From contig NZ_JAHVKE010000001.1 in NCBI RefSeq assembly GCF_019800885.1, positions 868,001 through 932,000 of the forward strand: DNA of 64,000 nt, given 5' to 3'. The notes below the pieces were generated by a model. That model did not search any database. It had not been told where the DNA came from and was given only the letters and a program-made list of their open reading frames with translations. This DNA comes from Maritalea mobilis. GTDB lineage: Bacteria; Pseudomonadota; Alphaproteobacteria; Rhodobacterales; Rhodobacteraceae. Of the stretch, positions 1-64,000 are shown piece by piece (within the stretch, counting starts at the first letter, position 1; each line of letters starts with the position of its first letter). The position numbers were made by a program, and so were the translations under genes.

Positions 1-450
1 CACCCCTACTGTCACAGGCTCGTGCACTGGAATCTCCCCACGAACCCGGTGGACCTCGAGCAGCGTGAAGGCCGTATTCATCGCTACAAGAACCATGCTG
101 TCAGATTGAATCTCGCAACGAAGTTTGGGAACACCCTCCGAAACGGGGCGCCCGTCAGGGATCCATGGCGCAGCATGTTCCGTACTGCGCATGATCAAGC
201 CGTTCGACCGGGCGACATGGAACCTTTCTGGCTCCTCGATGGCCCGACCTGCATCGAACGTTTCGCGCTTTCCCTTCCTTACAGCCGCGAGGCTGTGCTT
301 CTCGGTTGGCTCAAACGCTCCGTTGCACTGTATCGCCTGGCATTCGGCCAACCTCGCCAGGAGGACCTGATCTCGTTTCTCCAGGGCCTCGACGCTGCGC
401 AAGCGGGCATCGACTTGTCACAGCTTCAAATCAGCCTGCGACCGATGTGA
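1..450 (+). CDS. SNF2-type helicase, C-terminal fragment (runs off left edge)
   Basis: The reading frame is open from base 1, so the start lies outside the window; 149 residues are visible. The segment LEQREGRIHRYKNHAV is helicase motif VI of superfamily 2 (the Q..GR..R arginine finger) in the form seen in SNF2-like helicases. Further on, PFWLLDGPTCIERF and LALYRLAFGQPRQEDL-like sequence resemble the tail of large helicases found in defence islands, including DISARM-type loci; that assignment is from memory of the family. A stop at 448-450 ends it. It is followed by a truncated ORF and a decayed insertion sequence, so the locus may be partly inactivated. Helicase C-terminus is fairly certain, DISARM membership is not. 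Confidence 0.6.
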   Translation, partial: HPYCHRLVHWNLPTNPVDLEQREGRIHRYKNHAVRLNLATKFGNTLRNGAPVRDPWRSMFRTAHDQAVRPGDMEPFWLLDGPTCIERFALSLPYSREAVLLGWLKRSVALYRLAFGQPRQEDLISFLQGLDAAQAGIDLSQLQISLRPM

Positions 451-615
451 TCCTTTGTCAGATTGAAGCCCTTCCGCGCTCGGCAGGCAAAAAAAGGGGC
501 GTTGGATCAAACAATCGCCACACAAGGTGTCTACCTGTTGTAGCCCACGGTCGGTGAATGGCCGAGCCAAAGGCCGTTCGCCCTTGTCGGGACGTGAACG
601 AGAGGAAGGAAATGC

Positions 616-831
616 ATGATTGAGGATGAGTACATCCCGACCCTGAGCCATGCAACGGAGCGCGATATCGACCTTTTGCTGGTCGAGGAACTCTATGCCT
701 CCCGAAATTTCCTCACCTGGATTGCGGCCCGCGCCGGTCTGTCCGGCGATGCCACCGAATGGGACGTCAATACGAATGGCCCAAGAACGCTTTCCGGTAT
801 CAACATCCAAGAGTCGACCCGACCGCCGTGA
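616..831 (+). pseudogene. Truncated N-terminus of a conserved hypothetical (possible nuclease-associated) protein
   Basis: A 71-residue frame with ATG at 616 preceded by GAGGAAGG. The first 50 residues (MIEDEYIPTLSHATERDIDL, then LLVEELYASRNFLTW) look like a conserved N-terminus of larger proteins that I associate with restriction or defence neighbourhoods. After about residue 50 the frame loses any protein-like character and stops. This looks like a gene cut off by deletion or insertion next to the IS remnant. The family assignment is tentative; no catalytic motif is visible. Confidence 0.35.
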
Positions 832-1031
832 CCGGCACTTTTCAATCCGCTGAGTACACCTGTTGACCTGGCGCACAGGGTACGGCACACATGATGACAC
901 ACTGTCGGACTCGATCCGGACTCGAGGAAAATTTTCCTTTTATATCAGTGGCTTGATGTCACTGGCGCCTGCCCCTACCGCCGGAGCCAAAAATCAAACC
1001 TTTTCTGGCTGAAATGTGCCCTTGGTGTAAT
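832..1031. other. Non-coding stretch between truncated ORF and IS remnant
   Basis: About 200 bases with no credible gene, RNA or repeat. It ends at the putative terminal repeat of the IS3 remnant. The right-hand half is relatively AT-rich. It is probably scar sequence from the rearrangement that truncated the neighbouring ORF. Confidence 0.4.
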
Positions 1032-1450
1032 TGACCTGCCCCAATCGAGTGGTCCGGTTTTAGCCTTAGTGCATGACCGGTGGCTTGGCGCTACGGTAGG
1101 CGCAGTCGGCGAAACGGCTCCGGATGGCGGAGCCGGCCATTGCAAAACCTCCGGCGCTGGCGGCCGTTAGCCGAGTGATGAGCGCGGGCGCCCGGTGTTG
1201 TAGTTTCTGCGCCAGATCTCGATCACGATCTTGGCCTCGCCAGACTGTAGAAGATCTCGTCGTTGAGGAGTTAGTCTCTCAGCTTGGCGCTGAAGCTCTC
1301 GCAGTAGCCGGTCCACCAGAGTGATCCCGGCTCGACATCGGCCGTTAGGGTGCCAACCGCGTCGACCCATTCCCGCACAGCCGTGGCAACGAACTCAGGG
1401 CCGTTGTCTGGCCTCCCGACGGTTTCACGGACCATCAAGCGGCAGATCAG
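1032..1450 (-). pseudogene. IS3-family transposase (OrfB) remnant
   Basis: On the minus strand the C-terminal DDE region of an IS3-family OrfB can be read: DNGPEFVATAVREWVDAVG, then GYCESFSAKLRD, a TAA stop where family members have RDELLN, then NDEIFYSL, a frameshift, and IVIEIWRRNYNTGRPRSSLG, with another TAA where LGYRPPAPE is expected. Two nonsense codons and one frameshift make it non-functional. The sequence from 1032 (TGACCTGCCCC) is a plausible IS terminal inverted repeat. The 5' part of the element is missing and the match ends about 1450, at the promoter region of the TRAP operon. Confidence 0.8.
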
Positions 1451-1499
1451 GTTTCGATTGCGCCACTTTTGTGTTCAAAAAATTCCAATCGAGGCGAAA

Positions 1500-1509
1500 T
1501 TGTATACAA
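1500..1509. promoter_or_regulatory. GntR-type operator (TTGTATACAA) upstream of the TRAP operon
   Basis: A perfect 10-bp palindrome TTGTATACAA carrying the GT...AC core typical of GntR-family operators. It lies about 145 bp upstream of the TRAP binding-protein start. Near copies (TTGCATACAA and GTGCATACAG) lie in front of the GntR/FCD regulator gene at the other end of this gene group. The shared core suggests the same regulator binds both; binding itself is inferred. Confidence 0.5.
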
Positions 1510-1653
1510 AATAGCTTCTTCGAGCTTTCGGCGCGACCGTGACGCTATACGTCGCCGACGGTCGCCTTAGACCTCATCTCCGAGGGAGGTCACTCCGGTG
1601 TGGCGCGAGACTGGGATAGCGCTTCACCGACAGATGACACATCGAGGTCTGAC

Positions 1654-2742
1654 ATGAAACGACGCGGATTTCTGACTGCAACGGCCGCCGCCGCTGCCGC
1701 GGCCCCTCTTGCGGCACCCCGCAGCGCCAAGGCGCAAGACACGTTCAACTGGCGTATGACGAACGCTTACGGGCCGGGTTCGCCCTTTTACACCGTTGGG
1801 CCGGGCAGCCCGACCGACATCATCGAAAAGATCGCCACCATGTCGGGCGGTCGGTTGAACATCCAACACTTCGCCGCCGGTGAACTGATCCCCGCGCTGG
1901 AAGGCTTCGACGCCGTGCAGCAAGGCGTGATCGAGATGAACGCCGCCAACAGCTATTTCTGGTCGGGCACGACCTTTGCCGCGCAGTATTTCACCACTGT
2001 CCCCTTCGGCATGAGCTTCATGGGCCACATGGCGTGGCTGTTCCATGGCGGCGGTCTGGAATTGTGGCAGCGCGTCTACGAGCCGTTCGGCCTTGTCGCG
2101 TTTCCGATGAACAACACCGGCGTGCAGATGACCGGTTGGTTCCGCGAACCGATCGAAGACATCAGCCAGCTTCAGGGCCTGCGCATGCGCATCCCCGGCC
2201 TCGCAGGACAGGTCTATGCCAGCCTTGGCGTTGATGCCCGCGTCTTGCCGGGCGGCGAGATCTTCCCGGCGCTCGAGCGTGGCGTGATCGACGCGGCCGA
2301 GTTCGTCGGCCCCTACCAGGACCGTCGTCTGGGCCTGCAGAACGCGGCCAGCTACTATCACACGACCGGTTGGCACGAACCTGCGACGACGGGTGAGTTG
2401 CTGATCTCCAAGGCTGCGTGGGATAGTCTGCCCGCCGAGCTGCAACAGATCGTCAAAACCGCCTGCATGGCCGCCTGCCTTGAAAGCGTGACGTGGTCCG
2501 AGGCGGTGAACGGCGAGGCGCTGACCGATCTGGTCGAGAACTTCGGCGTCACCGCCGCCGTTCTGCCCGAACCGGTTGTCGAGGCACTGCGGACTGCGAC
2601 GGCCGATGTGCTGGCCACCCGCGCGGCAGCCGATCCGCTGACGCAAGAGGTTCATGACAGCTACATGGCGTTCAAGGCCAACCACGACCGGTGGGCCGGC
2701 GTCAGCGAAGGCCCTTGGCTCAGCTCTGTTCTCAAGGTCTGA
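1654..2742 (+). CDS. TRAP transporter substrate-binding protein, TakP-like (DctP family)
   Basis: A 362-residue periplasmic binding protein of a tripartite ATP-independent transporter. I place the start at ATG 1654 (GAGGT upstream), giving a Tat-type leader MKRRGFLTATAA... ending in AKAQ; a longer GTG start at 1600 would hide the twin-arginine motif at the N-terminus. The middle region EFVGPYQDRRLGLQNAA followed by YYHTTGWHEP closely resembles the ligand-binding region of TakP, which binds 2-oxo acids, so a small 2-oxo or hydroxy acid is a reasonable guess. It is the first gene of an operon with dctQ (3-bp gap) and dctM. A GntR-type palindrome lies in the upstream region. Ligand identity is inferred only. 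Confidence 0.88.
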   Translation: MKRRGFLTATAAAAAAAPLAAPRSAKAQDTFNWRMTNAYGPGSPFYTVGPGSPTDIIEKIATMSGGRLNIQHFAAGELIPALEGFDAVQQGVIEMNAANSYFWSGTTFAAQYFTTVPFGMSFMGHMAWLFHGGGLELWQRVYEPFGLVAFPMNNTGVQMTGWFREPIEDISQLQGLRMRIPGLAGQVYASLGVDARVLPGGEIFPALERGVIDAAEFVGPYQDRRLGLQNAASYYHTTGWHEPATTGELLISKAAWDSLPAELQQIVKTACMAACLESVTWSEAVNGEALTDLVENFGVTAAVLPEPVVEALRTATADVLATRAAADPLTQEVHDSYMAFKANHDRWAGVSEGPWLSSVLKV

Positions 2743-2745
2743 TCC

Positions 2746-3294
2746 ATGAACGCCGTGTCACGTTTTGTGAACGGGATCGAGGGGGCGGTCCGGCTGTTTG
2801 GCTGGATCGCTGCCTGGACCTGCGTGGCGCTGGTGCTGCTGGTGGCGGGCGACGTGTTCGTCCGCTACCTCTTTCGCACCGGCACCGTATGGTTTCAGGA
2901 GCTTCAGTGGCACCTGATCTCGCCCATCGCATTGTTTGGGATGTCTTACGCGCTCTATAGCGGGGAACAGGTGCGGGTCGACGTTCTGTTCGAACGCTTT
3001 CCGCCCTGGCTGTGCCGCACGCTCGAGGTGATCGGCGGCTTGGCCCTGATGCTGATCGCGGCCTACGTGCTGAAGCTGTCCCTACCTTGGGTCGAGCAAA
3101 GCTACATGCGCAACGAGGCGTCCCCCAACCCCGGCGGCCTGCCGATGCGTTGGGTGCTTAAGGCCCTGATCCCAATGGGATTCTTCCTGCTGTCTCTGCA
3201 AGGTCTGGCGCATGCGTTGCGTCACGGGTTCGGCCTGCCGAACCCCGCACATGACGCCCTCGCCGATACGGCGGACCAAACCATCGGGCATTAA
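2746..3294 (+). CDS. dctQ: TRAP transporter small membrane subunit (DctQ family)
   Basis: A 182-residue protein with four predicted membrane segments, the usual size and layout of the small TRAP membrane subunit that links the binding protein to the large permease. Hydrophobic segments are visible around residues 15-38, 50-70, 90-112 and 138-160. It begins 3 bp after the stop of the binding-protein gene and is followed 17 bp later by dctM, so the three are almost certainly co-transcribed. Confidence 0.9.
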   Translation: MNAVSRFVNGIEGAVRLFGWIAAWTCVALVLLVAGDVFVRYLFRTGTVWFQELQWHLISPIALFGMSYALYSGEQVRVDVLFERFPPWLCRTLEVIGGLALMLIAAYVLKLSLPWVEQSYMRNEASPNPGGLPMRWVLKALIPMGFFLLSLQGLAHALRHGFGLPNPAHDALADTADQTIGH

Positions 3295-3311
3295 CGCCAA
3301 GGACAATCAAC

Positions 3312-4637
3312 ATGTCTCCCACCGAGCTTCTGGCGATCGGAATGGTCGCCGCATTCTTCATCCTGTTGATCATCGGCATTCCCGTCGGCATCGCCATCGC
3401 GGCGTCGGGGTTCATATTTGGCTACATCGGCTTTGGCCCGGCCCTGTTCAACCTGCTGCCCGCGCGCATCTACGGGGTGGTGACGAACTACACCTTCATG
3501 GCGATCCCGCTCTTTGTCTTCATGGGAGTGATGCTGGAAAAATCGCGACTGGCCGAAGAGTTGATCGACATCATCGGCCACATGTTCGGGCGCGTTGCGG
3601 GCGGCATGGGGGTGGCGATCATCCTTGTGGGCGTCTTGCTTGGCGCGGCCACGGGCATCGTGGGTGCCACCATCGTCACGCTTGGCCTGCTGACCCTGCC
3701 GACGTTGTTGCGCCGCGGCTATCCCAAGACGATCGCGACCGGCATGATCTGCGCCTCGGGCACGCTCGGGCAGATCATTCCGCCCAGCCTGGTGCTGATC
3801 CTGTTGGCCGAGATCCTTGGTGAGTCCGTGGGAACGATGTTCGCTGCGGCCATGGTGCCGGGCCTGACGCTGTCGGCCGTCTATATCGTCGCCATCCTGG
3901 GACTGGCCGCGTGGAAGCCCGACCTGATGCCTCCGATCCCGCAATCCGAGCGGGACGCCATGAGCACAGGCACCCTGATCAAGAAGATCATCCTTGTCGT
4001 CGGCCCGCCCATCGGTCTGGTCATCGCGGTGCTTGGGTCGATCATCGGCGGTGTGGCAGCCCCGACAGAAGCGGCCTCGATGGGCGCGGTTGGCGCATTG
4101 CTGATCGTCGCGCTATCCGGGCGCCTGTCCTACGACCTGCTCAAAACAGTCGCCCGTTCAACGCTGCTGATCTCGTCGATGGTGTTCTTCATCCTGATCT
4201 GCGCGCAGGTCTTCGGCCTCGCCTTTCGGGGGTTGGGCGGTGAACACTTGGTTGAACGCATGTTCGAATGGGTGCCCGGCGGCGTGAACGGAGCACTTCT
4301 GTTCATGCTTCTCCTGATCTTCGTTCTGGGCTTCTTCCTCGAATGGATCGAGATCACCTATATCGCCCTGCCGCTGTTCCTGCCGTTCTTCATGGCCGAA
4401 GGGGTCGATCTAGTCTGGCTGGGCGTTCTGATCTGCCTGAACTTGCAGACCTCGTTCCTGACGCCGCCCTTTGGCTGGGCCCTGTTCTTCCTCAAAGGCG
4501 TCGCCCCGCCGGGCGTAAGCACGCTGGACATCTACAAGGGCGCGATCCCCTTCATCGGGTTGCAGGCTATCGCTTTGCTGCTGGTCTTCCTGTTTCCCGG
4601 GCTCGCGCTGTGGCTGCCTGAAGCCATCGGCTGGTAA
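3312..4637 (+). CDS. dctM: TRAP transporter large permease (DctM family)
   Basis: A 441-residue, highly hydrophobic protein of the DctM family, the sodium- or proton-coupled transport subunit of TRAP systems. Typical features include PPSLVLILLAEILGESVGTM near residues 157-177 and the glycine-rich segments LLGAATGIVGATIVTLGLLT and GGVAAPTEAASMGAVGALL, which form the inverted-repeat transport core. Length is normal for the family (about 425-440). It starts after CAAGGACAATCAAC. A long intercistronic hairpin follows at 4650-4682 before the TauE/SafE gene. Confidence 0.93.
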   Translation: MSPTELLAIGMVAAFFILLIIGIPVGIAIAASGFIFGYIGFGPALFNLLPARIYGVVTNYTFMAIPLFVFMGVMLEKSRLAEELIDIIGHMFGRVAGGMGVAIILVGVLLGAATGIVGATIVTLGLLTLPTLLRRGYPKTIATGMICASGTLGQIIPPSLVLILLAEILGESVGTMFAAAMVPGLTLSAVYIVAILGLAAWKPDLMPPIPQSERDAMSTGTLIKKIILVVGPPIGLVIAVLGSIIGGVAAPTEAASMGAVGALLIVALSGRLSYDLLKTVARSTLLISSMVFFILICAQVFGLAFRGLGGEHLVERMFEWVPGGVNGALLFMLLLIFVLGFFLEWIEITYIALPLFLPFFMAEGVDLVWLGVLICLNLQTSFLTPPFGWALFFLKGVAPPGVSTLDIYKGAIPFIGLQAIALLLVFLFPGLALWLPEAIGW

Positions 4638-4649
4638 GCCCCTGCCCCT

Positions 4650-4682
4650 GCATTCGGGCTGCGCAAGGCGCGGCCCGAATGC
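4650..4682 (+). promoter_or_regulatory. 15-bp intercistronic hairpin between dctM and the TauE/SafE gene
   Basis: Arms 4650-4664 and 4668-4682 pair along 15 positions (one T-G wobble) around a 3-base loop. There is no T-tract, so it is not a classical terminator. The annotated ATG of the next gene (4679) lies inside the 3' arm, so the structure could limit translation of that gene or protect the upstream TRAP mRNA from 3' exonucleases. Confidence 0.65.
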
Positions 4683-5545
4683 CCCACCACCTCCTGACAC
4701 TCGAATGGATCCTGACCTTGACCCTCTTGTCGCATACAGACATCGCCCTCCTGATCGTCGGCGTCATCATCGCAGCTGGCTTGGGCGGACTGCTGGCCGG
4801 TCTTCTGGGCGTGGGCGGCGGCATCGTGATCGTGCCCGTGCTGTTCTGGGTCTTTACCTTCACGCAGTTCGATCCTGCCCTGTCGATGCACATGGCGGTG
4901 GCGACATCGCTGGCCACGATCGTCGCCACCTCGTTTTCGTCTGCGCGGGCACATCACCGACGCGGCGCGGTGGACATGAGCATCGTGCGCCGCTGGGGCC
5001 CATGGCTGGCCCTTGGCGCCCTGTCGGGCGGCGCGCTGGCGGGGGGGATGGACAGTTCGGCCCTGATGGTGGTCTTCGGTCTTGTCGGCTTGGCGGTCTC
5101 GGTGAATTTCCTGCTGCCCAAGACCCTTGTCGTGGCAGCAGACCTGCCGCACGGCCACGCGCGGCAGCCAGGGATTGCCTTTGCCATCGGGACGGTCTCG
5201 GCCCTGATGGGGATCGGCGGGGGCACCTTGGGGGTGCCGACACTGACCGCTTTTTCCGTTCCGGTTCACCGCGCCGTCGGCACGGCATCCAGTTTCGGCC
5301 TGATCATCGCGGTGCCCGCCGTGGTGGCCCTGATCGTGGCGGGCCTCGACGTCGAGGGCCGACCGCCCCTATCCCTCGGCTACGTGAACCTCGTGGCGGC
5401 GGCATTGATCCTGCCGATTTCGACCAGCCTTGCCCCGCAAGGCGCGCGCCTCGCCCATGCGCTCGACGCGAAATGGGTCAAGCGGGCCTTCGCCGTATTC
5501 CTTGCGCTGACCTCTCTCAGGATGCTCTGGACCGCGTTGAGCTGA
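4679..5545 (+). CDS. TauE/SafE-family permease (putative sulfite or organoanion exporter)
   Basis: A 288-residue membrane protein with about eight predicted segments and the two family repeats, each with a glycine-rich motif: GLLGVGGGIVIVPVL near residues 42-56 and GIGGGTLGVPTLTAF near residues 180-194. TauE/SafE proteins export sulfite, sulfonates or other organic anions. ATG 4679 is the only upstream ATG but lies in a strong hairpin and has no clear ribosome site; TTG at 4718 or 4727 are alternatives that keep all membrane segments. It follows the TRAP genes on the same strand and overlaps the end of the convergent GntR gene by 29 bp. Pairing with a TRAP importer and FCD regulator suggests an uptake/efflux pair for an organic acid or sulfonate. 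Confidence 0.82.
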   Translation: MPHHLLTLEWILTLTLLSHTDIALLIVGVIIAAGLGGLLAGLLGVGGGIVIVPVLFWVFTFTQFDPALSMHMAVATSLATIVATSFSSARAHHRRGAVDMSIVRRWGPWLALGALSGGALAGGMDSSALMVVFGLVGLAVSVNFLLPKTLVVAADLPHGHARQPGIAFAIGTVSALMGIGGGTLGVPTLTAFSVPVHRAVGTASSFGLIIAVPAVVALIVAGLDVEGRPPLSLGYVNLVAAALILPISTSLAPQGARLAHALDAKWVKRAFAVFLALTSLRMLWTALS

Positions 5546-6209
5546 CCTCGGGGCGTGTCTGGGTCCATTTCTCCAGCATGGTCTGCGCCGCACTCAGAAG
5601 ATGACGGCGCAGCGCCTTCTCCGCCGCTTGTCCGTCGCGTTCGATGATCGCCTCGACGATCTGGGCGTGTTCGGCATTCGAATGCTCGATACGTGCCCTG
5701 TCGGCCAATTGAGAGCGCCGGAACGGAGACAGCTTGAGGCGCATCGCCTCGGCCATCTCGACGAAATCCGAGTTGTGACTGCCCGCATAGATCGCCTGGT
5801 GAAACCGGGTATTCGCCGCTTCATAGGCCTCGGCCCCGCCTTGCAGTGCGAGGTCCGACATCGTTTCATGCAAGCCCAACAAAACGGCACGCTCTTCCAT
5901 CGACATCCGTTGTGCCGAGAAACGACCGCACAGGGCCTCGATCTCGCCCATGGCTTCGAACAGGTCATCGATCCTGTCGCGTGTAATATCGCTGACCACC
6001 ACCCCTTTGTATGGCATGCGCACGGCCAGCCCGCGGGACACGACGATCTGCAACGCCTCGCGAACCGGCGTGCGGGACACGTCGAAATCACGCGCCAGAG
6101 ATGTCTCGTCCAGCTTGCTGCCCGCCGCGATCTCTCCCAGCAGGATACGTTCCTCAAGGGTGGCGGCGATCGAGTGGCCCAGTAAGCGCCTGGGGGTATC
6201 TGACGTCAT
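5517..6209 (-). CDS. GntR-family transcriptional regulator, FCD domain (FadR subfamily)
   Basis: A 230-residue regulator. Residues 10-75 form the GntR winged helix (SLARDFDVSRTPVREALQIV is the recognition part). Residues 80-215 match an all-helical FCD ligand-binding domain, with the acidic/His metal-site pattern including NTRFHQAIY and a late histidine pair. FCD regulators respond to small organic acids. The gene is convergent with the TauE/SafE gene and overlaps its end by 29 bp. Two TGCATACA repeats exactly 30 bp apart lie just upstream of its start, and a related palindrome precedes the TRAP operon, suggesting autoregulation and control of the transporter. Confidence 0.9.
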   Translation of the reverse strand: MTSDTPRRLLGHSIAATLEERILLGEIAAGSKLDETSLARDFDVSRTPVREALQIVVSRGLAVRMPYKGVVVSDITRDRIDDLFEAMGEIEALCGRFSAQRMSMEERAVLLGLHETMSDLALQGGAEAYEAANTRFHQAIYAGSHNSDFVEMAEAMRLKLSPFRRSQLADRARIEHSNAEHAQIVEAIIERDGQAAEKALRRHLLSAAQTMLEKWTQTRPEVSSTRSRAS

Positions 6210-6225
6210 GTCCAGCTCTCGTTAC

Positions 6226-6266
6226 TTGCATACAATATTAAACGAAACAGGCTACGTGCATACAGG
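6226..6266. promoter_or_regulatory. Tandem GntR-type operator repeats upstream of the GntR gene
   Basis: TGCATACA occurs at 6227-6234 and again at 6257-6264, exactly 30 bp (about three helical turns) apart. The first sits in TTGCATACAA, one base different from the perfect palindrome TTGTATACAA in front of the TRAP operon. The position, 17-55 bp upstream of the GntR start codon, fits an autoregulatory operator. Binding is inferred. Confidence 0.55.
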
Positions 6267-6269
6267 AAA

Positions 6270-6789
6270 CTACCGGTTTTGCTTCACCGGGTCGCAACCA
6301 TGCGGCTCCATTGGCTTACCGCTTTTTCTTTTAACGACGCGGGAGAAGCCAGCCAAGCCAAGGCAGTTGACAGACCGACCGAGCGCTCAAAGGCCGCGCC
6401 ATAGTACATCCCGGCCATCTGTGTGATGCGCGGCGAAGGTCGGCTTCATCGCCCGCTTTGAAAACCAAGTATGGCTCAACTGGGTGATTTTGGCTGTATG
6501 TCCGCTACGGTGTTGAGGCAACCGAGTTACGACGGCGTAAACGCCCTTGATCTCAAGCCTTCGGCAACTTCTGAGGTGCAGAAGCGATCTTGGCCAGTTT
6601 GAGGAGGGCCGCCGCGGCGGCAGCGCGCAAGAATTCATCGTTTGCGCCGAATGGGCCACCTAATCGCAACTGCGCCGAACCCGGCTTGTGGTGTAGGTCG
6701 GCGGATAAAACCGCGGCCTTCTGCCGCCACTTCATCGTGATCACACATTGACGGGTCTTGCGGCCGCGCCGGCATCTTGCCTGCCGCCC
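6270..6789. other. Long intergenic region with no confident gene
   Basis: About 520 bases between the GntR promoter and the cobalamin riboswitch. Short frames exist on the minus strand (for example 6553-6744, ending KLAKIASAPQ-like sequence), but none has a convincing ribosome site or recognisable domain; the latter may be a decayed fragment of a mobile-element protein. The bluB promoter should lie toward the right end, near 6720-6780. Confidence 0.4.
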
Positions 6790-6791
6790 AT

Positions 6792-7710
<919 letters not shown>

Positions 7711-8139
7711 ACCACAACGCGGCGGTGGGGCTTGGGGCCCTGCCGCCCAGCATGAAGTCTACCTGTGGAACCGCTTGCCGTAGCATGAGATCGCTCGCGC
7801 CGCCGTATGCTGCACCTCGGATAAGCTCGCACGCCTTCGCGTCGATCACTGGGTTTTACCCCGGTGCTTGAGGTATCTTGCTATCCCATCGTTCTGCGCA
7901 GCGATGAGCGGGCAATCTTTCCATGATCAGCTCCTCTCTAGCCCTGATGCCGCACAAGACCTCCGCGTGATGCGCGGACGGCCAAGTGCGTCCAGCCTCA
8001 GCCCATCAATCCCCACTACAGGGTTCCCTCGTGACGTCGTCAGGCGCCGGCACCAGCCGTGCATCGAACTGGCCACTCATCCGTGTAACACCATTGCGGG
8101 CGGCCACAGGTTGGCAGTGCGGGCTTGAACGCCAGTTTT
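7711..8139. other. Intergenic region containing one copy of a dispersed degenerate repeat
   Basis: About 430 bases without a credible gene between bluB and a convergent membrane-protein gene. Bases 7826-7943 are clearly related to 32919-33036 elsewhere in the window. The rest holds nothing I can name. Confidence 0.5.
7826..7943. repeat. Dispersed degenerate repeat, copy A
   Basis: Shares blocks such as CTTCGCGTCGATCA, TTGAGGTATCTT (GTGAGGTATCTT in copy B), GAGCGGGCAATC and GATCAGC.CCTCTC, in the same order and with the same overall length (118 bp), with the segment at 32919-33036. On the minus strand both copies can be read as related peptide sequence (RLPA..C, KIP.A, P.IDAK), so it is probably the decayed tail of a mobile-element gene. 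Confidence 0.6.
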
Positions 8140-8841
8140 TTACTGCCGCGTCAAGTTGGTCAACGCGGTGTTGCCCGCTGCAAAAGCGGAGCGGTCGCCG
8201 CGCAGGAGCACGATCCCAACAGCGATGAACCAGACGATAGCACCGAGGCCAAAGACGGTGCCGGCGATCTCTCCCAGCGACGGGAGGATGGTCACCAGCC
8301 CGGCAAGACCACTGAGGATGCCTATCCCGGCCGTGAGGCGACCGAATGTTCCGGCCGTAACCCCCGTGACGCTGACGGCCAGAAGCCACTCACCACCGGC
8401 GATCTCGTTGCCGCCGCCAAGGCCCAGTTCAACCGCGTGGAGCGTCTGCCATAGGGCGGCCGCCGCCTCTGGGTCGGCGGCGACTGCGAGGGTGCGCTCG
8501 ACCGCGACATTGGCGATCATTCCGGCACCAAGGACGAGGGTGGCCCAGATCAGGCCGATTGCCCCGGTCAGGGCGGCCGCGTCAGGCATGACTGGAGAGA
8601 TTTGGCGCTGCAGCGCAACGACCAGGACAACGAGTGCCAGAGCATTCACGATGTAGATCGTTGTGTTCCAGGCGATCATCACGCCCGGGCGCTCGGCGAT
8701 GAAATCGGCGACCGCCCGGGCGTCGACCTCGTCAGTTCCAAAGCCCAGCGGGGCAAGAACGGTGACAAGCAGAGCGAACCCCACGAGGTAGGTTGCGGCG
8801 CAGGTCAGGGCGGCAAGGCCGCCGGCTGTGCGAAGTGTCAT
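8140..8841 (-). CDS. Conserved integral membrane protein (DUF4386-like)
   Basis: A 233-residue protein with about six hydrophobic segments and no catalytic motif. The layout, with a first segment near residues 5-30, a short soluble stretch (GTDEVDARAVADFIAERPG) and then five more segments, resembles DUF4386 proteins of unknown function. I choose ATG 8841 because it overlaps the stop of the upstream gene as ATGA and has AAAGGATC before it; an upstream in-frame start at 8865 would overlap more. It is the last gene of a three-gene minus-strand group. Confidence 0.65.
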   Translation of the reverse strand: MTLRTAGGLAALTCAATYLVGFALLVTVLAPLGFGTDEVDARAVADFIAERPGVMIAWNTTIYIVNALALVVLVVALQRQISPVMPDAAALTGAIGLIWATLVLGAGMIANVAVERTLAVAADPEAAAALWQTLHAVELGLGGGNEIAGGEWLLAVSVTGVTAGTFGRLTAGIGILSGLAGLVTILPSLGEIAGTVFGLGAIVWFIAVGIVLLRGDRSAFAAGNTALTNLTRQ

Positions 8842-9704
8842 GTGCGGGATCCTTTTTCTTGGCATGGGGCTTCGGCGGCGAGGCTTGCAAAGTGATCGGC
8901 AAGGCGCCGTGTGCCGAACCGGGGTGCGACCATGTCCAAACCCAGCGCCGTCAAGAAGAACCGTGCGGGCCCGCTTGCGCGCCGCGGCAGGATCGGCAGA
9001 ACGGCGAGCGTGGTTCTGCGCAGGGCGTCTGGCAGGTACGTGATGCGTGGCTGCTTGCCGAGGGCGGCGAAGGCCGCGCGCGCGATCTGGTTCTGAGTCA
9101 TCACGTCTGGGCCGCCGATTTCCACCCAGCCCCGCCCCGCGTCAGTCGCATCGGCGATAGCCGCCGCCAGATCGGCCCCGTGGATGGGATTCAGGCGCTG
9201 CGTTCCGTCCCCGAAAAGCCAGACGCGCCCCGCCCGCGCCATCGACAGGATCTCGCTCATATCCGAGAAGTAGCCGCTTGGCGCGATTACCGTCGCAGGC
9301 ATGTCAGAGGCTTGCAGAGCGGTCACGAAAGCGGCCTTGGCGTCGACCAGCGGCACGCCCGCCATCGCCTCGGCCTGCAGGACATGCACATATGCAAAGC
9401 GTTTCACACCGGCGGCTTCGGCCTCGCGCAGCAGGTTCAAGTTTGCCTGATAGTCGACATCCCAGTATCCGACCCCGTCCGCCTGCCGCGTGATGCCCAA
9501 AGATGACACGACGAGGTCCACGCCATCCATGACGCCACACAGCGTATCTGGCCGTGTCGCTTCGGCCTTGAGCAGCAGGTCTGCCAAGCCCTCGGCGCGC
9601 GCAGTGTTGCGGACTAGCGCAGTGACGTGATGCCCGCGTCTTGCATATTCGGCGCAGAGAAAGCGCCCCAGATAGCCGGTCGCGCCGGCGACGAGAACGT
9701 GCAT
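8838..9704 (-). CDS. NAD(P)-binding Rossmann-fold protein (NmrA/atypical SDR-like)
   Basis: A 288-residue protein with the N-terminal dinucleotide-binding motif GATGYLG (residues 7-13) and an early sequence VTALVRN typical of NADPH-preferring atypical short-chain dehydrogenases. No YxxxK catalytic pair is evident in the usual place, so it may act as a redox sensor or an epimerase-like enzyme, as in the NmrA group. ATG 9704 is preceded by AAGGAGAC. It lies 16 bp after a small membrane-protein gene and overlaps the following membrane-protein gene by 4 bp, so the three form an operon of unknown role. Confidence 0.78.
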   Translation of the reverse strand: MHVLVAGATGYLGRFLCAEYARRGHHVTALVRNTARAEGLADLLLKAEATRPDTLCGVMDGVDLVVSSLGITRQADGVGYWDVDYQANLNLLREAEAAGVKRFAYVHVLQAEAMAGVPLVDAKAAFVTALQASDMPATVIAPSGYFSDMSEILSMARAGRVWLFGDGTQRLNPIHGADLAAAIADATDAGRGWVEIGGPDVMTQNQIARAAFAALGKQPRITYLPDALRRTTLAVLPILPRRASGPARFFLTALGLDMVAPRFGTRRLADHFASLAAEAPCQEKGSRT

Positions 9705-9720
9705 GGGTTGTCTCCTTGGG

Positions 9721-10095
9721 TCAGGCGAAGCCTATGGCAAGTGCGGCTGCGGACATAAGGGCGATGACGGGAGTCCAGAGCCGGCGCTCCGGACGCGAGG
9801 GGCTTGCTGCATTGGCGACAAGCGTCAGCAATGTGAGTCCGACCGCAGGCCAGAACAGCGCGGCAAGTCGCGGCGCGCCCACCCCGGCCCGCGCCAGCAC
9901 GGCCCCGGCCATTGCCACAAGCAGCGCAGCCTGCACCAAGGCAAGGCCCCGCCAAACGGGTGGCAGACGGCCGGGAAAACGGCCGCCCACCGTCAGGCGC
10001 CCCAGCGGGGCGCCTGCACTGACCGCCAGATGCATCGTCACGGGCAGCGCGGCCAACCCGGCATAGGCATAGGCATAGGCAAGGATCTGGGTCAT
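9721..10095 (-). CDS. Small hypothetical membrane protein
   Basis: A 124-residue protein with four predicted membrane segments (about residues 5-25, 45-65, 72-92 and 102-123). I do not recognise the family. ATG 10095 puts the first segment at the N-terminus. Codons 6-10 are built from a CCTATG hexanucleotide repeated three times, giving the alternating AYAYAYAG stretch. It leads the three-gene group with the NmrA-like and DUF4386-like genes. Confidence 0.6.
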   Translation of the reverse strand: MTQILAYAYAYAGLAALPVTMHLAVSAGAPLGRLTVGGRFPGRLPPVWRGLALVQAALLVAMAGAVLARAGVGAPRLAALFWPAVGLTLLTLVANAASPSRPERRLWTPVIALMSAAALAIGFA

Positions 10096-10257
10096 GGGCG
10101 CAGCGTGCGCGACTGCCGCTCGGTCCGGCCCAGATCGCCCCAAAGATGTCGGGGCGGGTATTCACAAAGCGGTCTCACCTGCTTGTCACCTCCGGTCAGC
10201 AGGCGATGCAGGCGACCCATTCGGGTGCGGATGGCTTGTTGCATGTGTTCCCCCCCT

Positions 10258-10623
10258 TCAGCCCACGACCGCGTGGCCGCGGCCACGCAGACAGTTCAGA
10301 ACGATGGCCTCGCGGCGTTCGCTGGCCTCTGCCCCGCCCGCAACAGCACCGGCAAGAGCCCCGGCCAGGGCCCCGCCAAGCGCGTCGCCATCGTCGTCCA
10401 CCTCGCCCAGCACGCCGCCAATTCCGGCGCCGATCGCGGCAGACGCCATCGTTTCGCGGTCAAGCTGCGTTTGATTACGGGCAAGGGTGCGACACGCGGC
10501 AAGGTCACTCTGGAATTGCGGGTTCGGTTCGCCATCGAGGATCGGGTCCACATTCGTGCCCAGATCGGCGCAGGCCCCCAACAGGATCGACAGGGCAAGG
10601 GGGGTGATCAGCATCGGTTTCAT
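10258..10623 (-). CDS. Glycine-zipper lipoprotein
   Basis: A 121-residue predicted lipoprotein. The leader ends in ILLGAC, a lipobox with the lipidated cysteine near residue 18. The second half has a glycine-zipper pattern (IGAGIGGVLGEV, then GGALAGALAGAVAGG), as in the outer-membrane-associated SlyB/YMGG families. A conserved cysteine pair (ACRTLA and LNCLRG) flanks the zipper. ATG 10623 follows GAAGGAGAA. It is probably transcribed alone. Confidence 0.75.
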   Translation of the reverse strand: MKPMLITPLALSILLGACADLGTNVDPILDGEPNPQFQSDLAACRTLARNQTQLDRETMASAAIGAGIGGVLGEVDDDGDALGGALAGALAGAVAGGAEASERREAIVLNCLRGRGHAVVG

Positions 10624-10736
10624 TCATTTCTCCTTCGACGTTCAATGGTGTCGAAGGGGGATCTACCCGTCGCGACCGGGCGGCGGCATGACCGCAGGGA
10701 TCAGCCGTTTGACCTCCGGTACCAATCACTCGGCGT

Positions 10737-11750
10737 TCAGCGCTCGGCCAGCCAGCCGGTCGGGCTTGACCCGGTCCACCGCCGGAACGCGCGCACGAAG
10801 GCCGATGCTTCGGAAAACCCGAGAAGGTAGGCCGTTTCGCCGACCGACACCTTGCGCGCGCTCAGGTAGTCCATCGCCATCCGGCGGCGCAGATCGTCAT
10901 GGACCTGCGCAAAGGTGACGCCTTCGTCCTTGAGCCGGCGATAGAGCGTTTGTCGGCTCATGCCGAGGTCGCGTGCAATCCGGTCCATCGACAGGGTGCC
11001 CTCGTGCAGGTCCGAAAGCATCCGGGTCTCGACGGCGGCGCGCACGGTGTCGTTTGTGGCCAGTTCCGCCAAAAGCGCGTCCGCGTGGCGCGTGAAAACG
11101 CCGAACACATACTCCTTGCCGCCCTCGAACGCCTCGTCCAGCCAGACCGGATTGATGCGCAGCGCATTGCGTGCCGCGCGAAAGGTGATCGGCACCCGGA
11201 AGAACTCGGGGTAGCGGTTGGCGTGGGGCGGCGGCGCGTAGGTCACCTCCAGCGCCTGTTCGAAGGGATGTTCGGGCGCGGACCGGCGGAATTCCGAGAT
11301 GAACCGCGCAAAGCTGGCCTCGGTCGCCATCCAGTTGCCGTCACAAGGCCGGTTGTCCACCAGCCAAACCGCGTCTGCGCTGCGTTCAAGCTCGAACCGG
11401 TCGCCGCCGCCCGGAATCGGGACATCGGCCATCAGCCGCGCATAGCGGTTCAACTGGCTCAAGCTGTGCGGGAAGGACACGGATGTATGCACGATCTGGC
11501 CAACGATCGACATCGTGTCCAGCCGTGTCTCCAAGACGTGACGAAGAAGCAGCGAGGTGTCGCCCGTCGCGTCGATCCCCGCCGCGATGAGGCTCTGGTA
11601 GGCGGCGACGGGGATGCGCGTATCCTGATCGGCCAGGTCGTCTTCCGTCAGCCCCGAAGCCGCAAGCAACCCGTCCCGCGGCGCGCCTTCGGCCACCGCG
11701 TAGTCAAGGAACGCCGTCGCAAAACCGGCGGCCATGGTCTGATCGGACAT
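10737..11750 (-). CDS. AraC-family transcriptional regulator (arabinose-binding-like N-domain)
   Basis: A 337-residue regulator. The C-terminal 100 residues contain the two helix-turn-helix motifs of AraC proteins (MDRIARDLGMSRQTLYRRLK, and VGETAYLLGFSEASAFVRAF followed by RRWTGSSPTGWL). The N-terminal 200 residues match the Arabinose_bd-type domain of the OruR/ArgR-like branch. ATG 11750 faces the alpha/beta hydrolase gene (start 11848), so the 97-bp space is a shared control region and the hydrolase is the likely target. A longer upstream extension of the frame has no family similarity. Confidence 0.88.
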   Translation of the reverse strand: MSDQTMAAGFATAFLDYAVAEGAPRDGLLAASGLTEDDLADQDTRIPVAAYQSLIAAGIDATGDTSLLLRHVLETRLDTMSIVGQIVHTSVSFPHSLSQLNRYARLMADVPIPGGGDRFELERSADAVWLVDNRPCDGNWMATEASFARFISEFRRSAPEHPFEQALEVTYAPPPHANRYPEFFRVPITFRAARNALRINPVWLDEAFEGGKEYVFGVFTRHADALLAELATNDTVRAAVETRMLSDLHEGTLSMDRIARDLGMSRQTLYRRLKDEGVTFAQVHDDLRRRMAMDYLSARKVSVGETAYLLGFSEASAFVRAFRRWTGSSPTGWLAER

Positions 11751-11847
11751 GCGGCAGTCTCCTGCGGTCAAGACGATGATGCGCCGGGTCATAGCGCCTT
11801 GGCGCGCGCGGGCAGAATGTGCCGGGACACGACATAAGGACAACCCT

Positions 11848-12858
11848 ATGCTGCATCCCATGCTGAGCACGATCGTCGGTTTTCTCGTTCTTTGTGCCCT
11901 GGCCTTTGCCGGGCTTACCTGGATCACGCGGGTGCCGCCGCGGGTTCCGGCCACCGTGACGGACGATCCCGCGCTGCCAAGGTTGGCAGGGCATGGAGTA
12001 GTGCTGCATGGCCGTATCGCTGGGCCCGAGGGTGCACCGCTCGCCGTGGTTCTGCACGGCGGACCGGGGGGCGATCACCGATCCTTGTCGGCTCTTGAGG
12101 GGCTGACCCGGACCCATCGTGTCCTTTTCTACGACCAGCGCGGGGCCGGACTGTCCGAGCGGGTGACGCCCGAGCGGTTGGGTATGGCCGATCACCTCGC
12201 CGACCTGGATGCGGTGATCGTAGCCCATGGCGGCGGGCCTGTCGCCCTGATCGGTCATTCATGGGGGGCAATGCTGGCGACAGCCTATCTTGGCCACAGG
12301 CCCGAGGGGGTTTCCCACGCCGTGCTGATCGAGCCCGGCTTCCTTGACGCCGAGGGCCTCGCCACATTCGAGGCCCGGCGCACCGCGCTGTCTCGCACGC
12401 CGCGCGTTTTTTGGGCCGGCCTATTGGCCGGTTTCCGCGCGCGCGGTGTCACGGGGGATGCGGACGCGGCGGCGGACAGCATCGTCGGCACCGTCGTGCA
12501 GGCCTTCGCCAATCATCCGGCGAACCCCTACCATTGCCCCGGACAAGCCTACGACGCCCCCGCCTGGCGTTTCGGCAGCCGCGCAAGCGACGCTTTCTGG
12601 AAAGCCCCGGCTGCTGCGCTCGACGCCATGGCCCCCGGTCTCGCCTTCGGCGGCCCTGTCCTGATCCTGGCAGGGGGCTGCAACGACTGGACCGGCGCGC
12701 CGCTTCAGGCCCGGCACGTTCGGATGTTCGCGGAGGCGCGGATGGAAGTGATCGAGGGGGCCGGCCACGACACCACCTGGGACCGACCCGAGGCCACGCT
12801 TGCCGCGATCAGGTCCTTTCTTGCCACACGGCCCGGATCGCCGCTGCCGGAACACTGA
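11848..12858 (+). CDS. Alpha/beta hydrolase, proline-iminopeptidase-like, membrane-anchored
   Basis: A 336-residue protein with a hydrophobic N-terminus (residues 5-25), likely a membrane anchor or uncleaved signal. It carries the fold's landmarks: HGGPGGDH oxyanion region, FYDQRGAGLS, the nucleophile elbow GHSWGA (Ser), an acid in CNDWTG, and the catalytic His in GAGHDTTW. The HGGPG and DQRG motifs are those of the proline iminopeptidase (S33) group, whose members also include lactonases and esterases. ATG 11848 follows AAGGACAACCCT. It is divergent from an AraC-type regulator, its likely controller. Substrate unknown. Confidence 0.82.
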   Translation: MLHPMLSTIVGFLVLCALAFAGLTWITRVPPRVPATVTDDPALPRLAGHGVVLHGRIAGPEGAPLAVVLHGGPGGDHRSLSALEGLTRTHRVLFYDQRGAGLSERVTPERLGMADHLADLDAVIVAHGGGPVALIGHSWGAMLATAYLGHRPEGVSHAVLIEPGFLDAEGLATFEARRTALSRTPRVFWAGLLAGFRARGVTGDADAAADSIVGTVVQAFANHPANPYHCPGQAYDAPAWRFGSRASDAFWKAPAAALDAMAPGLAFGGPVLILAGGCNDWTGAPLQARHVRMFAEARMEVIEGAGHDTTWDRPEATLAAIRSFLATRPGSPLPEH

Positions 12859-13042
12859 GAGATCGCCCGGACTTGCGCGCCGTACTCAGACCTATCCGCC
12901 ATCTTCATCGCGGTAACTGACAGCGCTCCAGGCCAAGCTGGCCCCTCGTGCTTCTATCGCCGTCGGCGAGCCTGGGTCAGCGCGCTCTTGCCAACCACCC
13001 CATCAACAGGTCAGCAGCCGTACTCGTGAGGCTGCGTGTACC

Positions 13043-14551
13043 TCATGCGGCCGTCCCTTCGATGCCCGAGATCGCCTGGATAAGGCTGTCCTCGGTCACC
13101 TCCGTTGCGCAGAACTCGCGCATGATACGGCCATGGTACATGGCGACGATCCGGTCGGAGACATGTAGCACCTCGGGCATTTCCGACGATATCACGATCA
13201 CGGCGTAACCCTGTTTCGCCAAGCCGCGCAGCAGATTGTGGATCTCGGATTTCGACCCGACATCGATACCGCGCGTCGGTTCGTCCACGATCAGGACCTC
13301 GGGCTGCATCGACAGCCATTTGCCAATCACGATCTTTTGCTGGTTGCCACCCGACAGGTTTCCGACGGCCGTTTTCCAGCTGGGGCTTTTGATGGATAGG
13401 CGGTCTCGATACTGATCGTAGATCGAAATCTCTGCACCATCGGACACGAAAGGGCCGGCTGTCAGGTCGCCAACTTGCGGCAACGTCATGTTATCACGGC
13501 AATTCATGCCAAGCACGAGGCCTTGCTCTTTCCGGCTTTCCGGGACGAGGGAAATACCCTTCGCTATCGCATCGATCGGCGAGGTAATCTTGACCGCCTC
13601 CCCCTTCAGATAGATCTGCCCCGAGGTCGGTTTGCGCAAGCCGAACAGGGTTTCGGCAATCTCGGTGCGGCCTGCCCCGACCAGGCCGTAGAATCCCAGC
13701 ACTTCGCCCTCGCGGACTTCGAAAGTGGCGTCCTCAAAAAGATGCCCGCAAGACAGGTTCTCGACCCGCAGGGCGACCGGCCCAAGCTCCACCTGCTCGA
13801 CATTGCGGCTGATGTCGAGAGACCGCCCGATCATCATCTGCGTGATCTCGTCCTCGTTCGTTTCAGCGGTGTTGAGTGTGCCGCGATACTCCCCATCTCG
13901 CAGAACCGAGATGCGGTCCGTCATCTTGAAGATCTCTTCCATGCGATGGGAGATGTAGATGATCCCCACGCCCTGTGCCTTCAGACCCTCGATCACGTCG
14001 AACAAAACAACCTTCTCGGCATCGGTCAGCGATGCCGTGGGCTCGTCGAAGATCACCGCCTTCGCGTCCACGGTGAGGGCGCGGGCGATCTCAACCATCT
14101 GCTGGTTTGCAATGGAAAGGTCTCCAACCAAGGTCCGGGCATTGAAGCCCACCTTGAGCTTTTCGAGGATGGCGTCGGTTCGGGAATAAAGCGTCGCCCA
14201 GTCAACACGACCGAAGCTTTTGCGGGGCAACTCCCCAAGATAAATATTCTCGGCGACCGACAATTCCTCTGCAAGGCTGAGTTCCTGGTGAATGAACATC
14301 ACGCCATTGGCCTTGGCCTCGAGCGGGCCGCGCATCTCGGTTTCGCGTTCCTCGATGAAGATCTTTCCGGCGTCAGGCTGATAGATCCCGCCCAGAACCT
14401 TCATCAAAGTGGACTTGCCTGCGCCGTTTTCCCCCATGAGGGCATGAACCTCACCCGGAAGAACCGAGAAGCTGACGCCATCGAGGGCGCGAACGCCGGG
14501 AAAGGTCTTCACGATACCTTCGAGACGAAGTGCCGGTGTGTGATCGGTCAT
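13043..14551 (-). CDS. Sugar ABC transporter ATP-binding protein (RbsA-like, two nucleotide-binding domains)
   Basis: A 502-residue double ATPase. The first half has Walker A GENGAGKST, signature LSIANQQMVEIARAL and Walker B AVIFDEPTASL. The second half has the degenerate Walker A GLVGAGRTE typical of the RbsA/MglA/XylG family, signature LSGGNQQKIVIGKWL and Walker B VLIVDEPTRGIDVG. It energises import through the two adjacent permeases. ATG 14551 overlaps the stop of the upstream permease gene as ATGA. It is the last gene of the leftward operon of the divergent catabolic locus. The substrate is probably a sugar or polyol, but not determined. Confidence 0.94.
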   Translation of the reverse strand: MTDHTPALRLEGIVKTFPGVRALDGVSFSVLPGEVHALMGENGAGKSTLMKVLGGIYQPDAGKIFIEERETEMRGPLEAKANGVMFIHQELSLAEELSVAENIYLGELPRKSFGRVDWATLYSRTDAILEKLKVGFNARTLVGDLSIANQQMVEIARALTVDAKAVIFDEPTASLTDAEKVVLFDVIEGLKAQGVGIIYISHRMEEIFKMTDRISVLRDGEYRGTLNTAETNEDEITQMMIGRSLDISRNVEQVELGPVALRVENLSCGHLFEDATFEVREGEVLGFYGLVGAGRTEIAETLFGLRKPTSGQIYLKGEAVKITSPIDAIAKGISLVPESRKEQGLVLGMNCRDNMTLPQVGDLTAGPFVSDGAEISIYDQYRDRLSIKSPSWKTAVGNLSGGNQQKIVIGKWLSMQPEVLIVDEPTRGIDVGSKSEIHNLLRGLAKQGYAVIVISSEMPEVLHVSDRIVAMYHGRIMREFCATEVTEDSLIQAISGIEGTAA

Positions 14552-15549
14552 ACTTTCAACTCCTCTGCGCCCTTGCGATTGAGCTGCCGGTCCAGGAACA
14601 GGACCGCGATCAGGATGGTGCCGATGACAAGGTTCACGGTCTCGGTGTCCGCGCCGATATGGCCAAGGCCCTTGCGCAAAAGTTGGATGGCGATCACACC
14701 GCCAAGCGTGCCGATGATAGACCCGCGACCGCCGGCCAGCTTGGTGCCGCCCAAGACGACGGCGGTGATGGCCCACAGTTCGAACAGCATTCCGTCATTT
14801 GGATTTACCGACCCGCTGCCCGAGTAGAACGCCACGGCCGACAGGGCGGCGAGGAAGCCGATCAACACGAAGTTCACGACGATATGCGGCCCGACGCGGA
14901 TACCGGCATTCACGGCGGCCTCGCGGTTGTCGCCAATGGCATAGGCATTGCGCCCATGCACCGTGCGGGTCATCATCAGCCAGACGATCAGGACAACGGC
15001 GATGAAAACCAAGGCAGGCGTTTGGAGGCCCAGTATGTCCGCCTCGGCGAAATCGACCATCGTCCAGTTCAGGTGATAGGTCGGGTTCTCGCCGTTATAC
15101 ATGAAGACAAGCCCGCGATAGCCCAACATCGCACCCAGCGTGACGATGAAGGCATCGACCCCGGTCTTCCAAACGATCACGCCGTTGATCAGGCCCAGAA
15201 TTGCCCCCGTGAACAACGCGAACAGCCAGGCGAGCGGGATCGCGGCGTCGCCCATTGCCTCCATGAATGGCCAATTCATCGAGTCGAGCATGACAATCCC
15301 GGCCAGCGCATAAGTCGCGCCCACGGAGAGATCGATATTGCCGTTGATCATGACCACCGTCATGCCGATGGCAATAATGCCGATCGGGGCCGACTGCTTG
15401 AGCAACAACAGCATGTTGTCGAGGTCCATGAAGGCGCTGTCACTGAGCGACCACCAGCGACCGGCCACCTCGAAGAAAACCAGCTGGATGACGATAAAGG
15501 CCCAGATCGCACCGTTCTTGATCAGCCGCTTGAGGGTCTCGTTCTGCAT
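14548..15549 (-). CDS. Sugar ABC transporter permease (RbsC-like), second copy
   Basis: A 333-residue RbsC/BPD_transp_2-family permease with about ten hydrophobic segments. Family hallmarks are DLSVGATYALAGIV near residue 92, GLINGVIVWKTGVDAFIVTLG and AVVLGGTKLAGGRGSIIGTLGG near the end. GAGGAGGG precedes ATG 15549. It is 12 bp downstream of another permease of the same family and overlaps the ATPase gene by 4 bp. The two permeases presumably form a heterodimer, as in other systems with paired RbsC-type genes. Confidence 0.93.
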   Translation of the reverse strand: MQNETLKRLIKNGAIWAFIVIQLVFFEVAGRWWSLSDSAFMDLDNMLLLLKQSAPIGIIAIGMTVVMINGNIDLSVGATYALAGIVMLDSMNWPFMEAMGDAAIPLAWLFALFTGAILGLINGVIVWKTGVDAFIVTLGAMLGYRGLVFMYNGENPTYHLNWTMVDFAEADILGLQTPALVFIAVVLIVWLMMTRTVHGRNAYAIGDNREAAVNAGIRVGPHIVVNFVLIGFLAALSAVAFYSGSGSVNPNDGMLFELWAITAVVLGGTKLAGGRGSIIGTLGGVIAIQLLRKGLGHIGADTETVNLVIGTILIAVLFLDRQLNRKGAEELKV

Positions 15550-15561
15550 GTTCTGCCCTCC

Positions 15562-16542
15562 TCAGGCGATCGGCGACCAAAGCTTGCCGCGCTTGGTGGC
15601 GATATCGAGCCAGACGGCCAGGATGATGATGATCCAGGTGACGACGAACTGGACGTAAAACTCGAGCCCGGCCAGCAGCAGTCCATTTTGGATAAATCCG
15701 AGGATGAGCACCCCGATCACCGTCTTGAAGATCGTGCCCGATCCGCCCAGCAACGACGCCCCACCAAGAATGACGGCGGCCAGAACCTCCAGTTCCATGC
15801 CTTGGCCAACGGTGTTCTGGGCCCCCATGGTGCGGCTGGCCTGGATCAGGCCGGCCGTCGCCACGCAAAAGGCTGAGATAAGGTAAGTCATGAAAACCAC
15901 GCGGGCGCGCGGTATGCCCGAAAACGTCGCCGCCGTCCCGTTGCCCCCGACCGCATAGACCTTGCGGCCGAACGGGGTCTTGGCGAGCACGATGCCGAGG
16001 AACGCCGCAAGCAAAAGGAAAATGAGCACCGGAACGGGGATGCCCAAGGCTTCTCCCCGGCCAAAGACATCGAACCAGGTTTCATTCTGGTTGGCGATAT
16101 CCATGTTCTGACCGCCCGAGTAGGTCAGCGTCAGGCCATGGATGGCCGACAGCATCCCCAGCGTCACGATCAAAGAATTCAACCTGAGATACCCGATCAG
16201 GAACCCGTTGATCGCCCCAAGGCAAAGGGTCATCGCAAACATCGCAGGGATGGCAAGGGCCGGCCCGAAAGCGGGGTTTTCGTGCAGGTCCAGCACCACG
16301 ATGGCCGAAAAGGACAGCATGGACCCAACCGACAGGTCGAGATTGCCGCCGATCACGACAAAGGTAACCCCCAGGGCCATGATCCCGAGGATTGCCGAAG
16401 ACCGGATCACACCGAACACATTATCGATATCGATAAAGCGTGGGTTCCAGAGCGTGAAGCTCACCATGAACAGAATAAAGGCGACAAGAATGCCCTGTCG
16501 CGCCAACACACTGCCAAGCGATTTCATAGCCTGATCGGCCAT
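15562..16542 (-). CDS. Sugar ABC transporter permease (RbsC-like), first copy
   Basis: A 326-residue permease of the RbsC family, with the conserved segments GGNLDLSVGSMLSFSAIVVL (residues 65-84), AINGFLIGYLRLNSLIVTLG and AVILGGASLLGGSGTIFKTV. Length and about ten membrane segments are normal. GGGAGG precedes ATG 16542. It lies between a short-chain dehydrogenase gene (77-bp gap) and the second permease (12-bp gap). Confidence 0.93.
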   Translation of the reverse strand: MADQAMKSLGSVLARQGILVAFILFMVSFTLWNPRFIDIDNVFGVIRSSAILGIMALGVTFVVIGGNLDLSVGSMLSFSAIVVLDLHENPAFGPALAIPAMFAMTLCLGAINGFLIGYLRLNSLIVTLGMLSAIHGLTLTYSGGQNMDIANQNETWFDVFGRGEALGIPVPVLIFLLLAAFLGIVLAKTPFGRKVYAVGGNGTAATFSGIPRARVVFMTYLISAFCVATAGLIQASRTMGAQNTVGQGMELEVLAAVILGGASLLGGSGTIFKTVIGVLILGFIQNGLLLAGLEFYVQFVVTWIIIILAVWLDIATKRGKLWSPIA

Positions 16543-16619
16543 TTAGATCCTCCCTTTGGGGCGCGCATTGCCGCCCCTCCCACTAGATCCCTCGCCCTTC
16601 CCACGGCGGGGGATTGATA

Positions 16620-17426
16620 TCAGACCAAGGTCATGCCTCCGTCGATCATCACGATTTGCCCGGTCATGTAGTCGCTTGCGCGCGACGCAAGGAACGTCGT
16701 GGTTCCCGTGATGTCTTCAGGCCGCGCGACACGCCCTTTCAGGATATCGGCCGAGAATTCCTCCATGGCCTGACCGGGGCGCTCCGCCGCACCGATGGCC
16801 ATCAGGTCCTGATCGACCTGCTCCCACATCTCGGTCGCGACAACGCCCGGGGCAAATCCGGTGACCGTGATATCATGCTTGGCCAGATCGCGTGCCGCCG
16901 ATTGCGTCAGACTGACCACGGCCCATTTCGATGCACAATAGGGCGCGACATTGTCAAACCCCTGACGAGACGCGATCGAGGCGGTGTTCACGATCTTTCC
17001 CCCGCCCCCTTGGGCGATCATCTGTCGGGCAGCCTCCTGGATACCGATCAGACACCCAAGGCCATTCACGTCCATGATCAGATGCCAATTGTCCTCGGTC
17101 ACATCGAGGAAATTCATCGGTTTGTTCACGCCGGCATTGTTGAACATGACGTCCAACCTGCCAAAGCTTGCCACGGTTGCCTCCACCATGGCGCGGAATT
17201 GCGCCCGGTCCCGGACATCGACACCCGCCGACATTACCGAACCGTCGTCTACGCCCGCGCGTGCCTTATTCGTTTCGGCCACTTCGGCCGCCAGACCGGC
17301 GTTGAGATCGGCGAAACAGACCTTGGCCCCGTCCGCGAGCAGTGCCTCACCGATGGCGCGACCGATGCCCCTGGCTGCGCCGGTTACAATGCATACACGA
17401 CCTTCGACACCACGAGGTTCGACCAC
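16620..17426 (-). CDS. Short-chain dehydrogenase/reductase (polyol or butanediol-dehydrogenase-like)
   Basis: A 268-residue classical SDR. It has the cofactor motif TGAARGIG, FNNAGVNKP, catalytic Ser in NTASIASR, and YCASK with the Tyr/Lys pair. The C-terminal part (FAPGVVATEMWEQVD... then SDYMTGQIVMIDGGM) resembles sorbitol and 2,3-butanediol dehydrogenases. The start is GTG 17426, preceded by AGGGGGCGCACC; a longer frame upstream (to 17486) has no SDR similarity. It sits between the binding-protein gene and the permeases, so it probably oxidises the imported compound with NAD+. It is related to the SDR in the rightward arm. Confidence 0.88.
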   Translation of the reverse strand: MVEPRGVEGRVCIVTGAARGIGRAIGEALLADGAKVCFADLNAGLAAEVAETNKARAGVDDGSVMSAGVDVRDRAQFRAMVEATVASFGRLDVMFNNAGVNKPMNFLDVTEDNWHLIMDVNGLGCLIGIQEAARQMIAQGGGGKIVNTASIASRQGFDNVAPYCASKWAVVSLTQSAARDLAKHDITVTGFAPGVVATEMWEQVDQDLMAIGAAERPGQAMEEFSADILKGRVARPEDITGTTTFLASRASDYMTGQIVMIDGGMTLV

Positions 17427-17462
17427 GGTGCGCCCCCTGAAACTTGACTGTTCTTGAAAAAA

Positions 17463-17493
17463 TGCGGGAGCGACCAGGCTGGCCACCCCCGCA
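17463..17493 (-). promoter_or_regulatory. Intercistronic stem-loop after the binding-protein gene
   Basis: TGCGGG (17463-17468) pairs with CCCGCA (17488-17493), with room for inner pairing. It lies just downstream of the binding-protein stop codon on the minus strand, before the dehydrogenase start. Such hairpins often stabilise the upstream binding-protein mRNA relative to permease genes; that role is inferred. Confidence 0.4.
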
Positions 17494-17504
17494 CAGGGAG
17501 GATC

Positions 17505-18464
17505 TTAGAAAACCGGGCGATCGAATTCGCCCATGTTCTCTTGCGTGATCTTCGGCGTGTCGAAATAGTTCAGGAACGGCACGTCCTCGCCTGCAAGAAT
17601 ATCCAGCGCGGTCTGCAGCGCCGCCTCGGCGTCATCGACCGGCGACTGGTAGATCGAGCCCCAGTATTCGCCGCGCTCCATGGCATCGTAGCCAACCGCG
17701 AAATTCGTGGCACCGACGAAGGTGATGTCTTCGGCTCGACCTGCCGCCAATGCAGCGTTCAAGGCACCAACGCCCATGTTGTCGTCGCCCGAATAGACAC
17801 CGTCGATGTCGTCGTATTGGACGAGGAACGCTTCCATCACGCGCTGCGCATCTTCCCGGTTCCAGTTACCGGGCTGGCTTTCCATCAGCGTGACGTTCGG
17901 GCAGACCTCGGGCAGACGCTGTTCGAACCCCTCGGCGCGCTCGATCGCGGTGGTATAACCCGGCTGGCCGGTGATCTGTACAATCTGCGCTTCGTCCTGA
18001 ATCCCCATGTCGGTGAACCGTTCGCACATAATCTCGGCGGCGCGGGCACCCTGCGTGATGTTGTCCGGCCCCGAGAAGGAGCGCACGAAGTCGAACCCGT
18101 CTTCGGCGATATTCGAGTTGGTGATGATGACGGGGATACCCGCCTGATAGGCCTCGCGCACCGCGGGAATGACAGCCTGACCATTGGTCGGCCAAATGAT
18201 CATGGCGTCGACTTCTTGCTGGATCAGGTCCTGGATCTGCGCGATCTGGCGCGCCACGTCGCCGCCGGCGTCCAGCACGACAACCTCGACATCGGGGTTG
18301 GCCTCGGCTGCAGCGATGAAGGCCTGCTCATAGGTCGTCTGGTAGCTGTCGACGCCCACGTTGTTCTGCGTGATACCGATCGTGATGGTCTGTGCTGCTA
18401 CTGCGCCACCCATGGCGACGAGTGCAGTGGAACACGCAAGCGATAGCTTGGTCATTCGGGTCAT
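17505..18464 (-). CDS. Sugar ABC transporter substrate-binding protein (Peripla_BP_4, RbsB-like)
   Basis: A 319-residue periplasmic binding protein. The leader MTRMTKLSLACSTALVAMGG... ends VAAQ, a Sec signal with cleavage near residue 24. The mature part shows the type I periplasmic fold of RbsB-like proteins: DVARQIAQIQDLIQQEVDAM, GIPVIITNSN, ITGQPGYTTAIERAEGFEQ, YSGDDNMGVGALNA and the late YQSPVDDAEAAL. ATG 18464 follows GGAGGAAGAAT. It is the first gene of the leftward operon, whose promoter region is shared with the regulator on the other strand. The ligand is unknown; sugars, polyols and related compounds are usual. Confidence 0.92.
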   Translation of the reverse strand: MTRMTKLSLACSTALVAMGGAVAAQTITIGITQNNVGVDSYQTTYEQAFIAAAEANPDVEVVVLDAGGDVARQIAQIQDLIQQEVDAMIIWPTNGQAVIPAVREAYQAGIPVIITNSNIAEDGFDFVRSFSGPDNITQGARAAEIMCERFTDMGIQDEAQIVQITGQPGYTTAIERAEGFEQRLPEVCPNVTLMESQPGNWNREDAQRVMEAFLVQYDDIDGVYSGDDNMGVGALNAALAAGRAEDITFVGATNFAVGYDAMERGEYWGSIYQSPVDDAEAALQTALDILAGEDVPFLNYFDTPKITQENMGEFDRPVF

Positions 18465-18579
18465 ATTCTTCCTCCCAGTTTTCTAACGGATTGCCGCTGT
18501 CCTCCCAGCCCGGGAATCGCCCGGTGCAATCTGCGTTGTATCGAGCGTGTTTTCAGTCGCAATCAAACGACCCATTTTT

Positions 18580-18613
18580 ATCCATTTTGGATGATTTTTT
18601 ATCCGAATTGGAT
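18580..18613. promoter_or_regulatory. Twin inverted repeats ATCC-N5-GGAT in the divergent control region
   Basis: ATCCATTTTGGAT (18580-18592) and ATCCGAATTGGAT (18601-18613) are two 13-bp inverted repeats with identical arms and 5-bp spacers. Their centres are exactly 21 bp apart, two helical turns, so bound dimers would face the same side of the DNA. They lie in an AT-rich stretch between the binding-protein gene and the regulator gene. They are the obvious candidate operators for the winged-helix/solute-binding regulator encoded next door. Confidence 0.7.
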
Positions 18614-18666
18614 ATCTTCGGAGGGCCGCAGCTACTCTCAATTTGAACAATTCAGGGGGACATCCA

Positions 18667-20484
18667 GTGAAACGCCCACCGATATGCACCGCACCGTCAG
18701 GCGCCAAGGGGACCATGCTCAGTCAAGCTGCCAACGCCATTCAAAATGGACAAGGTCCGGCCTCGAGCCGATCCTTTTCGTCCAATGGCGTGGCCGATGC
18801 CGAACTCGCGCGGGTCATCGGGTTCTTGACGGACCTGACCGTTGAACTGGACACCTCGCTCGACCCTACAACGCCGAACCCGCATTTGAACATGCTGCTG
18901 CACCTTTTGCGAGGGCATGTGGAAGGGCGGTTGGTATCCGCGTCCTCGATGGCGTCCGCATCCGGAGTTCCCTATGCAACCGCGATGCGGAAGCTGGCCG
19001 AGATCCAGTCTGCTGGCTATGTCGAACAAAGACCCAGAACGAAAACTGGTCGCAGTTTTTCCCTTCACCCCAGTGCAGACCTGCTGGACCACTTCAGTCA
19101 GCTGGCAAGCCGCGTCGGGCGTCTCGCTCGCGAGGCCTTCGATGCCGAGGATCATGCCGGTGACTACTTCTACGGCGGTTCCTACGTGCCAGGCCAAGCG
19201 GCAATCGCGCCGCCCAACGCGCTGTTGTCGCCGCTCAAGCTGGCCGGAGGGCTTCGAATCCTCGTTCATGGCGATCCGACCTTCATGGTCATGGATACAC
19301 TCAAGCGCCAGTTCGAACAGATCGTCGGAACCGACATTCATCAACGCGCCTTCTCCATTGACCGTTTGCGCGAGGAAACCCTGCGCAATGCCGAACGAAA
19401 GAAAAGTGCTTATGACCTGATCGCGGTCGACCTGCCCTGGATCGGGGAGTTTGTGTCCAAGGGTGTTCTCCGGCCGCTTCCCGAGATCATGGATGTCGAT
19501 CGGCTGGACCCGAGCGATTTCCACACGGCGGGATGGCGTGCAACCCATTGGGGGGGCGTACCTTATGGTGTGCCAAGCCAGACCACACCGGAATTGATGT
19601 TCTATCGAAAGGACTGGTTCGCGCGCGAGGGTCTGGCGCCGCCAGCCACTCATGACGACGTGATCGCCGCCGCGCGCCATTTCCACGATCCGCGCAATGG
19701 TCGGTATGGGGTCGCCTGGAATGCTGCACGCGGCACAGCGCTCGGGCACACCTTCATGATGACAAGCGCGGCCTTTGGGCAGCCCATCATCGAACTGCCC
19801 GAAGTCGCAGGCGGGTTCGACGCAAGCGACCTTGCCGGCGGCCATTACAGGGCACGGATAGATACGCCGCGCACCCGCGACGCCGCCGAATACCTGATGG
19901 ACCTGATGCAGTTCTCTCCACCCGACATCCTGTCGATGTCGTGGTACGAACGCGTGCGCCCCTTCGCCGGGGGCAAGGTCGCGATGGCTTACGGGTACAC
20001 GCTGCTGGCCCCGTATTTCGAACTGGACGAAACCTGTCCGGCATTTGGCAACACAGGATACCTGCCACACCCGCACGGACCCGACGGCGCCCCGATTGCA
20101 CCTGTGGGCGGCTATGCGCTGTGCATCCCGGCAAACCTGAGTGAGGAACGTGTCGATGATGCGGTCGAGGCGCTTGTCGCCTTCACGTCTCCATCGGCGC
20201 AGAAACTCTACATCCAGAATGGCAGCCGAACAGCGCCGCGCTACTCCGTTGGCGCCGACCCCGAAGTGCGACGCCTGTCGCCGATTTTCGAACTGGTGGA
20301 CCAGATGTCGTGGCGCGACGAGCTGCAATTCTGGCCGCGCCCGCCGATCCCGCAGATTTCCGACATCATCAACCTTTGCGGCATGGAATTGCACGACATG
20401 CTGCGCGGCATCGTTGCGCCGGAGGAGGCGCTTCGTCGCCTGCAGGCGCAGGCAGAGGAAATCCTTGAAAGATCAGTCCAATAG
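18667..20484 (+). CDS. Winged-helix transcriptional regulator fused to a MalE-like solute-binding domain
   Basis: A 605-residue protein with an unusual architecture. Residues about 75-125 form a winged helix (SASSMASASGVPYATAMRKL is the helix-turn-helix, then a basic wing EQRPRTKTGRSF). Residues about 194-590 match a family 1 extracellular solute-binding protein: GGLRILVHGDP, YDLIAVDLPWIGEFVSKGVL, GGVPYGVPSQTTPELMFYRK, GKVAMAYGYTLLAPYF and a late hinge region VGGYALCIPANL. No signal peptide is present, so the binding domain should act in the cytoplasm as a ligand sensor. Start is GTG 18667 after AGGGGGA; a TTG at 18643 is less likely. The plan recalls SgrR of enterobacteria, which joins a winged helix to a family 5 binding domain, but the domain type differs. 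It is divergent from the ABC operon and heads the catabolic operon, so it probably controls both. Confidence 0.85.
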   Translation: MKRPPICTAPSGAKGTMLSQAANAIQNGQGPASSRSFSSNGVADAELARVIGFLTDLTVELDTSLDPTTPNPHLNMLLHLLRGHVEGRLVSASSMASASGVPYATAMRKLAEIQSAGYVEQRPRTKTGRSFSLHPSADLLDHFSQLASRVGRLAREAFDAEDHAGDYFYGGSYVPGQAAIAPPNALLSPLKLAGGLRILVHGDPTFMVMDTLKRQFEQIVGTDIHQRAFSIDRLREETLRNAERKKSAYDLIAVDLPWIGEFVSKGVLRPLPEIMDVDRLDPSDFHTAGWRATHWGGVPYGVPSQTTPELMFYRKDWFAREGLAPPATHDDVIAAARHFHDPRNGRYGVAWNAARGTALGHTFMMTSAAFGQPIIELPEVAGGFDASDLAGGHYRARIDTPRTRDAAEYLMDLMQFSPPDILSMSWYERVRPFAGGKVAMAYGYTLLAPYFELDETCPAFGNTGYLPHPHGPDGAPIAPVGGYALCIPANLSEERVDDAVEALVAFTSPSAQKLYIQNGSRTAPRYSVGADPEVRRLSPIFELVDQMSWRDELQFWPRPPIPQISDIINLCGMELHDMLRGIVAPEEALRRLQAQAEEILERSVQ

Positions 20485-20494
20485 GGAGGAAACC

Positions 20495-21301
20495 ATGGAC
20501 CCCAATCGCCTGAAGGGAAAGCACATCCTGATCACCGGTGCCGCACGCGGCATGGGTGCCGCCAATGCCGAAGCGTTTGCCGCCCAAGGCGCGAATGTCT
20601 GCCTCGGCGATCTCGACGGGGATGAAGCGCAGGCGATGGCGGACAAGATCAATGCAGCCGGCAACGGCAAGGCGATCGCCGTCAAGATGGACGTGACCAA
20701 GCGCGAGGACAATCGCAACGCGGTCGGCGTCACGGTGGATGCGTTTGGCAGCATCAATGTGGGCCTGTTCAACGCTGGCCTGAACAAACCCCGTTTCTTC
20801 ATGGATATCGATGAAGACAACTGGGACATGATCATGAACGTCAATACCAAGGCGATGTGGCTGGGCATGCAGGAAACCGCCCGGCAGATGATCGCCCAGG
20901 GCCCGCAGGAAAAGCCCTACAAGCTGATCAACGTGGGTTCGATCGCATCGCGCAAGCCCTTGGTGGATGTCACCGTTTATTGCACCTCGAAATACGGCTG
21001 CCTTGCCCTGACCGAATGCGGCGCACTCGGCCTTGCCGAGCACAACATCACCGTCAACGGATACGCGCCCGGCGTGGTCGTCACGCCGCTCTGGGAACAG
21101 CTCGACAAGGATCTCGTCGAAATCGGCTTCAAGGAACGCGAAGGGCAAGCCTACGACGACATCGTCGAGAACAACCTTGTCATCAAGCGCGTGTCCTATC
21201 CCAAGGACATCATCGGAACCGCCTCGTTCCTCGCTTCCGACGACAGCGACTACATGACCGGCCAGATGATCTCCATCGATGGCGGCTGGGTCACGAAGTA
21301 G
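20495..21301 (+). CDS. Short-chain dehydrogenase/reductase, second of the locus
   Basis: A 268-residue SDR with TGAARGMG cofactor motif, catalytic Ser in NVGSIASR, YCTSK, and a C-terminus SDYMTGQMISIDGGW. The usual NNAG motif reads FNAG (LFNAGLNKP), a substitution worth noting. It shares NKP...DEDNW..IM.VN and APGVV.T..WEQ.D.DL with the SDR of the leftward arm, so the two are related and may carry out successive or stereochemically different oxidations of one substrate. ATG 20495 follows GGGAGGAAACC, 10 bp after the regulator stop. Confidence 0.88.
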   Translation: MDPNRLKGKHILITGAARGMGAANAEAFAAQGANVCLGDLDGDEAQAMADKINAAGNGKAIAVKMDVTKREDNRNAVGVTVDAFGSINVGLFNAGLNKPRFFMDIDEDNWDMIMNVNTKAMWLGMQETARQMIAQGPQEKPYKLINVGSIASRKPLVDVTVYCTSKYGCLALTECGALGLAEHNITVNGYAPGVVVTPLWEQLDKDLVEIGFKEREGQAYDDIVENNLVIKRVSYPKDIIGTASFLASDDSDYMTGQMISIDGGWVTK

Positions 21302-21332
21302 ATCGCCGACACCCTGATTTTCCGACCTCAGT

Positions 21333-21352
21333 GGGTGCGCGAGAACGCACCC
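21333..21352 (+). promoter_or_regulatory. Intercistronic hairpin before the M24-fold gene
   Basis: GGGTGCG (21333-21339) pairs perfectly with CGCACCC (21346-21352) around a 6-base loop. It ends immediately before the AAAGGAG ribosome site of the next gene and has no T-tract, so it may be a processing or translation-tuning element rather than a terminator. Confidence 0.45.
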
Positions 21353-21366
21353 GAAAGGAGCTTATG

Positions 21367-22665
21367 ATGTCTCGCGCCTTGATGCCGAACCTTCTGACCC
21401 CGCAAGATCTGGAACCCAATTGGGAATGGCGGGAACGCCTGCCGGCCTGGGGCCATACCTCGGTCGATTTCGAACGCCGCATCGACCATGACCGCCTGCG
21501 CCGTTACCGCCTTGCCCGCACGCGGCAGGCGCTCCAGGCGTCCGAGGCAGGCACGCTGCTTTTGTTCGACGTCAACAATATCCGCTACGTCTCGGCCACC
21601 AAGATCGGCGAGTGGGAACGGGACAAGATGTGCCGGTTCTGCCTGCTGACCGGCGATGACAGCCCCTATGTCTGGGATTTCGGCTCGGCCGCAGTGCATC
21701 ACCAGCGGTACTCCGATTGGCTGGAGCCTGACCACTGCCTCGCCGGAGTGGTCGGCATGCGCGGCACCATCCCGCCCGAGTTCGGGTTGATGAAGAAATA
21801 CGCCAAGGAAATCGCGCGCCTGATCAAGGAGGCCGGGATGGCCGGCATGCCGGTCGGCGTCGACTATGCCGAAACCGCGATGTTCCATGCCTTGCAGGAA
21901 GAAGGGATCAAGGTGGTCGACGGCCAGCAAATCATGCTGTCGGCGCGCGAGATCAAGAACTGGGACGAAATCCAGCTTTTGACCCAAGCGGCCAGCATGG
22001 TCGATGGCGTCTACCACATGATCTACGAAGAGCTGAAACCAGGCGTCCGCGAAAACGACATCGTCGCGCTGTCCAACAAGCTTCTCTACGAGATGGGGTC
22101 GGACGACGTCGAGGCGATCAACGCCATTTCGGGCGAGCGGTGCAACCCGCATCCGCACAACTTCACCGACCGGCTGTTCCGCCCCGGTGACCAGGCGTTC
22201 TTCGACATCCTGCAAAGCTACCAGGGTTATCGGACCTGCTACTATCGGACTTTCAACATCGGCCGTGCCACACCGTCACAGACCGACGCCTATATCCGGG
22301 CGCGCGAGTGGATCGATGCGTCCATCGAAATGATCCGGCCCGGCGTCACCACCGACAAGGTGGCCGAGGTCTGGCCGACGGCCGAAAGCCTGGGTTTCCC
22401 GAACGAAGACGCCGCATTCGGCCTGCAATTCGGCCATGGCCTGGGTTTGGCCCTGCACGAGCGCCCGATCATCAGCCGCGCCGTGTCGCTGGATCACCCG
22501 ATGGAGATCCAGACCGGCATGGTCTTCGCGCTGGAAACCTACTGCCCGGCGAGCGACGGCTATTCCGCCGCCCGGATCGAGGAAGAGGTCGTGGTCACGG
22601 AAACCGGCTGCGAAGTGATCAGCCTCTTCCCGGCTGAAGAACTGCCCATCGCGAACCGCTACTGA
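21367..22665 (+). CDS. M24-fold (pita-bread) protein with one metal ligand replaced
   Basis: A 432-residue protein of the M24 superfamily, which includes aminopeptidases, prolidase, creatinase, ectoine hydrolase and the DMSP lyase DddP. The expected five metal ligands align as Asp280 (FFDILQ), Cys291 (GYRTCYYRTF, where Asp is normal), His357 (FGHGLGLALHERP), Glu390 (FALETY) and Glu405 (ARIEEEV). The Cys at the second Asp position argues against a standard dinuclear peptidase; it may use one metal, or none as in creatinase. The N-terminal domain (DVNNIRYVSATKIGEWERDK) resembles the creatinase-type half and the DddP group. ATG 21367 is chosen over 21364 for better spacing from AAAGGAG. Its place in a dehydrogenase/acetoin-complex operon suggests a C-N, C-S or lyase-type role, not proteolysis. 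Confidence 0.75.
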   Translation: MSRALMPNLLTPQDLEPNWEWRERLPAWGHTSVDFERRIDHDRLRRYRLARTRQALQASEAGTLLLFDVNNIRYVSATKIGEWERDKMCRFCLLTGDDSPYVWDFGSAAVHHQRYSDWLEPDHCLAGVVGMRGTIPPEFGLMKKYAKEIARLIKEAGMAGMPVGVDYAETAMFHALQEEGIKVVDGQQIMLSAREIKNWDEIQLLTQAASMVDGVYHMIYEELKPGVRENDIVALSNKLLYEMGSDDVEAINAISGERCNPHPHNFTDRLFRPGDQAFFDILQSYQGYRTCYYRTFNIGRATPSQTDAYIRAREWIDASIEMIRPGVTTDKVAEVWPTAESLGFPNEDAAFGLQFGHGLGLALHERPIISRAVSLDHPMEIQTGMVFALETYCPASDGYSAARIEEEVVVTETGCEVISLFPAEELPIANRY

Positions 22666-22670
22666 GGCGC

Positions 22671-22688
22671 GGCGGGATAAATCCCGCC
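22671..22688 (+). promoter_or_regulatory. Intercistronic hairpin between M24-fold gene and E1 alpha gene
   Basis: GGCGGGAT and ATCCCGCC form a perfect 8-bp stem around two A residues, just after the stop of the M24-fold gene. No T-tract follows. It could be an mRNA processing or stability element inside the operon. Confidence 0.4.
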
Positions 22689-22752
22689 CTAAGGTGCAAC
22701 GCGCCTGGGACAGGGTTCACCCCGCCGCCCCCGCCCACCCCGGGAGGATCAC

Positions 22753-23730
22753 ATGGCCAAAGCCAAGACGAATACCGAGGACTACCTGCGCATGTATCGC
22801 CAGATGGTTCGCATCCGCACTTTCGAAGACAATGCCAACCAGCTCTACCTGTCGGCCAAAATGCCGGGGCTGACCCACATGTACTCCGGCGAGGAAGCCG
22901 TCGCCGTGGGCATCTGCGAGGCGCTGACCGATGACGACCGCATCACCTCGACCCATCGCGGCCACGGGCATTGCGTCGCCAAGGGGGCCGAGTTCAAGGA
23001 GATGTTCTGCGAGTTGCTCGGAAAGGCCGAGGGCTATTGCCGGGGCAAGGGCGGGTCGATGCATATCGCCGACCAGAGCCACGGGAACCTTGGCGCGAAT
23101 GCCATCGTCGGCGGGTCCATGGGGATCGCCACAGGCTCGGCCCTGCGCGCCAAGCTGATGGGAAAGGATGACGTCACGGTCTGTTTCTTTGGCGACGGCG
23201 CGACGGCGCAGGGCCTGATGTACGAGGTCATGAACATGGCAGCCCTTTGGAACCTGCCGGTGATCTACGCCTGCGAGAACAACGGCTATTCGGAATACAC
23301 CAAGACCGAGGAAATCGCCGCAGGTTCGATCACGGCCCGCGCCGAGGCGTTCGGCATCGAGGCGCATACGGTCGACGGGCAGGATGTGCTGGCGGTCAAC
23401 GAGTTGACGCAAAAGCTGGTGGCGCGGGCCCGCAAGGGCGAGGGCCCGTTCTTCATGGAACTGATGACTTACCGCTACCACGGGCACCATGTCGGCGACA
23501 TCAACCGCGAATACTACCGATCGAAGGACGAAGAGAAGGACTGGAAGGACAATCGCGACCCGATCATCCGCTTCCGCGCCTTCCTCGTCAGCGAGGGGAT
23601 CGCGACCGAGGAGGAGATCGAGGCGATGAATGCCGAGATCGAGAAGAACGCGACCGAGGCCGTGGCCTATGCCGAACAGGCCCCCTACCCGCCGGCCAAC
23701 GAGGTCGACATGCACGTGTACGCGGACTGA
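22753..23730 (+). CDS. Thiamine-diphosphate-dependent dehydrogenase E1 alpha subunit (acetoin/pyruvate dehydrogenase type)
   Basis: A 325-residue E1 alpha subunit. The thiamine-diphosphate motif GDG...NN is intact (Gly147-Asp148-Gly149 to Asn176-Asn177), with SGEEAVAVG, THRGHGHCVAKG and RGKGGSMH typical of this family. It pairs with the E1 beta subunit encoded 10 bp downstream. Length and motifs fit both acetoin dehydrogenase (AcoA) and pyruvate dehydrogenase; the operon context with SDRs and an aldehyde dehydrogenase favours cleavage of an acetoin-like ketol to acyl-CoA and aldehyde. ATG 22753 follows GGGAGGATCAC. Confidence 0.9.
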   Translation: MAKAKTNTEDYLRMYRQMVRIRTFEDNANQLYLSAKMPGLTHMYSGEEAVAVGICEALTDDDRITSTHRGHGHCVAKGAEFKEMFCELLGKAEGYCRGKGGSMHIADQSHGNLGANAIVGGSMGIATGSALRAKLMGKDDVTVCFFGDGATAQGLMYEVMNMAALWNLPVIYACENNGYSEYTKTEEIAAGSITARAEAFGIEAHTVDGQDVLAVNELTQKLVARARKGEGPFFMELMTYRYHGHHVGDINREYYRSKDEEKDWKDNRDPIIRFRAFLVSEGIATEEEIEAMNAEIEKNATEAVAYAEQAPYPPANEVDMHVYAD

Positions 23731-23740
23731 GGAGAGACCG

Positions 23741-24736
23741 ATGCGAGAAATCACCCTGTCCCAAGCCGTGAACGAGGCGCTGGCCGAAGAGATGCGCCGC
23801 GACCCGAGCGTCTTCATCCTTGGCGAAGATGTCGCCGAGGCCGGCACCCCCTTCAAGGTTCTGTCCGGTCTTGTCGAAGAATTCGGCACCGACCGCGTTG
23901 TCGACACGCCGATTTCCGAACCCGGATTTGTCGGAATGGCCGTCGGTGCCGCAATGACCGGCGCGCGACCCGTTGTCGACCTGATGTTCGGCGATTTCAT
24001 CTATCTCGTGATGGACCAGCTGTGTAACCAGGCGGCCAAGCAGCATTACATGTCGGGCGGCAAGCTGACGGTGCCGATGGTGCTGCGCACCAACCTCGGT
24101 GCCACGCGCCGTTCGGCCGCGCAACACAGCCAATCGTTGCAGGCGCTTGTGGCGCATATTCCGGGCCTCAAGGTTGCCCTGCCCTCTTCGGCCTACGAGG
24201 CCAAGGGCCTGATGAAGACGGCGATCCGCGACAACAACCCGGTCGTCATCTTCGAAGACAAGCTGATGTACCAGGACAAGGCCCCGGTCCCGGAAGAGGA
24301 ATACCTGATCCCCTTCGGCGAGGCGAACGTGAAACGCGAGGGGCGCGATATTACCCTGATCGCGACCTCCTCGATGGTGCAGGTCGCCGAAAAGGCCGCC
24401 GAGATGCTGGCCAGCGAGGGGATCGACGCCGAGGTGATCGACCCGCGCACCATCGTGCCGCTGGACGAGGCGACGCTTCTCGACAGCGTCAAGAAAACCA
24501 GCCGCGCCATCGTGATCGACGAGGGGCATCAAAGCTATGGCGTCACCGCCGAGATTGCCTCGCGCCTGAATGAAAAGGCGTTCTACCATCTCGATGCACC
24601 CGTTTTGCGGATGGGGGCGATGGATGTGCCGGTGCCGTTTTCCCCGGCGCTCGAGGATCTGACCGTCCCCACGCCCGAGGCGGTCGTCGAAAACGCGCGT
24701 AAACTCTGCGCGGGGGAGATGATCCATGCCGCATGA
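23741..24736 (+). CDS. Thiamine-diphosphate-dependent dehydrogenase E1 beta subunit
   Basis: A 331-residue transketolase-type beta subunit. It shows the family start ITLSQAVNEALAEEMRRDPS, FILGEDV, DTPISEPGFVGMAVGAAMTG, RTNLGATRRSAAQHSQSL and the C-terminal ATSSMVQVAEKAAEMLASEG. It combines with the preceding alpha subunit into an alpha2beta2 E1 that decarboxylates or cleaves its substrate and hands the acyl group to lipoate. ATG 23741 is preceded by GAGGAGAGACCG. Its end overlaps the start of the lipoyl-protein gene by 11 bp, indicating translational coupling. Confidence 0.92.
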   Translation: MREITLSQAVNEALAEEMRRDPSVFILGEDVAEAGTPFKVLSGLVEEFGTDRVVDTPISEPGFVGMAVGAAMTGARPVVDLMFGDFIYLVMDQLCNQAAKQHYMSGGKLTVPMVLRTNLGATRRSAAQHSQSLQALVAHIPGLKVALPSSAYEAKGLMKTAIRDNNPVVIFEDKLMYQDKAPVPEEEYLIPFGEANVKREGRDITLIATSSMVQVAEKAAEMLASEGIDAEVIDPRTIVPLDEATLLDSVKKTSRAIVIDEGHQSYGVTAEIASRLNEKAFYHLDAPVLRMGAMDVPVPFSPALEDLTVPTPEAVVENARKLCAGEMIHAA

Positions 24737-26033
24737 CGTGACCATGCCCCAACTCGGCATGGCGCAGGACGCGGGCAAGATCGTGTCCTGGCTCAAGGCG
24801 CCGGGCGATCCGGTGTCCAAGGGCGATGCCCTGTTCGAGGTCGAAACCGACAAGGCGGTGATGGAGGTCGAGGCCCCCGCAGACGGGTTCCTGACGGGCG
24901 TGTCCTATGGCGAAGGCGATGATGTGCCGGTCGGCAATGTCATCGCGCGCATCTCGGACAGCGCCGAAGATGACCCGGCCCCCGCCCCATCACAGGCCGC
25001 CCCTGCCCCTCCAGTCGCCGCAGATGACACGATCCCGGAGGGCCACCCCGTGACCATGCCGCAGCTTGGCATGGCGCAGGATACCGGCCTGTTGGTCAAT
25101 TGGCTGAAGGCGCCGGGTGATCGGGTCTCGGCTGATGACATCCTGTTTGAGGTCGAAACGGACAAGAGCACCATGGAGGTTGAGGCGGGCCGCGACGGCT
25201 GGCTTGCCGCGACGCTGGCCGAGGCCGGCGAAGAGGTGCCGGTGGGCGATCCGGTGGCGATCATCTCGGGCGACAAACCCGACGCGCCGGTCGCGCGTTC
25301 GGTGAAGGACACCCAATCAAAGCGCGCTGAAACATCGGCCCCACCGCCATCAGTCCCCGAAGCCACCGCCGGGCAGCCAACTGAAACCGTCGCCCCAGCG
25401 GCAGCGTCGCCAAACCCTGGCGGGCGCATCCTGGCCTCGCCCAAGGCGCGGCGTCTCGCGATTGAACAAGGGCTGGACCTCGCCCGCCTGGCCGAGGCTG
25501 GCCATCCACAGCCCTTCCACGTGGCCGATCTGGAGGTGTTGCGCAACATGCCGCGCGCCACGGCGGCACCCGTTGCAACCCCGTCCGAGGCCCCGCGCCG
25601 GCTGACGGCGGTGTGTTCGACCGATGGGCTGTCGGCCTTTGCCGTCTGGGCCGGGGAGACACGGGCGCTCAACCCGGACGCGGTTCTGGCAGGCTTTGCC
25701 GGGACCAGCTTTGGAAGGGCCGAGGCGGTTTGCGTGTCCATCGAGCGCTTTGGCAACCGGCAAACCTACCACGTGCCGGTCGGTCGCAGCCTTAGCGCGG
25801 TTTCGGAAACCGATGACGACCCGGCGCTGATCGTGCGTGACCTGCGGGGAACATCGCTGGCCTCACTGAACATGGGGGCCGAGGCCACGCCGGTCTTGTC
25901 GATCACCGATGACGGGGCTGGCCTTGCCATCACGCTGGAATGCGCAGCCGCACAGCTCGACGCGAGCGCGGCAATCCACCTAGTAACCGAATTCGCAGGC
26001 CGAATGGAGCAGCCGCTCCGCCACCTGCTTTGA
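24726..26033 (+). CDS. E2-like protein with two lipoyl domains, subunit-binding domain and degenerate catalytic domain
   Basis: A 435-residue protein. Two lipoyl domains are plain: residues 1-80 with the lipoylated Lys43 in VETDKAV, and about 104-185 with Lys147 in VETDKST. An Ala/Pro linker leads to a peripheral-subunit-binding domain (ASPKARRLAIEQGLDL..., about 237-275). The remaining 150 residues resemble a shrunken acyltransferase domain, but the catalytic DHRxxDG motif is missing: the equivalent stretch reads ECAAAQLDASAA. So it probably carries acyl groups and scaffolds the complex without catalysing transfer to CoA. The intact catalytic domain is encoded separately at 27486. It overlaps E1 beta by 11 bp. 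Confidence 0.85.
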   Translation: MPHDVTMPQLGMAQDAGKIVSWLKAPGDPVSKGDALFEVETDKAVMEVEAPADGFLTGVSYGEGDDVPVGNVIARISDSAEDDPAPAPSQAAPAPPVAADDTIPEGHPVTMPQLGMAQDTGLLVNWLKAPGDRVSADDILFEVETDKSTMEVEAGRDGWLAATLAEAGEEVPVGDPVAIISGDKPDAPVARSVKDTQSKRAETSAPPPSVPEATAGQPTETVAPAAASPNPGGRILASPKARRLAIEQGLDLARLAEAGHPQPFHVADLEVLRNMPRATAAPVATPSEAPRRLTAVCSTDGLSAFAVWAGETRALNPDAVLAGFAGTSFGRAEAVCVSIERFGNRQTYHVPVGRSLSAVSETDDDPALIVRDLRGTSLASLNMGAEATPVLSITDDGAGLAITLECAAAQLDASAAIHLVTEFAGRMEQPLRHLL

Positions 26034-26050
26034 CAGACGGAGTGCCACGC

Positions 26051-27475
26051 ATGGACTACACCGATCTCTATATCGACGGCGAATGGCGCAAGGGCGCAGA
26101 GCGGTTCGACGTGATCAATCCCGCCACCGAAGAAGTGCTGGCCTCGGTCGCCTCGGCCGATATCGCCGATGCGGATGCGGCCCTCGATGCGGCCGAACGC
26201 GCCATGGCGGACTGGGCCGCACGCAAACCCCGCGAACGTTCCGAGGTTTTGCGCCGCGCGTGGGAGTTGATGACCGAGCGGCTCGATCATTTCGCCCATC
26301 TCATCACGCTGGAAAACGGCAAAGCCGGCGCGGATGCCAAGGGCGAGGCAACCTATGCCGCCGAATTCTTCCGCTGGTTCGCGGAAGAGGCGGTGCGCGC
26401 CGATGGGATGATCACCCATGCCCCCGCCTCCGGCGCGCGCATCGTCGTGCAGCACAAGCCCGCCGGATTGGCCGTGCTGGTCACCCCGTGGAACTACCCC
26501 GCCGCGATGGGCACACGGAAAATCGCCCCGGCCTTGGCTGCAGGCTGCGGCGTCATCATCAAGCCAGCCTCGGAAACGCCGCTGACCATGCTGGCGCTCA
26601 TGCCGCTGCTGGAAGAGGCCGGCGTGCCCAAGGGCCTCGTCAACGTTCTGCCCTCGAAAAAGACCGGCGCGCTTGTCGATCACATGCTGCACGACCCACG
26701 GGTCCGCGTGGTCAGCTTCACCGGCTCGACCGGGGTGGGACGCAAACTGCTGAAATCCGCAGCCGATCAGGTGCTGAAACCGGCAATGGAGCTTGGCGGC
26801 AACGCGCCCGTACTGGTGCTCAAGGACGCCGACATGGACACCGCGATCGAGGGCACCATGCTGGCAAAGATGCGCAATCTGGGCGAGGCCTGCACCGCCG
26901 CGAACCGCATCTACGTTCATGAAGATCTGGCCGAGGCCTTCACCGCCAAGCTGTCCCAGCGCATGTCGGCGCTCAAGGTGGGCGATGGCACCGATCCCTC
27001 GGTCGATGTCGGCCCCTTGGTCAATGCTGATACGCGCGACAAGGTGGCCGAGTTCGTCTCGGATGCGCTGGCGAAAGGGGCCAAGCTGGAATGCGGCGGC
27101 ACGGTGTCGAACGGGCCGGGCTACTTCTACCCGCCGACCGTCATCTCGAACGTGCCAGAGACCGCCGATTGCGTCCAGGACGAGATCTTTGGCCCCGTCG
27201 CGGCGATTCAGACCTTTGCCGATGAAGAGGATGCGATCCGCCGCGCCAATAACACCGAATACGGGCTTGTCGCCTATGTCTTCAGCGACGACTTCAAACG
27301 CGCCATGCAGGTCTGCGAGAAACTGGACTATGGCATGGTTGGCCTGAACCGTGGGCTGGTCAGCGACCCGGCTGCACCTTTCGGGGGCACAAAGCAATCG
27401 GGCCTTGGGCGCGAAGGTGGCCATGAAGGCATGCTGGAGTTCATGGAGACCCAGTACATCTCGGCAGAATGGTGA
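26051..27475 (+). CDS. NAD(P)-dependent aldehyde dehydrogenase (succinate-semialdehyde dehydrogenase-like)
   Basis: A 474-residue aldehyde dehydrogenase. Landmarks are the cofactor-site sequence TPWNYPAAMGTRKIAPALAA, FTGSTGVGRKL, the general base Glu247 in MELGGNAP, and the catalytic Cys281 in GEACTAANR. Length is normal. It most resembles the succinate-semialdehyde/glycolaldehyde group. In this operon it may oxidise the aldehyde released when the thiamine-dependent complex cleaves its ketol substrate. ATG 26051 lies 17 bp after the lipoyl-protein stop; the gene interrupts the two E2-type genes. Confidence 0.93.
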   Translation: MDYTDLYIDGEWRKGAERFDVINPATEEVLASVASADIADADAALDAAERAMADWAARKPRERSEVLRRAWELMTERLDHFAHLITLENGKAGADAKGEATYAAEFFRWFAEEAVRADGMITHAPASGARIVVQHKPAGLAVLVTPWNYPAAMGTRKIAPALAAGCGVIIKPASETPLTMLALMPLLEEAGVPKGLVNVLPSKKTGALVDHMLHDPRVRVVSFTGSTGVGRKLLKSAADQVLKPAMELGGNAPVLVLKDADMDTAIEGTMLAKMRNLGEACTAANRIYVHEDLAEAFTAKLSQRMSALKVGDGTDPSVDVGPLVNADTRDKVAEFVSDALAKGAKLECGGTVSNGPGYFYPPTVISNVPETADCVQDEIFGPVAAIQTFADEEDAIRRANNTEYGLVAYVFSDDFKRAMQVCEKLDYGMVGLNRGLVSDPAAPFGGTKQSGLGREGGHEGMLEFMETQYISAEW

Positions 27476-27485
27476 GGCCGATCCC

Positions 27486-28361
27486 ATGAGCGATATCTCC
27501 GCCAGCCCATCGACCCGCAAGCTTGCCCTGCAAAAGGGTGTCGACCTCGAAGCGCATGCGCGCAAGCTCGGTCGCACGACCATCGGACCGGAGGACCTTG
27601 ACGGCGCGCCGGCCCCTTCAGTGTCCGGAGACACGTCCTATTGGGATGTCGATCACGCCCAATACGGACCCGTGACCGAAGAGCCGATGAGCCGCTTTGC
27701 GCAGGTGGCGGCGCGCAATCTCGCAGCGGCGCAAACGCTTATTCCGGCGGTGACCCATCACGACCGCGCCGATGTTTCGGCTATCGAGGATCTGCGCAGT
27801 GCGTGGAAAGCCGAGGCACGCGCACGGTCGGTGAAACTGACGGCTCTGGCTTTCCACGTTGCCGCTTTGGCGCGCACGCTTCGGGAATTTCCGAGGTTCA
27901 ACGCGTCTCTGTCGGCAGTTGGCGAAAGGCTGATCCTGAAGAACTACGTTCACATCGGCATCGCCGTGGACACGCCGCACGGCCTGATGGTCCCGGTGAT
28001 CCGCGATGCCGATCGCAAGGGTCTGTGGCAGATCTCGACCGAAATCGCAGATTTGGCCGCGCGTGCGCAATCGCGAAAGATCGGCCCGGACGAAATGGGC
28101 GGCGCATCGATGACGATATCGAACCTCGGCGGCATCGGGGGAACGGCCTTTACACCTATCGTCAATCCGCCCGAGGTGGCCATCCTCGGCATCACACGCA
28201 CCGAGACGGTGACGGTTTGGGAGGAAGATGGTCCGCGTCCTGTGCCAATGGTCCCCCTCGACCTGTCCTACGATCATCGCGTGATCAATGGCGCCGATGC
28301 AGCGAAATTCCTTTCGCGATACGCCGATTTCATCGCCGATCCGCGGTTGCTGCTGGTTTGA
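27486..28361 (+). CDS. Dihydrolipoamide acyltransferase (E2) catalytic subunit without lipoyl domain
   Basis: A 291-residue E2 protein. It begins directly with a subunit-binding domain (SPSTRKLALQKGVDLEAHA..., residues 7-40), followed by a complete catalytic domain with the active-site motif DHRVINGADAA (His264); an Asn in place of the second Asp also occurs in some pyruvate-dehydrogenase E2 enzymes. The segment TISNLGGIGGTAFTPIVNPP is also typical. There is no lipoyl domain at all. It must therefore take acyl groups from lipoyl domains on another protein, presumably the double-lipoyl protein encoded at 24726. No E3 gene is present nearby, so E3 is probably shared with central metabolism. Confidence 0.9.
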   Translation: MSDISASPSTRKLALQKGVDLEAHARKLGRTTIGPEDLDGAPAPSVSGDTSYWDVDHAQYGPVTEEPMSRFAQVAARNLAAAQTLIPAVTHHDRADVSAIEDLRSAWKAEARARSVKLTALAFHVAALARTLREFPRFNASLSAVGERLILKNYVHIGIAVDTPHGLMVPVIRDADRKGLWQISTEIADLAARAQSRKIGPDEMGGASMTISNLGGIGGTAFTPIVNPPEVAILGITRTETVTVWEEDGPRPVPMVPLDLSYDHRVINGADAAKFLSRYADFIADPRLLLV

Positions 28362-29049
28362 TCGAGAGCAATCCTTGAGTTGGAGGTCTCTCTGATTTCA
28401 AAGAAGAAGCGTACTTCGCACACTTTTTGGGCGAACGGGGGCAGGTCCTGAGGACATGTCTCGATCGGGCCAAACTAGGGGACGAACGCGTCGCGGGATA
28501 AAATGATGGTGCCACGGTTTTCTTTTGTGGATGGCGGCTTTACGCGATTTGATCATGCTTTATGGCTAGCGCAGCGAACGACCGCTCTTCTGCCCTCGCT
28601 CTCCCGATCAAGGCTCTGGCACCTTACGGCCCCTCTCGATGTCACCGCCGTGGCGCATTGCGGCCCAAAGCCGACCTTGGCCCAGGCGATCATCGCTACA
28701 GTGCAGCGTCTCCAAAGCAGACAGTGATCGTTTGGTTTGCTTTTCGGGGCACCAAGAGCTTCTGAGCGGTGTGAAGCGGACAGGTGAGCCTCCTCGATAA
28801 GATCGGCTAGGCGATGGCCGCGTTATGAGTCCCTGTTTGGCCGCATTCTGGCAACCATATCTTCAACAGGCACTCCTTACGTTTTCGTCCTTCAACAATC
28901 CGGGCGTTTTCCATACAAAAGAATGGCGGTTTATTTCGTGAGCTCTGCAACAGCCGAAATCACACCGGCTTGGTCCGACCACATTTTAAAGATCTGTATT
29001 TCAAGCGTTCTGCGATTCCCGATCACTCAATCCTTCGCCGACATTCAGA
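28362..29049. other. Long intergenic region, no confident gene
   Basis: About 690 bases between two convergent genes. Small frames (for example 28503-28727) have no recognisable domain or good ribosome site. AGCGAACGACCGCTC near 28570 resembles AGCAAACGACCGCTT near 30311, hinting at decayed repeated material. I see no terminator, RNA or promoter that I can support. Confidence 0.4.
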
Positions 29050-29955
29050 TCAGAAATGCCACTCTGCGCCGACGCGTAGGGTCCAGGCATTGAAGTTGGT
29101 CTGCCCTATGCCGTCATAAGCGATGCTTGCCTCGCCGCGCCAGCCAGCGCCTTGAGTGCTTCTCAAGCCAAATTCTACGCCGCCACGAACTCCGTCATCG
29201 CCCGTCGTCAAACCTGTGGATGCAATGTCCCAATCAAGCGAGGGAATGAAGAAGGCCGAGGCCTCGATCAGAGGAAAGGCATCCAACCACTCGATCTCTC
29301 CTGAAAGCGACATTCGCAAGAGGCTCAGATCATCACTCTCAATCGTGACTGAACCCGCTCCATCAGAAACTCTGTAAGACGCGATGCTCTCTTCAATATA
29401 AGCGAGATCCACCTGCGGCGAGAATTGCACCTCGCCGAGTTCATAAACACCATAATTGGAGGCTGCCGCCAGCACCCGCTCGGTGGAGAATGTGCCGCTC
29501 CAGATATTTCCGTCGTCATAAACATCGATCGATGCGTCATTTGTGGACTCTCCCCAGGCGAGCCGCCCGGTGAAGAAAAGGGTCTCGGAGAAGGCACCAG
29601 AGACATAGGGGCCGATCATCCAGCCACGGCCTTCGATATCGCTATACCTGTCAATATCCTCACTGGACCAATCCCCCTGAGCCATGACACCGATCGCGAG
29701 GTCCTCGTTGACCAGGTAATCTGCCCCGACATGGGCGATGGCAAATCGGCCGTTGCGTTCGGCAAGGTCACCGGTTCCATCCTCGTAAATCGAGAACCGC
29801 GCCGCCAACCAGCTGTGCCAGCGACGATCAGAACTGATCGATTGGACATTCATTGACAGGTCGCCAGCCGCCCCGCCGGTATCAGCCGCGACGCCACTTC
29901 GGAACCTCTTGAAATCAAGCATCAGGAAAAACCCCATCAAATTCCTTTGGACCAA
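29050..29955 (-). CDS. Autotransporter beta-barrel domain, probably N-terminally truncated
   Basis: A 301-residue protein made almost wholly of an autotransporter-type outer-membrane barrel: alternating aromatic/hydrophobic strands such as FAIAHVGADYLVNEDLAIGV, GWMIGPYVSGAFSETLFFTG and AWTLRVGAEWHF, ending in Phe as required for barrel insertion. No signal peptide or passenger domain is present in frame, although complete autotransporters have both. The upstream 550 bases lack a coding extension. It is therefore likely the surviving 3' end of a larger gene, or a gene whose 5' part was replaced. The start at 29955 is nominal (TTG); 29937 or later Met codons are alternatives. Confidence 0.7.
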   Translation of the reverse strand: MVQRNLMGFFLMLDFKRFRSGVAADTGGAAGDLSMNVQSISSDRRWHSWLAARFSIYEDGTGDLAERNGRFAIAHVGADYLVNEDLAIGVMAQGDWSSEDIDRYSDIEGRGWMIGPYVSGAFSETLFFTGRLAWGESTNDASIDVYDDGNIWSGTFSTERVLAAASNYGVYELGEVQFSPQVDLAYIEESIASYRVSDGAGSVTIESDDLSLLRMSLSGEIEWLDAFPLIEASAFFIPSLDWDIASTGLTTGDDGVRGGVEFGLRSTQGAGWRGEASIAYDGIGQTNFNAWTLRVGAEWHF

Positions 29956-30511
29956 GCCGGCACGGCACAGTCAGTGAACCATTGGGGAAACGAACAGTGT
30001 TTTTTACATTAACAGGCGTCGTAGTTGGACGCGCTGTCCTCCTATGCAGCTAACGAACAGCAGAACCGGCAATCCATCCCCTCGCCGCGCAAAGCCCTCG
30101 AAAGCCCTTTGCAACTCAATATTTTCGATCCCACTCGGGACGGCCTGTGGCCCGGCTGCCACAATGGCGCGGATGGACACTCTACACGAGCACGTTGCTG
30201 CAAGCCGTTCCTTAAACATGAAAAGGGTCGGACAAGCGCTGCAACCGTATCACGGCTAGCGCATACAGGGGTGTCTGGTTAATCCGCACTCAGGCATTTG
30301 AGAAAAAGCAGCAAACGACCGCTTTTCACCTTGAGCTTCAGGTGTACGCACCGGCGCTCACGGTCCAAATCTTTCGTTCTATTCACGCTCCGCAAATGGT
30401 GCCTTGATGTCCAAGGCTGACACAGAGCCCACACACCCAGCGTCCGATCCGTCGAGAAACGCTCTTCCTCGCGCCTCGACCGAGTTTCGACGGGCCAGCA
30501 TGCGCTCGGCT
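29956..30511. other. Intergenic region upstream of truncated autotransporter
   Basis: About 555 bases with no convincing gene. A 71-residue minus-strand frame (30004-30219) has no recognisable domain. A sequence resembling one at 28570 (GAACGACCGCT type) lies near 30311. It is probably eroded accessory DNA that once held the front of the autotransporter gene. Confidence 0.4.
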
Positions 30512-31123
30512 CTAGCTCCTTTGGTCGTAGCGACGCGCGAACGCGACGATAATCATCGCGAGGACCGCACCGAACGCGTTGAAGCAAAGGTCCAGAGCGG
30601 TATTGATGTAGCCGCCGACATTGGTGTCGGGAACCATGAGAACAGCCGAAAATTCGATCATCTCGTTGACCGCTCCCAACCCCATCGAGGCCAGGGCCGG
30701 ATAAATCAAGGCCGTCGCCGTTCCCCGAGTGTCGGGAAAGTGGCGGGTCAACAGGTGATGGAGCACCCACGCGGTGACGCCGAACCCGTAGCCATGCACG
30801 AGTTGATCGTATTTCAGAATGAACATGCGTTCATTGTCGACGATCGGAACCAGGTGCAGGTTGTAGAGGACCGAACCGGACACGGGCACACCGCCGCCGG
30901 CCATATGGGCCAGGCCCCAGATCGATAGGCCCCAAAGCATGGCCGTGGGATACTCGGCCTTGCGAAGCGACAACCCGACCAGAAGCATCAAGGCCACCAT
31001 GGTCGCGACGTAGACAATGAACTCGAAGTTGCCGGTGGACAGGAACCAGATGGTGAAGGCCGCCACGTAGGTGACTGTAAAGCCACCAACCATGATCTCG
31101 CTGAGCTTTGGTTTGGTATCCAT
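30512..31123 (-). CDS. DUF2238-like integral membrane protein
   Basis: A 203-residue membrane protein with five to six predicted segments. Conserved-looking polar motifs within the membrane region (WGLAHMAGGGVPV, KYDQLVHGYGFG and GLGAVNEMIEF) are typical of the DUF2238/YjdF-like family, whose function is unknown; the His/Asp/Glu residues within segments suggest a metal or quinone-binding site. ATG 31123 has only a weak ribosome site. It stands alone among accessory genes. Confidence 0.72.
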   Translation of the reverse strand: MDTKPKLSEIMVGGFTVTYVAAFTIWFLSTGNFEFIVYVATMVALMLLVGLSLRKAEYPTAMLWGLSIWGLAHMAGGGVPVSGSVLYNLHLVPIVDNERMFILKYDQLVHGYGFGVTAWVLHHLLTRHFPDTRGTATALIYPALASMGLGAVNEMIEFSAVLMVPDTNVGGYINTALDLCFNAFGAVLAMIIVAFARRYDQRS

Positions 31124-31466
31124 GGTAGAAACCTACATCGACCTCGGTCTGGAATCATAGCCAATCGATAGTAGCAGCGGCGAAGCCACATGCTGAGAGG
31201 GCAACCTTCGGGCATCCGTCATGGCACTTGGCGACGGACAGGAACGTCGTGTTTCAAAAGTGGCAATCCGCAACAGTCGTGGAAAAGCATGCCGCGACAA
31301 CATGGCCAAACCTCCTGAAAGCTGATGGCTGCCACCGCCGCCCGAAGCACAGGCTTACGCCTAGGAAGAGGTGTTCGGTCTGCATGCGTCGCTCGCACGG
31401 AAGGCCTTGGCGACGACCACAGCGACTCGCATCTCACCGCCTCTCTCGCACCCTGCCGACCACCGT
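31124..31466. other. Intergenic region, nothing recognised
   Basis: About 340 bases between a DUF2238-like gene and the ThrE-like gene, both on the minus strand. It must hold the promoter of the DUF2238-like gene near its left end. I see no gene, RNA structure or repeat that I can support. Confidence 0.4.
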
Positions 31467-32744
31467 TCAAGGAAACTCGCGCCGCGGGGCCAAGGACCAC
31501 ACGATGGTCAAACCCGCGCCGATCGCGCCGAGGGTGAAGACCACCTCCAGCCCGGCGCTGGCCGAGTCCACCAGCGCGGCCTGCGCCTCGGCCGCCGACA
31601 GGGTCGAGATCTCGAGCAGACCCGTGATACATTGCGCCGCTGCCCCGCCCGGCACCATCGGGATGCAACCTGCCACGGCCAAGGTCTGACCCGCATGGGG
31701 CACCTTCAGGAACCGCTCCCCTAGTATCTCGACCCACAGTGCCACCGCCACCGCTCCGACGAAAGATGCCGCCGTCAGCGACCAGCCGAACTCCAGCCCC
31801 GTCGTGCGCACCGCCAGCGCCAATGTCCCCGCCACCGCCGCCCAGACCAAGGTGCCGATCCCGAAGTTGAACATCAGGCCAAAGCCTGCCGCGGCCAGCC
31901 CGCCGAACACAGCCTGGTGCAGCAGCGAGGCCGGCGGCGCCAGCAGGCTGTCCAGCCCAGGCGCCACGATCATGCGGGCCACTCCCATGCCCACGGTGAT
32001 GAAGATCAGGATCATCGCCACTGTCACGAAGCGCGCGCTGCCAAGGGTCGGGAACCCCTCCATGATGTCGGTCTGCGCGTTCATCGACGGCACTCCCGGC
32101 ACCAGCAGCAACACGGCTGCCGTCATGGCGATGCCAAGCGTCTCGCTACCGGCCATGATGCTGCCCACCCCGGCAATGGCCGAGGCGAGGAAGGCCACGA
32201 TAGCGATCAGGACGAACACGTTGGTGCCGCGCGCGATCAGCGCCATGCGCACCCCTTGCGCGACCGTGCTCGCCACGAGGATCGGCGCGACCGAGATCCA
32301 GTCCGTGCCCAGCAAACGCCCGAACGCTGCGCAAGCCACCCCGGCTGCCACCGCAATGGCGAGTTTGCGATAGTGAGGCACCCGGCCCGTCAGACCCGCC
32401 AGCTCGGCCGAGACATCCTCGGGCGACATGCCGCCCCGCTCGGCCCGCGTGCAGAGGTCGCGCACCGCGTGGTTCAGGCGCATGTCGACGCGGTGATGCC
32501 CGATCGAGATCATGCGCGTGATGGTGTTGGCGCCGTGGGTGACCGTCATTGTGATCGAGGCATAGCCGATGCGGCTGTGCGAGGACTCCGCCCCCAGCCC
32601 CGCCGCGATCTTCTGCATCCCCGTCTTGACCACCGAGGATTTGGCCCCCGTCTCCATCAACAACCGCCCGACGGCCAGCGACGCCATCGCGATCTGTTCC
32701 AGGTGACGGTGACGGACGATGACGGGATCAGGGTACTCGGACAT
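31467..32744 (-). CDS. Threonine/serine exporter family protein (ThrE-like)
   Basis: A 425-residue protein combining an N-terminal cytoplasmic ThrE domain (residues 1-130, with GAKSSVVKTGMQKIAAGLGA and RIGYASITMTVTHGANTITR) and about ten membrane segments covering both ThrE halves. The diagnostic sequences PGVPSMNAQTDIMEG and IPMVPGGAAAQCITG, one in each half, are the proline-rich motifs of this exporter family. The Corynebacterium relative exports threonine and serine; substrate here is inferred. It is transcribed alone. Confidence 0.87.
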   Translation of the reverse strand: MSEYPDPVIVRHRHLEQIAMASLAVGRLLMETGAKSSVVKTGMQKIAAGLGAESSHSRIGYASITMTVTHGANTITRMISIGHHRVDMRLNHAVRDLCTRAERGGMSPEDVSAELAGLTGRVPHYRKLAIAVAAGVACAAFGRLLGTDWISVAPILVASTVAQGVRMALIARGTNVFVLIAIVAFLASAIAGVGSIMAGSETLGIAMTAAVLLLVPGVPSMNAQTDIMEGFPTLGSARFVTVAMILIFITVGMGVARMIVAPGLDSLLAPPASLLHQAVFGGLAAAGFGLMFNFGIGTLVWAAVAGTLALAVRTTGLEFGWSLTAASFVGAVAVALWVEILGERFLKVPHAGQTLAVAGCIPMVPGGAAAQCITGLLEISTLSAAEAQAALVDSASAGLEVVFTLGAIGAGLTIVWSLAPRREFP

Positions 32745-32918
32745 GAGCTAGCTGTGACGTCCTTTCGCCAGAGCCGCAAGACGATCAATGAGAGCGACAA
32801 CACGAGACCCTTTGGACCCGTCTCGCAACATTCGTACTGCGGAAACGGCTGGCACCGGATATTCACATCGAAACCTCTTCAGCTTTCGTCGCGAGGGCGC
32901 CAAGCGGCAGCGAAAGCG

Positions 32919-33036
32919 CTCGCCGACCTTCGCGTCGATCATGGGGTGGTACGCCAGCGCGTGAGGTATCTTTCTTTGATACAGGATCGTGCAGTGAGGA
33001 GCGGGCAATCGTGCCAAGATCAGCCCCTCTCCAACC
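32919..33036. repeat. Dispersed degenerate repeat, copy B
   Basis: Collinear with 7826-7943 over an identical length of 118 bp, sharing CTTCGCGTCGATCA, GTGAGGTATCTT, GAGCGGGCAATC and GATCAGCCCCTCTC blocks. On the minus strand it can be read as peptide (ARLPAPHC, KIPHALAYHPMIDAK) similar to the other copy, so it appears to derive from a coding sequence. Confidence 0.6.
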
Positions 33037-33137
33037 ACGGTCGAAATGTGTCAGGCCGCATTCGTCGCAGGCGTTAGCATAAGTCAGCACACTCAACCGC
33101 TGCGCGAGAAGGGGCCACATAGCTGATATATATTTAT

Positions 33138-33166
33138 ATTTTCAGAATCCCATCTATTCTGAAAAT
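33138..33166. promoter_or_regulatory. Perfect 11-bp inverted repeat upstream of the ABC importer operon
   Basis: ATTTTCAGAAT (33138-33148) and ATTCTGAAAAT (33156-33166) are perfect reverse complements around 7 bases. The element lies in an AT-rich tract 134 bp upstream of the binding-protein start, within the region where the promoter is expected. It is likely an operator for a dimeric regulator; no regulator gene is adjacent. A terminator is less likely because no gene ends here on either strand. Confidence 0.5.
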
Positions 33167-33299
33167 TTCTTTTCAAAACTAAATTTCGTCCAGACGGCAC
33201 GCTGGATAATAAATTGCATCTCTCAGATCGTAAGGGTGGGTCTCCGTTGCCCACGCCTGGATTGGGAGGTCCGGGCCGAAAAATCCATGGGAGGATTAT

Positions 33300-34643
33300 A
33301 TGTCTGACAAGAATCTCTCGCGTCGTGGCCTACTCAAGGCCGGCGCCGCTACCGGCGTCGCCCTGTCGCTGCCGACGATCTTCACCAGCAAGGCCTACGG
33401 CTTCACCAACGAGCCCGGCGCGTCCTCGGTGACGCTCGGTTTCAACGTGCCCCAAACCGGTGCCTATGCCGATGAAGGCGCGGACGAACTGCGTGCCTAC
33501 CAGCTGGCGGTCGAGCACCTGAACGGTGAGGGTGATGGCGGCATGCTCAACACCTTCTCCAGCCAGGTTCTGGACGGCACCGGCATTCTCGGCCGCCGCG
33601 TCGAGTACGTGACCGGCGATACGCAGACCTCGTCGGATGCGGCCCGCTCCTCGGCGCGTTCGATGATCGAACGCGACGGCGCGATCATGATCACCGGCGG
33701 CTCGTCCTCGGGAGTGGCCGTGGCCGTGCAGGCCCTCTGCCAAGAGGCGGGTGTGATCTTCATGGCCGGCCTGACGCACTCGAACGACACCACCGGCAAG
33801 GACCGCAAGGCCAACGGGTTCCGTCACTTCTTCAACTCCTACATGTCGGGCGCGGCGCTGGCGCCGGTGTTGGCCAATGCCTATGGCACAGACCGCAACG
33901 CCTATTACCTGACCGCGGACTACAACTGGGGCTATACGACCGAGCAGGCCATCCAGGAAGCGACAGAGGGCGTGGGCTGGAACACGGTCAACACCGTGCG
34001 CACCCCGCTGGGTGCAGGCGACTTCAGCTCGTACATCACTCCGGTACTCGGCTCGGGTGCCGACACGCTGGTGCTGGTGCACTACGGCGGCGACATGGTG
34101 AACTCGCTGACCAATGCGGTGCAGTTCGGCCTGCGCGAAGCCCAGGCCAATGGCCGCGACTTCCAGATCGTCGTGCCGCTCTTCTCGCGCCTGATGGCGC
34201 GCGGTGCAGGCGAGAATATCCGCGGCATCTTTGGCTCGACCAACTGGCACTGGTCGCTGCAGGACGAAGGCAGCCAGGCCTTCACCCGCTCCTTCGGCGA
34301 GAAATACGGCTTCCCGCCCAGCCAGGCAGCGCATACCTGCTACGTGCAGACGCTGCTGTATGCCGATGCGGTCAGCCGCGCGGGCACCTTCAACCCCTGC
34401 GGTGTCGTCGAGGCGCTCGAAGGGTTCGAGTTCGACGGCTTGGGCAATGGCCCGACGCTCTACCGCGCCGAGGATCACCAGTGCTTCAAGGACGTTCTGG
34501 TGGTGCGCGGCAAGGAGAACCCGGACAGCGAGTACGACCTTCTGGAAATCGTCGAGGTCACGCCGGTGGACCAGGTCACCTATGCCCCCGACCACCCACA
34601 GTTCTCGGGCGGCGAGCTGGGTACCTGCAACCCGGGCGCCTGA
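33300..34643 (+). CDS. ABC transporter substrate-binding protein (branched-chain amino acid/amide/urea type)
   Basis: A 447-residue periplasmic binding protein of the type I fold used by LivJ, urea and amide importers. The N-terminus SRRGLLKAGAATG is a Tat signal, with cleavage near SKAYG. The mature domain begins VTLGFNVPQTGAYADEGADE, the usual start of this family, and contains ITGGSSSGVAVAVQALCQ and YYLTADYNWGYT. ATG 33300 follows GGGAGGATTAT. It opens a five-gene importer operon. The ligand is unknown. Confidence 0.92.
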   Translation: MSDKNLSRRGLLKAGAATGVALSLPTIFTSKAYGFTNEPGASSVTLGFNVPQTGAYADEGADELRAYQLAVEHLNGEGDGGMLNTFSSQVLDGTGILGRRVEYVTGDTQTSSDAARSSARSMIERDGAIMITGGSSSGVAVAVQALCQEAGVIFMAGLTHSNDTTGKDRKANGFRHFFNSYMSGAALAPVLANAYGTDRNAYYLTADYNWGYTTEQAIQEATEGVGWNTVNTVRTPLGAGDFSSYITPVLGSGADTLVLVHYGGDMVNSLTNAVQFGLREAQANGRDFQIVVPLFSRLMARGAGENIRGIFGSTNWHWSLQDEGSQAFTRSFGEKYGFPPSQAAHTCYVQTLLYADAVSRAGTFNPCGVVEALEGFEFDGLGNGPTLYRAEDHQCFKDVLVVRGKENPDSEYDLLEIVEVTPVDQVTYAPDHPQFSGGELGTCNPGA

Positions 34644-34667
34644 CGCGGCCTGACGTGCCGATTGAAG

Positions 34668-34695
34668 ACCCGGGCGGGCGACGCACCGCCCGGGT
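34668..34695 (+). promoter_or_regulatory. Intercistronic hairpin between binding-protein and permease genes
   Basis: ACCCGGGCGG (34668-34677) pairs perfectly with CCGCCCGGGT (34686-34695) over 10 bp with an 8-base loop. It has no long T-tract. Position directly after the binding-protein gene suggests it protects that message and keeps permease expression lower. Confidence 0.55.
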
Positions 34696-34774
34696 TCCAT
34701 GACGTACCGCGCAAGACCGGCCACGCCCGGATGCGCGCGCACGACCCCCGTAGACACATCCACAAGGGCGCAAA

Positions 34775-35806
34775 ATGGAAGCCATCATTCTGCAGATCCT
34801 GAACGGTCTGGACAAAGGCTCGGCCTACGCACTGATCGCGCTTGGCCTCACGCTGATCTTCGGAACGCTTGGCGTCGTGAACTTCGCGCATGGCGCGATC
34901 TTCATGATCGGCGCCTTCGTCGCGGTGACGCTGAACCGGGTGCTGAACCTGTCATTCTCCGTCATTGACGAGACCCGCACAGATTTCCTCGGCAACCCGA
35001 TGCAGGTGCAGGTGCCCTATGTCGAACATTGGTTCGGCACTCAGACGGGCGCCGCCATCATCGACTGGTCGGTGCCACTGGCCATCATCGTGGCGATCCC
35101 CATCATGGCGCTGATCGGCATCGCGATGGAACGCGGCCTGATCAAGCATTTCTACAAGCGCCCCCATGCCGACCAGATCCTGGTGACATTTGGCCTGGCG
35201 ATCGTGCTGCAGGAAATCATCAAGGCCTTTTACGGCGCCAACCCGATCCCCACCCCTGCTCCCGACGCTTTCGTCGGGTCCTTCGATCTGGGCCAGATCT
35301 TTGGATTTGAACCTTTCGCAATCATGTATCCCTACTGGCGCCTCGTCTATTTCGCCTTTGCCGCCGTGGTCATCGGCGCTGTCTTTGCCTTCCTGCAATT
35401 CACCACCTTCGGGATGGTGGTGCGCGCCGGCATGGCCGACCGCGAGACCGTGGGCATCCTCGGGATTGATATCGACAAGCGCTTCACCACCATGTTCGCG
35501 ATCGCGGCCATCGTCGCGGGGCTGGCGGGCGTGATGTACACACCGATCCTGTCGCCAAACTACCATATGGGGATGGATTTCCTCGTGCTCAGCTTCGTGG
35601 TGGTCGTCGTCGGCGGCATGGGCAGCCTTGGCGGCGCTGTGGCGGCTGGGTTCCTGCTGGGCGTGTTGCAGAGTTTCGCGTCCATGTCGCAGGTCATCGA
35701 CCTCATCCCCGGCATCAACCAGGTCATCATCTACCTGGTCGCCATCATCGTGCTGTTGACCCGTCCGCGTGGCCTCATGGGCCGCAAGGGCGTGATGGAG
35801 GATTGA
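34775..35806 (+). CDS. Branched-chain amino acid-type ABC transporter permease (LivH-like)
   Basis: A 343-residue inner-membrane permease with about eight predicted segments. Family motifs include [20 protein letters not shown] at the N-terminus, [16 protein letters not shown], and [20 protein letters not shown] near the end. It forms the membrane channel with the LivM-like subunit encoded 4 bp downstream. ATG 34775 follows AAGGGCGCAAA. Slightly longer than LivH of E. coli because of an extended periplasmic loop around residues 65-90. Confidence 0.93.
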
Positions 35807-35810
35807 TCCC

Positions 35811-37025
35811 ATGCTCGGATTGAACAAGGCGGATCTGCGCCTTTACCTGATCGTTCTGGGGATGCTGATCTTCGCGCCCTTCATCATGAACCCCTTCCCC
35901 GAAGGTTCGGGCCTGGCTCAGTTCAACGGCGGCTACCCGGACTTGCTGCAAAAGCTGGTGATCTTCGGGATCTTCGCGGTCGGCTTCAACATCCTCTTCG
36001 GGCTGACGGGGTACCTGTCCTTTGGCCACGCGGCCTTTCTGGGGGTCGGGTCCTATGCCGGGGTCTGGATGATGAAGCTGCTCACCATGAACGTCGTGCC
36101 CGCTCTGATCATCTCGGTACTGACGGCGGGTCTGTTGTCGGTGATCATCGGCTATGTCTCGCTGCGCCGATCGGGAATTTATTTCTCGATCCTGACACTG
36201 GCCTTTGCGCAAATGTGCTACAGCCTCGCCTATTCCGTTCTGACACCGATCACGGGCGGCGAGACCGGCCTGACCCTGTCGCTGAATGACCCGCGCGTTC
36301 TGGGGACCAGCCAGACGGCCGAGGGCAATATCCCGGTGCCACATTTCTTCGGGCTCGAAATGAACGCATCGAGCACGCTGGAACTGGGCGCATGGTCGTT
36401 CACCTTCAATACCGGCTACTACTTCTGCGCCGTGGTGATGGCGGTCGCCTTCTATTTTGCCATCCGGCTGTTCCGGTCGCCCTTTGGCCTGATGCTGCGG
36501 GCCGTCAAGTCGAACCAGGCCCGGATGAGCTATACCGGCCTGAACGCGCGGCCCTACACGCTGGCGGCTTTCGTGATCTCGGGCATGTATGCCGGTCTCG
36601 CCGGTGGCCTGATGGTCGCGATGGACCCGCTGGCCGGCGCCGAGCGGATGATCTGGACCGCATCGGGCGAGGTCGTGCTGATGGCGATCCTTGGCGGCGT
36701 GGGCACGCTGATCGGCCCGATCCTTGGCGCGGGCGTCATCAAGTATCTCGAGTCGATCATCTCGACCATCAACTCGACCATCTTGCACCAGTGGTTCGCC
36801 TTCCTGCCCGACGGTCTGGAGGATTTCGTGGTCGCCATCATCTACCCCTTCGTCGGCAAGGGCTGGCACCTGACGCTGGGGATCGTGTTCATGCTGGTGG
36901 TGATCTTCCTGCCCGGCGGCATCGTCGAGGGCGGCAAGCGGATCGGCAACCTCTTCCGCCGCAAGCGCCGCGAAGAAACGCCCCCCAGCAGCACGACCAC
37001 CCCTGCCCCGAAACCCGGCGAGTGA
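35811..37025 (+). CDS. Branched-chain amino acid-type ABC transporter permease (LivM-like)
   Basis: A 404-residue permease. Typical segments are [39 protein letters not shown] and the interaction loop [20 protein letters not shown] before [19 protein letters not shown]. The C-terminal tail (residues 380-404) is polar with a run of Lys/Arg and Thr/Pro residues. It begins 4 bp after the LivH-like stop and ends 12 bp before the ATPase gene. Confidence 0.93.
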
Positions 37026-37037
37026 GGAGAGACGGCC

Positions 37038-37796
37038 ATGGGTATCCTAGAAGTCACGGACGTCAACAAGCGCTTCGGCGGTCTGCAAGCGCTGGGGAAA
37101 GTGAACCTCAGCGTGCAGGAAGGCACCTGTCACGCCATCATCGGCCCCAACGGGGCGGGCAAGTCCACGCTGCTGAACTGCCTCGTGGGCAAGCTCATCC
37201 CCGACACCGGGACGGTCACGTTCGAGGGACAAAGCGTGCTTGGCCGCAAGCCCTACGAGATCAACCAGATGGGCATCAGCCGCGTCTTCCAGACCCCCGA
37301 GATCTTCGGCGATCTGACGGTGCTGGAAAACATGCTGATGCCGGTCTTTGCCCGGCGCGACGGCACCTTCCGCCTGCATGCCTACGAGACCATCGCAAAC
37401 GAGCGGGAATTGCTCGACGAGGCCGAGGGCATGCTCGACGAGGTGAACATGCTCGACAAGCGGCACATGCATTCCGCCTCGCTCTCGCGCGGGGACAAGC
37501 GGCGGCTGGAAATGGCCATGTGCCTCGTGCAGAAGCCCAAGCTGCTGCTGCTGGATGAACCGACCGCCGGCATGGCGCGCGCCGATACCAACAACACGAT
37601 CGACCTGCTCAAGGAGATCAAGGAAAAGCGCAACATCACAATGGCGATCATCGAACACGACATGCATGTCGTCTTCAGCCTCGCCGACCGGATCACGGTC
37701 CTGGCCCAAGGCACGCCGCTGGTCGAGGACATCCCCGAGAACATCAAGGGCCACCCGAAGGTCCGCGAAGCTTATCTTGGCGAAGCGCAGGTCTGA
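37038..37796 (+). CDS. Branched-chain amino acid-type ABC transporter ATP-binding protein (LivG-like)
   Basis: A 252-residue ATPase with Walker A GPNGAGKST, Q-loop region SRVFQTPEIFGDLTVLEN, a variant signature LSRGDKRRLEMAMCL (LSxGxxR), Walker B LLLLDEPTAGM and H-loop IIEHDMHVVF. The LivG-type features, such as the long insertion before the signature, are present. ATG 37038 follows GAGGAGAGACGGCC. It forms the nucleotide-binding heterodimer with the LivF-like protein encoded next. Confidence 0.93.
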   Translation: MGILEVTDVNKRFGGLQALGKVNLSVQEGTCHAIIGPNGAGKSTLLNCLVGKLIPDTGTVTFEGQSVLGRKPYEINQMGISRVFQTPEIFGDLTVLENMLMPVFARRDGTFRLHAYETIANERELLDEAEGMLDEVNMLDKRHMHSASLSRGDKRRLEMAMCLVQKPKLLLLDEPTAGMARADTNNTIDLLKEIKEKRNITMAIIEHDMHVVFSLADRITVLAQGTPLVEDIPENIKGHPKVREAYLGEAQV

Positions 37797-37817
37797 GGAC
37801 CGGCAGGAGGGAATAAG

Positions 37818-38573
37818 ATGAACGTCAATCCGGATTGGGATCCGAACGCCAACCACGCCAGCCATGCGCCGGCCTTCCTGTCGGTCTGGGAGATCGACGC
37901 CTATTACGACGAAAGCTACATCGTCCAGCGCATCAGCTTCAACGTGCACGAGGGCGAGATCCTCGCCCTTCTGGGGCGCAACGGCGCGGGCAAGACCTCG
38001 ACCCTGCGCACCATCGCGCGGGTGGACGACCCCGAGTTGCGCCATGGCGAGATCTGGCTCGACCACCAGCCCCTGCACGAGATGAAGGCCCACCAGGCGG
38101 CACAGAACGGCCTTGCGCTTGTGCCCGAGGATCGGCGCATTATCCCGGGCCTGACGGTCGAGGAAAACCTCAAGCTCGCGCAGATCGCCCCGCCCCACGG
38201 CTGGTCGATGGACCGTATCTACGAGCTGTTCCCCCGCCTCGGTGAGCGCCGCAAGCAGGAAGGGGTCACGCTGTCCGGGGGCGAACAGCAGATGCTGGCC
38301 ATCGCCCGCGCGCTTGCCCGTGACATCAAGATCCTTCTGCTCGATGAACCCTACGAAGGGCTGGCGCCCGTCATCGTCCAGGAAATCGCCAAGACCCTGA
38401 ACGTGATCCGCGACCAGGGCATCACCACCATCATCGTGGAACAGAACGCCGTGGCCGCGCTGGAACTGGCCGACCGCGCCGTGATCCTCGACACCGGCTC
38501 GGTCGTCTTTGACGGCGACGCCAAGGAAGTTCTGGATAACAACGAGTTGCGCGAGGAATACCTCGCCATCTGA
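37818..38573 (+). CDS. Branched-chain amino acid-type ABC transporter ATP-binding protein (LivF-like)
   Basis: A 251-residue ATPase with Walker A GRNGAGKTS, the LivF-type sequence NGLALVPEDRRIIPGLTVEE, signature LSGGEQQMLAIARAL, Walker B ILLLDEPYEGLAP and H-loop IIVEQN. The N-terminus has an extra 15 polar residues before the usual start. ATG 37818 follows GGAGGGAATAAG. A strong terminator follows at 38612, so this is the last gene of the importer operon. Confidence 0.93.
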   Translation: MNVNPDWDPNANHASHAPAFLSVWEIDAYYDESYIVQRISFNVHEGEILALLGRNGAGKTSTLRTIARVDDPELRHGEIWLDHQPLHEMKAHQAAQNGLALVPEDRRIIPGLTVEENLKLAQIAPPHGWSMDRIYELFPRLGERRKQEGVTLSGGEQQMLAIARALARDIKILLLDEPYEGLAPVIVQEIAKTLNVIRDQGITTIIVEQNAVAALELADRAVILDTGSVVFDGDAKEVLDNNELREEYLAI

Positions 38574-38611
38574 GATGCCTGCCCGGCGGCTCACCCCGCC
38601 TGGCACGTCAA

Positions 38612-38643
38612 CGCCTCGCCCCCTTTCGGGCGGGGCGTTTTTC
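38612..38643 (+). terminator. Rho-independent terminator of the ABC importer operon
   Basis: CGCCCC (38617-38622) pairs with GGGGCG (38632-38637), with alternative inner CCC/GGG pairing, followed directly by TTTTT. It lies about 40 bp after the LivF-like stop, a classical intrinsic terminator. Confidence 0.8.
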
Positions 38644-39019
38644 GTTGCGAGTCGCGGGGATCGCCCGAAACCGGCTTCGAAACCGCACAATATCGCGGGG
38701 CAGCGCCAGAAGTTTCGCTCAAGAATTGTGCAAATGCCGAATGCCGCGGCGCAGCGGCGCGCTTTGCCTATGCGCAGCGCCGACCCCGTGCGACCTTCAA
38801 ATTGTCGGACGCCTCGGGATCAGTCTCCTCCCTTCCTTTGCCGATCTCAAAGGCGCCGACGCGAAAAGACTGGCTGACGATCCGCCTCCTCGTCTCTCTT
38901 CCACTTGGCCGGATCGTCAGCTTTTTCGCGGAGTAGAAGCAGTCAGGGCGCAAGGGCGTCCGGGTCATTGCTCCCGTTTCACGCGCAGGCCGTCCAGGCC
39001 CTGGAACAGGAGAACGACC
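38644..39019. other. Intergenic region upstream of the 2OG-Fe(II) oxygenase gene
   Basis: About 375 bases after the operon terminator. It presumably carries a separate promoter for the oxygenase gene. I see no gene or structured RNA here; the ribosome site CAGGAGAACGACC is at its right end. Confidence 0.45.
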
Positions 39020-40027
39020 ATGACCGCATCGACCGGCAGCTACAGCTACGACGAATTGAACCGGGAATCCCGTATCGGCGGGATGGGCACCGAGGGAACG
39101 CATCAGGTCGCCCTGATCGACCTGAGCGATTACGAGACCCGCAAGGCCGAGATCGCCGACCAGCTGTGGGAGGCCGCGACGACATTGGGCCTGTTCCAAC
39201 TGACCGGGCACGGCATCCCGCTGGAACAGATCGAGGAAGCGTTCGCGCTGTCCGAAAAATTCTTCGCCCAGCCCATGGAGGTGAAGGAAACCATGCCGCT
39301 GCGCCCCGGCACCAACGCGGGTTGGGAGTTCAAGGCGCAGGTTCGCCCCTCGACCGGTACGCCGGACCAGAAGGAAAGCTACCAGATCACCCTGCCCCGC
39401 ATGGACGGCCTCTGGCCAGCCGAAGAGGCGCTGCCCGCGTTCAAGGACAAGATGCTGGCCTTCGAGCGCGCCAACTGGGAGGTCGCGATGAAGGTGCTCT
39501 CCTGCTTCGCTCTGAAACTGGGGTTTGCCGAGGATCTCTTCACCCGCGCCCATGACCCGGCCTCGCCCGAGTATCAATCCACGCTGCGCCTGATCCACTA
39601 CCTGCCGATGGAAAACGCCAAGCCCGAGGATTTCGAGGGCTGGCGCGCCGGTGCCCATACCGATTTCGATTGCCTGACGCTCTTGCATCAGAAAACCGGC
39701 CAGGGCGGGTTGCAGGTCTGCCCCGGCTACGCCGCCGAAGACGGCGCCTGGACCAGTGTCGAGCCCGTCACCGGCATCATCACCTGCAACATCGGCGACA
39801 TGCTGATGCGCTGGTCCGATGACCGCCTGCTGTCGAACCCGCACCGCGTACGGATGCCGCGCCCTGACGAGTATCTCGGACCGCGCTATTCGATCCCCTT
39901 CTTCGCACAGGCCAACAAGGATTTCGTCCTGCGTGGCCCAGCCGGGAAATACCCGCCGATCACCGCCGGCGACTACATCCTCGAGCGGATCAAGGCGAAT
40001 TACGATGCGCTGAAATCCAAGGCCTGA
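39020..40027 (+). CDS. 2-oxoglutarate/Fe(II)-dependent oxygenase (isopenicillin N synthase family)
   Basis: A 335-residue non-haem iron oxygenase. An N-terminal DIOX_N region (residues 28-130, with GLFQLTGHGIPLEQIEE) precedes the double-stranded beta-helix core. The iron triad is His213-Asp215 (AHTDFDCLTLLHQ) and His275 (NPHRVRMP); Arg289/Ser291 (RYSIPFF) would bind the 2-oxoglutarate carboxylate. Such enzymes hydroxylate or desaturate small molecules, including nucleobase and amino-acid derivatives. Its position right after an amide/amino-acid-type importer suggests it acts on the imported compound, although a terminator separates them. Substrate unknown. Confidence 0.9.
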   Translation: MTASTGSYSYDELNRESRIGGMGTEGTHQVALIDLSDYETRKAEIADQLWEAATTLGLFQLTGHGIPLEQIEEAFALSEKFFAQPMEVKETMPLRPGTNAGWEFKAQVRPSTGTPDQKESYQITLPRMDGLWPAEEALPAFKDKMLAFERANWEVAMKVLSCFALKLGFAEDLFTRAHDPASPEYQSTLRLIHYLPMENAKPEDFEGWRAGAHTDFDCLTLLHQKTGQGGLQVCPGYAAEDGAWTSVEPVTGIITCNIGDMLMRWSDDRLLSNPHRVRMPRPDEYLGPRYSIPFFAQANKDFVLRGPAGKYPPITAGDYILERIKANYDALKSKA

Positions 40028-40168
40028 CAGGCACTTGTCCCTGTGTCCGCCGTGCAACGTTGCAGCGGCGGACACAATTCCGCCACATTGTTTCCCCGGT
40101 TTTGCTCGATTTGTGGCAAGAATAAGACTTTCATGAAATTACGTTTCATGACGGTTTGGAGCAATATT

Positions 40169-40264
40169 ATGCCAACAACACCTCAACCCACCCCGGCGAA
40201 GGGCCAGAAGCCCGAAAAACCGCGCCCGGCCCCGGTCCGCTTCAAGGATTGGGCCAGCATCTGA
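40169..40264 (+). CDS. Very small proline-rich hypothetical protein
   Basis: A possible 31-residue protein, ATG 40169, preceded by GGAG at 40157-40161 with good spacing. It is rich in Pro and Lys and ends in PVRFKDWASI, an oddly specific aromatic tail for random sequence. A longer start at 40133 is possible in the same frame. It precedes the TfoX-C gene by 27 bp. Real expression is uncertain. Confidence 0.4.
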   Translation: MPTTPQPTPAKGQKPEKPRPAPVRFKDWASI

Positions 40265-40291
40265 TAGGCTGATCTTCGGGAGGTCCCGAAG

Positions 40292-40642
40292 ATGAGCAAC
40301 ACCCCGGCGGAAGACTCCGTCACCACGATCCGCAACATCGGACCGGCCCAAGCCGAGGCCCTCGCCCGCGCGGGGATTCACACGGCGACGGATCTGCAAA
40401 GGATCGGAGCGGAAACCGCCTACGCCCGCATGATCGAAACCGGCACCCGGCCGCATTTCATCGGGTTCTACGTCTTGGTCATGAGCCTGCAAGGACGCCC
40501 CTGGAACGATTGCAAGGGCGCCGAGAAAGCCGCGCTGCGCGAAACCTTCGACGCGATCATCGCACGGACCCGCGAAAGCGGCGGCGCCAACCCCGAGCTC
40601 GAACGCATCCTCGACCGGATCGGGACCGGCGCCCGCCGTTAA
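40292..40642 (+). CDS. TfoX/Sxy C-terminal-domain protein
   Basis: A 116-residue protein. Residues 10-90 match the TfoX C-terminal domain: TTIRNIGPAQAEALARAGIH is the helix-hairpin-helix-like start, then GTRPHFIGFYVLVMSLQGR and WNDCKGAEKAALRETFD. The N-terminal TfoX domain is absent, as in many alphaproteobacterial stand-alone versions whose role is unknown. ATG 40292 follows GGGAGGTCCCGAAG. Confidence 0.82.
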   Translation: MSNTPAEDSVTTIRNIGPAQAEALARAGIHTATDLQRIGAETAYARMIETGTRPHFIGFYVLVMSLQGRPWNDCKGAEKAALRETFDAIIARTRESGGANPELERILDRIGTGARR

Positions 40643-40680
40643 AAAACGAACCAAAAAATACCTTTTTGACGCTACGGAAG

Positions 40681-40694
40681 TTGACCTATGTCAA
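40681..40694. promoter_or_regulatory. FNR/CRP-family binding site upstream of the di-haem peroxidase gene
   Basis: TTGACCTATGTCAA is a perfect palindrome TTGAC-N4-GTCAA matching the FNR/FnrL/Dnr consensus pattern. It is centred about 91 bp before the start codon. A CATACT hexamer at 40716-40721 would serve as -10 element and puts a likely transcription start near 40728, about 41 bp from the site centre, the usual spacing for activation. This predicts induction at low oxygen or with nitrogen oxides. Confidence 0.65.
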
Positions 40695-40778
40695 ACACTT
40701 TTCCGTGCACTTTCGCATACTCTGGAATCATTCCAACGGGCTTCCGGGAAGCGCGCAAACCGAATGGAGATCCAGATC

Positions 40779-41822
40779 ATGTTCCGCACCACGCTCACCG
40801 CCGGCGTTGCCCTTGCAACCGCCCTTGCAGGTCCCGCGCTGGCAAACGATGAGCTGCGTGAATACGCAAACGAATTGTTCGAGCCGATTCCGCTGTCGAC
40901 CCCCGATCTAGACAACGGCAACATGGTCACTCGCCAGCGGGTCGATCTCGGTGCGATGCTGTTCTTCGATCCGCGCATGTCGCGCTCGGGCCTGTTCTCG
41001 TGCCAGTCCTGCCACAATGTCGGCACGGGCGGGGTAGACGGCCTCGAAACCTCGATTGGCCATGGCTGGCAGGCCGGTCCGCGCAACTCGCCCACCGTGT
41101 TCAACGCCGTGTTCAACGTCGCCCAGTTCTGGGACGGCCGCGCCGCCGACCTTGCCGAGCAGGCCACCGGCCCGGTTCAGGCCGGTGTCGAGATGAACAA
41201 CACGCCCGAGCGCGTGATCGCAACGCTGAACTCGATGCAGGCCTATGTGGACGCCTTCCAAGAGGCCTTCCCGGGCGAGGAAGATCCTGTCACCTTTGAC
41301 AATTTCGCGCTTGCCATCGAGGCATTCGAAGCCACGCTGACCACGCCGAACTCGCGCTTCGACCAGTTCCTGATGGGGGCCGATAGCCTCAATGAACAGG
41401 AACTGGCCGGTCTGAACGCCTTCATCGATCAAGGCTGTGCCGCTTGCCACGCGGGCGTCAACATGGGTGGCCAGGACTATTACCCGTTCGGCCTGGTCGA
41501 GCGTCCGGGCGCCAACGTTCTGCCCGAGGGCGACCGCGGCCGCTTTGCCGTGACGGAAACCGCGATGGACGATTACGTCTTCCGCGCCGCACCGCTGCGC
41601 AACATCGAACTGACCGCCCCCTACTTCCACTCTGGCGCCGTTTGGGACCTGGAAGAAGCCGTGGCCGTCATGGGCGTGGCCCAGCTGGGTGCCGAACTCA
41701 GCGAACAGGAGATCTCGGACATCGCCGCCTTCCTGCGCACGCTGACCGGCGAGATCCCCGAGGTCGTGCACCCGGTCCTGCCGACGCGCACCGCGGACAC
41801 CCCGCTGCCCGAACCGATGTAA
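40779..41822 (+). CDS. Di-haem cytochrome c peroxidase family protein
   Basis: A 347-residue periplasmic protein with a Sec leader (MFRTTLTAGVALATALAG... cleaved after ALA). Two c-type haem sites are present: Cys75-x-x-Cys78-His79 (CQSCH) and Cys220-x-x-Cys223-His224 (CAACH). The segments LGAMLFFDPRMSRSGLFSCQ and RNIELTAPYFHSGAVWDLEE are typical of bacterial cytochrome c peroxidase, which reduces hydrogen peroxide with electrons from small cytochromes. MauG-type relatives are an alternative. ATG 40779 follows GGAGATCC. An FNR-type site lies upstream and two hairpins follow. Confidence 0.92.
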   Translation: MFRTTLTAGVALATALAGPALANDELREYANELFEPIPLSTPDLDNGNMVTRQRVDLGAMLFFDPRMSRSGLFSCQSCHNVGTGGVDGLETSIGHGWQAGPRNSPTVFNAVFNVAQFWDGRAADLAEQATGPVQAGVEMNNTPERVIATLNSMQAYVDAFQEAFPGEEDPVTFDNFALAIEAFEATLTTPNSRFDQFLMGADSLNEQELAGLNAFIDQGCAACHAGVNMGGQDYYPFGLVERPGANVLPEGDRGRFAVTETAMDDYVFRAAPLRNIELTAPYFHSGAVWDLEEAVAVMGVAQLGAELSEQEISDIAAFLRTLTGEIPEVVHPVLPTRTADTPLPEPM

Positions 41823-41878
41823 ACACCCGTTTCGGCGCACTCTCCCCTCCCTCCTCCCGGCGGGTCGGGCGCCGATCA

Positions 41879-41914
41879 GGGGACTGCGACGGGCGCTTCC
41901 CCCGCGCAGTCCCC
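41879..41914 (+). other. GC-rich hairpin after the peroxidase gene
   Basis: GGGGACTGCG (41879-41888) pairs perfectly with CGCAGTCCCC (41905-41914). It is followed by AAAAG, not a T-tract, and lies just before a classical terminator, so it may act as an mRNA-stabilising structure. Confidence 0.5.
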
Positions 41915-41923
41915 CAAAAGATC

Positions 41924-41957
41924 AAAGGCCGCCTCATGCGAGGCGGCCTTTTCTTTT
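41924..41957 (+). terminator. Rho-independent terminator of the di-haem peroxidase gene
   Basis: AAAGGCCGCCTC (41924-41935) and GAGGCGGCCTTT (41940-41951) form a perfect 12-bp stem with a 4-base loop, followed by a T-rich tail (TTTTCTTTT). It lies about 100 bp after the peroxidase stop. Confidence 0.9.
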
Positions 41958-42116
41958 GGGATATCTGATTTATCGGATTTGTTGCAGATGCATCAAATCC
42001 ACACGCCCATGCGCGCGCGGGTCAAAACGGCCCGCGAATTGGAGATCGTCGGAACCTATCCAGATCATGACCGTTCCCCTTCACAGACAATCATGCAGCT
42101 TCACAGGGAGATCATC

Positions 42117-42290
42117 ATGGATATCCTGCGCATCCTCGCCTCCATCATCCTGCCGCCCCTTGGCGTGTTTCTGGAGGTCGGCCTGACCAAGCATTTCTGG
42201 ATCAATATCGTTCTGACGATTTTGGGCTACATCCCCGGCATCGTGCACGCGCTGTACATCATCCTGCGCGACCAGCCGCGCACGGTGTAG
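42117..42290 (+). CDS. PMP3/YqaE-family small membrane protein
   Basis: A 57-residue protein with two membrane helices: ILASIILPPLGVFLEVG and FWINIVLTILGYIPGIVHAL. The PPLGVFLE and LGYIPGIVHALY motifs are diagnostic of the UPF0057/PMP3 family, associated with membrane potential and salt or cold stress. ATG 42117 follows CAGGGAGATCATC. The DUF4112 gene starts 4 bp after its stop, so they are co-transcribed. Confidence 0.93.
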   Translation: MDILRILASIILPPLGVFLEVGLTKHFWINIVLTILGYIPGIVHALYIILRDQPRTV

Positions 42291-42293
42291 CCG

Positions 42294-42695
42294 ATGACCG
42301 GCCCCGAGACCCAAAGGCAGTTGGAACGGCTCGATCGCCTGGCGACCCGACTGGACAGCGCGTTCCGCATTCCCTTCACCGGGATCCGCATCGGGTATGA
42401 CGGGCTGATCGGCCTGATCCCGGGCGTCGGCGATACGCTCGCCCTCGCCCCCGCCGCCTACATCCTGCTGTCGGCGCGGCGGCTTGGGGCCTCGACGCCC
42501 GTCCTTCTGCGCATGACCGGCACCTATGCGCTGGACTACGCGGTGGGCCTCGTGCCCATGCTCGGCGACGTGTTCGACATCGGGTTCAAGGCCAACCGCC
42601 GCAACATCGCGTTCTTGCGGCAGCACCTGCACGAGAAAGGGCGGGTGCCGAGCCCGGCAACCGCCCCTTCGCAATCCGGTATCGCCGACGTTTAG
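42294..42695 (+). CDS. DUF4112 membrane protein
   Basis: A 133-residue protein. [20 protein letters not shown] followed by [11 protein letters not shown], and later [20 protein letters not shown] then NRRN, match the DUF4112 family, with two membrane segments joined by a short loop. Function unknown. It is paired with the PMP3 gene and overlaps the end of the convergent ndk gene by 4 bp. Confidence 0.88.
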
Positions 42696-43114
42696 CCGAC
42701 CAGTTCGAGCCCGGCGAAGAAATACGCGATTTCCTCGGCTGCGGTTTCGGGTGCGTCCGAGCCGTGGACCGAGTTTTCGCCCTTGGACAGCGCGAACTCC
42801 TTGCGGATGGTGCCTTCGGCGGCTTCGGCCGGGTCGGTGGCGCCCATCACTTCACGGTACTTCGCAATCGCGTTCTCACCTTCCAGCACCTGCACGACGA
42901 CCGGCTCGGAGGCCATGAACTCGCACAGTTCACCATAGAAGGGGCGCTCCTTGTGGACGGCGTAGAAGGTGCCGGCCTGGGCGGGGGTCATGTGGATGCG
43001 CTTCTGCGCAATGATGCGCAGGCCGGCGGCTTCGATCTTGGCGTTGATCGCGCCGGTCAGATTGCGCTTGGTGGCGTCGGGCTTGATGATGGAAAAGGTG
43101 CGCTGAATGGCCAT
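42692..43114 (-). CDS. ndk: Nucleoside diphosphate kinase
   Basis: A 140-residue enzyme that exchanges phosphate between nucleoside tri- and diphosphates. It begins [20 protein letters not shown], includes [20 protein letters not shown], and has the active-site sequence [14 protein letters not shown] with the phosphorylated histidine. ATG 43114 gives the standard length; a longer frame upstream is not family sequence. It converges with the DUF4112 gene and is divergent from the ABC-F gene. Confidence 0.97.
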
Positions 43115-43227
43115 GTCTCGCTCCGTTGAAACGGGGTGGGTTAAGGATCGCGCGCCCTCTAACACGGGGGTTGCGGGTTGAAAAGGCGATGATTGACAGC
43201 CCGCACGCGGCGCGTCACACCGCGCCC

Positions 43228-45084
43228 ATGCTGCGTATCTCAGACATCTCCTATTCCGTCGCAGGCCGGTCCCTTCTGGAAGGGGCGTCGGCCACCATTC
43301 CCGCCGGGCACAAGGTGGGCATCGTGGGCCGCAATGGCACCGGCAAGACGACGCTCTTCCGCCTGATCCGGGGCGAGTTGACGCTGGACAGCGGCAGCAT
43401 CGAGGTGCCCGCCCGCGCCCGCATCGGCGGCGTCGCGCAGGAGGTGCCGTCGTCCGAGACGTCGCTGATCGACACGGTGCTGGAGGCCGATGTCGAACGC
43501 GCCGCCCTGCTGGCCGAGGCCGAAACGGCAGACGGACACCGCATGGCCGACATCCAGACGCGCCTGACCGATATCGACGCCTGGTCGGCCGAGGCGCGCG
43601 CCGCCTCGATCCTCAAGGGGTTGGGCTTTACCGATGCCGAGCAGCAGATGCCCTGTTCCGCCTTCTCGGGCGGCTGGCGCATGCGTGTGGCACTGGCGGG
43701 TGTGCTCTTTGCGCAGCCCGATGTCCTGCTGCTGGACGAACCGACCAACTACCTCGACCTTGAAGGGGCGCTGTGGCTGGAAAGCTACCTCGCGAAATAT
43801 CCGCACACTGTCTTGGTCATCAGCCATGACCGTGATCTGCTGAACCGGGCGGTGGGGCACATCCTGCACCTGACCGACAAGAAGCTGACGCTCTATTCCG
43901 GGGGGTACGACACCTTCGCCCGGACCCGGGCCGAACAGCGCGCGGTGCAGGCCGCCGCCGCCAAGAAGCAGGAGGTGCAGCGCGCCCATCTGCAAAGCTT
44001 CGTCGACCGGTTCCGCGCCAAGGCCTCCAAAGCGAAACAGGCGCAATCGCGGGTCAAGATGCTGGAAAAGATGGAAACGATCCGCGCGCCCGAGGATGCC
44101 GCGCGCACCGTCTTCACCTTCCCCGAGCCGGACCAGCTGTCGCCGCCCATCGTGAACCTCGAAGGGGCCTCGGTGGGCTATGACGGAAAGGCCGTTCTGG
44201 CGCGATTGAACCTGCGCATCGACCAGGATGACCGCATCGCCCTGCTGGGCCGCAATGGCGAGGGGAAATCCACCCTCTCCAAGCTGCTGGCGGGCAAGTT
44301 GCAGACGATGGAGGGGCGCGTCACCGCCTCGTCCAAGCTGCGGGTCGGGTATTTTGCGCAGCACCAGGTGGACGAGTTGCACCTCGACGAGACGCCGCTC
44401 CAGCACATCCAACGTGAGCGCCCCACCGAGGCACCGCCGAAACTGCGCGCACGTCTGGCGGGCTTCGGCCTTGGCGCGGACCAGGCCGAAACTCTGGTGG
44501 CCAAGTTGTCCGGCGGGCAGAAGGCGCGCCTGTCGCTGTTGCTGGCGACGCTGGACGCGCCGCATATGCTGATCCTGGACGAACCGACCAACCACCTCGA
44601 CATCGAAAGCCGCGAGGCGCTGGTCGAGGCGCTGACCGCCTATTCCGGTGCGGTGATCCTCGTCAGCCATGACATGCATCTGCTCAGCCTCGTGGCGGAC
44701 CGCCTGTGGCTGGTGAAGGACGGGCGCGTGGCCCCTTATGACGGCGATCTGGCCAGCTATCGGCAGATGCTGTTGAAGGGCGAGGACAAGCCGCCAAAGC
44801 CCGATAAAGCTGCGGAAAAGCCCAAACCCAAGCGCCCCAGTCAGGACCAGATCAAGGAACTGCGCGCCGAGGTCCGCCGCGCCGAAGCGCGCGTGCAGAA
44901 GATCGAGGAGATGCGCGAGAAACTGGCTGCGAAACTGGCCGATCCCGCGCTTTACCAAGACGACCGCGCGGGCGATCTTGGGGTTTGGCAGAGGAAATAC
45001 GCCGAGGTGATGGACGGCCTCGACCGCGCCGAAGCGCTCTGGATGGCCGCAGCCGAACGTCTCGAAGAGGCGGACGCGAGTTAA
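43228..45084 (+). CDS. ABC-F family ATP-binding protein
   Basis: A 618-residue soluble protein with two ATPase domains and no membrane segments, the ABC-F layout of ribosome-associated translation factors. Domain 1 has Walker [10 protein letters not shown], signature [13 protein letters not shown] and Walker [12 protein letters not shown]; domain 2 has [22 protein letters not shown] and [12 protein letters not shown] charged linker (residues 240-320) and a C-terminal coiled coil ([20 protein letters not shown]) are visible, as in the Uup branch. I choose ATG 43228 ([10 protein letters not shown]); an in-frame ATG at 43189 has a somewhat better ribosome site. Confidence 0.92.
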
Positions 45085-45219
45085 AGCGCGCCACTAACCC
45101 TCGGAAATTGTTTTAAGTCTTGGTCGCGCGGCGCGACAGCGTGCCGCGCGCAGGCCGCATTCCAAAACATATATTGCTTATGTATATTATTGACAGGTGC
45201 AAATTGAAGGAGCCCTGTC

Positions 45220-45714
45220 ATGGCCACACCCGCCGGATACACGCGGACGCAGATCCGCCTTCACTGGATCATCGTGGGCCTCGTCGCCCTGCAATACGTC
45301 TTCAAGGATGCGATTTCGCAGGCTTGGGCCGATTGGTTGAACGGGGCCGAGATCGCCTTCAACCCGATGATCGCGCAGCACGTGTTTCTGGGCGCGCTGG
45401 TCGCCCTGCTGACCATCTGGCGCCTCGCCCTGCGCTTCAGCCACGGCGCCCCCGCCCCGGCGGGAACCGAAAGCGCACCCGGCAAGGCCAAGGTGGCGCT
45501 CGCGACGCAATGGGCGTTTTATGCCCTGATGCTGCTGATGCCGATCTCGGGTTCGGTTGCGTGGTTTGGCGGGGCCGAAGGCGCCGCGACGGCGCATAAC
45601 ATCCTGAAATTCGTTCTGCTGGCCCTGATCGCACTCCATGTCGTGGGCGCGCTGGTGCAGCAATTCGTTCAGAAAACCAACGTCATGGCCCGGATGAAAC
45701 ATCCCGTGGCCTGA
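45220..45714 (+). CDS. Cytochrome b561 family protein
   Basis: A 164-residue membrane protein with four helices and the four conserved haem-ligating histidines (RLHWIIVG, AQHVFLGA, TAHNILKF, ALHVVGAL). Family members carry two b haems and move electrons across the membrane from quinol or to superoxide. ATG 45220 follows GAAGGAGCCCTGTC. The EF-hand protein gene begins 18 bp downstream, so the two may be co-transcribed. Confidence 0.92.
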   Translation: MATPAGYTRTQIRLHWIIVGLVALQYVFKDAISQAWADWLNGAEIAFNPMIAQHVFLGALVALLTIWRLALRFSHGAPAPAGTESAPGKAKVALATQWAFYALMLLMPISGSVAWFGGAEGAATAHNILKFVLLALIALHVVGALVQQFVQKTNVMARMKHPVA

Positions 45715-45732
45715 CCCGAGGAACACAGACAC

Positions 45733-46173
45733 ATGACCACCCTGAAAACGACCTTTCTGATCCTGGCCATTGGCGCGGGCGCGGCCTTTGCCGATGCGCA
45801 CGCCGCGCCGGGATCGCAATTCATGACCGCATGGGACCTCGACGCCGACGGCACCGCCACATTGGCCGAACTGCAAGAGATGCGCGGCACCGTCTTCGGC
45901 ATGTTCGACGCCGATGAGGACGGCGTCCTGAGCGCTGAGGAATACGTCGCCTTCGACGCGGCCCGGAATGCCGACATGGAGAATTTCGAAGGACCGGAAC
46001 CGGCCCGCGAGATGATGCAGATGGTGGCCGACGGGCTTGGCCTGCCCCCCAACGATGCCGACGGAGACGGCAGCGTCACACGTGATGAGTTCATCGCCGG
46101 AACCGATAGCTGGCTCGATCAGATCGACCAGGACGGGGATGGCGCCGTGACCAGCGCAGATTTCATGCGCTGA
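45733..46173 (+). CDS. Secreted EF-hand calcium-binding protein
   Basis: A 146-residue protein with a Sec leader (MTTLKTTFLILAIGAGAAFA) and four EF-hand loops: DLDADGTATLAE, DADEDGVLSAEE, DADGDGSVTRDE and DQDGDGAVTSAD. The loops carry the expected acidic residues at positions 1, 3, 5 and 12. It should bind calcium in the periplasm. It follows cytochrome b561 by 18 bp. Confidence 0.88.
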   Translation: MTTLKTTFLILAIGAGAAFADAHAAPGSQFMTAWDLDADGTATLAELQEMRGTVFGMFDADEDGVLSAEEYVAFDAARNADMENFEGPEPAREMMQMVADGLGLPPNDADGDGSVTRDEFIAGTDSWLDQIDQDGDGAVTSADFMR

Positions 46174-46281
46174 AGGGGCCGGGGCGCGTGTCTTGTTTGC
46201 ACCCGAGGCGTGCGCCCCGACCCGCCCTTTTTCGACCCATGAGCATTGACCTTTGCGCGCCCGCGCGGCACGGGTCGCAGC

Positions 46282-46899
46282 ATGGAACTGGCCGCCTATA
46301 TCCCCGCCTTCGTGGCGCTCTTCGTCATCATCGACCCGATCGGCATGGCGCCGCTTTTCGTGGCGCTGACGGCGGGGATGGATGCCGTGCACCGGCGCAA
46401 GGTTGCGATCCGTTCCTGCCTCGTCGCTTTCGGCCTTCTGACGCTGTTCGGCATGGCGGGCGAAGCGGTGTTGAACTTCCTCGGGATCTCCATGCCGGCC
46501 TTTCGCATGGCGGGCGGCATCCTGTTGTTCCTGACGGCCCTAGACATGTTGTTCGAGCGGCGCAGCCAGCGCCGGCAGGGTCAGGCCGAGGCCGAGCATT
46601 CGGACGATCCGTCGGTGTTTCCGCTGGCGATCCCTCTGATCGCGGGGCCCGGCTCCATCGCGACGATGATCCTGCTGACCGGGCAGGAAGGGGGCGACCT
46701 GCTGCACATCGCGCTGATCCATGCGGTCATGGCGATCGTCTTGCTCGCGGTCTTCACGCTGTTTCTGTTGGCCGGGCGGTTGGAACGCCTGCTGGGCGAG
46801 ACCGGGATCAACGTGGTGACGCGGCTTTTGGGCATGCTGCTGGCCGCCCTGTCGGTGCAATTCGTGATCGACGGTTTGCGCGACCTGGCCGTGATCTGA
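46282..46899 (+). CDS. MarC-family integral membrane protein
   Basis: A 205-residue membrane protein with six predicted helices. FVIIDPIGMAPLFVALTAGM at the start, GIVLFLTALDMLF-like sequence in the third helix and PLAIPLIAGPGSIATMILLT in the middle are diagnostic of the MarC/UPF0056 family, whose function is not established (some members export amino acids). I use ATG 46282, which puts the first helix at the N-terminus. The upstream ATG 46246 adds 12 polar residues. Confidence 0.9.
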   Translation: MELAAYIPAFVALFVIIDPIGMAPLFVALTAGMDAVHRRKVAIRSCLVAFGLLTLFGMAGEAVLNFLGISMPAFRMAGGILLFLTALDMLFERRSQRRQGQAEAEHSDDPSVFPLAIPLIAGPGSIATMILLTGQEGGDLLHIALIHAVMAIVLLAVFTLFLLAGRLERLLGETGINVVTRLLGMLLAALSVQFVIDGLRDLAVI

Positions 46900-46939
46900 C
46901 GCCGCACCCACCCTATATGCTAGGCAAAGGGGTGTGCTG

Positions 46940-47524
46940 ATGCTGAATGGCGAACAAATCGGAAGCCTGATCTACCTTGCCCTGCTGGGCACGGCGATCG
47001 CGGGGTGGCTTGTGGCCTCGAACCGCCGCAATATCGGGAAGCTGACGCAATACGCGGCGATCTGGATCTTCATTTTCCTCGGTGCCATCGTCGCCATGGG
47101 CCTCTTCACCGATATCCGCAACGACCTTGCCCCGCGCCAATCGGTGATGATGGAAGGCACGCGGATCGAGGTGCCGCAGGCCGCCGACGGGCATTTCTAC
47201 CTGGTCCTGGGGGTGAACGGCACACCGGTGCGCTTCGTCGTCGACACGGGCGCAAGCGATGTGGTGCTCAGCCGATCGGATGCCGAACGGGCGGGGCTCG
47301 ACCTCGACTCGCTGATCTTCTCGGGCCGCGCCAATACCGCGAATGGCATCGTCGAAACCTCGCCCGTCCGGGTCGATGCGCTGGAACTGGGCGGCGTGGT
47401 GGACACCGGCGTGCGCGTCGTGGTGAACGGCGCCGAGATGCGCGACAGCCTGCTGGGGATGAGCTACCTGCGACGGTTCGACCGCATCGAGATTGCCGAC
47501 GGGCGTTTGCTGCTGGAGCGCTGA
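46940..47524 (+). CDS. Membrane-anchored retropepsin-like aspartic protease (clan AA, TIGR02281 type)
   Basis: A 194-residue protein with two N-terminal membrane helices (residues 7-27 and 37-58) and a C-terminal retropepsin-like domain. The catalytic Asp is in FVVDTGASDVVLS, and the second hallmark is LLGMSYLRRFDRIEI. These bacterial single-domain aspartic proteases are expected to dimerise in the periplasm. ATG 46940 follows AAAGGGG with good spacing; the GTG at 46934 is too close. Substrates unknown. Confidence 0.87.
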   Translation: MLNGEQIGSLIYLALLGTAIAGWLVASNRRNIGKLTQYAAIWIFIFLGAIVAMGLFTDIRNDLAPRQSVMMEGTRIEVPQAADGHFYLVLGVNGTPVRFVVDTGASDVVLSRSDAERAGLDLDSLIFSGRANTANGIVETSPVRVDALELGGVVDTGVRVVVNGAEMRDSLLGMSYLRRFDRIEIADGRLLLER

Positions 47525-47532
47525 CGCGCCCG

Positions 47533-48012
47533 TCAGGCGCCGTCTCGCCCGCCGGATTGCGCCTTCATTTCCCACCGACCAGACTCTTCCGACCAGTATT
47601 TCGCCTCTGCCCCTGCGTCGGTCAGGGATTTCCACTGTTCGCGCGCCGTCTGGACCGCCGCCGGGTCATGCCCGTCGAACAGGATCATGACGCGCGACAG
47701 GGCCGCGACCTCCGGTGCGCTCACGGCAGCCCCTTCGACGGAGACGAGGCAATCGGGCTGGTTGGCCGCCGCCTCTGCGGTGGTCAGAAGGATCGGCTGA
47801 TCGGCATCATGCGGCCCGCCGGACCGTCCATGGGGCAGGAACTCGTCCCCCGACGGCCCAAGCCAGAGCTGCGCATCCAGCCGCTCCAGCATGTCGTCGG
47901 TCCGGCCCCGCACGGCCACGCGCCACCCCTGTTGGAGCGACTTCTCCAACAGGCTGCGCAGCGTCACGTCGAGCGGCTGGCGCGTCAGGTGGTAGAAAAA
48001 GGCCGCGCCCAA
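47533..48012 (-). CDS. holC: DNA polymerase III chi subunit
   Basis: A 159-residue HolC-family protein. FFYHLTRQPLDVTLRSLLEKSLQQGW at the N-terminus (given in part) and LWLGPSGDEFLPHGRSG in the middle are characteristic. Chi links the clamp loader to single-stranded DNA-binding protein. It lies 5 bp downstream of pepA, an arrangement common in proteobacteria. Confidence 0.92.
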   Translation of the reverse strand: MGAAFFYHLTRQPLDVTLRSLLEKSLQQGWRVAVRGRTDDMLERLDAQLWLGPSGDEFLPHGRSGGPHDADQPILLTTAEAAANQPDCLVSVEGAAVSAPEVAALSRVMILFDGHDPAAVQTAREQWKSLTDAGAEAKYWSEESGRWEMKAQSGGRDGA

Positions 48013-48017
48013 CCGCC

Positions 48018-49484
48018 CTACCCTTCGTAATTGTCACGCACGAGCCGGTCGAGCGCCAGAACGCCCCAGCCCGTCGCACCCTTCGGCGCCAGCATCGTTT
48101 CGGATTTCACGCTGGCCACCCCCGCGATGTCGAGATGGATCCACGGCGTGTCTTCCTTTACGAAACGCCCGAGGAACTGCGCCGCCGTGATCGAGCCCGC
48201 CGCGCGCCCGCCCACGTTCTTCATGTCGGCGATGCGGCTTTTCAGCAGGTCGTCATAGGCCTGTCCCATCGGCAAGCGCCACGCGCCTTCGCCCTCGGCG
48301 GCAGCAGCCTTGAGGAAGGCATTGGCAAACGCATCGTTGTTCGAGAAGACGCCGCCATTCTCATGCCCCAGCGCGATGATCATCGCGCCGGTCAGCGTCG
48401 CCAGGTCGACCATGCCGGCGGGGGCGAATTTCTCTTGCGCGTACCACATCACATCGCAGAGCACCAAGCGCCCCTCGGCATCGGTGTTGATGACCTCGAT
48501 CGTGTCGCCCTTCATGGATTTGACCACGTCGCCCGGACGCTGCGCCCGGCCCGAGGGCATGTTTTCCACCAGCCCGACAAGGCCCACGACATTGGCCTTG
48601 GCCTTGCGCTGCGCGATGGCGCGCATGGCCCCCGCCACGACGCCCGCGCCGCCCATGTCCATGGTCATGTCTTCCATACCGCCCGCGGGTTTCAGGCTGA
48701 TCCCGCCCGTGTCAAAGACGACACCCTTGCCAACCAGCGCAAGCGGCGCCTCGTCGCCGCCGCCCTTCCATTCCATCACCACGACCTTCGAGGGGCTCTC
48801 GGACCCATGCCCGACGGCCAGAAGGGCGCGCATCCCGAGCTTTTCAAGCTCGTCTTCCTCCAGAACGGTAACCTCGACCCCCAGCCCCGACAGCGCCTTG
48901 AGGCGCTCGGCGAATTCCTCGGTCGTCAGAACGTTGGCGGGTTCGTTCACGAGGTCGCGGGTGAAGAACACACCGTCGGCCAGCGCGGCCTTGTCGGCCC
49001 AGGCCTCGGTTGCGGCATCGGGTTTGGTGACCATGATGCTCGCGCCCTCGGCAGGGTCGCTGTCACCGCTCTTGTGGTCGGTGAAATCGTAGCTGCGCAG
49101 GCTGAGGCCGAGGGCCAGTTCCTCGATCTTGTTGGTCGATCCGGCGCAGAGCGTCAGCGCGCCCTTGCCGCGCACCTTGGCCAGTGATGCCCCGGCCTTG
49201 CGCGCGTCCTCGACCGACGGGCGGCGCGAGAGTTTCAGCACCACCAGCATGTCGGCCGCCATCCCGGCGGGGAACGCCATCGTGATCGCATCCCCTTCCT
49301 TGGCCTTGGCGAACCGATCGGCCTCGACCAGCCGGGCCAGCATGCCCTTGGTCAGGCGGTTCAGGCGGCGCGCGGCGGGGTCCAGCTTGCCTTCGGGTGT
49401 GACGATCACGGCCAGGGTGCCCCCGGCGTCCTTCAGCGCGTCGAGATCGGTTTCGGTGAAGTCGATGGTGATCGGCGTCGTCAT
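48018..49484 (-). CDS. pepA: Leucyl aminopeptidase (M17 family)
   Basis: A 488-residue dinuclear-metal exopeptidase. NTDAEGRLVL near residue 325 and the metal-binding region GKGVVFDTGGISLKPAGGME near residues 255-275 are signatures of M17. It removes N-terminal residues, often leucine, and some members also bind DNA. ATG 49484 is chosen because AGGGGGC lies 7 bases before it; a TTG two codons earlier is less likely. It is divergent from lptF with a 213-bp control region. Confidence 0.95.
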   Translation of the reverse strand: MTTPITIDFTETDLDALKDAGGTLAVIVTPEGKLDPAARRLNRLTKGMLARLVEADRFAKAKEGDAITMAFPAGMAADMLVVLKLSRRPSVEDARKAGASLAKVRGKGALTLCAGSTNKIEELALGLSLRSYDFTDHKSGDSDPAEGASIMVTKPDAATEAWADKAALADGVFFTRDLVNEPANVLTTEEFAERLKALSGLGVEVTVLEEDELEKLGMRALLAVGHGSESPSKVVVMEWKGGGDEAPLALVGKGVVFDTGGISLKPAGGMEDMTMDMGGAGVVAGAMRAIAQRKAKANVVGLVGLVENMPSGRAQRPGDVVKSMKGDTIEVINTDAEGRLVLCDVMWYAQEKFAPAGMVDLATLTGAMIIALGHENGGVFSNNDAFANAFLKAAAAEGEGAWRLPMGQAYDDLLKSRIADMKNVGGRAAGSITAAQFLGRFVKEDTPWIHLDIAGVASVKSETMLAPKGATGWGVLALDRLVRDNYEG

Positions 49485-49697
49485 GGCCAAGGCCCCCTGC
49501 TCAGGTCAGCGTGTCATTCTTGTCGCGACATTAGGGCGGCGATGGGCGGAAGGCCAGATCACCCTTACGGCGGCGATGGAATTGGATTAAAACAAGATAA
49601 CCGCGTTCGGCTGCCACCGGGCGCATCATCTGGGGTCCTTGCGCCACGTGCCGACGATCCGAGGAAGGGAAGTGCCAGACGATGGGGGCGAAACGGC

Positions 49698-50837
49698 GTG
49701 GGGCGGTATGACCGCTATATCCTTGCGCAGCTTATGGTGCTGTTCGGCTTTTTCAGCCTCGTCCTCGTCTCCGTCTACTGGATCGAGGCGGCGATCGATT
49801 TGTTCGATGCGCTGATCGCGGACGGGCAGAACCTGTCGGTGTTCCTGGAATTCACCGCACTCAGCCTGCCCGAGATCATGTTGATGGTCCTGCCGGTATC
49901 CAGCTTCGTGGCGACGCTTTACGTCTTCAACCGGATGATCAACGAAAGCGAGTTGGTGGTGTTGCAGACCGCCGGCCTGTCGGCGGCAAGGTTGCTGCGC
50001 CCGGTGTTCCTGTTCGGGATGATGCTGACGATCCTCGTGCTGATCCTCGCCAATGTCCTCGCCCCGGCGGCACGCGGCCAATACAATGACCGCCGCGCCG
50101 AAGTGGGCGAGGATGTCACGGGCCGTTTCCTGCGCGAGGGGCAGTTCATCCACCCGGCGGACGGGCTGACCGTCTACATCCGCGAGATCACCGAGTTGGG
50201 CGAGTTTCGTGACCTGTTCCTGCAAGATGCGTCGGCCGATACGGTCGAGGTGACCTACACCGCCACCACCGCCCTTCTGGTGCGGTCCGAAACCGGACCG
50301 CGGCTTGTGATGTTCGACGGGATGGCGCAGTCGCTGGACCGTGAAACGGGGCGCCTCTCGACGGTGCAATTTGCCGATTTCACCTATGATATCGGTGCCC
50401 TGATCGCCGATGGCGGGACGCGGCGCCTTGATGCGCGGGAACTTTCGACGCTGACGCTGATCTTCGCCGATGAAACGCTGGCCGAGGCCCTGCGCGACCC
50501 GTTGGCCGATGTGCTCTACGAAGGGCATGACCGGATCGGGCGCGCGCTCTTCGTGATGTTTCCGCCCCTGATCGCCGCCGCGACGCTGATGCTGGGGCAT
50601 TTCTCGCGCTTCGGGGTCTGGCGGCAGATCCTGATCGCGGTCGTTCTCATCGTGCCTTTGCAGGTGGTCTGGAACTGGTCCGAGGCGACGGCCACGCGCG
50701 ATCCGTCGCTCTGGCCCTTGGCCTATTTGCAGGCCGGGCTTGCCGCGGCGATCACCTTGGCCTTGCTCGTGCTTGCGGGGCTAAGCCGACGGCGGCGCAG
50801 CGGTTTGATGCGCCACATCAGGGCGGTGCCGGCATGA
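49698..50837 (+). CDS. lptF: LPS export ABC transporter permease LptF
   Basis: A 379-residue YjgP/YjgQ-family permease. Three membrane helices at each end flank a periplasmic beta-jellyroll domain, the LptF layout. RYDRYILAQLMVLFGFFSLV starts the protein, and NESELVVLQTAGLSAARLL is the coupling-helix region. With LptG it pulls lipopolysaccharide from the inner membrane, powered by LptB encoded elsewhere. GTG 49698, preceded by a GGGGGC site, is preferred over an upstream ATG at 49542. lptG begins at 50834 with a 4-bp overlap. Confidence 0.93.
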   Translation: MGRYDRYILAQLMVLFGFFSLVLVSVYWIEAAIDLFDALIADGQNLSVFLEFTALSLPEIMLMVLPVSSFVATLYVFNRMINESELVVLQTAGLSAARLLRPVFLFGMMLTILVLILANVLAPAARGQYNDRRAEVGEDVTGRFLREGQFIHPADGLTVYIREITELGEFRDLFLQDASADTVEVTYTATTALLVRSETGPRLVMFDGMAQSLDRETGRLSTVQFADFTYDIGALIADGGTRRLDARELSTLTLIFADETLAEALRDPLADVLYEGHDRIGRALFVMFPPLIAAATLMLGHFSRFGVWRQILIAVVLIVPLQVVWNWSEATATRDPSLWPLAYLQAGLAAAITLALLVLAGLSRRRRSGLMRHIRAVPA

Positions 50838-51928
50838 TCCTGCATCTCTATATCGCCCGTCGCTTCTTGCGTGCGCTCTTCATTGTCGTGGCGGTCTTCG
50901 TGGGCATCCTGATGCCCATCGACATTGCCGAACACCTGGGGCGCGTCGGGCCTGACAACGGACTGGGCGCGGTGTTCCAGCTTTCGCTGCTGAACCTGCC
51001 TGGCGCGCTTTATGCCTGGCTGCCCCTTTTCGTCATGATCGCAACGCTTTTCTTGTTCCTTGGGCTGGCGCGCACCTCGGAACTGGTTGTGGTGCGCGCG
51101 GCAGGTCGCTCGGCCCTTCGGTCTGCCGCCTCGCCGGTTGCGGTGGCCTTCCTGCTGGGCGTCGCGGCGCTTGCGGTGCTTAACCCGATCGTGGCGGCCA
51201 CGACGCGGCAATACGATCTGAGCTTCGCCCGGATGCGCGGGCTGGAGGAGCGCACCCTCTCGGTCAGCGACGAAGGCTTGTGGCTGCGGCAGGGCACGCC
51301 CGACAGCCAGACGGTGATCCATGCCGACGCGACCAATTCGGACGGCACTCATCTGTTCGGCGCCACCTTTTACGGGTTCGACGCCAACGGCCTGCTGACC
51401 CAGCGGATCACCGCGCGCGAGGCGCTTCTCGAAGACGGCGCCTGGGACCTGACGGGGGTCACGCTCTGGCCCATCGCGGGCGCCGAGAACCCGCAGGCCG
51501 CCGCCGAGCGGTTTGAACGGCTCGTCCTGCCCTCGACGCTCACGGCCGAGCAGATTCGCGACAGTTTCGGCGCGCCCGAGACGGTGCCGATCTACGAGTT
51601 GCCCGGCTTCATCTCGCAGTTGAACGCCGCCGGGTTCGCCGCCGTTCAACATCGCATCTGGCTACAGATGCAATTGTCGAATCCGCTGATGCTATCGGCC
51701 ATGGTTCTGATCGGCGCCGGCTTCACGATGCGGCATACGCGCTTCGGCAAGACGGGAATAATGGTCTTGGGTGCGGTTTTACTTGGATTCGGGGTGTTCT
51801 TTATCCGAGATTTCGCAGAAGTTCTTGGTGAGACCGGACAGCTGCCCGCCACGCTGGTCGCTTGGGCGCCCCCCGTGGCTGCCATTCTGCTGGCAGTGGG
51901 GCTGTTGTTGCATACGGAGGACGGATGA
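50834..51928 (+). CDS. lptG: LPS export ABC transporter permease LptG
   Basis: A 364-residue partner of LptF with the same architecture: ILHLYIARRFLRALFIVVAV at the start, the coupling region RTSELVVVRAAGRSALRSA, a periplasmic domain, and three C-terminal helices. It overlaps lptF by 4 bp (ATGA) and lptD by 4 bp, so all three are translationally coupled. Confidence 0.94.
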   Translation: MILHLYIARRFLRALFIVVAVFVGILMPIDIAEHLGRVGPDNGLGAVFQLSLLNLPGALYAWLPLFVMIATLFLFLGLARTSELVVVRAAGRSALRSAASPVAVAFLLGVAALAVLNPIVAATTRQYDLSFARMRGLEERTLSVSDEGLWLRQGTPDSQTVIHADATNSDGTHLFGATFYGFDANGLLTQRITAREALLEDGAWDLTGVTLWPIAGAENPQAAAERFERLVLPSTLTAEQIRDSFGAPETVPIYELPGFISQLNAAGFAAVQHRIWLQMQLSNPLMLSAMVLIGAGFTMRHTRFGKTGIMVLGAVLLGFGVFFIRDFAEVLGETGQLPATLVAWAPPVAAILLAVGLLLHTEDG

Positions 51929-54105
51929 CACGCCGCGCGCGTCATATCGTGACGACGGCCCTTGCCGCGGGGCTGATCGCGTTCGCCCCCTTGGACGGAA
52001 CGCGCGCTCAAGGCGTGCCCGCAACCCTGATCGCCGATGACATCCAGTTCGACAGCGTGGGACAGGCCATTACCGCACGCGGCGGGGTCGAGGTGTTCTG
52101 GCAGGGCACCCGGCTGCGCGCCAGCGCCATCACGTACAGCCAGAGCGGTGACCAGATCACGGTCGAAGGTCCGATCACCCTGATCGACGGCACGGGCGAT
52201 ACGATTATCGTCGCGGATTTCGCCGACCTCTCGGCGGACCTGCAAAACGGCGTGCTGCAATCGGCACGGCTGGTGCTGGATCGGCAGTTGCAGATCGCGG
52301 CCACGCAGATCGACCGCACCGACGGGCGCTACACCCAGATGTACCAGGCCGTCGCGTCTTCTTGCGAAGTCTGTTTCGACAACCCGACCCCGCTGTGGGA
52401 AATCCGCGCCGAACGCGTGATCCATGACGCCGAGGAACAGCAGCTCTATTTCGAAGGCGCACAGTTCCGCGTGATCGGCGTGCCGGTCATGTACCTGCCG
52501 CAGATGCGTCTGCCGGATCCGTCGCTGAACCGGGCAACCGGCTTCCTCGCGCCCTCGATCCGGTCGGATGATGTGACCGGGACGCAATTGCAGGTGCCCT
52601 ATTTCATCATGCTGGGCGACCATGCCGACCTGACGCTGACGCCATGGCTGGGCACCGGCGACAGCCAGACGGTGGAGTTGCGCTACCGGCATGCCTTCCG
52701 CAATGGCGGCATCAGCGCGACGGGCGCGATCACCGCCGACGACCTGACCGACGACGACCTGCGCGGTTTCGTGTTCGCCTATGGCCATTTCGACCTGCCG
52801 CGCGATCTTGAACTGGATTTCGCGCTCGAGGCCGTCACCGACGACGGCTACCTGACGACATACGATTTCGACGACCCCGACCTTCTGGAAAGCTTCCTGC
52901 GCATCAGCCGCGTCGATGCGGACAGCTATTTCGAAGCCGGTGGCACGCTCTACAATTCCCTGCGCGACGGCGTCGACAACGACGAGTTGACGACCCAAGT
53001 GGCCCAGGCCAGCTACACCCGCCGCTTTAGTCCGGACCTGATCGGCGGCATCGCCGAATTGAGCCTCGAAGCGATGAGTTATGCCCGCCCGTCTGACGAG
53101 ATCGGCTATACCGTCCCACTCGATCCATCAACGCCGCCGCTTGGCACCGACGTTTCGCGCCTAACGGCGGGCATCGACTGGCAGCGCTCTCACGTCCTGC
53201 CCGCAGGCCTGTTGCTGACCTACGAGGCCGCGCTCTTCGCGGATCTTTACAGCGTGTCCGAAGATCCGGCGCTGAACGGCACCACGACGCGCGTGACGCC
53301 CTACGGTCAGATCGAACTACGCTGGCCGACCCAGAACGTGACAGCCAACGGCGTCAGCCACTTGTTGGAGCCGGTCGTTCAGCTGGCATGGTCACGCACG
53401 ACAGGCGACAGCGTCCCCGTGGAAGACAGCGCCATCGTGGAATTCGACGAGGCGAATCTCTTTGCGCTGGACCGTTACCCCGGCTCCGACCGGCGCGAGG
53501 AAGGCACACGGGCCAATATCGGCCTCAACTACACCCGCACCGACCCGCTGGGATGGTCCGCTGGCATTACGGCGGGCCTCGTTCTGCGCGAAGAGGAAAT
53601 CAACCCTTTCACCGCCGGGTCGGGCCTTGACGGGTTGCAGTCCGACTGGCTCTTCGCGGCCCATGTCGGCCTTGATGACCAGTGGCGCCTGATCAACCGC
53701 GCGATTTTCGACAGCGATTTCGACTTCACGTCGAACGAGATCGCCCTGACATGGACGAATGAGGACTACGATCTTGCCTCCAGCTATATCTGGCTTGAGG
53801 CCGATCAAGCCGAGGGGCGCGACGAGGACCTGTCCGAATGGGCGCTCGATGCCAGTTACCGGATCGACGATTTCTGGCAAGCCGGTGTCGATTGGCGCTA
53901 CGATTTCGAGGAAGGTGAACCGACCCGCACCGGGTTGTCCATCGGCTACCAGAACGAATGCGTGGACGTCGAATTCACGATGTCACGCCGCTATACGACA
54001 GCCAGCGACCTGGAACCGGCCACGTCCTTCGGGCTGACCGTATCATTGAGCGGCTTTGGCGCAACGCGCGAGGGCCGCAGTCAGGCGCGCGCCTGCCGAC
54101 AATGA
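51925..54105 (+). CDS. lptD: LPS-assembly protein LptD
   Basis: A 726-residue outer-membrane protein. A Sec leader (MTRRARHIVTTALAAGLIAF... ending TRAQ) is followed by an OstA/LptA-like domain (ADDIQFDSVGQAITARGGVE) and a large LptD barrel rich in alternating aromatic strands. Cysteines in SSCEVCFD and NECVDVEF are placed for the family's disulfides. It inserts lipopolysaccharide into the outer leaflet. Its size is typical for Rhodobacteraceae. SurA, encoded next, assists its folding. Confidence 0.94.
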   Translation: MTRRARHIVTTALAAGLIAFAPLDGTRAQGVPATLIADDIQFDSVGQAITARGGVEVFWQGTRLRASAITYSQSGDQITVEGPITLIDGTGDTIIVADFADLSADLQNGVLQSARLVLDRQLQIAATQIDRTDGRYTQMYQAVASSCEVCFDNPTPLWEIRAERVIHDAEEQQLYFEGAQFRVIGVPVMYLPQMRLPDPSLNRATGFLAPSIRSDDVTGTQLQVPYFIMLGDHADLTLTPWLGTGDSQTVELRYRHAFRNGGISATGAITADDLTDDDLRGFVFAYGHFDLPRDLELDFALEAVTDDGYLTTYDFDDPDLLESFLRISRVDADSYFEAGGTLYNSLRDGVDNDELTTQVAQASYTRRFSPDLIGGIAELSLEAMSYARPSDEIGYTVPLDPSTPPLGTDVSRLTAGIDWQRSHVLPAGLLLTYEAALFADLYSVSEDPALNGTTTRVTPYGQIELRWPTQNVTANGVSHLLEPVVQLAWSRTTGDSVPVEDSAIVEFDEANLFALDRYPGSDRREEGTRANIGLNYTRTDPLGWSAGITAGLVLREEEINPFTAGSGLDGLQSDWLFAAHVGLDDQWRLINRAIFDSDFDFTSNEIALTWTNEDYDLASSYIWLEADQAEGRDEDLSEWALDASYRIDDFWQAGVDWRYDFEEGEPTRTGLSIGYQNECVDVEFTMSRRYTTASDLEPATSFGLTVSLSGFGATREGRSQARACRQ

Positions 54106-54237
54106 CGCATGGGTCATGAGGGGTTGCACAGCGCCCCCTTGCAGGGCCATGTGTCGAGGAACGAAACGCAAGACCGCCGGCGCGGCCCCGGGCCAGGCCT
54201 CCGGCCGATGCCGCACCGCAGACGAAGAGCAGACCGT

Positions 54238-55485
54238 ATGACCCAGTTTCACCAGACACCGCGCTTCATGCCGATCCCCTTCCTTGCCCTTGTGACGGCG
54301 GGGTTGGCGATGCTTCTCGTGATGGCCCTGCCGGTCACGGCGCAAAGCCCGTTCTCGGCGGCGGCGCGTGTGAATGACGATATCGTCACCTATTATGAAA
54401 TCCGGCAACGTCAGCAGTTCCTCGAAGTTCTCAACGCCCCCAACACCAGCGCCGACGAGGTGCTGGAAACCCTGATCGAAGAACGCCTGAAGCGGCAAGC
54501 GGGCGAGATGATGGGTCTGGTTGCGGACGCAGAACAGATCGAGGCCGGCGTCGAAGAATTCGCCGCCCGCGCCAATCTCGGCCCCGAGCAGTTCATCCGC
54601 GCACTGGCCGAGGAAGGCGTGGCGCCCGAGACCTTCCGGGATTTCGTCGCGAACGGGATCACCTGGCGCAATGTCGTCGGTGCGCGGTTTAGACGTCAGG
54701 CCGAGGTCGGCGAAGATGAAGTCGAGCGCGCCGTTGCCGCAGGGTTCGACACCGGCGGAATGCGCGTGCGACTGGCCGAGTTGATCGTGCCGATCACGGC
54801 GCAGAACCAGGCGAACCTCGTCAGCGAATTGAACCGGCTGCGCGCGCAGGTCCAGGGCTCGACCAGCCGCTTCTCGGAAGCCGCCAGCCGGTTTTCCGCC
54901 GCCTCCTCGCGCGAGAATGGCGGCCTGACCGATTGGCGCCCGCTGACGGCCCTTCCGCCGCAATTGCAACAGATGATGATGAGCATGTCCGTCGGGCAGG
55001 TGACCGAGCCGATCAACCTTGGCAACGCCGTGGCGTTGTTCCAATTGCGCGGCCTGAGCGAGCCGACCGTGGCCGCTCCCGAGGTGTCCTCCGTGGATTA
55101 CCTGACCATCGCCATCCCCGGCGGGCGCACCGCCGAGGCGCTGGCCGAGGCACAGCGCCTCGGCGACCAGGTGGATACCTGCGACGATTTCTACGGCGTG
55201 CTGCCGGGCGGGTTCGAGCGCGTGACCCAAGCCGTGCGCGAGATCCCCAGCGACATCGCCGTGGCCTTGTCGCGCCTCGACGAGAACGAGTTCTCGACCG
55301 AGGTGACACGCGGAGAGGGCGCGGTTTTGTTGATGACCATGTTGTGCGAGCGCAATTACGACGTGCCGGACGCCGCCTATGAAGAGGTGCGTGCAGCCCT
55401 GTTCTCGCAGCGGCTGGAAGCCTTCGCATCCAGCTACCTGCAGGAATTGCGCGCGGACGCCATCATTTTCTACACCGAAGGCTGA
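54238..55485 (+). CDS. surA: Periplasmic chaperone/peptidyl-prolyl isomerase SurA
   Basis: A 415-residue SurA-family protein. A hydrophobic leader (residues 10-36, ending VTAQ) precedes the SurA N domain (FSAAARVNDDIVTYYEIRQR) and a central PpiC-like region (RVRLAELIVPITAQNQANLV, then ASRENGGLTDWRPLTALPPQ). A second rotamase unit is degenerate, as is common in alphaproteobacteria. It escorts outer-membrane proteins, including LptD. ATG 54238 is used; an earlier frame start has no leader. Confidence 0.9.
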   Translation: MTQFHQTPRFMPIPFLALVTAGLAMLLVMALPVTAQSPFSAAARVNDDIVTYYEIRQRQQFLEVLNAPNTSADEVLETLIEERLKRQAGEMMGLVADAEQIEAGVEEFAARANLGPEQFIRALAEEGVAPETFRDFVANGITWRNVVGARFRRQAEVGEDEVERAVAAGFDTGGMRVRLAELIVPITAQNQANLVSELNRLRAQVQGSTSRFSEAASRFSAASSRENGGLTDWRPLTALPPQLQQMMMSMSVGQVTEPINLGNAVALFQLRGLSEPTVAAPEVSSVDYLTIAIPGGRTAEALAEAQRLGDQVDTCDDFYGVLPGGFERVTQAVREIPSDIAVALSRLDENEFSTEVTRGEGAVLLMTMLCERNYDVPDAAYEEVRAALFSQRLEAFASSYLQELRADAIIFYTEG

Positions 55486-55495
55486 GGCGCTGTCG

Positions 55496-56482
55496 GTGAC
55501 ACAGCCTGCCCCGATTGTCCTGACCCTGGGCGAACCCGCCGGCATCGGCCCCGAGATCGCCGCCGCGGCCTGGAGCCGCCTGTCCGGTCGGCTGCCCTTT
55601 TTCGTTCTGGGCGATCCGAAACACCTGGAAGGGCTCGGCGTGCCCATCGCGCCGATCCATGCCGCGGCTGAGGCGGACACGGCGATCTTCCATGGCCTGC
55701 CCGTCCTGCCTCATGCCTTTCCCGCCGCGCGTGAGCCCGGGCGGCCATCGGCGGAAAATGCCTCTGCGGTCATCGACGCGATCGCGCGGGCCGTCGACCT
55801 GGTGATGCGGGGCGAGGCCGGGGCGCTGACGACCGGGCCGATCCACAAGAAGGCCTTGCAGGACGGCGCCGGGTTCCGTTTCCCGGGCCACACGGAATAC
55901 CTCGCCCATCTGGGCGGCGTCGACCGCGTGGTGATGATGCTGGCCGGGCCCGACCTGCGGGTGGTGCCGACAACCATCCATATCGCGCTGCACGACGTGC
56001 CGGCGGCCCTGACCCGTCCCTTGCTGATGGATACGATCCGCATCACCGACGCCGCGCTCAGGCACGATTTCGGGATCGAGACGCCGCGCCTGGCCATCGC
56101 CGGTCTGAACCCGCATGCGGGTGAAGGCGGGGCGATGGGCATGGAAGAGATCGAGTTGATCGGCCCGGTGATCGAGACCTTGAAAGCCGAGGGGCTGGCG
56201 CTGTCGGGGCCGCATTCCGCCGACACGCTGTTCCACGCCAAGGCCCGCGCCCGCTATGACGCGGCGATCTGCATGTATCACGACCAGGCGCTGATCCCGA
56301 TCAAGACGCTGGCTTTCGACCAGGGGGTGAACGTGACCCTGGGGCTGCCCTTCATTCGCACCTCGCCCGATCATGGCACGGCGTTCGACATCGCGGGCCA
56401 GGGCATCGCCGACCCGGCCAGCCTGATCGCCGCGCTGGAGATGGCGGCCGAGATGGCCATCGCCCGCAGCGCGCGACGCTAG
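55496..56482 (+). CDS. pdxA: 4-hydroxythreonine-4-phosphate dehydrogenase
   Basis: A 328-residue NAD-dependent enzyme of pyridoxal 5'-phosphate synthesis. LTLGEPAGIGPEIAAAAW at the start, FPGHTEYLAHLGGVDRVVMM, the metal-binding histidines in PTTIHIALHDVP and LNPHAGEGGAMGMEEIE, and YHDQALIPIKTLAFDQGVNV near the end are diagnostic. GTG 55496 follows GAGGCG and comes 10 bp after surA. The surA-pdxA-ksgA order is widely conserved. Confidence 0.96.
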   Translation: MTQPAPIVLTLGEPAGIGPEIAAAAWSRLSGRLPFFVLGDPKHLEGLGVPIAPIHAAAEADTAIFHGLPVLPHAFPAAREPGRPSAENASAVIDAIARAVDLVMRGEAGALTTGPIHKKALQDGAGFRFPGHTEYLAHLGGVDRVVMMLAGPDLRVVPTTIHIALHDVPAALTRPLLMDTIRITDAALRHDFGIETPRLAIAGLNPHAGEGGAMGMEEIELIGPVIETLKAEGLALSGPHSADTLFHAKARARYDAAICMYHDQALIPIKTLAFDQGVNVTLGLPFIRTSPDHGTAFDIAGQGIADPASLIAALEMAAEMAIARSARR

Positions 56483-56549
56483 GGCCCGTCGAGGGACCGC
56501 GCCGTCAGGGGCATCGAGCCCCTTCCGGCGCAGACGCCTTCGGCATCTT

Positions 56550-56578
56550 GCATATTTGAAGGATAAAGATTCAGCAGG
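56550..56578 (+). repeat. Intergenic repeat motif, copy 1
   Basis: GCATATTTG-A-AGGATAAAGAT followed by TCAGCAGG, preceded by a small GC hairpin (GACGCCTTCGGCATC type). It matches 63704-63732 at 26 of 29 positions. Both copies sit in intergenic DNA just before a gene. I recall similar GC-hairpin plus ATATTT motifs in Rhodobacteraceae intergenic regions, possibly terminator-like. Confidence 0.55.
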
Positions 56579-56634
56579 TTGGAGCCTGCGGGCAGATGCT
56601 TGCGCCGGGAACCGGCTTCTGCGCATCTGGGCGC

Positions 56635-57477
56635 ATGAGCACCATCGACAATCTTCCCCCCTTGCGAGAGGTCATCGCGGCACACGGCCTGTCCGCGCGC
56701 AAATCGCTGGGGCAGAACTTCCTGCTGGACCTGAACCTGACGGCGCGGATCGCGCGGGTGGCGGGCGATTTGACAGGCGCCGACGTGCTGGAGGTCGGCC
56801 CCGGCCCCGGCGGGTTGACGCGCGGGCTATTGGCGGAAGGCGCGCGGCGCGTCGTGGCCGTGGAAAAGGACGCCCGCTGCCTGCCCGCACTGGCAGAGAT
56901 CGCGGCAGCCTATCCGGGTCGGCTGGAGGTTCTGAACGCCGATGCGCTTGAGGTCGATTGGGCCGCGCATCTGACCCCGCCGGTGAAGGTGGTGGCAAAC
57001 CTGCCTTACAATGTCGGGACAGAGTTGCTGGTGCGCTGGCTGACGCCGCCCGCCTGGCCGCCGCTCTGGACCTCGCTGACGCTGATGTTCCAGCGCGAGG
57101 TGGCCGAGCGGATCGTGGCGCAGCCTGGGTCGAAGGCTTACGGGCGGCTGGCGATCCTGTCACAATGGCGGACCGAGGCGAAGATCGCGCTGAGCCTGCC
57201 GCCCGAGGCCTTCACCCCGCCCCCCAAGGTCCGCTCGGCCGTGGTTCACCTGACCGCCCTGCCCGAGCCGCGCTTTCCAGCCGACCCGGACGTGTTGAGC
57301 CGGGTAGTCGCCGCGGCGTTCAACCAGCGGCGCAAGATGCTGCGCGCCAGCCTGAAAGGCGTGGCCCCGGATATCGAGGAGCGGTTGCGTGCCGCCGGGA
57401 TCAAGCCCACGGACCGGGCCGAGCAGGTGCCCCTTGAGGGGTTCTGCGCCCTCGCCCGCGAGATTGCAAAAGGCTGA
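56635..57477 (+). CDS. ksgA: 16S rRNA dimethyladenosine transferase
   Basis: A 280-residue methyltransferase that dimethylates two adjacent adenosines in the 3' helix of 16S rRNA. The family start [20 protein letters not shown], the SAM site [15 protein letters not shown] and the catalytic motif [10 protein letters not shown] are all present. ATG 56635 gives normal length; upstream in-frame starts add unrelated residues. It ends next to a bidirectional terminator. Confidence 0.96.
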
Positions 57478-57482
57478 GACCA

Positions 57483-57509
57483 AAAAGGCCGCCCGTGAGG
57501 CGGCCTTTT
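57483..57509. terminator. Bidirectional intrinsic terminator between ksgA and DUF4167 gene
   Basis: AAAAGGCCGCC (57483-57493) and GGCGGCCTTTT (57499-57509) form an 11-bp perfect stem with a 5-base loop. A runs on one side and T runs on the other let it terminate transcription from both converging genes. Confidence 0.88.
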
Positions 57510-57531
57510 CAATCCGGTCAGACGCTTGTGC

Positions 57532-58113
57532 TTATTCAGCGGCCTCTTGCGGCGGTTGATCGCCGCCCTCGGTGCCGCCGGCCTCGGCGGTCGGGGCGCT
57601 TTCCTTTGGCTTGCGGCGGCTGCGCGTGCGCTTGGGCTTGCTTTCGGGCGTTTCGACAAGGCCGGAGTCGTTGTCCGAATTGTCGATCACGGCGTCAAAC
57701 GGCTTTTGCTGATCGCCCTCGCTCTTGGCTTCGGGTTTGGCTTCGGACTTGCTGTCCTGTTTGGGCTCGTCGCCCTCGGCCTGCTGATCGCCCTTGCGTT
57801 GATCGCCCTGGCCCTTTTGCTGGTTGCCGCCCTGCTGGTTTTGCTGCTGCTCGCGGCGCGCTTCCTGCTCGCGCTGCGCCTCGGCCAGCATCCGCAGGTA
57901 ATGCTCGGCATGCTGCTGGAAATTTTCCGCCGCGACCCGGTCGTTGCTCAGCTGCGCATCGCGCGCGAGCTGGTTGTATTTGTCGATGATCTGCTGCGGG
58001 GTGCCACGCACCTTCCCCTCGGGGCCGGAGCTGTCAAAGACACGGTTGACGATGTTGCCGACCGAGCGGTTGCGGTTCCCTTTGGACCGCGAACGGTTCT
58101 TAGATGATCTCAT
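57532..58113 (-). CDS. DUF4167 domain-containing protein
   Basis: A 193-residue basic then low-complexity protein. The conserved N-terminal DUF4167 part (residues 1-75) includes NRVFDSSGPEGKVRGTPQQI followed by NDRVAAENFQQHAEHYLR; the remainder is a Gln/Lys/Glu/Pro-rich disordered tail with an RTRSRRKPK cluster. The family is widespread in alphaproteobacteria and of unknown function; the basic N-terminus suggests nucleic-acid or ribosome association. ATG 58113 is used; the frame continues upstream without family similarity. Confidence 0.88.
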   Translation of the reverse strand: MRSSKNRSRSKGNRNRSVGNIVNRVFDSSGPEGKVRGTPQQIIDKYNQLARDAQLSNDRVAAENFQQHAEHYLRMLAEAQREQEARREQQQNQQGGNQQKGQGDQRKGDQQAEGDEPKQDSKSEAKPEAKSEGDQQKPFDAVIDNSDNDSGLVETPESKPKRTRSRRKPKESAPTAEAGGTEGGDQPPQEAAE

Positions 58114-58383
58114 GTTGGTTCTTTGATCCAGTTGTCCTGGGTTTGCAAAGGGACGAGGCCCATGCCCCGATCCGCTGGTGCGACGAACCGACGTGCAAGC
58201 ACACAGGTCCGCGATTTCTGGCAAATGCGCCGGCGGCGGCCAAGGCCGCGTCGCCCGCTTGACTCGAGTAAGCACGCAAACCCGCGCGAAACAAGGCCAA
58301 AACGACGTTTTCGCCATATTTGGCCGTGAGAAGCGGCATTTTGCCCATCCGCGTGTCGGATCGGCACCGCTTGCCGCGTAACC

Positions 58384-59223
58384 CTAGGGCACTCGGGCCG
58401 AGGCCACGCGGTCCTTTCCGTTAATATCGGGGTGGAGACCACAATCCGCAAGCCCCGCCCCGGCCATCAGGTCCAGCAATGCAGGGCCCTGGTTTTCGCC
58501 GATCTCAAAGAGCAGGCGGGCGCCCTTGGCGGCATGCGCACCCAGGCCCGACAGGATCGCGCGATAGGCCGCGAGGCCGTCGCCGCCGGGCGTCAGCGCC
58601 ATCTGCGGTTCATATCGGGTCACTTCGGGGGAGAGGCCCGCGTACTCCTGCGCGGTCACGTAGGGCGGGTTCGACAGCATGAGGTCGAAGGCGCCATCGA
58701 CGCCTTCCCACCAATCGGCCTGCTGCAAGGTCAGGCGATCGACAACGCCGTGGGCCTCGGCGTTTCTTCGGGCCACCGCAAGGGCCTCGGGCGAGGCATC
58801 CGTGGCAAGCCCGGTCGCATCAGGACGCTCGGCCAAAAGCGTGACAACAATCGCGCCCGACCCGGTCCCGAGGTCGATCAGACGCGCGAAAGGGGCTGAC
58901 AGGGCAACGTCGATCAGCGTTTCCGTATCGGGACGCGGGGTAAGCACGGCACGGCTGACGGCAAATTCGCGTCCATAAAAGTTCCAATGCCCGAGGATCT
59001 GGGCGAGCGGCTCGCGCGCGGCACGACGGTCGAGCATCGCCTCTGCCTGCGCTTCGACGGAGGCTGCAAGCGGGTCGCCCGCCTCGCTGAGAAGACGCGC
59101 AGCAGACCAGCCGGTTGCCGCACGCAGGATCAGGCGCGCATCACGCTGCGCCTCGGGCAGGCCGATCAACGGGGCCAAACGGGCGACCGCCATCCGCAGC
59201 CAGACTGCACCCGTCATCGTCAT
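58384..59223 (-). CDS. prmC: Peptide chain release factor N5-glutamine methyltransferase
   Basis: A 279-residue HemK/PrmC enzyme that methylates the glutamine of the GGQ motif in release factors. The SAM-binding sequence LIDLGTGSGAIVVTLLAE and the catalytic NPPY in LMLSNPPYVTAQEY are present, with the N-terminal helical domain before them. It lies directly downstream of prfA, the gene for its substrate, on the same strand. Confidence 0.95.
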   Translation of the reverse strand: MTMTGAVWLRMAVARLAPLIGLPEAQRDARLILRAATGWSAARLLSEAGDPLAASVEAQAEAMLDRRAAREPLAQILGHWNFYGREFAVSRAVLTPRPDTETLIDVALSAPFARLIDLGTGSGAIVVTLLAERPDATGLATDASPEALAVARRNAEAHGVVDRLTLQQADWWEGVDGAFDLMLSNPPYVTAQEYAGLSPEVTRYEPQMALTPGGDGLAAYRAILSGLGAHAAKGARLLFEIGENQGPALLDLMAGAGLADCGLHPDINGKDRVASARVP

Positions 59224-59335
59224 GGGGCCGGCCTGCGCCCGCCACCGTGGCGGACTCTTGCAAACGCGCGCCGGTGGTCAGCCCGGTTCGGCTCCGGGGG
59301 GCGGCGGCACGACGGGGCGCTGTACTGACCTGCCT

Positions 59336-60409
59336 TCACCCCTGCCCCTCCATCTCGGCCAGCATCTGCGCTTGCGCGTCGGCGGTCAGCGCGTCGATGA
59401 CGTCATCGAGATCGCCGCCCATCACCTCGCCCAGCTTGTAGAGCGTCAGGTTGATCCGGTGATCGGTCACGCGGCCTTGCGGGAAATTGTATGTGCGGAT
59501 GCGCTCGGACCGGTCGCCGGATCCGACCTGCGCCTTGCGGTCGGCGGAACGCTCCTCCTCGGCGCGGCGTCGTTCCAGGTCATAGAGCCGCGCCCGCAAC
59601 ACGCCCATCGCGATCTCGCGGTTGCGGTGCTGGGATTTCTCGGAACTCGTAACGACGATCCCGGTGGGAAGATGGGTGATGCGCACCGCCGAGTCGGTGG
59701 TGTTGACGTGCTGCCCCCCGGCCCCGGACGACCGCATGGTGTCGATGCGGATGTCCTGCGCGGGAATGTCGATCTCGACCGCCTCGGCCTCGGGCAGGAC
59801 GGCAACGGTGGCGGCCGAGGTGTGGATACGTCCGCCCGACTCCGTTTCGGGCACACGCTGCACCCGGTGCACGCCGGATTCGTATTTCAACCGGGCAAAG
59901 ACCCCCTCGCCCACGATCCGCGCCGTGACCTCCTTGATGCCGCCCAGCTCGGTCTCCTGCAAATCCACGATCTCGACCGTCCAGCCGCGCGCCTCGGCAT
60001 ACCGGGTGTACATGCGCAGCAGATCGCCCGCGAAAAGCGCGGCCTCCTCCCCGCCGGTGCCAGGCCGGATTTCCAGCATCGCGGGGCGGGCATCGGCGGC
60101 ATCCTTGGGCAGAAGCGCGAGGCGCAGCGCATGTTCGGCGCGGGGCAGCTCTTCGCGGATGCGGGCGATTTCCTCCTCGGCGAGGTCGCGCATCTCGGGA
60201 TCGGCCAGCATCGCCTCGGCCTCCTCCATGCCGTTGCGCAAGGCATCATGGGCGGCAATCTGCGCCACGACCGGCTTCAGCTCGCTGTATTCGCGGCTGA
60301 TTTCGGCGATCCTGTCCGGGTCGGGCCCGGCATTGAGCTGCGCTTCGAGATACTCGAACCGGTCGGTGATCTGGCGCAGGCGATCGAGTGGGAGATTGGC
60401 GGGCTGCAT
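59336..60409 (-). CDS. prfA: Peptide chain release factor 1
   Basis: A 357-residue class I release factor reading UAA/UAG. The GGQ motif is in [20 protein letters not shown], preceded by the anticodon-like region with PET in [17 protein letters not shown] 60409 ([14 protein letters not shown]) gives the usual length. It forms an operon with prmC, which methylates its GGQ glutamine. Confidence 0.97.
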
Positions 60410-60472
60410 GGATGTGGAAGTGCCGTGCAGCGCCCGCGCGGTCAAGAGCGCTTGACGCGGCGCAACGCGCGG

Positions 60473-60916
60473 TCAGGGGGCCAGAGGCTCGGTCCAGCGG
60501 GTCACGCGCGCCCGGTTCGCGCCAAGGTCGGAGGTTCCGAAGCGTGAGCGTGAAAAGATCTCGACCCGGGTTGCATCGCCCTCCGGCACCAACCGGATCG
60601 ACACCGCGTCGGGAAAGCCCATCAGGGGTGTGCGCACGACGTAGGTGGCATGGCCCTCGGCCAAGTCGCCCGCGATCAGCGTCGCGTTATCGGCCGCGGC
60701 AACCTGTTCGAGGATCGCGGCCGTCTCGGACAGCGAGCCGCCGTTGCGCGGCGCGTCGTCCCCGACCAACAGCACGTAATTCGGCGTCGAGGGCGGCGTC
60801 ACCTCGGACGGCTCGACGTGCCAATCCTCCGCCGGCATGGAGACCTGGCGAAAATAGATCGCTCCAGCAACGATGGCGATAAGGATGAGAGCGGCGATGA
60901 TCAACAGGATACGCAT
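60473..60916 (-). CDS. DUF1499 domain-containing protein
   Basis: A 147-residue protein with one N-terminal membrane helix (ILLIIAALILIAIVAGAIYF). The rest matches DUF1499: after a short extracellular start, VRTPLMGFPDAVSIRLVPEG and RVEIFSRSRFGTSDLGANRA are the conserved core. Function unknown. It lies between ackA and prfA on the same strand. Confidence 0.85.
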   Translation of the reverse strand: MRILLIIAALILIAIVAGAIYFRQVSMPAEDWHVEPSEVTPPSTPNYVLLVGDDAPRNGGSLSETAAILEQVAAADNATLIAGDLAEGHATYVVRTPLMGFPDAVSIRLVPEGDATRVEIFSRSRFGTSDLGANRARVTRWTEPLAP

Positions 60917-60982
60917 GGAACCTCAGGTGGGGTGCGGGAAGCGACGGTCAAGGGATGGTGTCTTTGGTGCGGGGCGCATCGG

Positions 60983-62131
60983 TTACAAAAGCGCTGCGGT
61001 GGCACGCGCGATGACGCGCTCCTCATCGGTCGGTAGAACAAGAATGGGCACCGGCCCCGACTCGATCCGTGTGGCGTTGGCGGCATTGGCCTTGGCATCG
61101 ACCGCCAGCCCGAGAAAGCCGAGTTTCTCAAGCGCGCGCGCCCGGATCGGCGCCGCATGCTCCCCGATCCCGCCGGTGAAGACCAGCGCATCCAGACCGC
61201 CGAGCGACGCCGCCAGCGCCCCGATCTCGCGCGCCAGTCGCGACGTGAAATAGGCAACCGCCTGTTCGGCGCGTGGATCGGTCGAGCCCAGCAGGGTGCG
61301 CATGTCGTGGCTGATCCCCGACAGGCCTTTCAATCCGCTTTCCTTGTAAAGGAGCTTGGTCAGCGCGGCGGCATCGTATCCCGCATCGACGAGGTAGATC
61401 AGCACACCGGGGTCGATCTGGCCCGAGCGGGTCCCCATGGGCATCCCGTCAAGCGCGGAGAAACCCATGGTCGAGTCGACCGAAACGCCTTTTTTCGTGG
61501 CGCAAAGCGAAGATCCATTTCCTAAATGTGCAATAATTACATTGCCCTGCGAGATGCTACTAAAGTCCTGCTTGAGCTTAGAGGTGATGAAATCGTAGCT
61601 GAGCCCGTGAAACCCGTAGCGGCGCACCCCTTCGTCATGGAAGCGCCGGGGCAGCGCGAAGGTGTCGTTCACCCAAGGATGGCCACGATGGAACGCCGTA
61701 TCGAAACAGGCGATCTGCGGCGCGCCGGGAAAGGCCGCGCGGGCGGCGGAGATCCCGGCAAGGTTGTGCGGCTGGTGCAGCGGGGCCAGCGGCGACAGCG
61801 TCTTGAGATAGGCGATCAGGTCGTCGTCCAGGTGCCGCGGGCCGTCGAGATAGGGTCCGCCATGGACCAAGCGATGCCCGATGCCGGCGATCTCGTCCCC
61901 GGCCAGCAAGGGTTTGAGCGCGGCGATGATGGCCGTAAGCGCAGCCTGGTGATCCGGCGCGGCGACCGCCGCGCGGGTTTCCCCCTCGCCCGCGTCCAGA
62001 ACGAGCGCCGCATCTGGACCGATCCCGTCGACCTGCCCCCGCGCCTCTTCCACCGGGTCGTCGCCCTCCCGGTAGAGGCCGAACTTGATGGAACTGGACC
62101 CGGCATTGAGCGTCAGGATCGCCCGGCTCAT
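60983..62131 (-). CDS. ackA: Acetate kinase
   Basis: A 382-residue acetokinase that interconverts acetyl phosphate and acetate with ATP. LTLNAGSSSIKFGLYREGDD at the start, RRYGFHGLSYDFI, HLGNGSSLCATKKGVSVDST and the late FTGGIGEHAAPIRARALE are signatures. The gene overlaps the stop of the upstream maoC-pta gene as ATGA. Codons around 61495-61570 (GTA ATT ATT, TTA, GGA) are strikingly AT-rich against the rest of the gene, although the protein motif there is intact. Confidence 0.96.
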   Translation of the reverse strand: MSRAILTLNAGSSSIKFGLYREGDDPVEEARGQVDGIGPDAALVLDAGEGETRAAVAAPDHQAALTAIIAALKPLLAGDEIAGIGHRLVHGGPYLDGPRHLDDDLIAYLKTLSPLAPLHQPHNLAGISAARAAFPGAPQIACFDTAFHRGHPWVNDTFALPRRFHDEGVRRYGFHGLSYDFITSKLKQDFSSISQGNVIIAHLGNGSSLCATKKGVSVDSTMGFSALDGMPMGTRSGQIDPGVLIYLVDAGYDAAALTKLLYKESGLKGLSGISHDMRTLLGSTDPRAEQAVAYFTSRLAREIGALAASLGGLDALVFTGGIGEHAAPIRARALEKLGFLGLAVDAKANAANATRIESGPVPILVLPTDEERVIARATAALL

Positions 62132-63513
62132 GCCGCATCCCCGGCCTGCGCATGGGCATAAAGCGCCGCCACCGCGCAGGATGCCAGCCGCGCACGGTCG
62201 TCATCGGCCCGGCTGGTCAGGATCACCGGAACCTGCGCCCCCATCACGATCCCCGCGGCCTCGGCATGGGCGAGGAAGGTCAACTCCTTCGCGATCATGT
62301 TGCCGGATTCGAGGTTCGGCGCGACGAGGATATCGGCCCGCCCGGCGACAAGGCCCGTCAGCCCCTTGGTCCGCGCGGCGCCCAGATCGACGGCATTGTC
62401 CATGGCCAGCGGCCCGTCCACTAGGCCGCCGGTGATCTGGCCCCGGTCCGCCATCTTCGACAGGACCGCCGCGTCGATGGTGGACGGGATGGAGGGTGTC
62501 ACGGTCTCCACCGCCGACAAGATGCCGACCTTCGGCGTCTCAACCCCGAGCGAACGCGCAAGGTCGATCGCGTTCTGGACGATGGAGACCTTGCAATCGA
62601 GGTCGGGCGCGATGTTGATCGCCGCGTCGGTGACGAAAAGGAAATGGTCAAGGCCGGGCACATCCATCACGAAGACGTGGGACAGGCGCCGATTGGTGCG
62701 AAGCCCACCCTCTTTCTTGAGGATGGCATGGAGCAACTGATCGGTGTGCAGATGCCCCTTCATCACCGCGCGTGCGCGCCCCTCATGCACGAGCGCGACG
62801 GACCGCAGCGCAGCGGCACGGTGATCCGGGATGTCGATGATCTCGACCCCGGCAATGCTGACCCCGGCCTCTTCCGCGGCGGCCTCGATCTTGGGGCGCG
62901 CGCCCACGAAAATGGGCGCGATCAGCGTGTGCTCGGCCCCGAGGATCGCACCGGCGACGGCATCCGGCGATTCCGGGCACACGACCACAGTGCTCACGGG
63001 CGGCAGCGGCTCGGCACGGGCCAGCAAACGGTCGAAATTGGCGTGACGCTGCACGGTCAGGCCCGGCACATCGGCCCCGTCAAAGCTTTGGGCGTGATCC
63101 GGGGCGATAACCCGGGCCTCGCCCTTGGCGACCGCGCCCGAAGGCCCTTCGACCAGCGTGCTCAGGCGCACGACCCCGCCTTCGAGTTTCTCGGCCACCC
63201 GCACGGTCACGGTCAGTTCTTCGCCGGCATGCGCGCGGCCGCAGAACTCCGTATCCTGGTGCAAGTACAGCGTCCCCGGCCCCGGCAACTGGTTGCCAAG
63301 CACGCCCGAAATCAGCGCTGCAATCCACGCCGAGGGGGCCACGGCCTCGGGCTTGCCATCGCCATCGCCGTCTTCCTTGGGCAGGTGCATCGGGTTCAGG
63401 TTGCCGCTGGCATGGGCGAAGACATAGAGGTCATCGGCACGGACGAGCCGCTTGATCTGCGCCTCCATTCCGATCTCCAGCTGGTCGTAGGGAATGGCGT
63501 TGAAAATGGTCAT
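62128..63513 (-). CDS. Bifunctional MaoC-like hydratase/phosphate acetyl- or butyryltransferase
   Basis: A 461-residue fusion. Residues 1-150 are a MaoC hot-dog domain (DLYVFAHASGNLNPMHL, with the Asn/His active-site region) and 160-461 a phosphate acetyl/butyryltransferase domain (AVMKGHLHTDQLLHAILKKE, GAARTKGLTGLVAGRADILV). The fusion is well known in Rhodobacteraceae. With ackA (4-bp overlap) it forms a pathway between acyl-CoA, acyl phosphate and the free acid. ATG 63513 is chosen; the frame extends upstream without similarity. Confidence 0.92.
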   Translation of the reverse strand: MTIFNAIPYDQLEIGMEAQIKRLVRADDLYVFAHASGNLNPMHLPKEDGDGDGKPEAVAPSAWIAALISGVLGNQLPGPGTLYLHQDTEFCGRAHAGEELTVTVRVAEKLEGGVVRLSTLVEGPSGAVAKGEARVIAPDHAQSFDGADVPGLTVQRHANFDRLLARAEPLPPVSTVVVCPESPDAVAGAILGAEHTLIAPIFVGARPKIEAAAEEAGVSIAGVEIIDIPDHRAAALRSVALVHEGRARAVMKGHLHTDQLLHAILKKEGGLRTNRRLSHVFVMDVPGLDHFLFVTDAAINIAPDLDCKVSIVQNAIDLARSLGVETPKVGILSAVETVTPSIPSTIDAAVLSKMADRGQITGGLVDGPLAMDNAVDLGAARTKGLTGLVAGRADILVAPNLESGNMIAKELTFLAHAEAAGIVMGAQVPVILTSRADDDRARLASCAVAALYAHAQAGDAA

Positions 63514-63847
63514 CGGCGTCTTTCGTGATGTGGTCCGGTCGGGCGGCAGATTAGGTGCCCATCGTAACACGTCCTTGATATGGGTCAGGTTTTTCCCGCG
63601 CGTGGGGGGCAGAAAATTCTGGAATTTTCTGCGGCCTGGGGTAAGCGCCGCTCCGTCGCCAATCTCGGCGGCGCCTTTGGCTGCACGCGGATGCCTCCGG
63701 CGGGCATATTTGCAGGATAAAGATGCAGCCGGCCTCACCTTTGCGGTCGGGTTGGGAAAAGACACCGATGCCGGGGGCTTCGGTCCGCAAACGTCTTGCA
63801 CCCGGACGGCAGCCGCGCAAGGGTCGCCCGAAAACGAGGATGCAAAC
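63514..63847. other. Intergenic region between divergent genes, with repeat motif
   Basis: About 334 bases between maoC-pta and the nucleoside hydrolase gene, containing both promoters. It includes AT-rich CAGAAAATTCTGGAATTTTCTG, an imperfect inverted repeat near 63610-63631, and a copy of a 29-bp motif (63704-63732) also found before ksgA. Confidence 0.5.
63704..63732 (+). repeat. Intergenic repeat motif, copy 2
   Basis: GCATATTTGCAGGATAAAGA, continuing TGCAGCCGG, matches 56550-56578 at 26 of 29 positions and is preceded by the small hairpin GCCTCCGGCGGGC. It lies 115 bp before the nucleoside hydrolase start. Confidence 0.55.
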
Positions 63848-64000
63848 ATGACCCGCAAGATCATCATCGACACCGACCCCGGACAGGACGACGCGGTGGC
63901 CATTCTTCTGGCGCTGGCCAGCCCCGAAGAGGTCGATGTCCTGGGCATCACCGCCGTCGCGGGAAACGTGCCGCTGGAGCTGACCGCAAAGAACGTGCGG
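63848..64000 (+). CDS. Nucleoside hydrolase (IUNH family), N-terminal part (runs off right edge)
   Basis: The first 51 residues are visible, MTRKIIIDTDPGQDDAVAIL onward. The DTDPGQDDA motif supplies the calcium-binding aspartates of inosine-uridine-preferring nucleoside hydrolases, which cleave the N-glycosidic bond to give ribose and base. LGITAVAGNVPLE is also typical. ATG 63848 follows GAGGATGCAAAC. The rest of the gene lies outside the window. Confidence 0.92.
   Translation, partial: MTRKIIIDTDPGQDDAVAILLALASPEEVDVLGITAVAGNVPLELTAKNVR

Follow-up and report, generated by a model that had tools for sequence, protein, structure and literature searches.

A predicted regulator of Maritalea mobilis that joins a MarR-like winged helix to a MalE-type solute-binding domain

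What does a complete MalE-type solute-binding domain do behind a winged helix, in a protein that shows no visible signal peptide? This question is raised by one reading frame in a 64,000-nucleotide stretch of DNA from Maritalea mobilis, which was analysed as a whole and is referred to here as the window. The original prediction was that the frame encodes a regulator that fuses a winged helix to a MalE-like domain, and this was borne out by a Pfam search, AlphaFold models and fold searches, in which the SBP_bac_1 fold and the winged helix were both recovered. The protein and its parts, in window coordinates, are as follows.

18667..20484, plus strand: putative regulator, a fusion of a MarR-like winged helix and SBP_bac_1, 605 aa, GTG start
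18781..19146, plus strand: MarR-like winged-helix domain, residues ~39-158, from the AlphaFold models and the fold search
19141..19251, plus strand: low-confidence linker, residues ~159-195, pLDDT <50 at 159-177
19252..20469, plus strand: MalE-type (SBP_bac_1, type II fold) binding domain, residues ~196-601

The frame is open throughout from 18643 or 18667 to 20484. The GTG at 18667, which gives the 605 aa product, has a good ribosome site upstream, AGGGGGAC; the alternative start is an in-frame TTG at 18643, which gives 613 aa. A model of the full protein that was built with AlphaFold from a 75-row alignment (pLDDT 78.7, pTM 0.69) shows, in this order, a winged helix flanked by two long helices, one on each end, a low-confidence linker and a two-lobed binding protein from residue ~196, with the first 42 residues modelled at low confidence. 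Judging by the model, the linker is probably flexible. The boundaries that were originally predicted (the first 125 residues and about 194-590) captured both domains but were slightly short, as the winged-helix part extends to ~158 and the binding domain to ~601. The same architecture recurs at 28-80% identity, and thus it is neither a chance product nor an assembly join.

In the C-terminal part, PF01547 (SBP_bac_1) matched with an E-value of 7.3e-26 (92.3 bits against a gathering cut-off of 26) and the related SBP_bac_8 profile matched as well; SBP_bac_1 also matched all 20 members of alignment A1, including the window protein, at E <=0.1 (best 7.9e-31). When the model of the binding domain was compared with solved structures, 5iai ranked first (Z 45.2, rmsd 2.4 A, 395 aligned), and the fold is that of the type II binding proteins, as in the solved sugar-binding proteins (Z up to 45). 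This agrees well with the prediction of a complete family 1 solute-binding domain. The entire domain resembles the exported MalE-type proteins 5iai, MalE3 (6dtq) and 4rya (Z 38.6-45.2), which, however, are transporter parts, whereas the fusion has a winged helix ahead of the domain and no visible signal peptide. Among the solved binding domains that were listed, the bound ligands are maltose, trehalose or sulfoquinovose, and sorbitol gives one of the proteins its name. Because the listed solved relatives carry sugars and the adjacent pathway includes two SDR-type dehydrogenases, an imported sugar alcohol or a similar compound is a fair guess for the ligand.

For the N-terminal part, the helix-turn-helix evidence from the sequence alone is weak, since the top-scoring profile of this kind, HTH_IclR (E 0.018), and MarR_2 (E 0.025, 15.2 bits against 27) both fell below their Pfam cut-offs in the window protein; the evidence from the fold is better. 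Among the 20 alignment members, HTH_IclR reached a best E of 3.8e-7, and MarR_2 matched 12 of them at E <=0.1 (best 2.6e-4). AlphaFold placed helices at residues 41-64, 72-85, 92-98 and 103-115 (the recognition helix), wing strands at 119-123 and 131-135 and a long helix at 137-158. Modelled alone as a single chain, the 129 N-terminal residues reached a pLDDT of 88.1, and the top match of this model was the MarR-family protein MepR (5ffx; rmsd 3.9 A, 122 aligned). The further matches were mostly of the MarR type, and the single-chain model has a winged helix with flanking, putative dimerisation helices. On the model, the domain appears to be nearest to MarR-type domains, with a Z of 11.5 that, for a mostly helical part, lies in the range where the fold tool warns of common arrangements; an IclR-type identity may be compatible with the mostly MarR-type listing. 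With the IclR family the fusion shares its best HTH profile but not the effector domain, which had no match at E <=1, and membership of that family was rejected. The MarR repressors, such as MepR and MexR, have short palindromes as operators, and they share the fold of the N-terminal 129 residues, flanking helices included, at Z up to 11.5. However, MarR proteins stop after the winged-helix domain, whereas the fusion adds a binding domain of 400 residues and its Pfam MarR score remains below the cut-off.

The absence of a signal peptide had also been predicted, and it was examined by hydropathy. In residues 1-48, the best 13-residue Kyte-Doolittle mean was 0.60, compared with 1.75 in the neighbouring exported type I binding protein, and no hydrophobic N-terminal segment was seen in the window protein, as had been expected. 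At the N-terminus, 58 of the 75 alignment rows could be scored, none of which reached 1.6; a rougher scan over the whole upstream open frame, in which non-coding codons were included, gave at least 1.9 in 11 of 74 rows. On these sequence features, the product of the ORF is probably a cytosolic protein that consists of a MarR-like winged helix, a linker and a complete MalE-type domain.

The fusion is present as a single full-length copy in its own genome. Matches at E <=0.001 turned up in 28 of 61 related genomes (its own among them) and were for the most part to ordinary binding proteins; ten genomes had near full-length matches, one of them with two. When 295 genomes sampled from the same family were searched with a profile built from 20 members, 52 matched, 49 of them in full; the exceptions were one binding-domain-only match (G509) and two partial ones (G545 and G519). 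In the samples of the class and the phylum, the profile matched 9 of 385 genomes (8 in full) and 6 of 398 (5 in full), respectively, the own genome being part of each of the three taxonomic samples. A scan of species genomes yielded at least 542 matches, counted as stretches of sequence instead of as separate genes; for the locus comparison, the 80 best loci were retained, which belong to the Rhodobacterales and to genera such as Stappia, Martelella, Oricola, Cucumibacter and Roseibium. In plasmid records, near full-length copies numbered 34 and came from hosts that range from Phaeobacter to Rhizobium, Aminobacter and Paraburkholderia; they are labelled 'extracellular solute-binding protein' (26), 'periplasmic component' (one) or hypothetical (one) or are unannotated (six). 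A viral origin was rejected, as no relative was found among the viral contigs scanned. In genome G572 there are three fusion paralogues, of which two (L157 4943-6781 and 12662-14449) lie ~6 kb apart and face each other.

The tree covered 47 binding domains, and all 32 fusions among them form one group, for which, judging by the sequences, a single gain of the winged helix would suffice. The closest to them is L138, which has the binding domain only, a signal-peptide-like start and, by eye, two permease-like genes and an ATPase-like gene as neighbours. Since the nearest relative without a winged helix is an exported transporter protein, a captured transporter binding protein is the likely origin. 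The clade of the fusions and L138 has a support of 100/100, but the branch between L138 and the fusions has weak support (75/66), so that a loss of the winged helix in L138 may be an alternative.

The genes that surround the fusion are as follows.

13043..14554, minus strand: sugar-type ABC ATPase with two ABC_tran stretches
14548..15549, minus strand: second ABC permease, an ORF whose homologues are annotated as ABC permease
15562..16542, minus strand: ABC permease (BPD_transp_2)
16620..17486, minus strand: SDR-family oxidoreductase 1, true start probably internal
17505..18464, minus strand: type I (Peripla_BP_4, RbsB-like) exported binding protein, divergent from the fusion
20495..21301, plus strand: SDR-family oxidoreductase 2, directly 3' of the regulator
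21355..22665, plus strand: M24 (creatinase/DddP-like) enzyme, true start probably some codons internal
22753..28361, plus strand: E1 alpha, E1 beta, lipoyl protein, aldehyde dehydrogenase and an ORF with E2-annotated relatives

The neighbouring ABC system does have a type I, ribose-like binding protein (PF13407, E 5e-51), as had been claimed together with the statement that the sensor is not a copy of it. The second claim also stands, and an origin as a copy of the adjoining transporter's binding protein was rejected because the two belong to different families and fold classes. The gene order proved to be highly conserved: in every one of the 80 best loci, the fusion stands divergent to the genes for the type I binding protein, the two permeases and the ATPase, and the two SDR genes are placed as in the window in 70 (SDR1) and 78 (SDR2) of them, although these counts are not independent, since the loci are related, best-scoring and include near-duplicates (e.g., L043/L085, L092/L093 and L032/L056). 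Of the 67 among the best loci that offered at least 15.6 kb, 66 have the M24 gene 3' of the fusion and 64 have the genes for E1, the lipoyl protein and aldehyde dehydrogenase downstream. The architecture survey in the 295 family genomes points in the same direction: the fusion profile matched 52, the M24 gene was found in 46 and both were found in 44 (Fisher p 1e-41), with the profile alone in eight genomes, including the binding-domain-only G509, and the M24 gene alone in two. This co-occurrence indicates that the fusion belongs to the M24 pathway.

The M24 protein is 80-95% identical to that of the window in 44 of the 45 other matching family genomes, and it distantly resembles the DMSP lyase DddP (118 bits against a cut-off of 600). 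In L142 and L160, the fusion homologue stands in line with what seem to be the same genes, judged by eye from the protein starts, instead of being divergent, and their M24 genes were confirmed by a search; L141, from the 1.4 Mb genome G066, has a similar gene set, again by eye from the protein starts. As an observation in its own right, 13043-18464 and 20495-28361 make up a highly conserved catabolic operon with the M24 enzyme, two SDRs, E1 alpha and beta and an aldehyde dehydrogenase, of which no report was found in the open-access literature. The product of 24726-26033 has the lipoyl domain twice and no match to a catalytic E2 domain; in the annotation of relatives, the aldehyde dehydrogenase gene is followed by a separate E2-like gene (~27482-28361 in the window), so the E2 seems to be split.

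Between the two divergent transcription units lie two operator-like elements.

18579..18593, no strand: operator-like palindrome 1, TATCCATTTTGGATG
18600..18614, no strand: operator-like palindrome 2, TATCCGAATTGGATA, 21 bp from palindrome 1

The divergent promoter region thus contains TRTCCRWWWYGGAYA twice, and the distance of two DNA turns between the centres suggests two dimers on one face. At a threshold of at least 12 of 16 positions, the tandem pattern was found in 73 of 85 upstream regions, a count that leaves out seven diverged loci; of the control windows taken at the same loci, 34 of 1700 reached it. Among the spacings of 14-33 that were tested in these 85 regions, 21 bp stood out as the clear maximum. 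Pairs exactly 21 bp apart, with at least 6 of 8 core positions per site, occurred in 59 of 92 upstream regions compared with a mean of 1.3 in 20 shuffles, and exact single sites occurred in 44 regions compared with 1.4 in 50 shuffles; these motif counts include related and some near-duplicate loci, and the shuffles leave the relatedness in place. Pairs 22 or 43 bp apart were present in 14 and 15 regions (1.2 and 1.6 expected from shuffles), so a third site is likely in that subset. In the 3.67 Mb own genome, the tandem pattern TRTCCRNNNYGGAYA fits one place only, 18579-18614, and the 15-bp palindrome likewise fits one place; the reversed control had no match.

At the majority of the diverged fusion loci that were examined, the motif was missing. 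In the seven diverged plasmid homologues L036-L042, neither a pair nor a 7-of-8 site was found, and L142 and L160, in which the homologue lies inside the operon, have no tandem palindrome. Among 12 further fusions, only L158 reached 12 of 16, at a position relative to the start that is unreliable owing to its stop-to-stop frame, and L159 and L162 were read from misplaced starts and are uninformative. No convincing common palindrome was found among the 15 upstream regions of the diverged subclades. One exception is TATTCAAATTGAATA upstream of the L141 homologue, a symmetrical variant that, in this one case, seems to be the palindrome of the main clade with changes in both half-sites. The link between the motif and the fusion therefore holds for the main clade only.

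We consider it quite probable that the fusion is a cytosolic, one-component local regulator in which MarR-like dimers act on a tandem operator and a captured MalE-type domain senses an imported ligand. The MarR-like N-terminal domains of two subunits would come together to form a dimer that binds TRTCCRWWWYGGAYA, and two such dimers, 21 bp apart on one face of the DNA, would occupy the promoter region that is shared with the divergent ribose-type ABC operon. The MalE-type domain would close on a small sugar- or polyol-like ligand, which may be the compound that is imported by the ABC system or a product that the first dehydrogenase makes from it. Closure would be passed on via the linker so that DNA binding is loosened or, less likely, changed, which would switch on the transporter and the catabolic genes as well as the regulator's own gene. 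The sensor would have been taken from an exported MalE-type transporter protein and not from the adjoining transporter. What the computations show is the predicted folds of the two parts, the missing visible signal peptide, the family, the synteny, the tandem palindrome with its single place in the genome and the exported relative. We infer dimerisation, binding of the palindromes by the fusion, the nature of the ligand and repression instead of activation, and also regulation, ligand binding and the cytosolic location, the last three backed by the conserved operator-like element and the strict synteny. Regarding the class as a whole, we lean, with some reserve, towards the view that an exported MalE-type protein was captured a single time, ceased to be exported and now serves as the intracellular sensor of a MarR-like repressor, which acts as paired dimers on a tandem operator; this sensor would have evolved independently of the transporter's type I protein. 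If this is true, two unrelated binding folds read one nutrient, outside and inside the cell.

A repressor is probably the better reading of the two possible signs of regulation. The sites lie at least 114 bp from the first start codon of the ABC operon and 52-88 bp from the regulator's start, a layout that would also suit an activator that, once it has bound its ligand, recruits RNA polymerase to the divergent promoters from the tandem sites in front of them, and no sigma-70-like promoter hexamers were found in 18440-18720, so that the sign cannot be read from the sequence; nevertheless, MarR-type winged helices are mostly repressors, and we regard activation as a possible but doubtful alternative. 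It could also be asked whether the palindromes are bound by a regulator that is encoded elsewhere, with a different or non-DNA role for the fusion. This would account for the missing motif at the majority of the diverged fusion loci examined, but the pattern is unique to the promoter at 18579-18614, as a local regulator would lead one to expect, no other annotated regulator is shared by all four of the annotated close loci and the N-terminal model is a complete MarR-like domain, which together make this reading unlikely.

The binding domain, for which ligand binding is a prediction, might instead be a dead relic that serves dimerisation or stability, with the signal read elsewhere. However, it is highly conserved in the 75-row alignment, where the mean column identity is 72% over the full length compared with 60% for the winged-helix part alone and long invariant stretches fall within the binding domain, and we judge such a relic to be very unlikely. 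Finally, the label that most of the plasmid copies carry (26 of 34) could indicate a gene-calling artefact, i.e., an ordinary exported binding protein with a mis-set start. Against this, the N-terminal domain is kept in 19 diverse homologues with 28-79% overall identity to the window protein, and it folds with good confidence and has no hydrophobic segment; we rejected the artefact, the probability of which is close to nil.

SgrR, in which an N-terminal HTH is followed by a C-terminal SBP_bac_5 domain, had been named as a precedent with a different binding domain, and it has held up as such: neither SgrR_N nor SBP_bac_5 matched the fusion at E <=1, and membership of the SgrR family was rejected. 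Other regulators with binding-protein-like sensors are set apart by their descriptions, as the sensor of LacI/GalR-type proteins (LacI) has the type I fold, that of LysR-type proteins is a small type II domain of their own and Bacillus Btr joins an AraC-type HTH to another class of binding protein. In the passages of PMC13060122 that describe it, the SgrR homologue DsvR (Vca0578) has an N-terminal HTH and a C-terminal SBP_bac_5 domain, and SgrR represses its own gene. As far as those passages go, SgrR, DsvR and the fusion are alike in being, in the case of the fusion by prediction, cytosolic one-component regulators with a transporter-type binding domain in second place. The fusion, however, has SBP_bac_1 and another N-terminal domain and, unlike SgrR and DsvR, is divergent from a complete ABC and catabolic operon, with a conserved tandem palindrome. 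A survey of binding proteins states, in the part that concerns them, that their domains double as sensor domains of transcriptional regulators (PMC9602780). Among the matches listed, no description of a winged helix combined with SBP_bac_1 was found in the open-access literature. The principle of a regulator with a transporter-type sensor is thus known, and its pairing of a winged helix with SBP_bac_1 seems to be undescribed.

As the plasmid copies that are labelled extracellular look intracellular, the annotation misleads on both transport and regulation, and many such mislabelled putative regulators occur in marine and soil Alphaproteobacteria. The family, for which an exported relative is available as a reference, illustrates how a transport protein may be converted into a sensor. 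A Venus-flytrap sensor with a MarR-like arm and a predicted operator would be a convenient module for sugar biosensors, and the identity of the ligand would indicate the substrate of the conserved catabolic operon.

The diverged plasmid fusions have other surroundings. YciI-family genes lie near all four of L038, L039, L040 and L041, intradiol dioxygenase genes near L038, L039 and L041, maleylacetate reductase genes near L038 and L041 and Gfo/Idh dehydrogenases near L038 and L040. These different neighbour genes hint at a different ligand.
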